NCBI GenBank assembly: GCA_016182905.1
Contig: JACPFR010000022.1
Span: 1-38,848, forward strand
Origin: Elusimicrobiota bacterium
GTDB taxonomy: Bacteria > Elusimicrobiota > Elusimicrobia > UBA1565 > UBA9628
Length of the DNA: 38,848 nucleotides
Direction of reading: 5' to 3'
Within the stretch, counting starts at the first letter, position 1. Each line of letters opens with the position of its first letter. Below the pieces are notes generated by a model. It was given only the letters and a program-made list of their open reading frames with translations, had not been told where the DNA came from and searched no databases. Of this stretch, positions 1 through 38,848 are shown in pieces. A program made the translations under genes and the position numbers.

Positions 1-1
1 C

Positions 2-2110
2 TCCGCGCTCGCCGTTCCCTCGGCGCCGTCCGCCGTGTCCGCCGCCCCGGCCGCGCCGGCCGCCGCGAGGCCCGCGGCCGCTCCCGTCGCCGCCCGCGCG
101 CTCGCCGCGACGCCGGCGAACGCGTCCGTCAAGGCCGCGGAAGCCGCGAGCCCGACGCCGCTCGGCGCCCTCTCCCGCATCGCCGGCGAGTCCTCCTCCC
201 GGGTCTCCGCCGTCGAGGTCGTCGACGTCGGCCGCATCTTCGACGGCTCCAAGGCCTCCGGCGCCGACGTCCGAAGCCTCTCCCCCGCGGATATGCGCGG
301 CTCCGGCGGGCGCGCCTTCCGCTCCAGCGGCCTGCGCCCCTCCTTCTCTCCGGCCCCGGCTCCCGCCTCCGCCACGCAGACGCAGCGGCGGATGCTCGCC
401 TCGCTGTACCAGGTGGCATCGATCTTCGCCGAGCAGTACGCGCCCCTCGACATGAAGAAGGACCGCTTCCAGCTCGACCTGAAGCGCGAGTACGACGCGG
501 CCAAGGCCGCCGTCCTGGCGAACCCGGAGATCACGACCCGCCAGTTCCAGGACCTCCTGGCGAAGCTGGTGGCGTCGATGCGCGACTACCACGTGAGCAT
601 CTCCTTCCACTCCACCGAGAGCTCCAAGCTCCCCTTCTCGGTCGCCGGCGCCGAGGGCCGCTACTATCTCACCTACATCGACCGCGAGAAGCTCCCGCTC
701 GAGGCCTTCCCGTTCAAGATGGGCGACGAGGTCGTGGCTTTCGCCGGCAAGCCGACCGCCGAGGCCGTCAAGGAGATCGCCGGCCGCATGACGGGCAACA
801 CGGCGGAGACGGACATGCGCATGGCCGAGATGTTCCTCACGAACCGCCGGCGCGCGCGCGGCGACAACGACATCCCCCAGGGCGGCGCGGAGATCGTCAT
901 CCGCAGCAAGGGCCAGTTCTATAAGGTCGTGATGCCGTGGGACTACACTCCCGAGCTCATCGCCCAGGACGTGCCGCTGCGCAACGCCGGCCTGCTCGAG
1001 CCCGAAGGCTTCGCCGGCGGCTCCGCCGGCGCCGTCCGCGCCGGCTTCTTCAACTCCGTGGGCAAGGCCATCGTCGCCGCGGTCCATCCCCTCGTCGAGC
1101 TCTTCAAGAACATGGCCTCCGAGGCCGCCGACAACCCGTTCATGATCGGCGCCCGCAAGAGCTTCGTGCCCCGCCTCGGGAAGGTCCTCTGGCGCAGCGA
1201 CGACGACAGCCACTTCGACGCGTACATCTTCGAGACCAAGGACGGCAAGAAGAAGGGCTACATCCGCATCGCCGCCTACGACGGGGCCTACGCCGAGGTC
1301 CGCGAGTTCGCCAAGATCATCGCCAAGTTCCAGGCCGAGACCGACGCGCTGGTCATCGACCAGGTGAGCAACCCCGGCGGCAGCGTCTTCTACCTCTACG
1401 CCCTCGCCTCGCACCTGACGGACAAGCCGCTGGTCACGCCGCGCCACCGCCTCCTCATCGGCGAGTCCGACGCGCACGAGTCGGCGGACTTCCTGCTGCA
1501 GCTCATGCGCCAGCAGCAGGGCGGAGCCGCCAAGCTGAAGGCGAAGAAGAAGAAGGTCAAGGCGGGCGAGGAGGAGGAGCCGCCGAACGCCGGGGGCTAC
1601 CCCGTCGACGGCAAGTTCATGTCGCTGATGGTCCAGTCCGCGCAGTTCATCCTCAAGACGTTCAACGCGGGCCGGCGCCTCACCGACCTCGTCCACGTGA
1701 AGGGCGTCGCCGACATCGACCCCGCGCCGAAGGCGGAGGAGCGCTACACCAAGCCCATCCTCCTGCTGACCAACGCCTTGGACTTCTCCGGCGGGGACTT
1801 CTTCCCCGCGATCATGCAGGACAACAAGCGCGCCACCATCCTCGGCGTGCGCACCGCGGGCGCGGGCGGCATCGTCAACGCCTACGCCGTCGACCAGTTC
1901 GGCATCGACCATCTCTCGGCGACCGGAAGCCTGGCCGAGCGCCCCGACGGCCGGCCGATCGAGAACCTGGGCGTGACGCCCGACATCCCTTACGAGATCA
2001 CGGCCAAGGACCTGCGCACGGGGTTCGCCGAGTACCGGTGGAAGATCCTGAAGGCGCTGACCGGGATCCTGGAGCCGGCCGCTCCCGCGGCGCCGCAGGG
2101 CGAAAAATAG
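2..2110 (+). CDS. S41-family serine protease, CPAF-like (5' end outside window)
   Basis: The frame is open to the window edge, so the true start and any signal peptide lie upstream; an internal GTG at 35 is probably not the start. The first ~120 visible residues are Ala/Pro-rich low complexity, like the exported protein that begins at the other end of the window. After that comes a peptidase S41 domain. Counting from the GTG at 35, a MRDYHVSISF segment carries His186, a DFSGGDFF segment carries the probable nucleophile Ser585, and RPIENLGVTPD carries Glu643. This order and the Ser-Glu spacing of 58 resemble the Ser/His/Glu triad of chlamydial CPAF. The Lys of classical C-terminal processing proteases is replaced by Arg in GVRTAGAGG. 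A Lys/Glu-rich insertion lies near residues 505-520. It is probably an exported or surface endopeptidase of unknown substrate. The S41 fold is secure; the CPAF analogy is inference. Confidence 0.85.
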   Translation, partial: SALAVPSAPSAVSAAPAAPAAARPAAAPVAARALAATPANASVKAAEAASPTPLGALSRIAGESSSRVSAVEVVDVGRIFDGSKASGADVRSLSPADMRGSGGRAFRSSGLRPSFSPAPAPASATQTQRRMLASLYQVASIFAEQYAPLDMKKDRFQLDLKREYDAAKAAVLANPEITTRQFQDLLAKLVASMRDYHVSISFHSTESSKLPFSVAGAEGRYYLTYIDREKLPLEAFPFKMGDEVVAFAGKPTAEAVKEIAGRMTGNTAETDMRMAEMFLTNRRRARGDNDIPQGGAEIVIRSKGQFYKVVMPWDYTPELIAQDVPLRNAGLLEPEGFAGGSAGAVRAGFFNSVGKAIVAAVHPLVELFKNMASEAADNPFMIGARKSFVPRLGKVLWRSDDDSHFDAYIFETKDGKKKGYIRIAAYDGAYAEVREFAKIIAKFQAETDALVIDQVSNPGGSVFYLYALASHLTDKPLVTPRHRLLIGESDAHESADFLLQLMRQQQGGAAKLKAKKKKVKAGEEEEPPNAGGYPVDGKFMSLMVQSAQFILKTFNAGRRLTDLVHVKGVADIDPAPKAEERYTKPILLLTNALDFSGGDFFPAIMQDNKRATILGVRTAGAGGIVNAYAVDQFGIDHLSATGSLAERPDGRPIENLGVTPDIPYEITAKDLRTGFAEYRWKILKALTGILEPAAPAAPQGEK

Positions 2111-2155
2111 GAGGCGCCGAGACCGGCGTCCACTAGGGGACCGCCTCGGCGCCTC
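2103..2155 (-). terminator. Intrinsic terminator of the candidate ncRNA
   Basis: A perfect 11-bp stem (GAGGCGCCGAG at 2155-2145 with CTCGGCGCCTC at 2121-2111, minus strand) is followed within 3 nt by five T residues at 2107-2103. The T run is the complement of the last Lys codon of the convergent protease gene, so the RNA ends inside that gene. There is no T run on the plus-strand side. Confidence 0.75.
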
Positions 2156-2348
2156 ACAGAACCCGCCCCGAACCCGTAACGCCGGGCGCACCCTCGCGTC
2201 TCGACGGGAACTCCCGCGACGACGCGCCCGATACTACGGCTTGCGACTGCGCTCCGACTGCCACTCACTTCATCGCCGGTTACGGCCTCGGCCTCAACTC
2301 GGCGTCCACTTCGCGGCACCGACTGCACACCGGTTTCGGAGCGGGTAT
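2103..2348 (-). ncRNA. Candidate structured non-coding RNA, ~245 nt, class unknown
   Basis: No credible reading frame fills the 367-bp gap between the protease and the next gene. On the minus strand there is a consensus promoter (TTGACG, 16 nt, TATACT), a predicted start near 2348 and a strong intrinsic terminator ending near 2103. The 5' end (2346-2335, ACCCGCTCCGAA) pairs with 2172-2161 (TTCGGGGCGGGT) over 12 bp with one G-U pair, closing the RNA into a single domain. Internal hairpins are visible, for example CGGGCGC with GCGCCCG around an inner CGGG-AGTT-CCCG. Closed-end architecture is typical of 6S, RNase P and similar RNAs. I do not see the conserved cores of RNase P, tmRNA or SRP RNA, so I leave it unnamed. 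The existence of a transcript is an inference from promoter, terminator and fold. Confidence 0.6.
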
Positions 2349-2354
2349 GCGATG

Positions 2355-2382
2355 AGTATAGCCCCGAAAGCCCGGGCGTCAA
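2355..2382 (-). promoter_or_regulatory. Sigma-70-type promoter of the candidate ncRNA
   Basis: On the minus strand TTGACG (2382-2377) is followed after 16 nt by TATACT (2360-2355). The same two hexamers with the same spacing, and the same GGGGCTATACT run, occur on the plus strand at 15334-15361. This makes it one of the two best promoters in the window. Confidence 0.75.
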
Positions 2383-2477
2383 GACCCACTCACGGTAAAA
2401 AATTCCCGGGTGAAAAGTGTTTCCGCGTTCCCGTCAAGTGATGGCCGCCGTCGTCGCGCGAATGGTAGGATTCGTGC

Positions 2478-2885
2478 ATGATCACGACCATCCTTCTCCT
2501 GCTGACCGCCTCGTTCGCGCGCGCCGCCGAGCTTCCGGGGATGCCGGGCAGCTCCGTCGTCCCTTCCACCCCGACCGTCGCGGCCGAGCCCGCGAAGCCC
2601 GTCGAGACGAAGCCCGCCCCGCTCCTGCCGCCCGCCGTGCCCGCGCGGCCGACGGGCACGCTCGACACCGCCGGCGAGGTCGCCCGCGACCTGGCCGTGC
2701 GCGTCGAGTACTTCGAGAGCGGCCAGGCCTACTACCGCGCCTACACCAAGGGCTCCCACACGCCCGAGGAGAACAAGGCGTTCGTGAAGTTCCTCGAGGA
2801 CTACGAGAACGAGCTCGGCATCGCCAAGCGCACCCACGCGATCCTCGGCGTCTGGCTCGAGAAAAAATCCTCGATCAAAGACTAG
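2478..2885 (+). CDS. Small exported protein of unknown function
   Basis: 135 residues. An N-terminal signal peptide (hydrophobic ITTILLLLTASFARA, cleavage after ARA) is followed by a Pro/Ala-rich linker to about residue 60. A compact, charged, probably helical domain follows, containing the segments YFESGQAYYRAYTKG and EENKAFVKFLEDYENELG. I recognise no family. An extended -10 box (TGG then TAGGAT, 2463-2471) ends 6 nt before the ATG and there is no Shine-Dalgarno, so the message is probably leaderless. It is divergent from the ncRNA promoter about 100 bp upstream. Confidence 0.7.
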   Translation: MITTILLLLTASFARAAELPGMPGSSVVPSTPTVAAEPAKPVETKPAPLLPPAVPARPTGTLDTAGEVARDLAVRVEYFESGQAYYRAYTKGSHTPEENKAFVKFLEDYENELGIAKRTHAILGVWLEKKSSIKD

Positions 2886-2957
2886 TCGACTCGGTCGTCA
2901 CACTAGCAACCTAAGTGGTCAGGGCCTTTCGGCTCATGCGGCGAGCCCGATTCGGGT

Positions 2958-2990
2958 TATAATAATCACAAGGTCGTCTCGACCCGGAGG
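2958..2990 (+). promoter_or_regulatory. -10 box and Shine-Dalgarno of the following gene
   Basis: A perfect TATAAT at 2958-2963 has no good -35 partner. A strong GGAGG at 2986-2990 lies 9 nt before the ATG at 3000, fixing that start. This is one of the few genes here with a conventional leader. Confidence 0.6.
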
Positions 2991-2999
2991 TATCCGTTC

Positions 3000-3443
3000 A
3001 TGATCATCGCCGCCCTGCTCGCCGCCGTCCTGTCCGTCCCCGCCTCGGCCCAAACCGCCGCCTGCCGGCGCAACGAGATGACCTCGGCCTGGGAGAAGAT
3101 CACTTTCGGCCTGTGGCTCAGCGACTACACCGTCCCCGACGCGGCGCGCACCGCCGACCTGAAGTACGCGGGCTGCTCCGTCGACGGCGAGGGGCAGGAA
3201 AACCGCACTTACACGAGCGCGGACGGGACGTTCACCGTCACCGCGGTGACGAACGCCGGCGGCGACGATGGCGCGACGGCCTTGATCCTGCGCCGCGACG
3301 GCGAAGGCGTGAACCTCGGCGTCTGGGGCCACCACAAGGTGTTCTACAAGGGCGTCGGCATCGACAAGGTGACCGTCCCCAACGGCGGCGGCTCCACCGT
3401 CGTCAAGAACGTGTTCGTGATCCCCGTCGACTGGGCCAAGTAA
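3000..3443 (+). CDS. Small exported protein of unknown function
   Basis: 147 residues with a clear signal peptide (MIIAALLAAVLSVPASAQ, cleavage after ASA). The mature part has two cysteines (in AACRRN and AGCSVDG) that could form a disulfide. It then runs as alternating short hydrophobic and polar segments typical of a small beta-rich periplasmic domain (RTYTSADGTFTVTAVTNAGG). I recognise no family. The ATG at 3000 is supported by GGAGG 9 nt upstream and a TATAAT at 2958. Its stop lies 7 bp from the stop of the convergent DUF3014 gene, with no obvious terminator between them. Confidence 0.7.
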   Translation: MIIAALLAAVLSVPASAQTAACRRNEMTSAWEKITFGLWLSDYTVPDAARTADLKYAGCSVDGEGQENRTYTSADGTFTVTAVTNAGGDDGATALILRRDGEGVNLGVWGHHKVFYKGVGIDKVTVPNGGGSTVVKNVFVIPVDWAK

Positions 3444-3450
3444 GAACGGA

Positions 3451-4203
3451 TCAGCGCCCGGCGGAACCGCCCAGAGCCAAGGTCACGGCGCGAAGCTTCG
3501 CCTGCACCGCGGCCTGATTTTTCGGGCCCATGCGCATCAGCTGCTTCTGCGCCGGGCTCCGGTTTTCCAGCTCCTCGTCGGCGTAGATCCAGCCGATGCC
3601 TTTCTTCCCTTCCTTGAGAAGGACGCCGTCCTCGAGCGGCGGCGTCTCCAGGAGTTCGGCCGCCGCGGCGAGCAAGGTCGCGCGCGCGCCCGCCGTCTTC
3701 TCTCCGAGCTCGCGATGGGCCGCGTCGAACAGCGGCTCCAGCTCCTCGAACAGCTTGGCGGCCGCGCCCGCGTCCACCGCCGAGACCATGGCGGCGAAGG
3801 CGTCGTAGCGCGCGTAGCCGGCGGGATCGACGAAGACCTTGCCGCCCTTCTTGAGGACGGCGAAGCGGCCGCGCGGGGCGAACGCCGCGAAGGTCTCGCG
3901 CGGGAACTTGCCGTTGGCGATCATGCTCGTCGCGGCGGCCAGGCGCGGGATCAGGGACTCCTGCTTGAGCCACTCGACGAAGGCCGGCGCGGAGGACAGG
4001 GAGGAGGCGCGCAGGCGCACGAAGTCGTCGCTCTTGCCCAGCGCGGGAAGGCTCGCGGGCAAGGCGGGCGGAGCCTCGCCCGGCGCCGAGGAGATCCCGG
4101 GCGGAGGGGGAGGGGCTTTGAGGAAGGAGCGCGCGCCGAACAGGCCGACGGCGGCGCCCGCGGCGAGAAGGACGAGCACGATCATCAGTCCGGTATTCTT
4201 CAT
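3451..4203 (-). CDS. DUF3014-family membrane-anchored protein
   Basis: 250 residues from the ATG at 4203. An N-terminal membrane segment (about residues 5-25) and a Pro-rich linker precede a DUF3014 domain, recognised from DDFVR near residue 60, a WLKQESLIPRLAAA segment, DPAGYARYDAF, and a C-terminal SPAQKQLMRMGPKNQAAVQ block. The family is uncharacterised and is usually an inner-membrane protein with a periplasmic domain. I chose the ATG at 4203 over an in-frame GTG at 4215 because GGAGG lies 11 nt before the ATG and directly abuts the GTG. That GGAGG lies in the last codons of the upstream DUF2914 gene, so translation is probably coupled. It is the last gene of the mutS operon. Confidence 0.8.
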   Translation of the reverse strand: MKNTGLMIVLVLLAAGAAVGLFGARSFLKAPPPPPGISSAPGEAPPALPASLPALGKSDDFVRLRASSLSSAPAFVEWLKQESLIPRLAAATSMIANGKFPRETFAAFAPRGRFAVLKKGGKVFVDPAGYARYDAFAAMVSAVDAGAAAKLFEELEPLFDAAHRELGEKTAGARATLLAAAAELLETPPLEDGVLLKEGKKGIGWIYADEELENRSPAQKQLMRMGPKNQAAVQAKLRAVTLALGGSAGR

Positions 4204-4211
4204 GTTCAACC

Positions 4212-5294
4212 TCACCTCCAGATGATACGCGTTCGGCGGGGTAAAACTGACGTGTCCGGCGTAACGTTCAGATGAATGCGCCCGAGCTCGCGCCCGTCCG
4301 AGGTCACGACCTCGACCCGCCAGCGCCCGGGCTTGTGCTTCGCCTTGGCCGTGAACCCGCGCCAGCCCTCGTCGCGCCCGCCGGTGATCGGCAGGGGGAT
4401 GACCTCGGGCTCGCCCCAGCCGCCGGGCTCGCGGAACCGCCAGTGGACCTCGAGGCGCTCGCGGAAGTTCGTCGGGGAGAACACGCTGATCCAGCAGTAG
4501 ATCGCGTCGCCCGGGCGTGCGAGGAAGTCCTGGTCGCCGCGCTGCCAGAACTTCCAGCGCGGCCGCGTCGAGGTCAGGGCAAAGCGGCCGCCGTCGCGGC
4601 GCACCTCGTGGTAGACGCCGATCTCGGAGAGCGACAGCGGCACCGGCGGGATGACCTTGGCGAAATACAGGACGGCGAACAGGGCGGCGACCGCGGCGAA
4701 GGGATAGACCACGTGCCGGCGGACCTCCCGCTCATGATCGGGCAGGCGGGCTTGGAGCCTCCACGACAGGACGACGACGCAGGCCGCCGCCGCGGCGAGG
4801 GAGCCGAGGAAGGGCAGCGCGCCGATGCGGCCCATCAAAGTCGGGACCAGATAGGTGAAGTAGGAGACGAGGCACAGGCTGAACAAGGTCGTGCGCAGCA
4901 AGGTACCCGAGCTCTCGAACGGCTTGAGCTCGTTGACCGCGAGCAGGGCGGCGAGGATGCCCAGGAATATGAGAGAAGCGCCCATCGAGGCGCTCTTGAA
5001 GTAGAACAGCGTGTAGATGTTGAGCAAGGTCCCGAGCATGAAGTGCGTCGCGCCCGCGTGATAGCGCCACGCGGTCTTGAGGCGCTCGGGCGGGACGAAG
5101 CCGCCGTGGCGCTCGCGCAGCTCGAGGCTCGTGAACAGGGCGCACAGCGAGAGATAGACGGCCTGATGGATGATGTTGTGGAGCTTGTCGATGCGCCCGA
5201 CCGCGAGCGTGTCGAACAGGAAGCCCGCGGCGAAGAAGCCCGCGGTGCAGGCCGGCTCGTGGTCGCGGTAGAAGGCCTTCGCGCGCTCGATCAT
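4212..5294 (-). CDS. DUF2914-family multi-pass membrane protein
   Basis: 360 residues. About seven transmembrane segments fill residues 10-245. They are followed by a soluble C-terminal DUF2914 domain, seen as paired Trp-rich beta segments (CWISVFSPTNFRERLEVHW, RGFTAKAKHKPGRWRVEV, GRELGRIHLNV). DUF2914 domains are of unknown role and probably bind a ligand or partner outside the membrane. The ATG at 5294 overlaps the stop of the upstream methyltransferase as ATGA, which fixes this start over longer in-frame possibilities. The downstream DUF3014 gene begins 8 bp after its stop. Co-location of the two families suggests a shared envelope role; this is inference. Confidence 0.8.
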   Translation of the reverse strand: MIERAKAFYRDHEPACTAGFFAAGFLFDTLAVGRIDKLHNIIHQAVYLSLCALFTSLELRERHGGFVPPERLKTAWRYHAGATHFMLGTLLNIYTLFYFKSASMGASLIFLGILAALLAVNELKPFESSGTLLRTTLFSLCLVSYFTYLVPTLMGRIGALPFLGSLAAAAACVVVLSWRLQARLPDHEREVRRHVVYPFAAVAALFAVLYFAKVIPPVPLSLSEIGVYHEVRRDGGRFALTSTRPRWKFWQRGDQDFLARPGDAIYCWISVFSPTNFRERLEVHWRFREPGGWGEPEVIPLPITGGRDEGWRGFTAKAKHKPGRWRVEVVTSDGRELGRIHLNVTPDTSVLPRRTRIIWR

Positions 5295-5938
5295 CGGGCC
5301 GGGGGTGGAACGGAGAACGGCAGGCGGTCCTTCGCTCCGGGCGAGGCCGGGCCGCGGTCGTACACGCTGATCTGCTCGGCCATCCACATGTAGGGCGGGC
5401 GCGCGGCGGTCAGAGCGGTCAGGATCCGGCCGGTCTCGCGGCGGTTATAAGAGAATCCCTTCGCGACGAGCCTGGAGACCCAGTAGCGCTTGGGCTGCTC
5501 GTTGACGTGGTGGTGTCCGCCCTGGTTGGGCTGGGCCGCCGACAGGACGAGCCGGTCGCTGAAGCCCAGGAGGTTGTCCAGGAACGCGTCCGACAAGGGC
5601 TCCGGGATGTGCTCGGCGACCTCGAGGCACAGCGCGAGGTCGAACTTCCCCCAGACGTTCTCGAACGGCGCGGTGAGGTCGCGGACGTGGAACGGGACCG
5701 GGTAGGAGAGCTCGGGAGGCGGGACGACGCCGTCGATGGCGAGGACCTCCACCCCTCTTTTGGCGAACAGGTGGCTGTAGACCCCGCAGCCGGCCCCGAG
5801 GTCGACGAGGCGCTTCGGCCGCAGGCGCTCGTGCAGGACGCCGGCGATGACCTCGGCCGAGCGGACGTACTTCTCGTGGCCCGGGCCCCACTCCCCGAAG
5901 AAGGCCCGGTCGTAGATCCGGTCGAGGTCGGGCATCAT
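5291..5938 (-). CDS. Class I SAM-dependent methyltransferase
   Basis: 215 residues. The SAM-binding Rossmann fold shows motif I (VDLGAGCG, residues 45-52), an acidic residue at the end of beta 2 (LAID, Asp69) and a motif near residue 105 (FDLALCLEVAEHIPE) typical of the Methyltransf_11/23 type. A His/Asn-rich stretch (GGHHHVNEQPKRYW) around residue 140 may shape the substrate pocket. Similar proteins modify small molecules, sugars or lipids, so the substrate cannot be named. The start is one of two tandem ATGs (5938 or 5935) with only a weak GGGA upstream. It follows mutL by 33 bp and its stop overlaps the DUF2914 start, so it belongs to the same operon. Confidence 0.85.
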   Translation of the reverse strand: MMPDLDRIYDRAFFGEWGPGHEKYVRSAEVIAGVLHERLRPKRLVDLGAGCGVYSHLFAKRGVEVLAIDGVVPPPELSYPVPFHVRDLTAPFENVWGKFDLALCLEVAEHIPEPLSDAFLDNLLGFSDRLVLSAAQPNQGGHHHVNEQPKRYWVSRLVAKGFSYNRRETGRILTALTAARPPYMWMAEQISVYDRGPASPGAKDRLPFSVPPPAR

Positions 5939-5971
5939 GGCGCTATCCCGCCGGATGCGGGCGCTCGACCG

Positions 5972-7785
5972 TCACGCGAGAGGCACGGCTCCGGGGCGCT
6001 GGAAGCGGCGCGCGAGCTCGTCGCGGTTGAGCGACAGCATCGCGCGGCGCCCGTGCGGGCAGGCCGAGCCGTCCTTGCAGTCGCGCAGCGCGTCGAGGAG
6101 CTTGTAGGCCTCCTCCTCGCCCAGGCGGTCGTGCGACTTTACGGCGGCCTTGCACGCGATCGTCGCGGTGACGTCGTGCTTCAGCCGTTCGGCTTCGGCG
6201 ACGGGGTCGGAGAGGGCGTCGATGACGCGGTGGATCAGCTTCTTGACGTCTTCGGCTTGATAGAAGAGCGCCGGCACCGCCGTCACGTGCAGCCCGTTCT
6301 TGCCGAAAGGCGCGACCTCGAAGCCGATCTTATGCAGCCGGTCGGCTTTTTCCAGAACGGCCCTCACGGCGGACGCCGGAAGGTCGACCGGGATCGGGAT
6401 CATCAGCTTCTGGGACTTGGCGCCGCCGGCCTCGATCTCGCCCAGCAGCTTCTCGTACAGCACGCGCTCGGCGGCGGCGTGCTGGTCGAGGATGAAGAGG
6501 CCGCCGTTGGCCTCGAAGACCATGTAGCTGCGCTCGATCTGGCCCACGTAGCGGAAAGGGGGGGTGTACCAGACGGGCGCGCCTTCCGGGGCGCCCATCG
6601 CGACGGCGGAGCTGAGCTTGAGCTGCTTGAAGTCCTCGGGGATGAAGCCTCGACCGCCGAGATAATAACCGTCAGGATTCGGCGCAGCATCCGACGACTT
6701 CACCGCCGAATCCACCGGCGACGGGGCGTCGGCGACGACCTGACTCGTCGCCGCCACTTCGAGGGTGATGGGAGCCGCGGCTTTGGCCTTGGCGAGCGCG
6801 GAGGCGACGAGGCCGGAGACGATCTCGAACAGCTCGCCGTCCTTCTTGAAGCGGACCTCGCGCTTGCCGGGGTGGACGTTCGCGTCGAAGGCGTCGGGGT
6901 TGAGCTCGAGCAGGGCCACGCACACCGGCTGCTTGCCCGCGGGGCGGTGCTCGCCGTAGGCCTTGTACAGGGCCGTGTTCAGGATCTTCGAGGACACGGG
7001 GCGCTTGTTGACGAAGAAGTACTGGAAGCTGCGCGAGGACGGCATCTTGTCGAACGGGGAGACGAGCATGCGCACGCGCACGCCGGGACGCTCGACGTCG
7101 ATGGGCAGCAGGCCGCCCGCGAGGTCGTCGCCGAGCACGGCCGCGGCGCGCAGGTCGAAATCGGTGAAGAAGTCCCCCGAATCCTCGGGCTCGAAGCGCA
7201 GGACCTGGCGGCCCTCGGACTTATAGGTGAAGCGCACCGACGGGTTGGCCAGCGCGGCCTCCTCGATCACCGCGGCCAGGCGCGAGCGCTCGGAGCCGTC
7301 GGACTTGAGGAACTCGAGGCGCGCGGGCGTGTTGTAGAAGAGGCTCTTGACGAAGACGGTCGTGCCCGGGACGACGGGGGCGGGGCCGTTGGTGATCTTG
7401 CCGCCCTCGCTCGTCACGCGCCAGCCGGTCTTGGAGTCCTTCTGGGCGCTCGTGACGGTGACCTTGGAGACCGCCGCGATGGCGTACAGGGCCTCGCCGC
7501 GAAAGCCGAAGGTAAGTAATCGATCTAAATCTTCAAACGCCGATATTTTGCTCGTCGCGTGGCGCTCGAGGCAGATCTTCACGTCCTCGGCGTCCATGCC
7601 CACGCCGTTGTCGGACACGCGCAATGACGTTTTCCCGGCCCCGAACACCTCGACATCGATGCTCGTCGCCTGGGCGTCCAACGAGTTCTCGATCAGTTCC
7701 TTGAGCAGGGAAGCCGGTCTCTCGACCACCTCGCCGGCGGCGATGCGGGAGAAGACCTCTTCGGGGAGGCGTTGGATGATGGGCA

Positions 7786-7786
<1 letters not shown>
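5972..7786 (-). CDS. mutL: DNA mismatch repair protein MutL
   Basis: 604 residues, normal length. The N-terminal GHKL ATPase shows ELIENSLDA (catalytic Glu33), DNGVGM near residue 60 and TFGFRGEAL near residue 92. The C-terminal dimerisation domain contains the endonuclease motif DQHAAAERVLYE near residue 430, ACKAAVKSHD, and CPHGRR near residue 575 (usually CPHGRP). The DQHA(X)2E(X)4E motif means it should nick DNA itself, as in bacteria without MutH. It couples MutS mismatch recognition to strand removal. The ATG overlaps the mutS stop by one base (TAATG), so the two are translated together. Confidence 0.98.
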
Positions 7787-10395
<2,609 letters not shown>

Positions 10396-10402
10396 GATCG
10401 CG

Positions 10403-10411
10403 ATTGTACCA
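10403..10411 (-). promoter_or_regulatory. Extended -10 promoter of mutS operon
   Basis: On the minus strand TGG TACAAT matches the extended -10 pattern (TGn plus hexamer). The hexamer is 10408-10403 and its end is 7 nt from the mutS ATG, so transcription should start at or within a base or two of the start codon. No convincing -35 is visible. The 20-bp palindrome at 10434-10453 sits just upstream. Confidence 0.55.
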
Positions 10412-10433
10412 ATTTCCGCGCTTTCCGTCGGGC

Positions 10434-10453
10434 GACTGTTTCCGGAAACAGTC
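10434..10453. repeat. Dispersed palindrome, copy 1 (upstream of mutS)
   Basis: A perfect 20-bp palindrome, core CTGTTTCCGGAAACAG, lies between the oxidoreductase stop (10456) and the mutS promoter. The same 16-bp core recurs at 24078-24093 and 32395-32410. No T run follows on either strand, so it is not a typical terminator. Confidence 0.85.
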
Positions 10454-10455
10454 CG

Positions 10456-11964
10456 CTATGCGGCTTCGGAGGCGATGCGGCACGCGTTGGCCATCACCGC
10501 GTAGGTGAAGGTCGCCGCGGGGATCGAGGGAAGGACCGAGGAGTCGACGAGGTGGATCCGCTCGTGGCCGTGAAGGCGTCCCGCGGAGTCCGTCTGCCAC
10601 GCTCCGGGCGTCTTCTTCATCGGGAACGAGCCGCCGGCGTGGTTTCCTTCGCCGGGAAGGCCGACCTTTCGCAGGAAAGACAGGGGAGTGAAGCCCAGAT
10701 CGGCGGAATGGCGGGCGATCTTGGCGGCCACGCGCCGGACGGCGGCCTTCGTCGCCGAGGCGTCTGCGGCCTTCACGGTGAGGCGGCAGTCCTCTCCGCG
10801 GCCCTCGGCGGTGATCCTGACCGGGATGCCTTCGTCGGAGTGCAGGTAGCCCTGGATGGCGAGCAGACGCGGCGCGAAATGCCTCACGACGGCGCCGGAG
10901 AGGGGGCCGGCCCAAGCCGCGGCGCTCTCGAGGCGCTCGGCGATGACCTCGTTGTGGCCGTAGACCTGAAGATGGACCGGATGCGTCGAGACCTCCTTAT
11001 CCTCGAGCTCCAGATAGACCTGGGCCAAGGTGTGGAGGCGTTCCTCGGGGGCGCCGGGAACGCCGCGGTCGAGAAGAAGAGGCAGCACGAAGTAGGGCTG
11101 CGACAGCAAAGGAAGGCCCTCTGCCGGAGCGCCGAATGACCCGCACACCAAGCGCGTCGTGGCCAGCGGGCCGCAGGCGAGGAACGCCTTCTCGCCGTCG
11201 TAGACCGTCCGCGACGCGCCTTCACGCGCGGCATGCAGGCGGAGGCCGTCGGGGCGATCCTCGATCGACAGGACCCGCACGCCGCCGCGATACTCGAACC
11301 CCGGACGCTTCTTCAACGCCTCGACGACGCGGGCCGCGCTCCAGATCGCGTCGCGCTCGCAGCCGGACAGGCAGGTCCCGTCGTATCGGCAGGCCGAGGC
11401 GTTCACCGCGTGACGGGCGCGTCCGAACGCGAAGCCGGAGCCCTGGAGAGCCTTGGCGTTCGACGAGAACCGGGCGAGGACGGACTGGGCCTGCAAGGAC
11501 GGGTTCAGCGGGGGAAGCGGCGGGGCGTAGTACGGGAATCGTTCGGCCAGGCCGTCGGCGGCTCCGGCTATTCCCAGGATCGCGGCGGCTTTCTTATAAT
11601 GATCATGGAGCGCGGCCGCCGGGAAAGGCCAGTCCGCGATTTCGCCGTCCGGAAAAGGCAGGACCGACGCTCCCCAGACGGCCGACAGGCCGCCCTTGCC
11701 GCCGGAGGCGAGGCATTTCGTGCCCTTTTGGATCAGGCCCGCCTCCCGGTCCGTCATGTAGGGGTAAGACGAGCCGAAGACGAGCTTTCGCGCGGGGTCG
11801 TCTCCGGCCTCCGCATGTCCGGAATACTGAAAATACCGGGAGGACTGACACCTTTCGGGTTCGAGCTCGCGGCCGATGTCGAGCATCAGGACCGGCTTGC
11901 CCGCGTCGAGCAGAGCCGAGGCCGCGGCGACTCCGGAGGGACCCGAGCCGACGACGATGTTCAT
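10456..11964 (-). CDS. GMC-type FAD-dependent oxidoreductase
   Basis: 502 residues. The N-terminal FAD-binding Rossmann motif is VVGSGPSG (residues 4-11). The C-terminus has GMC-family features, GNHAGGSFPMKK and VDSSVLPSIPAATFTYAVMA, the latter contacting FAD in relatives. Around residue 195 a partial cysteine cluster reads CRYDGTCLSGC; related GMC proteins carry a fuller C-x2-C-G-x-C-x3-C pattern, and here the second Cys is Asp. Such enzymes oxidise alcohols or sugars, with an unknown acceptor. A GGAG lies 6 nt before the ATG. It follows the glycosyltransferase by about 10 bp, suggesting that both act on one glycan or lipid-linked sugar; this is inference. Confidence 0.8.
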   Translation of the reverse strand: MNIVVGSGPSGVAAASALLDAGKPVLMLDIGRELEPERCQSSRYFQYSGHAEAGDDPARKLVFGSSYPYMTDREAGLIQKGTKCLASGGKGGLSAVWGASVLPFPDGEIADWPFPAAALHDHYKKAAAILGIAGAADGLAERFPYYAPPLPPLNPSLQAQSVLARFSSNAKALQGSGFAFGRARHAVNASACRYDGTCLSGCERDAIWSAARVVEALKKRPGFEYRGGVRVLSIEDRPDGLRLHAAREGASRTVYDGEKAFLACGPLATTRLVCGSFGAPAEGLPLLSQPYFVLPLLLDRGVPGAPEERLHTLAQVYLELEDKEVSTHPVHLQVYGHNEVIAERLESAAAWAGPLSGAVVRHFAPRLLAIQGYLHSDEGIPVRITAEGRGEDCRLTVKAADASATKAAVRRVAAKIARHSADLGFTPLSFLRKVGLPGEGNHAGGSFPMKKTPGAWQTDSAGRLHGHERIHLVDSSVLPSIPAATFTYAVMANACRIASEAA

Positions 11965-11974
11965 CCGCGCTCCG

Positions 11975-12850
11975 CTACGGGCGCCACTGCCCGTGCATGC
12001 GCATCGAGTCGAGCACGCAGCCGGCCGTGAAGGCGAACAGCGCGCCGAAGGAGGCGACCGCCGAGCAGAGGACGAGGAGAGGCGCGCCGAGGTTCACGGC
12101 CAGGGCGAACAGGACGACCGCCTTCAGCGCGAGGAGCAGGGCGAGGGTCACGAACAGCTTGAGCGGGTTGTAGATGATCATGACCTGGGTCATGAGCTGG
12201 AGCGTGCGCAGGATGTCGCGGAAGGGCTTCACCTTCGAGTGGCCGCCGGAGCGGGCGCGGAACTCGATGGGCATGTACTTCACGAAGCGGCCCTGCATCA
12301 GGAAGGAGAGGGTCATCGTCGTCGTGAACGAATAGCCGAGGCAGCGGACCAGCGCCTGCTGGTCGACGAGGGACTTGCGCACGAGCCTCAGCCCGGAGTT
12401 CGCGTCCGGCACCTGCTCTCCGGAGACGAAGTTCGCGAGCCTCAGGTACACCCAGCGCAGGAACGCCTTCGTCGGCGTGCCCCAGAAATGGGCTCCTTCG
12501 CGCGCGCCGATGACGAGGTCGAAGTCGGGCGCGTAGTCGAGCAGCTTCAGGATCTCGGAAGGGGGGTAGGAGCCGTCCGCGTCGATCATCAGCACCCACT
12601 CGTGCCGGGCGGCCTGGATGCCGGTCAGCAGGGCGCGGCCGTAGCCGCCGTTCGTCGGGTGCGAGATGACGCGGGCGTGCGCGGGGTTGACGGCCTTCGC
12701 GGTCCCGTCGGCGGAGCCGTCGTCGACGACGAGGATCTCGAACTCGAGGCCGCGCTTCTTGAGCTCGGCGTGCAGGTCGGCCATCACCGGGCCGATGGCC
12801 TCGGCCTCGTTGTACGCGGGGACGACGACGCTGACCGTGAGGGCGCTCAT
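11975..12850 (-). CDS. Family 2 glycosyltransferase with two C-terminal membrane segments
   Basis: 291 residues. The GT-A domain shows VVVPAYNEAEAIG, VVDDGSADG near residue 43, a GGYGRALLTGI segment and the metal-binding DADGS near residue 93, as in dolichyl/polyprenyl-phosphate mannosyl- or glucosyltransferases. Two hydrophobic segments (about 220-245 and 250-275) anchor it in the inner membrane. It probably transfers a sugar from a nucleotide donor to a polyprenyl phosphate. It starts 12 bp after the tlpA stop with AGGA 7 nt upstream; the same bases also read TAGGAT 6 nt before the ATG, so it could have its own leaderless promoter. Confidence 0.85.
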   Translation of the reverse strand: MSALTVSVVVPAYNEAEAIGPVMADLHAELKKRGLEFEILVVDDGSADGTAKAVNPAHARVISHPTNGGYGRALLTGIQAARHEWVLMIDADGSYPPSEILKLLDYAPDFDLVIGAREGAHFWGTPTKAFLRWVYLRLANFVSGEQVPDANSGLRLVRKSLVDQQALVRCLGYSFTTTMTLSFLMQGRFVKYMPIEFRARSGGHSKVKPFRDILRTLQLMTQVMIIYNPLKLFVTLALLLALKAVVLFALAVNLGAPLLVLCSAVASFGALFAFTAGCVLDSMRMHGQWRP

Positions 12851-12862
12851 GCGATTATCCTA

Positions 12863-13357
12863 CTACTTCGCGAGGGCGGCTTCGACTTCGGCGCCGAGCT
12901 TGTCGATCGACTTGGAGCCGAACTTCCGCGAGAGGACCTTGCCGTCGCGGCCGATGAGGTAGGCGGTGGGCAGACCCGGCACGACCCAGCCTTTCGGGGC
13001 GGTCTCGCCGCCGTTGAGGAGGACGGGGTAGTTGATCTTGGCGCGCTTGGCGAAGGGCGCGACGGCCTCCGTCTCATCGTCCATCGACACGCCGAGGATG
13101 ACGAAGCCCTTGGGGCCGAGGGTCTCCTGCAGCTTCACGAGCTCCGGGATCTCCGCCTTGCACGGGTCGCACCAGGTGGCCCAGAAGTCCACGAGCACGA
13201 CCTTGCCCTTGTGATCGGCCAGCGAGACCGTGTTCCCGTCGAGCGTCTTGCCGGCCAGCGCGGCGGCGGCTTCGGGGGCGCCCGCGGGCGCGGACGGCGT
13301 GCACGCCCAGAAGAGGGCGGCGGCCGCGACGACGGTCCAGCGCGCGATATCCTTCAT
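12863..13357 (-). CDS. TlpA/ResA-type periplasmic thiol-disulfide reductase
   Basis: 164 residues. An N-terminal hydrophobic segment ends in FWAC (Cys19), which could be a non-canonical lipoprotein site. A thioredoxin fold of the AhpC/TSA-Redoxin type follows, with WATWCDPCK (Cys63 and Cys66), the cis-Pro region GLPTAYLIG and a terminal GRDGKVL strand. The ATG at 13357 overlaps the ccdA stop by one base (TGATG), so the two are coupled. CcdA would supply electrons from cytoplasmic thioredoxin and this protein would pass them to periplasmic targets. The likely target is the MsrB-MsrA fusion encoded divergently. Confidence 0.9.
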   Translation of the reverse strand: MKDIARWTVVAAAALFWACTPSAPAGAPEAAAALAGKTLDGNTVSLADHKGKVVLVDFWATWCDPCKAEIPELVKLQETLGPKGFVILGVSMDDETEAVAPFAKRAKINYPVLLNGGETAPKGWVVPGLPTAYLIGRDGKVLSRKFGSKSIDKLGAEVEAALAK

Positions 13358-14091
13358 CACATCAGGAACCGATCCAGGAATTTCGGGGTGAAGCGGTTGA
13401 GCATCGAGAGCTTGTCGAGGAAGATCAGCAGGCCGATGGCGATGAGCAGGACTCCGGCGGCGATCTCCCCCGCGCGGATGTGCTTCTTGTAGCGCGTGAA
13501 GAAGCGCATGAAGCGCGTGACGGCGAAGCCGGTGAGCACGAACGGGATGCCGAGGCCCAGGGAGTACACGAGCAGCAAGGTCATGCCCTGGCCGACGGTC
13601 TCGCGCGTCGCGGCGATCGCGAGTATGCCCGACAGAATCGGCCCGATGCACGGGGTCCAGCCGAAGGCGAAGGCCAGGCCCATGAAGAAGGAGCCCACGT
13701 AGCCGGCCTTGAACGCCGAGGTGTCCGCGCGCTTCTGGTAGTACAGCCACTTGATCGGCAGCAGCCCGGTCAGGTGCAGGCCGAACAGGATGACGACCGC
13801 GCCGGCGACCTTGCTGACGACCGGGGCCTGCTCGGCCAGCACGCGACCGACCGTGGTCGCGGTCGCGCCGAGCAAGGTGAAGATCAGCGAGAAGCCGGCG
13901 ACGAAGCACAACGACTCCCAGCCCGCGTGGCGCAGGCGGGTATCGTCGTCGCCTCCCGCCGACAGCTCCTCGAGCGTCAGGCCGGACATGAACGAGATGT
14001 AGCCCGGCACGAGGGGAAGGACGCACGGGGAGAGGAAGGACACCAGGCCGCCCAGAAACGCCGCTCCGAAACCGACCGTTCCATTTCCCAT
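13357..14091 (-). CDS. ccdA: CcdA-type transmembrane electron carrier
   Basis: 244 residues, six predicted membrane helices. The two redox cysteines lie in the family motifs SPCVLPL (Cys23) and TPCIGP (Cys148). The protein carries reducing equivalents from cytoplasmic thioredoxin across the inner membrane to periplasmic thioredoxin-like proteins. It is directly followed, with a one-base overlap, by the TlpA-like gene. An extended -10 (TGA TAGGAT, 14106-14098 minus) ends 6 nt before the ATG, so it is probably leaderless. The promoter is back to back with that of the Msr gene. Cytochrome c maturation genes are not in view, so its role here is more likely thiol supply. Confidence 0.93.
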
Positions 14092-14097
14092 TTTTTC

Positions 14098-14161
14098 ATC
14101 CTATCATTTCGCCCCGGGCTGTAATCCAGGCGGGCCGGCCTTCACTCATGAGTGATATGAT
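14098..14161. promoter_or_regulatory. Divergent promoters of ccdA-tlpA and msrBA
   Basis: On the minus strand TGATAGGAT ends 6 nt before the ccdA ATG. On the plus strand TGATATGAT (14153-14161) ends 7 nt before the ATG at 14169. Both are extended -10 boxes without a Shine-Dalgarno. The plus-strand one decides the msrBA start, because the ATG at 14148 would lie upstream of the transcript. Confidence 0.55.
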
Positions 14162-14168
14162 GAACCGA

Positions 14169-15230
14169 ATGATGACAAGCCTCGTCGCCGTGATGCTGTT
14201 CTCGTCGGCTACCGTTCACGCCGCGCCGGCCCCCCATAAGAAGGAGAGGAAAATGACCTACTCGAAGCCTTCCAAGGAAGAGCTCAAGAAAACGCTCACC
14301 CCGGAGCAGTTCGCCGTGGTGTGCAACGCGGCCACCGAGCCGCCCTTCCAGAACGCCTACTGGAACAACCACGAGGCCGGCCTCTACGTGGACATCGCCA
14401 GCGGCGAGCCCTTGTTCTCCTCCACGGACAAGTTCGACTCCGGCACGGGCTGGCCCAGCTTCACCAAGCCGATCGAGCCGGAGAACGTCGTCGAGAGGAA
14501 GGACCGGGAGTTCGGCATGGTCCGCACCGAGGTGCGCTCCAAGCACGGCGACAGCCACCTGGGCCACGTCTTCGACGACGGCCCCAAGGACAAGGGCGGC
14601 CTGCGCTTCTGCATCAACTCGGCGTCCCTGCGCTTCATCCCGGTCGCCAAGCTCGAGGCCGAGGGCTACGGCCGCTACCTGCCCCTGTTCAACAAGGTGG
14701 AGGTCGCGCGCAAGGCGCAGGCCAAGGCCGCTCCCGCCAAGACCGAGACGGTCGAGCTGGCGGGCGGCTGCTTCTGGGGCATGCAGCACATCCTGCGCAA
14801 GATTCCCGGCGTGCTGTCCACCGACGTCGGCTACGCCGGCGGTCAGGTCAAGAACGCGACCTACCGCAACCACGAGGGCCACGCCGAGGCCGTGCGCGTC
14901 GTCTACGACCCGGCCAAGCTCCCCTTCGAGCAGCTTCTGCGCTGGTACTTCCGCATGCACGACCCGACGACGAAGGACCGCCAGGGCAACGACCGCGGCT
15001 CGTCCTACCGCTCCGCGATCTTCTACCACACCGACGCCCAACGGAAGACGGCCGAGGTCTTCATCGACCGCTTGAATAAGAAAGGGAAATGGGGCGCGTC
15101 CATCGTCACCGAGGTGACCAAGGCCGACCAGTACTGGAAGGCCGAAGAGGACCACCAGGACTACCTGCAGAAGCGGCCGGACGGCTACACCTGCCACTTC
15201 CTGCGGCCCGAATCCGTCCTCGGCGACTGA
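14169..15230 (+). CDS. msrAB: Exported MsrB-MsrA fusion, peptide methionine sulfoxide reductase
   Basis: 353 residues from the ATG at 14169. A signal peptide ([17 protein letters not shown]) directs export. The MsrB domain comes first (about residues 30-170), with [19 protein letters not shown] and the catalytic Cys148 in RFCINSAS. It lacks the zinc-binding CxxC pairs (SGEPLF replaces one). The MsrA domain follows, with GGCFWG (Cys201) and GYAGG. Together they repair both R- and S-methionine sulfoxides in oxidised proteins. Neisserial PilB is the analogue, where a TlpA-like domain is fused on; here the TlpA and CcdA genes are separate and divergent. An in-frame ATG at 14148 is the alternative start. 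Confidence 0.95.
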
Positions 15231-15234
15231 TAAA

Positions 15235-15312
15235 GGTGTCAGGCATTCCACTATTTTCACTTTTCCGCTTGTTCGATCTGGAAAAAGTGAAAATAGTGGA
15301 ATGCCTGACACC
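15235..15312. repeat. Long intergenic hairpin, element 1
   Basis: Two perfect 30-nt inverted arms (15235-15264 and 15283-15312) flank an 18-nt loop. The outer ends read GGTGTCAGGC and GCCTGACACC; the inner arm is A/T-rich and unlike the other elements. It begins 4 bp after the msrAB stop. The outer ends recur at 34355-34429 and, in variant form, at 23332-23417. Confidence 0.9.
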
Positions 15313-15333
15313 AAAACCGCCGGGAAATAAGCC

Positions 15334-15361
15334 TTGACGGGCTAAAAAGCGGGGCTATACT
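15334..15361 (+). promoter_or_regulatory. Consensus promoter, leaderless start
   Basis: TTGACG (15334-15339), a 16-nt spacer and TATACT (15356-15361). The -10 ends 6 nt before the ATG at 15368, so the transcript should begin at the start codon. Confidence 0.75.
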
Positions 15362-15367
15362 TCGGGT

Positions 15368-16147
15368 ATGGCCCCGCTTTTCGCGCCCCTCGGCCTGGCC
15401 TTCCTGCTGGCGTCCGCTCCCGCCCTCGCGCAGACCGCGAAAGGGCCCCGGCCGGCCTCGGACATCGCGGCGTACCTGGCCACGGTCAACGACTCCCGCC
15501 GGTTCGGCGGCGCGGCGGACGACGACACGAAGCTCGCCTCCGACACCGAACTCGCCGTGAAGGCCTACCAATACCTGCGAGGGGGCAAGGTGACGACCAA
15601 GGACGACCAGACCTTCGCCTCGGTCGGCTTCTTCCTGCGCACCGGCGACGCGAGCTTCAACCCGAACCGCGCCCAGACCGCGAAGCTCCGCGACAAGATC
15701 GACGGGACGGCGGGCCCCATTCTCCAGGTGGACGTCATCTACGAGGCCCTCGTCGCGACCGACGGCAACCTGACCTTGGCCTTCGGCAGCCTGGCCGAGC
15801 TGTTCTGCGCCCGCCGGGCGGAATACATCGCCAAGGTCGCCGACATGGACAAGCTCGCGGACGGCAAGAACTACTACCGCTACGCGGGCGCCTTCATCGG
15901 CCTTCACGGATGGGGCGCGCGCGTGGCCGGCATGGGCGGCGCCTACGCCAACATCGGCGGCAACCCGGTCGTGTACGCGGGCTACGAGGTCTACGACGCC
16001 TGGAAGTCCTATTTCACGACGGGGAAGATGAAGGGCATCGACACCCTGAAGACCTTGGGCCCCGACGGCAACGGGAACATCGTAGACAAGGGCGGCCAGC
16101 TCCACATCGGCTACTCCGCCGCCGAATCCTTGCGCGGCAAGTTTTAG
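15368..16147 (+). CDS. Exported protein of unknown function
   Basis: 259 residues. A signal peptide (hydrophobic residues 3-21, cleavage near ALAQT) is followed by a soluble domain. Visible features are helical segments (DTELAVKAYQYLRGG, KLRDKIDGTAGPILQVD) and a Gly/Tyr-rich C-terminal half (GWGARVAGMGGAYANIGGN, GYEVYDAWKSYF). I recognise no family. It has the strongest promoter among protein genes here, implying high expression, and no Shine-Dalgarno. The stop is 12 bp before fumC, which has its own -10 box. Confidence 0.75.
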   Translation: MAPLFAPLGLAFLLASAPALAQTAKGPRPASDIAAYLATVNDSRRFGGAADDDTKLASDTELAVKAYQYLRGGKVTTKDDQTFASVGFFLRTGDASFNPNRAQTAKLRDKIDGTAGPILQVDVIYEALVATDGNLTLAFGSLAELFCARRAEYIAKVADMDKLADGKNYYRYAGAFIGLHGWGARVAGMGGAYANIGGNPVVYAGYEVYDAWKSYFTTGKMKGIDTLKTLGPDGNGNIVDKGGQLHIGYSAAESLRGKF

Positions 16148-16153
16148 TATCAT
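16148..16153 (+). promoter_or_regulatory. Possible -10 box of fumC
   Basis: TATCAT lies 6 nt before the fumC ATG and spans the end of the upstream gene's stop region. No clear -35 or Shine-Dalgarno is present. It fits the leaderless pattern of neighbouring genes. Confidence 0.4.
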
Positions 16154-16159
16154 CGGGGC

Positions 16160-17563
<1,404 letters not shown>

Positions 17564-17581
17564 CCGAGCATATGCGAGGAA

Positions 17582-17614
17582 ATAGTCGCGTCGATCGCCT
17601 TAGGAGGCGACTAT
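17582..17614 (+). promoter_or_regulatory. Hairpin enclosing the ribosome binding site of the kinase gene
   Basis: ATAGTCGC (17582-17589) is the exact complement of GCGACTAT (17607-17614). The 8-bp stem reaches into the ATG, and most of the AGGAGG (17602-17607) lies in the loop. Folding of the message could hide the start site. This is a sequence observation with an inferred role. Confidence 0.4.
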
Positions 17615-18278
17615 GATGACCAAGGGCGAGCAGGAGCTGCTGCGCCGGGCCGCGTCCGTCATCGGCCACGACCTGCGCAACCCGCTGGCCGTGATCAACA
17701 ACTCCGCGTACTTCGTCCGCGCGAAGCTGGGCCAGGCCAAGCTCGATCCGAAGGTCGAGAAGCACCTGAAGATCATCGAGAGCGAGATCGCGCGCGCCGA
17801 CAAGCTCATCGGCGACATGCTCACCTTCTCGCGCCCGTACGAGCCCGCCGCCGAGACCGTGCCGCTCGACTCCGTCGTCGGCGACGCGGTGGAGAGCTAC
17901 ACGGCGCCGGAAGGAGGGAAGGTCGACCTCAAGCTCGGGGCCAAGGGCGTCAGCGGCAAGTTCGACGGCAAGGCGATCGGCGACGCCGTCAAGCGCCTGC
18001 TCGACAACGCCTTCGCCGCCCAGGACGAGAAGGGGACGGTCAAGGTCGCGACCTCGGCCGGCAAGGACGGCCTCGTGATCGCGGTGACCGACTCGGGCAA
18101 GGGCGTCGACCCGAAGATCGCCGACGTCATGTTCGAGGCCTTCATGACCACCAAGCCCAAGGGCATGGGGCTCGGCCTGGCGCTGGCGCGCAAGTACCTC
18201 GAGGGCAACGGCGGGACGGTGGCGTACGAGACGAGCCCCAAGGGCTCCACCTTCCGGCTCCTGCTGCCCAAAGCTTAG
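17613..18278 (+). CDS. Small soluble sensor histidine kinase
   Basis: 221 residues. There is no membrane segment and no separate sensor domain. A HisKA dimerisation helix comes first, with phospho-acceptor His19 in IGHDLRNPLAV. An HATPase_c domain follows: N-box LLDNAFAA, G1 DSGKGVD, F-box region EAFMTTK and G2 GMGLGLALA. AGGAGG lies 5 nt before the first of two ATGs (17613 and 17616). No response regulator is adjacent, so it is an orphan kinase whose partner lies elsewhere. It could be a core kinase working with a separate sensor protein. Its stop is 55 bp before trpD. Confidence 0.9.
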   Translation: MMTKGEQELLRRAASVIGHDLRNPLAVINNSAYFVRAKLGQAKLDPKVEKHLKIIESEIARADKLIGDMLTFSRPYEPAAETVPLDSVVGDAVESYTAPEGGKVDLKLGAKGVSGKFDGKAIGDAVKRLLDNAFAAQDEKGTVKVATSAGKDGLVIAVTDSGKGVDPKIADVMFEAFMTTKPKGMGLGLALARKYLEGNGGTVAYETSPKGSTFRLLLPKA

Positions 18279-18296
18279 AGTCATCCCCGTAGGGGC

Positions 18297-18322
18297 GCCG
18301 ACTGTCGTCGACGACGGTCGGC
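18297..18322. promoter_or_regulatory. 26-bp near-perfect palindrome upstream of trpD
   Basis: Two 13-nt arms (18297-18309 and 18310-18322) are complementary except for one T-G pair, with no spacer. The centre reads GTCGTCGACGAC. It ends 11 bp before the trpD GTG. No T run follows, so it is a candidate operator or RNA element for trpDCF rather than a terminator. Confidence 0.5.
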
Positions 18323-18333
18323 TGGCGGAAAAT

Positions 18334-19345
<1,012 letters not shown>

Positions 19346-19353
<8 letters not shown>

Positions 19354-20146
19354 CCTCGGCATTCTCGGGAAGATCGGCGACCGCACCAAAGAGCGCGTCG
19401 CCCGCGAGAAGGCGGAGCGTCCGGTGGAGTGGCTTCGGACCCAGCCTCTGTACGATCACCCTCCGTTGTCGTTGAAAAAAGCGCTGTCGACGCCGGGCCC
19501 GCGGGTCATCGCCGAGGTGAAGTTCGTCTCTCCTTCCGAAGGGGTCTTGCGAAAAAACCCCTCCCCCGTCGAAGCCGCGAGGATCGCGGCGGCGTATGCT
19601 TCAGCCGGAGCCGCGGCGATATCCGTGCTCACCGAGCCGTATTTTTTCGGCGGCGACTATTCTTTTTTGGCCGGGGCCCGCGACAGCTGCCCGACCACTC
19701 CGTTGTTGATGAAGGACTTCATGATCGACGAGTACCAGTTCGAGGTCGCCCGCTCCATCGGCGCGGACGCCGTTCTGCTCATCGCCGCTTTGTTGGGTCC
19801 TCGACTCGGTCCCATGCACGGCGCCGCTAAATCTTTAGGTTTATCCGTTCTGATCGAAGTCCATGACGAAGCCGAAGCCGAGGCGGCGCTAGCCGCCGGC
19901 GGCGCTCTGATCGGCGTGAACAGCAGGGATCTCAGGACGTTGAAAGTCGATCTGGCCGTCGCCCGGCGTCTAGCTCCGTTGGTCTGCCTTCCTGAAATAA
20001 CCGCCGTCGCCGAGTCCGGCCTGCGCTCGCGCAGCGACCTCGATTCGTTATCGCCGTTGGGCTACCAAGGCTTCCTCATCGGCACCTCCTTCATGAAGCG
20101 CCCCGACCCCGGCTCAGCGTTGACGGAGTTCCTCCATGCGCATTAA
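19346..20146 (+). CDS. trpC: Indole-3-glycerol phosphate synthase
   Basis: 266 residues, a (beta/alpha)8 barrel that closes the indole ring. Catalytic and binding residues are present: Lys59 in EVKFVSPSEG, Lys123 in LMKDFMIDEYQ, Glu171 in VLIEVHDE, Asn192 in IGVNSRDL, and AESGL near the C-terminus. It overlaps trpD by 8 bp and trpF by 11 bp, so translation is coupled. Third-position A/T use is visibly higher here than in trpD and trpF. A shorter relative lacking these residues lies at 37105-37632. Confidence 0.96.
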
Positions 20147-20726
20147 AGTCTGCGGCGTCACCCGCCCCCAGGACGCCCGCCTCGCCGCCAAGCTCGGCGC
20201 CTGGGCCGTCGGCATGATCTTCGTCCCCAACACCCCGCGCTACCTCCTTCCTTCGAAGGCCCGCCGCGTGCGCGCCGCCATCCCCAAGGGCGTCCTCGCC
20301 GTCGGCGTCTTCCGTCACGTCGCCGCCGAAGAGCTCCGCCGGGTCGTCCGCGAGCTGCGTCTGGACGCCGTCCAGATCTACGGGACCGCCCCCCGCGGCA
20401 TCGGCGTCCGTGTGATCCAGGCCGTGACCTTGGACGCCCGCCCCCTGCGCGGGAAGATGGTCCTCATCGAGCCCGCGCGCACCGACGCCGACCGCCGCGC
20501 CGGCCGCGGACCGTCCGCCCGCGCCCAGCGCAAGGCCTGGAAGACCGCCCGCTCCTGGCGCGCCACCGGTGCGCGCGTGATCCTGGCGGGAGGTCTCACC
20601 CCGGAGAACGCCGCCGCGGCCGCCGCCGCCGCCAAGCCCTGGGCCCTCGACGTCAGCTCCGGCGTGGAGAGCCGGCCCGGAGTCAAGAGCGCGCGCCTGC
20701 TGCGCGCGTTCTTCGCCGCGGACTAA
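20136..20726 (+). CDS. trpF: Phosphoribosylanthranilate isomerase
   Basis: 196 residues. It performs the Amadori rearrangement between the TrpD and TrpC steps. The catalytic Cys is in IKVCGVTRP (residue 6) and the catalytic Asp in WALDVSSGVES near the C-terminus. LAVGVFRH and VQIYG (commonly VQLHG) are recognisable family positions. The C-terminal half carries an unusually Arg/Ala-rich stretch (DRRAGRGPSARAQRKAWK). It ends only 15 bp from the stop of the convergent TonB receptor gene, with no terminator visible. Confidence 0.93.
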   Translation: MRIKVCGVTRPQDARLAAKLGAWAVGMIFVPNTPRYLLPSKARRVRAAIPKGVLAVGVFRHVAAEELRRVVRELRLDAVQIYGTAPRGIGVRVIQAVTLDARPLRGKMVLIEPARTDADRRAGRGPSARAQRKAWKTARSWRATGARVILAGGLTPENAAAAAAAAKPWALDVSSGVESRPGVKSARLLRAFFAAD

Positions 20727-20741
20727 GGATCCGTTCTCGCC

Positions 20742-22811
20742 TCAGTAGCGGACTTCCACGGTCAGGACGCCCTCGGCTCCGCGCGGCCGGTAGGTGTCGC
20801 CGTTCATCTGCGAGCCGACGGGCCGCCGGTCGTCGAGGATGTTGCGCCCGGACAGGCGCAGGTCGGCGTCGCGCCCCCACAGGCGCTCCCACGTCAGGCC
20901 GCAATCGACGTAGACGCGGTTCTGGATCAGGAGATAGCGCGTCGTGGAGTGGTCGAGGGCGGCTTGATTGGTGAAGTAGCGCAGCGACGGCGCCAGCTTG
21001 AGGCGGCCCAGGACCTTTTTCTCCAGGCCGACGTTCGCGACGTACTCCGCCGAACCGATGATGCGGCCGTTCGGGTTGGTGTAGGCGTGATGGGCCTCGA
21101 CCCCGCCTCCCGCGGCCAGGGGCTGCCGGAAGAGCGCGAGCTTGGAGTCGTTCCAGGAGGCGTTCGCCCAGATCAAGGCGAGGTCGTCCAGAGGCGCCTG
21201 GAGGCTCAGCTCCACGCCGTTGCCGTGGAAGTTCCCGACGTTGCTGTGCGGGCTGAACCAGGTGATGAAATCGCTGAGCTCCTGATGATAGAGGCTCGCC
21301 TGGAAGCGGGCCGAGTCGATGTAGACGACGTTCTGCAGCTCGTACGTGGAGAGGATCTCCGGCTCGCGCGCCTGCGGGGAGATTCGGGCCCAGCTGGGGG
21401 AGGTGGCGAGATGGTCCCGGCCCCACGCCTCGTTGAGCGCTGAAACGGCCGACGGGATGCGCACGGCGCGGTTGTAGATCAGCTTGGCGACCCAGAAGTC
21501 CGCGGGCGTGGCGACGGCGGCGGCGCGAGCGCCGAGAAACCAGCGTCCGGCCAGACGCGTGTTATGATCGACGCGCGCGCCCGCGACCAGCTTCAGCTTG
21601 TCGTGGACCCGGATCGTGTCGTCGGCGTAGAAGCCCACGGCGCGCGTGTCGCGGCTGACCGTGGCCGTCCGGCCGAAGACCTCGCCTCCGGCCGGGTCGT
21701 TATACGTGAAGTAGGTGTCGTAGTTGTCGTCGTAGGAGCCCTGCACGCCGGCCGAGATGGTCTGGCCGGTGAAGCCCGTGTGGCGCAGTCCCAACTCGCC
21801 CGCGTAGGTCCGCTGTTTGTTGACGAACTCGACCGCCGCGAGCGGCGGGCCGCCTGAGTTCAGGCGGGTCTGCTCCTTGACGGCGGCTTCGGCGCGGAAT
21901 ATCCCCGTCAGGTTCGCGGTCCAGGGATGCTCGTTCTTCAACGACGCGGCGTAGATCTCGTCGACATAGCGCCCGTCGTTTCTCGGGTGGGCGTTGTTGA
22001 TGAGCAGCTCCGGCCGGCTCATCCGGTAGGCGAGCGCCTGCCCGGACCATTGGCCGGCTCGGCCCTGGAGCACGCCGAACCAGCTCGGCGAGTCGAGCTG
22101 GCCGGTGATGTCCCTGCCGACCAGATTGGGCCGGAAGGTCGAGCCCCACGCGTCGAAGCCGCGCTTGCGTTCCGTCGTCAGCGAGAGGCTGAGGGAGCGG
22201 TCTTTAGGCCAAAGTTTTCCGGCCATCACCGTGGCCGAGTAGGGAAGGGCGTTGCCGGCGGAGACGACGGCCGCGGCCCCGCGCGTGTCCCGCGTGATCA
22301 CGTTGACCGTCGCCGCCAAGGTGTTGGCCGGCTGGAACAGGGAGGAGGGGCCGACGACCACCTCGACGCGCTCGACGTTGTCCAGGTTGATCGGGCCGTT
22401 GAGGAAGGAGGGCTCGGCGACGCCGTTGACGTTCTGGCCGTTGACGAGAAGGCTGATCTTCTCGTTGTCGTTCGCGTTCAGGCCGCGGACGCCGGCGACG
22501 AAGTCGAGGTCGCGGTGGAAGACCGTGAAGCCGGGGACGGCCTGGAGCAGCTCCCCCAGGCTGCGATAGCCCCGCGCGTGGATGGTTCGGCGCGTGAAGA
22601 CATAGACGCTGCCGGGCGTCTCGTCGACCTTCTCGTCGATGCGTGAAACCGTGGTTTGCATGGCCTCCAGGCGGTAGAATTCGAACGGGTCGTCGTCCGC
22701 GGCGGCCCGGGCCGGACCGGCGCAAAGCAGGGCGCACGCCAACGGAACGCCGATGGGAATGAGTCGGCGCGCTGGTATTGCGCCATGCCGGCGGGAGGAG
22801 GCAGGTTCCAC
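20742..22811 (-). CDS. TonB-dependent outer-membrane receptor
   Basis: 689 residues. A signal peptide (hydrophobic GVPLACALLCAG) precedes an N-terminal plug domain (about residues 50-175: SLGELLQAVPGFTV, VRGLNANDNEKISLLVNGQ, NVERVEVVVGPSS). The remainder is a beta-barrel rich in alternating aromatic strands, ending in an aromatic residue (VEVRY), as outer-membrane proteins do. It imports a scarce ligand such as a siderophore, cobalamin or other metal complex using TonB energy. The start is GTG at 22811, the only plausible in-frame start before the signal peptide. A 21-bp A/T palindrome overlaps its promoter, suggesting repression by a metal-responsive regulator. It separates trpF from trpB on the opposite strand. 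Confidence 0.92.
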   Translation of the reverse strand: MEPASSRRHGAIPARRLIPIGVPLACALLCAGPARAAADDDPFEFYRLEAMQTTVSRIDEKVDETPGSVYVFTRRTIHARGYRSLGELLQAVPGFTVFHRDLDFVAGVRGLNANDNEKISLLVNGQNVNGVAEPSFLNGPINLDNVERVEVVVGPSSLFQPANTLAATVNVITRDTRGAAAVVSAGNALPYSATVMAGKLWPKDRSLSLSLTTERKRGFDAWGSTFRPNLVGRDITGQLDSPSWFGVLQGRAGQWSGQALAYRMSRPELLINNAHPRNDGRYVDEIYAASLKNEHPWTANLTGIFRAEAAVKEQTRLNSGGPPLAAVEFVNKQRTYAGELGLRHTGFTGQTISAGVQGSYDDNYDTYFTYNDPAGGEVFGRTATVSRDTRAVGFYADDTIRVHDKLKLVAGARVDHNTRLAGRWFLGARAAAVATPADFWVAKLIYNRAVRIPSAVSALNEAWGRDHLATSPSWARISPQAREPEILSTYELQNVVYIDSARFQASLYHQELSDFITWFSPHSNVGNFHGNGVELSLQAPLDDLALIWANASWNDSKLALFRQPLAAGGGVEAHHAYTNPNGRIIGSAEYVANVGLEKKVLGRLKLAPSLRYFTNQAALDHSTTRYLLIQNRVYVDCGLTWERLWGRDADLRLSGRNILDDRRPVGSQMNGDTYRPRGAEGVLTVEVRY

Positions 22812-22812
22812 G

Positions 22813-22833
22813 ATATTATAAGAATTATAATAT
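22813..22833 (-). promoter_or_regulatory. A/T-rich palindromic operator at the TonB receptor promoter
   Basis: Perfect 9-bp inverted repeats (ATATTATAA at 22813-22821, TTATAATAT at 22825-22833) with a 3-nt spacer abut the GTG start and contain two minus-strand TATAAT hexamers. Size, A/T content and position resemble Fur-type boxes, but it does not match the Fur consensus closely. Confidence 0.5.
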
Positions 22834-22963
22834 GAAAGAGTTGGAGTCTCAATCGAATTCTTGCGGGCGCGGGAACCTCATCTCCACGACGGGGCCGTTT
22901 CGACCCCCCCTCGAAATAGACGCCAAGTTCACAATAATAATACCGCAGCCGCCGTCCGGGGCG

Positions 22964-23048
22964 TGGTACAATGACGACAAGGGAAAACGTTTCCCGTGCC
23001 ACATAAGATGTACGTGAGCAAGACGCAAGAAAGAGGACATACAAGACA
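22964..23048 (+). promoter_or_regulatory. Cold-shock gene promoter and long 5' leader
   Basis: An extended -10 (TGG TACAAT, hexamer 22967-22972) should start transcription near 22979, giving a leader of about 70 nt, unlike the leaderless genes around it. The leader opens with a hairpin, GGGAAA ACG TTTCCC (22981-22995). A GAGG lies 12 nt before the ATG. Long structured leaders are typical of cspA-type genes, where they control translation with temperature. Confidence 0.6.
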
Positions 23049-23252
23049 ATGGCTACCGGAAAAGTGAAGTGGTTCAACGATCAGAAGGGCTTCGGTTTCA
23101 TCACGCCGGACGACGGGTCTAAGGACCTGTTCGTTCACCACTCGTCCATCATGGGCGATGGCTTCAAGACTTTGGCCGAGAATCAGGCCGTCGAGTTCGA
23201 CGTGGAGCAGTCCGAGAAGGGCCCCCGCGCCGGCAACGTTCGCAAGCTCTAA
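23049..23252 (+). CDS. Cold-shock domain protein, CspA family
   Basis: 67 residues, the normal family length. It is a five-stranded OB fold that binds single-stranded RNA and DNA through RNP1 (KGFGFI, residues 13-18) and RNP2 (LFVHH, 27-31). The start [10 protein letters not shown] and the end [10 protein letters not shown] are typical. Such proteins melt RNA structure after cold shock or during growth. It is monocistronic, with its own long leader and a strong terminator. Codon choice is less G/C-extreme than its neighbours, as expected for a highly expressed gene. Confidence 0.97.
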
Positions 23253-23280
23253 TCAGCTGACGAACACCGCCTGAAAAAGA

Positions 23281-23314
23281 CCCCCTCGCCGCTTGCGGCG
23301 GGGGGGTTTTATTT
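23281..23314 (+). terminator. Intrinsic terminator after the cold-shock gene
   Basis: A G/C stem pairs CCCCC and CGCC with GGCG and GGGGG around a short TTGC-containing loop. It is followed directly by TTTTATTT (23307-23314). Confidence 0.9.
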
Positions 23315-23331
23315 GGGGTCAGGCTTCTGTC

Positions 23332-23417
23332 AGTGGTGCCAGGCCTCCCATTATCCCATTACTCCAATACAGAATTCCCAATTGGAGTAATGGGATAATG
23401 GGAGGCCTGGCACCACT
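23332..23417. repeat. Long intergenic hairpin, element 2
   Basis: Two perfect 37-nt inverted arms (23332-23368 and 23381-23417) flank a 12-nt loop containing GAATTC. The outer ends read AGTGGTGCCAGGC, a variant of the ends of elements 1 and 3. The first bases of the right arm supply the last two bases of the TAG stop codon of the minus-strand gene ending at 23416. A short separate GGTCAGGC lies just outside at 23317-23324. Confidence 0.9.
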
Positions 23418-24042
23418 ATCGGCGGATACGGATGGGGGGGTGCTTGAGGGCTCCGATGAACCACAGGAAGGGGCTCAGGTGGTAGAACATCTCGCGCAGG
23501 CCCTTCCGGGCGATGCCCCAGACGATGCCGCCCACCACGAACACCGTGAACGCGGTGCCCACCCAGCTGTCGGCCACCGCTTTCATCAAAGTGATCAAGG
23601 CGTACAGCTCGGGATGGGCCACGATCTTGGGGAAGGCGGCGAAGAGGATGTAGGCGATCAGGCCTAACGCGTACCCGGGCCGGGCGTATTCGTTGATCTG
23701 GTGGGTGGCGGCGTCCATGTAGGAGGCCCCGAGCGCCATATAAAGGAGCACGAAGCCGCACATCTCGCGCCACAGGAAGTCCTTCGGCGGCGCGCCCTTC
23801 GTCGCGGAGACGAAGATGATGGCCGAGAAGAACACGGCCAAAGCGATGTTGTAGACGGTGGCGAAGGCGCCCCACAGGTCCTCCCAGAACAGCTCGGAGA
23901 ACACGTCCACGAACGCGCTCATGACCCGGGCCAGGATCCAGAACCCGGCGTTGATGCTGCACAGCCAGACGAAGATCTGGAGCACGCCCTGGAACTCCTT
24001 GGAGCGAGCGAACGCGAGCGTCGCCGGGATGGCCGTTTCCAT
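23416..24042 (-). CDS. Multi-pass membrane protein of unknown function
   Basis: 208 residues from the ATG at 24042. Four or five hydrophobic helices are visible (around [72 protein letters not shown]). The ends are basic, and the C-terminus is [10 protein letters not shown] recognise no family. A longer frame begins at 24105 but its extra residues are Arg-rich and come from the palindrome region. I prefer 24042, where a TAGATT -10-like box lies 10 nt upstream. It is divergent from trpB across 111 bp. Its stop codon is formed at the edge of hairpin element 2. Confidence 0.65.
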
Positions 24043-24077
24043 GACGGGAACGAATCTAGCATTTCGCCGCCGCCCAG

Positions 24078-24093
24078 CTGTTTCCGGAAACAG
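24078..24093. repeat. Dispersed palindrome, copy 2 (between membrane protein and trpB)
   Basis: A perfect CTGTTTCCGGAAACAG in the divergent promoter region, followed by TC as in the other copies. Its centre is about 57 bp upstream of the trpB -10 and about 30 bp upstream of the putative -10 of the membrane protein gene, where a -35 would lie. Confidence 0.85.
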
Positions 24094-24136
24094 TCCTCGG
24101 CGCAACGGCGCCTACATGGACAAGCCCCGGGGGGTC

Positions 24137-24145
24137 TGCTATCCT
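24137..24145 (+). promoter_or_regulatory. Extended -10 promoter of the trpB-aro-trpG operon
   Basis: TGC TATCCT (hexamer 24140-24145) lies 8 nt before the trpB ATG with no Shine-Dalgarno. It is the only promoter-like sequence I find before the eleven-gene cluster. Confidence 0.45.
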
Positions 24146-24153
24146 TCAGAGCC

Positions 24154-25362
24154 ATGAAAAACCCCTCGAGCGGTTCGCCGGAGGCGAACGGTTCGCTTTC
24201 GGTGAACCGGCCCGGCTGGTTCGGCCCGTTCGGCGGCTGCTTCGTCCCGGAGACGCTCATCGAGCCGCTCCGCGAGCTCGAGGCCGCCTATGCCTCCGCC
24301 CGGCGCGACCCGAAGTTCAAGGCCGAGCTCAAGCACGAGTTGGCGACCTTCGTCGGCCGGCCCACGCCGCTGACCTTCGCCGGGCGCCTGAGCGCGGAGC
24401 TGGGCCTGCGCGTCTGGCTCAAGCGTGAGGACCTGACCCACACCGGGGCGCACAAGATCAACAACACCGTCGGCCAGGTCCTGCTCGCCAGGCGCATGGG
24501 CAAGAAGCGCGTGATCGCCGAGACGGGCGCGGGCCAGCACGGCGTCGCCGCCGCCGCGGCGGCCGCGCGGGCGGGGCTGCCCTGCGTGGTGTACATGGGC
24601 ACCGACGACATGGCCCGCCAGGCGCCGAACGTCGCGCGCATGCGCATGATGGGCGCGACGGTCGTGGCCGTCGACTCCGGCTCGCGCACGCTCAAGGACG
24701 CCACGAGCGAGGCCCTGCGCGCCTGGTCCTCCGACAGCCGCGAGACCTTCTACGTCCTCGGCTCGGCCCTCGGGCCGCACCCGTATCCGACCATGGTGCG
24801 CGACTTCCAGACGGTGATCGGCGTCGAGGCCCGCGCGCAGGTCCTCAAGGAGGAGAAGCGCCTGCCGCGCGAGATCATCGCCTGCGTCGGCGGCGGCTCG
24901 AACGCGATCGGCATATTCACCGCCTTCCTGAAGGACAAGGCGGTGGCGCTGACGGGCGTCGAGGCGGGCGGGACCGGGATGGCGCCGGGGCGCCACGCGG
25001 CGCGCTTCGCGGGGGGCTTCCCGGGAGTGCTGCACGGGACGCGGACTTATCTGCTCCAGGATAAGAACGGTCAGGTCCTGCCGACGCACAGCATATCCGC
25101 CGGGCTCGACTATCCCGCCGTCGGCCCCGAGCACGCGGAGCTCAGGCGCATCGGACGGGCCAGGTACGTCCACGCGTCGGACAAGGACGCCCTCGCCGCG
25201 GCGCACGAGCTCTGCCGCCTCGAGGGCATATTACCCGCCCTGGAGAGCTCTCACGCGATCGCGTACTTGATCAAAGCGAAACGGCGATTCAAGAAGAACG
25301 GCGTGATCATGGTCAATCTGTCCGGACGCGGAGACAAGGACCTGGGGACTTTATGCCCGTGA
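24154..25362 (+). CDS. trpB: Tryptophan synthase beta subunit
   Basis: 402 residues. The PLP enzyme condenses indole and serine into tryptophan. [13 protein letters not shown] is the N-terminal TrpB1 signature, and the PLP Lys is in HTGAHKINN (about residue 101). [10 protein letters not shown] and the phosphate-binding GGGSNAIG (near residue 250) are also present. The ATG at 24154 gives the usual N-terminal length; an open frame extends far upstream but lacks family similarity. It overlaps trpA by 10 bp. Having trpBA first and trpEG last in the operon is unusual compared with trpEGDCFBA orders. Confidence 0.97.
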
Positions 25363-26138
25363 GCCTCGCGCGAGCGCTTCACGGACGGCGCGCCTTCGGG
25401 CGCGCGGGCTTCGTGCCCTTCCTCGTCGCGGGCGACCCCTCGTACGAGGCGAGCTTGCGCGCGGCGCGCGCGCTGATCGCGGCGGGAGCGGACATTTTAG
25501 AGGTGGGAGTGCCGTTCTCGGATCCGGTGGCCGACGGGCCGGCGATCCAGGCCGCCGGGCAGAGAGCGCTCGCCAAGGGGATGACGCTGACGAAGGCGCT
25601 CCGGTTCGTGAAGGAGCTCAGAAAAGGCGGGGCGGCGATCCCGGTCGTGCTGTTCACTTATTTGAACCCGATCCTGCGGATGGGAACGAAAAAATTCGCG
25701 AAGCTGTGCGGCGACTGCGGAGTCTCCGCGGTCCTGATCGTGGACCTGCCGGTCGAGGAATCGACGGCGACGGATCGAGAACTCGAGAGGTACGGCGTCG
25801 AACTGGTGGCCCTCGCTTCGCCGACCACCACGGATGAAAGGCTTTCGAGGATCGGCCGAGCCTCCGGCTCGGCCGTTTATTACGTGAGCCGCGAAGGGGT
25901 GACCGGAGTACGGAAAGGTCTGGCGCCCGGATTGGCGCAACGGATTTCGCACGTCAAAAAAATGACTGGAAAACCGCTGATGGTCGGCTTCGGCGTGGCG
26001 GAACCTTCTCAGGCGCGCGCGCTGGCGCCTTATGCCGATGGCGTGGTAGTGGGAAGCGCTTTGGTGCTTGCCGGCGCCTCCGGCGCCGGCGGCGTTTCGC
26101 GTTTGGCCAAAAAACTAGTGAAAGCTTTGGAGATATAG
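25353..26138 (+). CDS. trpA: Tryptophan synthase alpha subunit
   Basis: 261 residues, TIM barrel. It cleaves indole-3-glycerol phosphate and channels indole to TrpB. The catalytic Glu lies in [11 protein letters not shown] and the catalytic Asp in [24 protein letters not shown] and [10 protein letters not shown] mark the remaining barrel loops. Its start overlaps the end of trpB by 10 bp, keeping the two subunits coupled. Its stop is directly followed by the aroF ATG. A/T third positions are more frequent here than in trpB. Confidence 0.97.
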
Positions 26139-27179
26139 ATGCTGATCCTGATGCAGACGGACCATACCAAGAAACAGCTCAATGACGTCCTCGCCAAGGT
26201 GCGGGCGCTGAAGCTGAAGCCGCATGTGATCCCCGGAAAATTAAACGTCGCGGTCGGCATCACCGGCAACTCCGGTGCCCTCGATGCGAGCCTGTTCGAG
26301 ACCTTGCCCGGCGTGCGCGAGGCGGTGCGCGTGTCGAAGTCGTACAAGCTCGCCGGCCGCGATTTCAAGCACGAGGACACCGTCGTCCCCGTGGGGCCGT
26401 ACGGCATCGGCGGACCGGGGCTCGTCGTCATCGCGGGCCCGTGCGCGGTGGAGACCGAGGAGCAGATGCTGCGCATCGCGCGGCGCGTGAAGGCGGCCGG
26501 CGCTCAGATGCTGCGCGGCGGGGCGTTCAAGCCGAGGACCTCTCCGTACGCTTTCCAGGGCCTGGGCAAGAAAGGCCTCCAGCTCCTGGCTCTCGCTAAA
26601 AAAGAGACCGGCCTGCCGATCGTGACCGAGATCCTCGACCAGAGGACCTTGGCCGACGTGGCCGAGTTCGCCGACGTGCTCCAGGTCGGCGCGCGCAACA
26701 TGCAGAACTTCGCTTTGCTCAAGGAGCTCGGCCAGCTGAAGAAGCCGGTCATGCTCAAGCGCGGCCTGTCGGCCACGCTCGACGAGTGGCTGATGTCGGC
26801 GGAGTATTTGCTCAGCGAGGGCAACAAGAATATTTTTCTATGCGAGCGGGGCATCCGCGCCTTCTCCGACCACGCGCGCAACACGCTCGACCTGAACGTG
26901 GTCCCCGCGGTCAAGGAGCTGAGCCACCTGCCGATCATCGTCGACCCGAGTCACGCGACCGGCGTGCGCGCGCGCGTGGCCCCGATGGCGCGGGCGGCCG
27001 TCGCCGCCGGCGCGCACGGCGTGATGATCGAGGTGCACGACCGCCCCGACCAGGCGCTGTGCGACGGGCCCCAGGCCCTGCATCCCGACGATTTCGCGAC
27101 CTTGATGGGCGACCTCGCCGCGATCGCGGGCGCGCTCGGCCGCGGCATGGCGACGCCCGCCCTCAAGGGCCGCGGGTGA
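26139..27179 (+). CDS. aroF: DAHP synthase, type I-beta, with N-terminal regulatory domain
   Basis: 346 residues. It condenses PEP and erythrose-4-phosphate, the entry step of the shikimate pathway. Residues 1-65 form a ferredoxin-like (ACT-like) domain, as in Thermotoga-type enzymes, where it gives feedback control by aromatic amino acids. The catalytic barrel has IAGPCAVE (metal Cys), RGGAFKPRTSPYAFQG, ARNMQN, VMLKRGL and DPSHATG (metal His). The fold is of the KDO8P-synthase-like beta group. GGAG lies 6 nt before the ATG and there is no gap after trpA. Its stop overlaps the aroA GTG. Confidence 0.95.
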   Translation: MLILMQTDHTKKQLNDVLAKVRALKLKPHVIPGKLNVAVGITGNSGALDASLFETLPGVREAVRVSKSYKLAGRDFKHEDTVVPVGPYGIGGPGLVVIAGPCAVETEEQMLRIARRVKAAGAQMLRGGAFKPRTSPYAFQGLGKKGLQLLALAKKETGLPIVTEILDQRTLADVAEFADVLQVGARNMQNFALLKELGQLKKPVMLKRGLSATLDEWLMSAEYLLSEGNKNIFLCERGIRAFSDHARNTLDLNVVPAVKELSHLPIIVDPSHATGVRARVAPMARAAVAAGAHGVMIEVHDRPDQALCDGPQALHPDDFATLMGDLAAIAGALGRGMATPALKGRG

Positions 27180-28462
27180 AGGACCGGTCCGTCGCCGGCG
27201 GCGGCCGCCTCGAGGGAGAGGTCCGCGTGCCGGGCGACAAGTCGGTCTCGCATCGCGCGCTGATCCTCGGCGCCTTGGCCGAGGGCGAGACCGCGATCGA
27301 GGGGCTGTCGTCGGGGGCCGACGTGGCCTCGACGCGCTCCTGTCTGGAGGCCCTCGGCGTCGAGATCTCGGGGGCGGCGCCGTCGCTGCGCGTGCGCGGC
27401 CGCGGCCTGGGCGGCCTCAAGACGCCGGCCGGAGACCTCGACGCGGGCAACTCCGGCACGACCATGCGCCTGCTCGCGGGCGTCGCCGCGGGGCACGGCT
27501 TCTCCTCCCGCTTCGTCGGCGACGAGTCTCTGACGAGACGCCCGATGAAGCGCGTGGCCGAGCCCCTGCGGGCGATGGGCGCCGCGGTGGGCCTGAGCGA
27601 GTCCGGCACGGCCCCGCTCACCGTCTCGGGCGGCTCGCTGAAGGGCATCGAGTATGTCCTCCCGATGGCCAGCGCCCAGGTCAAATCGGCGGTCCTGCTG
27701 GCGGGTCTCCACGCGAAAGGCAGGACGACCGTCGTCGAGCCCTCCGCCACCCGCGACCACACCGAGCGCATGCTCGAGGCCTTCGGCGTCCCGGTGGCCG
27801 CGCGCGGGCTCGCGGTCTCCGTCGAGGGCGGCTCGCGGCTCACGGCCGCCAAGGTCCTCATCCCCGGCGACCCGTCCTCGGCCGCGTTCTGGGTGGTGGC
27901 CGCCACGCTGGCGCCGGGCAGCGAGCTGGCGGTGCGCGGGGCGGGGGCGAATCCCACGCGCACGGGATATCTGTCGGTGCTCGCGCGCATGGGCGCCGAC
28001 ATCCACCGGGAGCCGGCGCGCGGGGAAGGCGGCGAGGCGATGGAGGATCTCATCGTATCGTCGTGCGATCTCAACGCGACGGATATCGCCGCCGACGAAG
28101 TGCCGGGGCTGATCGACGAGGTGCCGATACTCGCTTTGGCCGCGGCGCTGGCGAGCGGGGAGAGCCGGTTCCGGGGGCTTGGGGAACTCCGGCACAAGGA
28201 AAGCGACCGGTTGAAGGGCATCGCGGCTCTATTAACGAGCTTCGGGGCCTCGGCGCGGGTGGAAAACGACGATTTGGTGATATCGGGAACGAAAACGCTC
28301 AAACCGGCCCAGGTGGATTCGCTGGGGGACCACCGGCTCGCGATGACGGGATATATCGCGGGATTCCTCGCCAAGGGAGAAAGCGGCGTGTTGGACGCGG
28401 CGTGCGCGGAGATAAGCTATCCGACGTTTTATGACGACTTTAACGCGAGGCGATGCGCGTGA
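27176..28462 (+). CDS. aroA: 3-phosphoshikimate 1-carboxyvinyltransferase (EPSP synthase)
   Basis: 428 residues. It adds the enolpyruvyl group of PEP to shikimate-3-phosphate. Family segments are VPGDKSVSHRALILG near the start, GNSGTTMRLLAG near residue 95, TRRPMKRV, and LRHKESDRLKG near residue 340. The start is GTG at 27176, overlapping the aroF TGA as GTGA. A much longer open frame exists upstream but runs antisense-like through aroF codons and has no family similarity. The final 150 codons use more A/T at third positions than the first part. The end overlaps aroE. Confidence 0.97.
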   Translation: MKDRSVAGGGRLEGEVRVPGDKSVSHRALILGALAEGETAIEGLSSGADVASTRSCLEALGVEISGAAPSLRVRGRGLGGLKTPAGDLDAGNSGTTMRLLAGVAAGHGFSSRFVGDESLTRRPMKRVAEPLRAMGAAVGLSESGTAPLTVSGGSLKGIEYVLPMASAQVKSAVLLAGLHAKGRTTVVEPSATRDHTERMLEAFGVPVAARGLAVSVEGGSRLTAAKVLIPGDPSSAAFWVVAATLAPGSELAVRGAGANPTRTGYLSVLARMGADIHREPARGEGGEAMEDLIVSSCDLNATDIAADEVPGLIDEVPILALAAALASGESRFRGLGELRHKESDRLKGIAALLTSFGASARVENDDLVISGTKTLKPAQVDSLGDHRLAMTGYIAGFLAKGESGVLDAACAEISYPTFYDDFNARRCA

Positions 28463-29271
28463 AATTAGGGATCTTCGGACATCCTATCGGTCATACGCGC
28501 TCCCCGCGCTTGTTCTCGCGCCTCGGCAGGTTGCTCAACAAACATCTGTCGTACAAAGCCGTTGATGTTCAGCCCGCCGATTTCACCGCGACCGCGCAGC
28601 GGTCGCGAAAAGCAGGCTGGAGAGGCGCCAGCGTGACGATTCCGTTTAAAATCGAGGCCGCGCGGCTCGCCGACCGTTTGACGCCGAGCGCGAAAGCGAT
28701 CGGCGCCGTCAACGTGCTGCGTTTTGAGGCGAATAATCGAATCACCGGGCACAACACCGACGCCGACGGTTTAATGGACGCATTGAAATTCGCGGGCGTC
28801 GTGATGTCCGGCGTACATGTCCTCGTCTTTGGCGCCGGAGGCGCCGCCAGGGCAGCGGGGTATGCCGCGGCCAAAGGCGGGGCCAAAACGGTTCGTTTCA
28901 CGAACCGAACGTCCTCAACGGCAAAGACATGTGTACGCGACCTGGCGCCCTACTTCCCGAAGACGAGCTTCTCCGCGGGGGCGCCGAGGAACGCCGACGT
29001 CTGGATCAACGCCACGCCCTTGGGCCAGAACGGGAATCCTGATATCTCGCCTGCGCCGAAGTCGCTGCGGGCCCCGGGCGCGGCGGTGGATATGGTGTAT
29101 GGGAAGAAGACGGCTTTCCAACGGCATGCCGAGCGGCTCGGGGCGCGGACATCGGACGGCACGGCGATGCTCGTGTTTCAGGCGCTTCGCGCGTACGAAT
29201 TCTGGGATCGTCCCCTCGGCCCTCGGAAAAGGGCCCTATTGGCCGAACGGCTTATCAAGGAGATTGCATGA
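28453..29271 (+). CDS. aroE: Shikimate dehydrogenase
   Basis: About 272 residues. It reduces 3-dehydroshikimate to shikimate with NADPH. The substrate-binding GIFGHPIGHTRSP, catalytic Lys in SVTIPFK and Asp in GHNTDADG are present, as are the nucleotide-binding GAGGAARA and the NADP-favouring NRT. Two starts are possible: ATG at 28453, only 2 nt after GAGG, and GTG at 28459, 8 nt after GAGG and overlapping the aroA stop as GTGA. The GTG fits the habit of this operon slightly better. Its stop overlaps aroC as ATGA. Codon use is notably more A/T-tolerant than in aroB or aroK. Confidence 0.95.
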   Translation: MRVKLGIFGHPIGHTRSPRLFSRLGRLLNKHLSYKAVDVQPADFTATAQRSRKAGWRGASVTIPFKIEAARLADRLTPSAKAIGAVNVLRFEANNRITGHNTDADGLMDALKFAGVVMSGVHVLVFGAGGAARAAGYAAAKGGAKTVRFTNRTSSTAKTCVRDLAPYFPKTSFSAGAPRNADVWINATPLGQNGNPDISPAPKSLRAPGAAVDMVYGKKTAFQRHAERLGARTSDGTAMLVFQALRAYEFWDRPLGPRKRALLAERLIKEIA

Positions 29272-30416
29272 TCTTGCGTTACCTCACCGCCGGAGAATCC
29301 CACGGTAAAGCCTTGGTGGGCATACTCGAAGGGCTCCCCGCCGGGCTGACGCTTGCCGCGGGCGACATCCAGGCCGATCTGATGCGGCGGAAGAAGGGCC
29401 ACGGGCGTGGGAACAGACAGAAAATAGAGGGAGATAAAGTCGAGATCCTTTCGGGCATTCGCGCGGGCAAGACGCTCGGATCTCCCCTGGGGCTGCTCAT
29501 ACCCAATCTTGATTTCAAGAACTGGGAATCCATCATGGGCGCCGAACCGACCGACGCGGCCGCTGCGCGGCGCGTCGAGATACCGCGGCCGGGTCATGCG
29601 GATCTCGTCGGGAAGCTCAAGTATGGGTTCGACGACATGCGCAACGTCCTGGAACGCGCGTCGGCGCGCGAAACGGCGATGCGTGTCGCCCTTGGCGCCA
29701 CCGCGCGGCGTTTTCTTGCCGAATGCGGGGTCGTCGTGGCCAGTCGCGTCATCGCGATCGGCGGCGAGACCGACGACTCGCCGTTGCCGTGCCCCGTATC
29801 CGAGCTCAATGAGCTGACCGACGCGAACCCCGTGCGCTGCGCCGACACGGCGTTCTCCAAACGGATGATCACTCGCATCGACGAAGCCAAAGCCGCCGGC
29901 GACACCCTCGGCGGCGTTTTCGAGGTGCTCGCCGAAGGACTCCCCATCGGCCTCGGCAGCTACGCCCAATGGGATCGTCGCCTCGAGGGTCCTTTGTCGC
30001 AGGCGTTGATGTCGCTCAACGCCATCAAGGGCGTCGAGGTCGGCTACGGCTTCCGCGGCGCCGGCGTGCCGGGCTCGCGGGCCCACGACGCCTACGAGCC
30101 GAAAGGCAGGAAGGTCGCCTACCGTTCGAACCGTTCCGGCGGCCTCGACGGAGGCATGACGACGGGGCAGACCTTGGTCCTGCGCGCGGCGATGAAGCCG
30201 ATCGCCACCTTGATGAAGCCGCTCGACTCCGTCGACCTGCGCACGATGAAGCCCGCGAAGGCCCACGTCGAGCGCTCCGACGCCTGCGCGGTGCCCGCCG
30301 CGGCCGTGATCGGCGAGTCTTTGGTCTGCCTGGTCCTCGCCGACGCGGTGCTGGCGAAGTTCGGCGGCGATTCGATGGCGGAGATCCTCCCGAGGCTCAA
30401 GGCGTGGCGCGGATGA
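29268..30416 (+). CDS. aroC: Chorismate synthase
   Basis: 382 residues. It makes chorismate from EPSP and needs reduced FMN. Family motifs are LTAGESHGKAL at the N-terminus, RRKKGHGRGNRQKIE, RPGHADLVGKLKYGFDD, RNVLERASARETAMRVA and, toward the end, RSNRSGGLDGGMTTGQ with DSVDLRTMKPAK. All catalytic regions are present. The ATG overlaps the aroE stop (ATGA) and its own stop overlaps aroK (ATGA). Confidence 0.98.
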   Translation: MILRYLTAGESHGKALVGILEGLPAGLTLAAGDIQADLMRRKKGHGRGNRQKIEGDKVEILSGIRAGKTLGSPLGLLIPNLDFKNWESIMGAEPTDAAAARRVEIPRPGHADLVGKLKYGFDDMRNVLERASARETAMRVALGATARRFLAECGVVVASRVIAIGGETDDSPLPCPVSELNELTDANPVRCADTAFSKRMITRIDEAKAAGDTLGGVFEVLAEGLPIGLGSYAQWDRRLEGPLSQALMSLNAIKGVEVGYGFRGAGVPGSRAHDAYEPKGRKVAYRSNRSGGLDGGMTTGQTLVLRAAMKPIATLMKPLDSVDLRTMKPAKAHVERSDACAVPAAAVIGESLVCLVLADAVLAKFGGDSMAEILPRLKAWRG

Positions 30417-30916
30417 GGCCGACGATCTATCTCACCGGGTTCATGGGCACGGGCAAGTCCGCCGTCGGCAAGGAGCTCGCCCGGCTCCTGCGCCGGCCGT
30501 TCATCGACCTGGACCTGTCCATCGAGCGCGAGGCGGGCTCGAGCGTCGCCTCGCTGTTCGCGCGTCGCGGGGAGACCGCCTTCCGCAGGCTCGAGCGCAG
30601 GGCCTTGCTCCGGGCCGCGAGGCGGCGGGGCGTCGTCGTGGCCCTCGGCGGCGGGACCTTGCTCGACCCGCGCCACCGGGCGCTCGTGATGAAAGGCTAC
30701 CTCGTGACCTTGTCCTGCTCCCGCGCGGAGCTGGTGCGCCGCCTCGGCCCGTCGCGGGCGTCCCGGCCGCTCCTGGCCGGCGGCTCGCTGAGCGCGCGCG
30801 TGGGCCGGCTCCTCGCCGAGCGCCGCGGCGCCTACGAAGGCTCGCACTGCAAGGTCTCGACCACCGTCAACTCGCCCAAGGACGCGGCCATGATCATCGC
30901 CCGGAGGATCCCATGA
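30413..30916 (+). CDS. aroK: Shikimate kinase
   Basis: 167 residues, P-loop kinase that makes shikimate-3-phosphate. Walker A is GFMGTGKSAVG (residues 9-19). The shikimate-binding residues lie in FIDLDLSIEREAG and FRRLERRAL, and ALGGGTLL is the family GGG motif. SRASRPLLAG matches the lid. The ATG at 30413 overlaps the aroC stop; a longer upstream frame is an artefact of the GC-rich aroC sequence. The stop overlaps the aroB start (ATGA). Confidence 0.96.
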   Translation: MRPTIYLTGFMGTGKSAVGKELARLLRRPFIDLDLSIEREAGSSVASLFARRGETAFRRLERRALLRAARRRGVVVALGGGTLLDPRHRALVMKGYLVTLSCSRAELVRRLGPSRASRPLLAGGSLSARVGRLLAERRGAYEGSHCKVSTTVNSPKDAAMIIARRIP

Positions 30917-31965
30917 GCGTCGAGAAGCTGTTCGTCGAGCCCGGCGCGCGCCTGAGCGCGCGCGCCTGGACGCGCGGCCTGGCCCCGTCGGGCCGCGTCG
31001 CGCTGGTCTCCGAGGCGGGGGCGTGGCGCCGCTTCGGCCCCGGCGTCGAGAGGTCGCTCAAGCGCGCCGGGCTCAAGGTCCATCGCCACCTTCTCCCTTC
31101 GGGGGAAGCGGCCAAGAGCTGGGACTCCGTCTCGGACCTGCTGACCTCGATGCTCTCCGCCGGCCTGGGGCGGGACTCCGCGATCGTCGCGCTCGGCGGC
31201 GGCTCCGTCACCGACGCGGCCGGCTTCGCGGCCGCGATCTATCAGCGGGGGATCCCGTGGGTCAGCGTGCCGACGACCTTGCTCGGCCAGCTCGACAGCG
31301 GGCTCGGCGGCAAGACCGGGATCAACCTCGCCGGCGGCAAGAACCTCGCCGGCTGCTTCCATCGCCCCCGCGCCGTGGTGTGCGATCCCGAGGTCCTCGC
31401 GAGCCTTCCGCCCCGCGAGCGGGTCTCCGGCTTCGGGGAGGCGCTCAAGTACGGGCTGGTGTTCGAGCCGGCGATCTGGGCCCTGATCACGGGGAACTGG
31501 GACGCGCTGATGGCCGGCGATCCCGTCCTGACCGGCAAGGTCGTGGAGCGCTGCGCCGCGTGGAAGCGCCGGATCGTCGACAGCGACGAGCGCGAGACCG
31601 AGGGCCCGCGGGAGCTCCTCAATTTCGGCCACACCCTCGGCCACGCGCTCGAGTCGGCGTCGGGCCTGGGCGCCCTGCGCCACGGGGAGGCCGTCATCTG
31701 GGGCATGCGCGCCGCCCTGCGCCTGTCCCACCGCTGCTCGGGCCTCAAGGCCTCGTTCGCCGCCGAGGCGGAGCGTTTCCTGGCGACCTTGCCGGTGCCT
31801 CTGCCGCGCCGCGTCGAGCCGCGCCGCCTGCTGGAGCTGGCCCGCCGCGACAAGAAGGCCCGCGGCGGCCGCGCCCGCTTCGTGCTCCTGCGGGCGCCGG
31901 GGCGGCCGGTGACGGCCTTCGTGTCGGACAAGGAGATTCTGCGCGCCGTGCGGGGGATACTGTGA
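30913..31965 (+). CDS. aroB: 3-dehydroquinate synthase
   Basis: 350 residues. The NAD- and metal-dependent enzyme cyclises DAHP to 3-dehydroquinate. The nucleotide-binding ALGGGSVTDAAGFAAA lies near residue 95. VPTTLLGQLDSGLGGKTGIN follows, and the metal ligands fall in FGEALKYG, NFGHTLGHALE and RHGEAV. Start and stop overlap the neighbouring genes as ATGA and GTGA. Confidence 0.97.
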   Translation: MSVEKLFVEPGARLSARAWTRGLAPSGRVALVSEAGAWRRFGPGVERSLKRAGLKVHRHLLPSGEAAKSWDSVSDLLTSMLSAGLGRDSAIVALGGGSVTDAAGFAAAIYQRGIPWVSVPTTLLGQLDSGLGGKTGINLAGGKNLAGCFHRPRAVVCDPEVLASLPPRERVSGFGEALKYGLVFEPAIWALITGNWDALMAGDPVLTGKVVERCAAWKRRIVDSDERETEGPRELLNFGHTLGHALESASGLGALRHGEAVIWGMRAALRLSHRCSGLKASFAAEAERFLATLPVPLPRRVEPRRLLELARRDKKARGGRARFVLLRAPGRPVTAFVSDKEILRAVRGIL

Positions 31966-32393
31966 AGAACATCCTCGTCCTGAACGGCCCCAACCTGAAC
32001 CTCCTGGGCGAGCGCGAGCCCGAGACCTACGGCACGATGACCTTGTCCCAGCTCAACGCGAAGCTGTCCGTCTACGCCCGGAAGAAGGGCGCGGCGCTGC
32101 GCGCCCGCCAATCCAACCACGAGGGCGAGCTGATCGACATCCTCCACGCGCATCGCAAGTGGGCGGCGGGGATCGTGTTCAACCCCGGCGCGTACAGCCA
32201 TTACAGCTACGCCCTGCGCGACGCGGTCGCCGCGATCCTCGTGCCGACGATCGAGGTGCACCTGTCGAACATCAAGAAGCGCGAGCCCTTCCGCCGCGTC
32301 TCGGTGATCGAGCCGGCCTGCGTGGGCCAGCTGTACGGCAAGGGCAGCGCGTCCTATTTCACGGCGATCGACATGCTGCTCAAGAAGAAATGA
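31962..32393 (+). CDS. aroQ: Type II 3-dehydroquinate dehydratase
   Basis: 143 residues, matching the small dodecameric type II enzyme. It dehydrates 3-dehydroquinate to 3-dehydroshikimate. The sequence shows VLNGPNLNLLGEREPETYG (with the catalytic Tyr), RQSNHEGELIDILH, FNPGAYSHYSYALRDA and EVHLSNIKKREPFR, where the catalytic His sits in EVHLSN. It starts with GTG overlapping the aroB stop. A palindrome (32395-32410) fills the short gap to trpE. Confidence 0.97.
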   Translation: MKNILVLNGPNLNLLGEREPETYGTMTLSQLNAKLSVYARKKGAALRARQSNHEGELIDILHAHRKWAAGIVFNPGAYSHYSYALRDAVAAILVPTIEVHLSNIKKREPFRRVSVIEPACVGQLYGKGSASYFTAIDMLLKKK

Positions 32394-32394
32394 G

Positions 32395-32410
32395 CTGTTT
32401 CCGGAAACAG
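32395..32410. repeat. Dispersed palindrome, copy 3 (aroQ-trpE gap)
   Basis: CTGTTTCCGGAAACAG occupies most of the 21-bp gap between aroQ and trpE and ends 4 bp before the trpE ATG. It leaves no room for a Shine-Dalgarno, and a hairpin here (6-bp stem, CCGG loop) would sit in the ribosome binding region. Confidence 0.85.
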
Positions 32411-32414
32411 TCGA

Positions 32415-33788
32415 ATGGCTAAGCCTCTCTCCGTCGTCAGGATAAGCCTCGGCCTCAAGGGGCTCGACCCCGCGTCATGCCTCGAGCGCCTCGCCGGGGC
32501 GGACGGGCGCGGCTATCTGATCGAGAAGGTCGAGGACGGGCGGCGGAGGGCGTGGATCGGCGTGCAGCCCTTCGAGACTTTGCGCGTGATCAAGGGGCGC
32601 GTGTATTCGGTCACCGCGCGGCGGAGGAAGAAGATCCCCGGCGAGCCGTTCGAGGTCATCGGCAAGCGGCTCGCGAAGCTCCGCGGCCGCGGCGGCCGCC
32701 CGTTCGACGCCGGCGCGGTCGGTCTGCTCGACTACGAGATGATCCGCCACCTGGAGCCGGTGAAGATGAACGCCGAGGCCGCCGAGGGCTTCATGATGCT
32801 GTTCAACGCCGCGGTGGTCGTCGAGGACGGCCGGGCGAGCCTGACCGCGCTCGCCGCCGGGGCGGGCGGGCGGCGCCGGGCCAAGGCCCTCGCGGCGGAG
32901 CTGCGGAAGGTCCTGCGCGGAGCGGGCCCCGTCCCCGTCCCGCCGCCGTCGAGGCGCCTCCTGCCCGTCGAGGCCGAGCGCGGCCGCGCGCGCTACCTCA
33001 AGAGCGTGGCGAGGATCAAGGACCACATCCTCGCCGGGGACGTGTTCCAGGCCGTCGTGTCGGACGGCTTCCGCGCCCGCGCCGGCGGCGGCCCGTTCGC
33101 CGTCTACCGCGCGGTGCGCGCGGCCAACGTGACGCCCTACGGCTTCCTCCTGCTCGACGGCGGCCGCGCCTGGATCGGCGCCTCGCCCGAGCGCCTGGTG
33201 CGCGTGGTCGGCGGCGTCGCTCGAAACTGCCCGATCGCCGGCACCCGCCCGCGCGGCCGCTCGCGGGCCCAGGACAGGCGCCTGGAGGCCGAGATGCGGG
33301 CCAGCGGGAAGGAATGCGCCGAGCACCTGATGCTCGTGGACCTCGCGCGCAACGACCTGGGCCGCGTCTGCGCCCCCGGCTCGGTGAAGGTCGAGAAGTT
33401 CATGGTCACGCGCCGCTTCTCCAACGTCATGCACCTGGTCAGCGAGGTCGAGGGGCGCCTCGACGAGGGCAAGACCGCCTGGGACGCGCTCGTCGCCTCC
33501 TTCCCCGCCGGGACGGTCAGCGGCGCGCCGAAGGTGCGGGCGATGGAGATCATCGCGGGGCTCGAGCGCGCGCCGCGGGGCTACTACGCGGGGGCGGTGG
33601 TGCAGGCCGACTTCGCGGGGAACCTGGACTCGTGCCTGGCGATACGATCCCTCGAGCTCGAGGGCGATCGAGTCCGCCTACAGGCGGGCGCGGGCATCGT
33701 CGCGGATTCGAGCCCGGCGGCGGAGTGGAACGAGGTGATGGACAAGCTCGCGGGCTTGCGCAGGGCGTTGGGAGGATTGGGGAAATGA
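32415..33788 (+). CDS. trpE: Anthranilate synthase component I
   Basis: 457 residues. It converts chorismate to anthranilate with ammonia from TrpG. The chorismate-binding domain shows KDHILAGDVFQAVVSD, TPYGFLLL, GASPERLVRV, CPIAGTRPRG, AEHLMLVDLARNDLGRV and GAPKVRAMEII. The N-terminal tryptophan-binding motif, usually LLES, reads LIEK (residues 35-38), so the Ser that contacts feedback tryptophan is Lys. Feedback control may be altered; this is inference. It has no Shine-Dalgarno because of the palindrome just upstream, and its stop overlaps trpG (ATGA). TrpE is preferred over PabB because of the cluster. Confidence 0.93.
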   Translation: MAKPLSVVRISLGLKGLDPASCLERLAGADGRGYLIEKVEDGRRRAWIGVQPFETLRVIKGRVYSVTARRRKKIPGEPFEVIGKRLAKLRGRGGRPFDAGAVGLLDYEMIRHLEPVKMNAEAAEGFMMLFNAAVVVEDGRASLTALAAGAGGRRRAKALAAELRKVLRGAGPVPVPPPSRRLLPVEAERGRARYLKSVARIKDHILAGDVFQAVVSDGFRARAGGGPFAVYRAVRAANVTPYGFLLLDGGRAWIGASPERLVRVVGGVARNCPIAGTRPRGRSRAQDRRLEAEMRASGKECAEHLMLVDLARNDLGRVCAPGSVKVEKFMVTRRFSNVMHLVSEVEGRLDEGKTAWDALVASFPAGTVSGAPKVRAMEIIAGLERAPRGYYAGAVVQADFAGNLDSCLAIRSLELEGDRVRLQAGAGIVADSSPAAEWNEVMDKLAGLRRALGGLGK

Positions 33789-34351
33789 TCCTCTTGCTCG
33801 ATAATTACGATTCGTTCACCTACAACCTCTACCAGGCCGTGAGGCTCTTGAAGCACGACTGCAAGGTGGTGAGGAACGATTCGTTGTCGATCAAAAAATT
33901 CCTGGCATTGAAGCCGAAGGGAATCATACTCTCTCCCGGCCCGGGGCGGCCCGAGGACGCCGGAATACTTCTGGAGCTCGTCAAGAAGGTCCCAGCGACG
34001 ATCCCTGTTCTGGGGGTTTGCCTAGGCCATCAAGCGATAGCCCTCGCGAACGGCGGGCTCGTCATCCGCGCCAAACGGCTTATGCACGGAAAAACGTGCG
34101 TGATCACTCACGACGGCCAAGGCCTTTTCCGAGGATTGCCTAAACGCCTCACCGTGGCGCGCTATCACAGTCTTGTGGCCGCGGAACCTCTGCCGAAGAA
34201 CATGGTCGTCACGGCGCGCGGAGAAGACGGCTCGTTGATGGGTTTACGCCTTTTGGACCGTCCCGTGGAGGGAGTCCAATTCCACCCGGAGTCGGTGGCT
34301 ACTCCTCTGGGCCTGAAGATGCTCTCGAACTTCCTCGCTTCCGCGAGGTAG
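33785..34351 (+). CDS. trpG: Anthranilate synthase component II (glutamine amidotransferase)
   Basis: 188 residues, class I amidotransferase. It starts MILLLDNYDSFTYNLYQ. The oxyanion motif is LSPGPGRPEDAG, the nucleophile Cys lies in LGVCLGHQAIA and the catalytic His in VQFHPESVATP. It supplies ammonia to TrpE and might also serve a PabB elsewhere. The ATG overlaps the trpE stop. Third-position A/T is clearly higher than in trpE. The stop is 3 bp before hairpin element 3. Confidence 0.96.
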   Translation: MILLLDNYDSFTYNLYQAVRLLKHDCKVVRNDSLSIKKFLALKPKGIILSPGPGRPEDAGILLELVKKVPATIPVLGVCLGHQAIALANGGLVIRAKRLMHGKTCVITHDGQGLFRGLPKRLTVARYHSLVAAEPLPKNMVVTARGEDGSLMGLRLLDRPVEGVQFHPESVATPLGLKMLSNFLASAR

Positions 34352-34354
34352 GGA

Positions 34355-34429
34355 GTGTCAGGCCTGACAATTCGACAGTTTCTTATCCCGCCGCGGGGGC
34401 GGAATTGGCCGAATTGTCAGGCCTGACAC
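34355..34429. repeat. Long intergenic hairpin, element 3
   Basis: Perfect 20-nt inverted arms (34355-34374 and 34410-34429) flank a 35-nt loop. Each arm contains the smaller palindrome TGTCAGGCCTGACA. The outer end GTGTCAGGC is the same as in element 1. It lies between the convergent trpG and EamA genes, and its right arm is translated as the C-terminus of the EamA protein. Confidence 0.85.
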
Positions 34430-35294
34430 CGAAGTGTCTGCGCTTCACGAGCGCTAACCCGACGCCGCCCATGATCAGGGCGATGCCGAGGCCGGCGTTG
34501 GCGTTGAGGCGTTCTCCCAGCACGACCCAGCCCAGCAGGATCGCCACGACCGGGAATATCAGCGTGATCATGCTCACCTGCGTCGCCGGCAGGGCGTGGA
34601 TCAGCTTGTAGTACGAGAGGAAGGCGACGACGGTGCCGAGGATCGCGAGGTAGAGGATCGCCCCGACGTTCGCCGGCGTCCAGGTCACGGCCGCGCCGCG
34701 CTCGAAGAGGAGGCTCAGGCCCAGGATGAGGGCCGCGCCGAGCGTCATGGACCAGGCGTTGAGCACGCGCGCGTCGTCCTTCTTCGACCAGAGGCTTTGG
34801 GCGACGAGGTTCCCCGCGGCGCCCACGCTCGAGACGAACGCGGCCAGCAGCCCCAGGCCGTCGGCCGAGGCGACGCCGCCCTGCGGCCAGAACAGGACGA
34901 TCACGCCGGCGATGCCGGCGACGATGCCCGCGGCCTTGCGGCGGGTCAAGGTCTCGGTGCGCGAGACGAAGGCGGTGAGCAGCGCCGTGATCAGCGGCGC
35001 CACCGCGCACAGGACGGCGACGAGGCCGCTGGCGACCCGCGTCTCGGCCCAGTACACGAGGGAGTAGCAGATGCCGAAGCCGAGCGCGCCGGCCGTCAGG
35101 GCCGCGCGCCGTCCGCGCGGCGTCAGGCGGGGGGAGAGGCCGGCGAAGAACACCAGCCCCCACAGGATCGCCGCCGCGAGCGAGAAGCGCAGGCCGGCGC
35201 CGAGGAACGGCGGCACGCCCTCGAGGCCGATCTTGATCGCGAGCCAGGTCGAGCCCCAGATCAGGCAGACGAGGCCGTAGAGGGCGGGGATCAT
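34383..35294 (-). CDS. EamA/DMT-superfamily transporter
   Basis: 303 residues, ten predicted membrane helices in two EamA repeats. The N-terminus LVCLIWGSTWLAIKIGLEG is a typical DMT opening. FGICYSLVYWAETRVASGLVAVL and ALPATQVSMITLIFPVVAILLGWVVLGERL are family segments. Relatives export amino acids or metabolites. The ATG at 35294 overlaps the stop of the upstream regulator (ATGA), so they form an operon and the regulator probably controls this exporter. The last residues (DNSANSAPAAG) are encoded by hairpin element 3 and are probably not an original part of the protein. Confidence 0.88.
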   Translation of the reverse strand: MIPALYGLVCLIWGSTWLAIKIGLEGVPPFLGAGLRFSLAAAILWGLVFFAGLSPRLTPRGRRAALTAGALGFGICYSLVYWAETRVASGLVAVLCAVAPLITALLTAFVSRTETLTRRKAAGIVAGIAGVIVLFWPQGGVASADGLGLLAAFVSSVGAAGNLVAQSLWSKKDDARVLNAWSMTLGAALILGLSLLFERGAAVTWTPANVGAILYLAILGTVVAFLSYYKLIHALPATQVSMITLIFPVVAILLGWVVLGERLNANAGLGIALIMGGVGLALVKRRHFGVRPDNSANSAPAAG

Positions 35295-36715
35295 CTCGCC
35301 GAGTCGGCGGCCAGGCGTCCGAGCAGGGCGACCGCGCGCTCGATCTGGGGGTTCCAGTGCGAGCAGTTCAGCCGCATCGCGTCGCGGAAGCGCCCGGTCG
35401 CGGAGAACAGAGGACCCGGCGCCATCACCACGCCGGCGCGGCGGGCGCGGTCGTACAGCGCGAGCGTGTCGGCCTTGCCGGGAAGCTCCGCCCACAGGAC
35501 GAAGCCGCCGCGCGGGTTCGACAGGCGCGTGCCCTCCGGAAAGCTCGAGGCGACGGCGCGCCGCATCAAGGCGGTGGTGCGGGCGTAGGCGGCGCGGATG
35601 CGGCGCAGGTGCCGGTCGTAGCCGCCGTTGGCGAGGATGTCGGCGACCGCGAGCTGCGGGAGGCAGGCCGTCGAGACGTTGGACACCATCTTGAAGCGCT
35701 CGACCTTCGCGCGCCAGCGTCCCGGGATGATCCAGCCGACGCGGTAGCCGGGGGCCATCGTCTTCGAGACCGAGGAGCAGTAGATCACGCCGCCGTCGCG
35801 GTCGTAGGCCTTCGCCGCCTTGGGGCGGTCGAGGCCGTCGTGCGGCAGGTCGCCGTACACGTCGTCCTCGATGAGGGGGATCTTGCGGGCGGCGAGCAGC
35901 TCGACGAGCGCCTTCTTGTTCGCCTCGGGCATCAGGGCGCCGAGGGGGTTCGAGAAGGTCGGCGTTGAGATCACGGCCTTAATCTTGTGGCGCCCGAACG
36001 CGCGCTTGAGGGCGTCGAGGCACATCCCGTCGCGCGCCTCGCTGGCGATCTCCACGATCTTGAGGCCGTGCATCTCGAGGGCCTGGAGCGTGCCGAAGAA
36101 GGCGGGAGACTCGACGGCCACGATGTCGCCGGGGGCGCACACCGCGTGAAGGGCCAGGTTCAGCGCCTCCTGGGCGCCGGTGGTCGCGATGAGGTCCTCG
36201 GGGCCGACGGCGACGCCGGCCTTGAACATGCGCTTGGCCACCTGCTCGCGCAGCACGGAGCAACCGGCGGGGAGATCGTAGGAGTTGCTCTGGAAGCGCC
36301 GCAGGCGCCCCAGCCGGGCGATGCTGCGCGCGAGCTTGGCCGTCGGCAGGAGGTCGGGGTGCGGGAGCGCGGCCCCGATCTGGATCAGCCTGGGGTCGTG
36401 CGTGTCGTGCATGTAGCGCAAGGTGAGCTCGCCGATCGCGACGGACGCGGCGGCGGGCGACGGCTCGCTGCGGACCGGCTCGGCCGGACCGAGGGCGGCG
36501 GTGCGGACGTAGTAGCCCGACTGGGGGCGCGACTCGACCAGGCCGCGGTCCTCGAGCACGCGGTAGGCGGACAGCACCGAGGACACGCTCGCCGACTTGG
36601 AGCGCGACAACTCGCGCACGGACGGAATCCGGTCGCCGGGACGCAAGGTCCCGGCGTCGATGAGGCCGGCGATCTCGCCGGCGAGGGATTGGTAGAGGGT
36701 GGGGGCGGCGGGCAT
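35291..36715 (-). CDS. MocR-type regulator (GntR winged helix plus aminotransferase domain)
   Basis: 474 residues from the ATG at 36715. A GntR winged helix-turn-helix fills residues 1-70 (LYQSLAGEIAGLIDAG, DRIPSVRELSRS, VLEDRGLVESRPQSGYYV). A fold type I aminotransferase-like domain follows, with TTGAQEALNLALH, TPTFSNPLG, EDDVYGDL and the PLP-binding Lys in CSSVSKTMAPGYRVGW (about residue 314). Such proteins use PLP to sense amino-acid or vitamin effectors and usually regulate a neighbouring gene. A TACAAT box ends 7 nt before this ATG without a Shine-Dalgarno. An ATG-less extension to 36781 is less likely. It is coupled to the EamA gene. Confidence 0.9.
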   Translation of the reverse strand: MPAAPTLYQSLAGEIAGLIDAGTLRPGDRIPSVRELSRSKSASVSSVLSAYRVLEDRGLVESRPQSGYYVRTAALGPAEPVRSEPSPAAASVAIGELTLRYMHDTHDPRLIQIGAALPHPDLLPTAKLARSIARLGRLRRFQSNSYDLPAGCSVLREQVAKRMFKAGVAVGPEDLIATTGAQEALNLALHAVCAPGDIVAVESPAFFGTLQALEMHGLKIVEIASEARDGMCLDALKRAFGRHKIKAVISTPTFSNPLGALMPEANKKALVELLAARKIPLIEDDVYGDLPHDGLDRPKAAKAYDRDGGVIYCSSVSKTMAPGYRVGWIIPGRWRAKVERFKMVSNVSTACLPQLAVADILANGGYDRHLRRIRAAYARTTALMRRAVASSFPEGTRLSNPRGGFVLWAELPGKADTLALYDRARRAGVVMAPGPLFSATGRFRDAMRLNCSHWNPQIERAVALLGRLAADSAR

Positions 36716-36775
36716 TCTGATGATTGTAAACCGGCTCGTGCGGCGCGTCCCGGCACAGGCCCGCGCATCGGCGAT

Positions 36776-36838
36776 AAGCACAGTCTACCATAAATAAAAC
36801 TGTTATGGTCACAATTAAGTAAACCTGAATCTGTGCTT
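36776..36838. promoter_or_regulatory. Nested inverted repeats between the MocR gene and the DUF2917 gene
   Basis: An outer pair AAGCACAG (36776-36783) and CTGTGCTT (36831-36838) encloses an inner pair ACCATAA (36787-36793) and TTATGGT (36803-36809). The region is A/T-rich in a very G/C-rich genome. It is a plausible operator for the MocR-type regulator and its divergent neighbour. Confidence 0.5.
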
Positions 36839-36860
36839 CAGCGTCCGGAGGCGCTACACT

Positions 36861-37082
36861 GTGAGCATGACCAATTTAACTTTGACGAAAGGCCAGATGT
36901 GGACTCCAGCCGTCTCCGGGAAGCTGACCGTGCGCGGCGTGTCCGGTAAGGGTTGGGCGACGATCGAGGGGGACTCCCGGGACTTCGTCCTGGACAAGGC
37001 CCACAAGTTCTCGTTCCCCGCGGCGGCGGGCCTCGTCGTGCAGGCCGTCGAGGACATGGAGTTCTGCTTCGAGGCCGAATAG
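36861..37082 (+). CDS. DUF2917-family small protein
   Basis: 73 residues. It has the DUF2917 pattern of a small all-beta, cupin-like domain: LTLTKGQMWTP, GKLTVRGVSGKGWATIEGD, DFVLDKAHKFSFPA and a terminal VVQAVEDMEFCFE. Function is unknown. The start is GTG at 36861, supported by GGAGG 9 nt upstream; an ATG two codons later would be 15 nt away. It is divergent from the MocR-type regulator. Members of this family often lie beside regulators, so the two may be connected; that is inference. Confidence 0.75.
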   Translation: MSMTNLTLTKGQMWTPAVSGKLTVRGVSGKGWATIEGDSRDFVLDKAHKFSFPAAAGLVVQAVEDMEFCFEAE

Positions 37083-37104
37083 CCCCGTTTGCTATGATGG
37101 GCCG

Positions 37105-37632
37105 ATGAGCGAGTTGGCCGGGAGAGCCGCGCATGCCGCGCGGCGCGTCGAGAAGCTCAAGGCCCAGCAGCCCGTCGAGGCCTTGAGGACGCTCCCCGGA
37201 TACGCCCGGACGCCCCGGGATTTCCGGCCCGCCCTGTCCGGGATCGTGATGGACCTGCGCTTCGCCGAGCCGGGCATCGGCCTGCTCGTGTCGGGCGGCG
37301 AGGTCACCGCCGAATACGCCGCGCGGCGCGCCGTGTCGGCCGTGGGCCGGGGCGCGACCGGGCTCGGCGTCTGGACCGAGCGCAACTTCCACGCCGGCGA
37401 CTACGCCCATCTCGATGCGGTGCGCGCGGCGGTCCCCGAGGCCCTGCTCGCGATGATGGACTACGTCGTCGATTCCTGGCAGCTCGAGCGCGCCCGCGCG
37501 GGCGGCGCCGACGCGGTCCTGCTCATACCCGAGCTGCTCGGCCCCCACCTCGAGCGCATGGCCGCCTCGGCGCGGGCCCTCGGCCTGACGCCGATCGCCT
37601 GGGACGACGGCGGCGCGCCGCGCGTCCTCTAG
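37105..37632 (+). CDS. TrpC-like protein lacking catalytic residues
   Basis: 175 residues that align with the first two thirds of the TrpC encoded at 19346. Shared landmarks are a basic N-terminal helix with RPVEWLR/QPVEALR, TEPYFFGGDYSFL versus TERNFHAGDYAHL, and ADAVLLIAALLGP versus ADAVLLIPELLGP. The three catalytic positions have changed: Lys59 is Arg52, Lys123 is Met118, and Glu171 is Trp166. The last barrel strands are absent. It cannot be an indole-glycerol phosphate synthase. The frame is intact with its own extended -10 (TGC TATGAT, 6 nt before the ATG), so it is probably expressed, perhaps as a ligand-binding or scaffold protein. Decay of a duplicated trpC is the alternative. Confidence 0.7.
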   Translation: MSELAGRAAHAARRVEKLKAQQPVEALRTLPGYARTPRDFRPALSGIVMDLRFAEPGIGLLVSGGEVTAEYAARRAVSAVGRGATGLGVWTERNFHAGDYAHLDAVRAAVPEALLAMMDYVVDSWQLERARAGGADAVLLIPELLGPHLERMAASARALGLTPIAWDDGGAPRVL

Positions 37633-37659
37633 AATAATCAGAGTGGTATGATTTAACGC

Positions 37660-38511
37660 ATGAGCGCTTTCTCCGAAGCCCTGCTGTCGCTGCGGCGCGA
37701 CGCCGGCTTCCCGTCGGCCTACCGCTTCTATCACCGCAACGGCGGCCGCCGGCACTTCGGCTTCACCTACGTCCACTACCTGCGCCTCGAGAAGGGCGCC
37801 AAGGCGCCGCGCGCCGCGGCCTTCGGCGCGATCCTCAAGGCCCTGCGCCTGGCCCCCGCCGCGGACGGCGCGCGCGCCCTGTTCCGCGCCTACCTCCTCG
37901 ACGTGCTCGGCTCGCCCGAGGCGTACGAGCTCATCGTCGGCTCGGTCAGCAAGTCCGTGCCGTCGGTCTCGCCGACGCTCGCCGAGGGCGGCTTCGACCG
38001 CCTCAAGCGCGAGCACTTGATGCACATGAACATCGATCAGTTCACGGCCGTCGCGCATGACGAGACCTCGTATTGGACCTCCGAGCTCCTGCTCAACGAC
38101 GACGGCTCCTGGAGCCCCAAGGAGATCGCGGAGCGCCTGGGCTGCTCCCCGAAGGCGGCCGCCGAGGCCCTCGAGCGCCTGGCGAAGGTCAGGCTCCTGC
38201 GCGCGACCTCGCCGGGGCGCTACAAGACGCGCCAGCCCGGGAAGTTCTGGACCTTTCCCGGCCGGAGCAAGGGCATGGAGCCGCTGCTCGATCGCGTCCG
38301 CGGCTTCTGGGACGCGATGGCCGCGCGCCAAGGCGGCCCGTTCGGCGAGCGCCTCGAGCTCGTGCGCGCGTCCTCGAGCGTCATGCGCCAGTACATGAAC
38401 GCCCTGCACCGCGCCGTCGACGAGGCCAACCTCGCCGCCACCCACGCGAAGGGCGAGGACACCGCGCTGTTCCTGATCGAGGGACGCGTGCGCCGTCTCC
38501 TGCCCTTTTAG
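37660..38511 (+). CDS. Putative helix-turn-helix regulator (TIGR02147/DUF4423-like)
   Basis: 283 residues, soluble. Residues 1-75 look like an XRE-type helix-turn-helix (FSEALLSLRRDAGF, THYLRLEKG-like YVHYLRLEKGAKAP, FGAILKALRLAP). The middle contains a possible winged helix (WSPKEIAERLGCSPKAAAEALERLAKVRLLR, about residues 148-180). The C-terminal part is helical. The plan resembles the TIGR02147/DUF4423 family known from Fibrobacter and related groups, but I am not certain. An extended -10 (TGG TATGAT) ends 7 nt before the ATG. Confidence 0.6.
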   Translation: MSAFSEALLSLRRDAGFPSAYRFYHRNGGRRHFGFTYVHYLRLEKGAKAPRAAAFGAILKALRLAPAADGARALFRAYLLDVLGSPEAYELIVGSVSKSVPSVSPTLAEGGFDRLKREHLMHMNIDQFTAVAHDETSYWTSELLLNDDGSWSPKEIAERLGCSPKAAAEALERLAKVRLLRATSPGRYKTRQPGKFWTFPGRSKGMEPLLDRVRGFWDAMAARQGGPFGERLELVRASSSVMRQYMNALHRAVDEANLAATHAKGEDTALFLIEGRVRRLLPF

Positions 38512-38516
38512 GCCCA

Positions 38517-38537
38517 TCGGCCCGGCGGAGGGGCCGA
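38517..38537 (+). terminator. Weak hairpin after the HTH gene
   Basis: TCGGCCC (38517-38523) pairs with GGGCCGA (38531-38537) around a 7-nt loop, 5 bp after the stop. There is no T run, so termination efficiency is doubtful. Confidence 0.3.
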
Positions 38538-38579
38538 AGGACCGCTGACGGCGGCGCTGTATTCATCCATAATAAGGGA

Positions 38580-38848
38580 ATGGCGAAACGCCTCTCCTTC
38601 CTGCCCGTCCTGTGCCTCGCGCTGATGACTCCTCCGTTCGCCGCGGCTCAGCTCCGCGGCGCGCGGGTGACCTTGCAGGCGAGCCTGCCCGCCGCCGGCG
38701 GGCTGTCCGCGGCGGCCCCGAGCCTGCCGGCCGCGACGGTCTCGCCCGCGCCGCCCGCGCTCGCCGTCTCGCTCGCGCCGCTCGCCGCTCCGGTCTCCGT
38801 CGTGCCCGTTCCGGCCGCCCTCGCCGCCGTCCGTCCCGCCGCCGCGAC
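38580..38848 (+). CDS. N-terminus of an exported Ala/Pro-rich protein (3' end outside window)
   Basis: The frame is open from the ATG at 38580 to the window edge (89 residues visible). A basic start and hydrophobic stretch (LSFLPVLCLALMTPPFAAAQ) form a signal peptide with probable cleavage after AAA. The rest is low-complexity Ala/Pro/Val/Leu. This matches the style of the N-terminal region of the protease at the left edge, where a folded domain follows after about 120 residues. CATAAT lies 6 nt before the ATG, with CTGACG about 17 nt further upstream. The function of the downstream part cannot be seen. Confidence 0.75.
   Translation, partial: MAKRLSFLPVLCLALMTPPFAAAQLRGARVTLQASLPAAGGLSAAAPSLPAATVSPAPPALAVSLAPLAAPVSVVPVPAALAAVRPAAA

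Follow-up and report, generated by a model that had tools for sequence, protein, structure and literature searches.

What is encoded on the minus strand at positions 2103–2387 of this Elusimicrobiota contig, where a sigma70 promoter, a 12-bp end pairing and a 3′ hairpin of 13 bp followed by a T run occur together? The DNA analyzed (hereafter the window) spans 38,848 nucleotides of contig JACPFR010000022.1 (assembly GCA_016182905.1). The sigma70-type promoter, TTGACG-16-TATACT (2355–2382, minus strand), is the sole promoter-like site within the surrounding 2 kb (0.1 expected), and a promoter of the TTGAC...TATANT type is found in 46 of the 47 homologous copies, the exception being L072. The spacing from the –10 box, together with the homologues, suggests that transcription starts near 2348 and yields an RNA of about 246 nt (2103–2348, minus strand), which as a whole has a folding z-score of –3.6 against shuffles. 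A first-pass annotation had proposed the promoter, a length of about 245 nt and 12 bp of pairing between the RNA ends, and all three hold; the pairing consists of 12 contiguous pairs, including one G–U. The same annotation placed the RNA in a gap with no coding sequence. Open reading frames do run across the region, but the homologues in close relatives differ by insertions and deletions that are not multiples of three, and a protein-coding reading was rejected for this reason.

A conserved GGGTC element lies ahead of the –35 box, and the conserved stretch includes the box itself (GGGTCTTGACG; 2377–2387, minus strand). Most homologues have GGGTC or GGGCC ahead of TTGAC. The GGGTCTTGAC motif was considered as a private control site of the RNA and rejected, since a c-di-GMP-I riboswitch and probable coding genes have it upstream as well; the GGGTCTTGAC/GGGTC motif is a general strong-promoter style of the order. 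A c-di-GMP-I riboswitch with this promoter style is present in the window's own genome (L086, 1553–1634; G000:C1, near 15402). Two further loci (L089 and L104; G057:C55 and G054:C79) carry a second orphan small RNA of ~95 nt, apparently unrelated, just after GGGTCTTGAC...TTATACT. It has the form CCGGCCUUAACUAGCUAUCUU...AAGAUAGUUGGUAAGGCCGG followed by a U-run, and no Rfam match to it was found.

The sole part common to every copy is the 3′ hairpin (2111–2155, minus strand). It is built of a 13-bp stem, a 1 × 4 asymmetric internal loop (G/GCCG), a 4-bp GUCC/GGAC tip and a hexaloop, and its folding z-score is –5.0 against shuffles. Covarying homologues, proposed earlier as a check, do exist: in a 30-row alignment of the hairpin, 98.2% of cells are paired and both sides have changed in 10 of 17 pairs. 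The covariation score is 0.368, compared with 0.172 for shuffled alignments (0 of 500 shuffles equal it) and at most 0.113 for slid controls. Because the G–U pairs of the stem carry their G on the 5′ arm, the minus strand is the folding strand. Within the genus, 9 of the 13 stem pairs are invariant, and the sequence of the apical loop differs between genera. By conservation and covariation, the presence of a predicted structured RNA gene is confirmed, far above chance.

The terminator had been described as an 11-bp stem with a T run. The hairpin and the T run are present, but the stem has 13 bp, and that description omitted both the conserved asymmetric internal loop and the second, 4-bp helix. 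It had further been suggested that the terminator borrows the last codons of the convergent protease gene, which encodes an S41-family peptidase with a PDZ domain (35–2110, plus strand). This is true of the U-run (2103–2109, minus strand), which overlaps the end of that gene, but the hairpin lies wholly behind the stop codon. Of 46 copies, 35 have at least five T among their last 10 nt and 3 have fewer than four; L013, L015 and L080 keep the hairpin and have no U-run.

Upstream of the hairpin, the 5′ domain of the window RNA is closed by helix P1, in which ACCCGCUCCGAA (from 2346) pairs with UUCGGGGCGGGU (to 2161) through the 12 contiguous pairs and two more beyond a mismatch. From the fold and the alignment, its 5′ arm is ACCCGCUCCGAAACC (2332–2346, minus strand) and its 3′ arm GGGUUCGGGGCGGGU (2161–2175, minus strand). 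The internal hairpin P2, GCCGR...GGC-YGAG-GCC...AACCGGC (2274–2306, minus strand), is marked by invariant columns with 96.7–100% of cells paired, and its YGAG loop is retained throughout the genus. A further internal hairpin seen in the alignment, P3 (CGCGUC...GACGCG; 2195–2226, minus strand), is variable and deleted in L010, L016 and L017. P1 and P2 are kept among the homologues, and P1, P2 and the 3′ hairpin together contain six pairs changed on both sides. A long-range pairing of P2 with the 3′ strand (CCGUAAC/GUUACGG) co-varies in some rows (L011, L014 and L016); we do not claim it, as it is broken in L012, L013, L015 and L017. The long form in genus g22 has a near-invariant P1 of 17 bp (GUCCUGAGUCCGG/CCGGACUCAGGAC) and an outer helix whose arms, judged by eye, change together.

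The 5′ domains also show a six-nucleotide periodicity, with a summed z of 8.7 over ten representatives. The signal is clearly distinct from the three-base periodicity of coding controls in several representatives, is indistinguishable from a three-base signal in L080, and is absent in L012 and L056. Periodic domains, such as window positions 2160–2340 (minus strand), L070, L011 and L016, consist of hexads like GNNGNC. The top over-represented k-mers of the copies are GCAGUCG (the most frequent heptamer), GUCGUCG, GAAGUGG and similar sequences, and in L053 the 14-mer CGTTCGTCGCCGTT is repeated in 7.6 tandem copies. It is possible that this periodicity marks repeated binding units.

Homologues are present in most genomes of the genus, where a DNA search recovered them at varying extent, and also across the order. 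Measured from the –10 box through the hairpin, those of the same genus span 175 to 262 nt, apart from one 76-nt variant. The hairpin model R1 matches 30 of the 56 genomes of the order, and the broader model R2, built from 30 sequences, matches 34 of 341 genomes of the phylum. When the weaker phylum matches were inspected singly, those in G228, G035 and G033 proved genuine and those in G298 and G045 unconvincing; all R2 matches that survive inspection fall within the window's own class. Scanning named genomes with a pattern gave 26 stretches. The titles of 25 mark them as MAGs of Elusimicrobia or Elusimicrobiota, and every identified carrier belongs to the Elusimicrobiota. No copy is detectable in several genera of the family, so the RNA is not essential across the order.

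The anatomy of the family was compared in the 47 copies, nearly all of which were located by their hairpin. In ten of them the hairpin begins ~9 nt after the –10 box, leaving the hairpin alone (L060, L073, L075, L079, L080, L105, L145, L146, L149 and L150). A short class has a spacing of 29–54 nt (L018, L076, L151, L055 and L058), and a long class one of 128–282 nt, mostly closed by P1. In many genomes the gene adjoining mutL is hairpin-only and ~57 nt long; a 5′ domain is optional, can reach about 280 nt and in long members is closed by a helix of 12–17 bp. A divergent member behind mutL in another family (L020) shares the same architecture, with a promoter, a hairpin and a bulged 3′ hairpin carrying GUCC/GGAC.

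RNase P RNA, tmRNA, SRP RNA, a tRNA-like RNA and Y RNA were each considered and set aside. Rfam gives no match at gathering score anywhere in the window, and at E values up to 10 it gives chance matches only. The earlier remark that the RNA resembles neither RNase P RNA, tmRNA nor SRP RNA is borne out, the corresponding models being silent in the window; the tmRNA of this genome (RF00023) lies elsewhere (G000:C9:169390–169747). ARAGORN reports no tRNA-like structure at the locus. Y RNA (YrlA, bound by Rsr/Ro) is similar in its long helix formed from both ends and its modular internal domain, but a TROVE/Rsr protein occurs in just 1 of the 56 genomes of the order and not in that of the window (G000). 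With strong covariation, no Rfam match and occurrence in a single class of one phylum, the suggestion that this is a new class gains support: on comparative evidence, it is a new family of predicted small RNAs, confined to one class of Elusimicrobiota and apparently encoded by a free-standing gene.

For the function, we tentatively favor, at somewhat less than an even chance, a stable RNA gene whose bulged hairpin would be both a terminator and a protein-binding module, acting in trans. Comparison of the copies shows a strong conserved promoter ahead of an RNA whose indispensable part is the 3′ hairpin, with its internal loop of ~1 × 4 and its 4-bp tip. This hairpin could serve as an intrinsic terminator and as a bulged-helix site for an RNA-binding protein. 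The RNA may then hold or titrate that protein in trans, in a CsrB- or 6S-like mode that does not imply membership in either class, and the 5′ domain may add further binding sites or stability. We place the function in the hairpin because the hairpin-only genes begin it within ~9 nt of the –10 box. We favor a protein-binding module since the minimal gene consists of nothing but the hairpin and a plain terminator needs no internal loop; the loop is retained across genera although it is unneeded for termination. The copies that keep the hairpin without a U-run likewise appear to support a protein module. Conversely, the invariance of the stem within the genus exceeds what a shape-recognizing protein should need, and the genera with no detectable copy also count against this reading.

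The RNA resembles the protein-titrating sRNAs of the CsrB/RsmY type, among them a duplicated csrB (PMC6262261), in being a free-standing gene with dispersed sibling copies in one genome and, in its long members, repeated motifs in a folded domain. It differs in having no shared sequence or Rfam match, in a repeat that is GCAGUCG/GNNGNC-like instead of GGA, and in a common part that is a single 3′ bulged hairpin. The GGA motif is absent from the top over-represented k-mers of the copies, a count in which loops were not treated separately.

Alternatively, the RNA could be an Hfq-independent sRNA that base-pairs in trans. In this case an unpaired stretch of the 5′ domain, such as the YGAG loop of P2 or GGCGUUACGGG, would pair with target mRNAs, and the 3′ hairpin would be a stabilizing terminator. 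A small free-standing gene with its own promoter and terminator suits this proposal, as do the invariance of the YGAG loop and the conservation of GGCGUUACGG in the genus. Multi-copy sibling sRNAs are also an established pattern. However, in the hairpin-only copies a free seed could be no more than a few nucleotides long. An Hfq-dependent sRNA was rejected: Hfq was found in 0 of the 56 genomes of the order, and five control genomes were positive. Antisense pairing of the Hfq type is disfavored because of this absence and because the apical loop varies between genera. We consider a base-pairing role rather unlikely.

The genomic position of the gene suggests a different explanation. In the window, the 3′ part of mutL (5984–6550, minus strand) is co-directional with the RNA and lies 3.6 kb upstream of it; a DUF2914 protein is encoded between the two (4212–5387, minus strand). 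In several genera the RNA gene comes immediately after mutL and shares its strand; the convergent gene opposite varies and encodes a QueE-like radical SAM protein, a TPR protein or an epimerase. Among the copies inspected, the hairpin usually adjoins the stop codon of the convergent gene, whatever that gene is, and lies just beyond it. The locus may be a promoter–terminator insulator, in which a short dead-end RNA between convergent genes ends in a bidirectional terminator hairpin and is itself inert. The hairpin-only copies, which are promoter plus terminator and nothing else, agree with such an arrangement. It leaves unexplained the conserved asymmetric loop, the strand bias of the G–U pairs, the long 5′ domains and the hairpins that lack a U-run, and we regard it as quite unlikely.

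The gene has also been dispersed. Genomes of g22 contain up to six copies, and paralogues within a genome align only from ~5–18 nt before the –35 box to ~2–12 nt past the hairpin. Their identity reaches 98% over 140 bp in G053, 91% over 271 bp in G054d/e and 87.5% over 265 bp in G058a/b. Two G053 copies share an identical 130 bp that starts with ATTGGGTCTTGAC and runs through the T run, amid unrelated flanking genes. On G053:C12 (L076), identical copies lie near 1420–1550 and 4130–4260, 2.7 kb apart, and one is flanked by an AAA_14/DUF4143 gene. Because the similarity of paralogues stops at promoter and terminator and their flanks are unrelated, the gene behaves as a cassette. These alignments show that in one genus the putative gene has multiplied as a discrete promoter-to-terminator unit.

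Such sharply bounded copies (G053a/b, G054d/e and G058a/b) could point to a non-autonomous mobile element of the REP or IS200/IS605-like kind, whose hairpin a Y1-type transposase would recognize as single-stranded DNA, the promoter being carried along. IS200/IS605 and REP elements typically have a bulged hairpin at their ends, and the present copies are likewise intergenic, dispersed and bulged at one end. At the mutL/queE junction, G004 and G018 carry the RNA gene, whereas G050 and G019 have none and the two stop codons nearly touch; QueE of the latter genomes is orthologous, being 58–59% identical to that of G004. This pattern fits both loss and insertion. Against mobility, a reading of the boundary sequences revealed neither a 5′ hairpin nor terminal repeats that every copy shares, one copy per genome is usual, and the promoter is conserved. 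The recurrence of the place behind mutL across families of the order suggests vertical descent instead. No copy was found in viral contigs, and a phage origin was rejected on this ground. A mobile element of this kind is, in our view, very unlikely. There is also a slim chance of a self-dispersing cassette of ~55–330 nt, an exact promoter-to-terminator mover that would land harmlessly behind stop codons, gain or lose its period-six 5′ domain, and have taken on a global regulatory role in a class devoid of 6S RNA.

The first-pass annotation also raised a divergent 6S-type RNA, which here would be the class's replacement or relocated 6S, binding RNA polymerase. Of 199 Elusimicrobiota genomes, 55 contain a match to Rfam 6S. 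All 55 belong to other classes, and the window's whole class has none; this absence keeps the idea alive. In sister classes, 6S follows two small genes whose position suggests zapA and its neighbor, and in L182 it precedes a gene that is presumably rarA-like. In the window's order, a rarA-like AAA+ frame comes immediately after the Pfam ZapA genes, with no gap (L189–L206, compared with L182–L187). Since 6S is missing from the class and this site is empty in the order, the class appears to have lost or moved its 6S. The long members, of 180–260 nt, recall 6S RNA (RF00013) in length, closing helix and sigma70 promoter. However, the RNA obtains no score with the 6S model and sits behind mutL or elsewhere, not after zapA. 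In its consensus, the 3′ hairpin stands apart from P1 and from the internal hairpin P2, and there is no single long rod with a large central bubble. Complete copies of 57–105 nt without a 6S-like domain, and the multiple copies per genome, make it unlikely that the RNA is simply 6S, and we hold even a divergent 6S to be highly doubtful.

The locus thus represents an RNA family supported by covariation and missing from Rfam, in the little-studied phylum Elusimicrobiota; a literature search with the terms used found no work on RNA families of this phylum. The minimal bulged hairpin of ~57 nt with its own promoter is a small and directly testable candidate binding module, and the sharply bounded duplicates could be used to study the multiplication of small-RNA genes. 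The loss or relocation of 6S leaves room for a replacement RNA, and a class with no recognizable 6S RNA makes the question of such a replacement testable.
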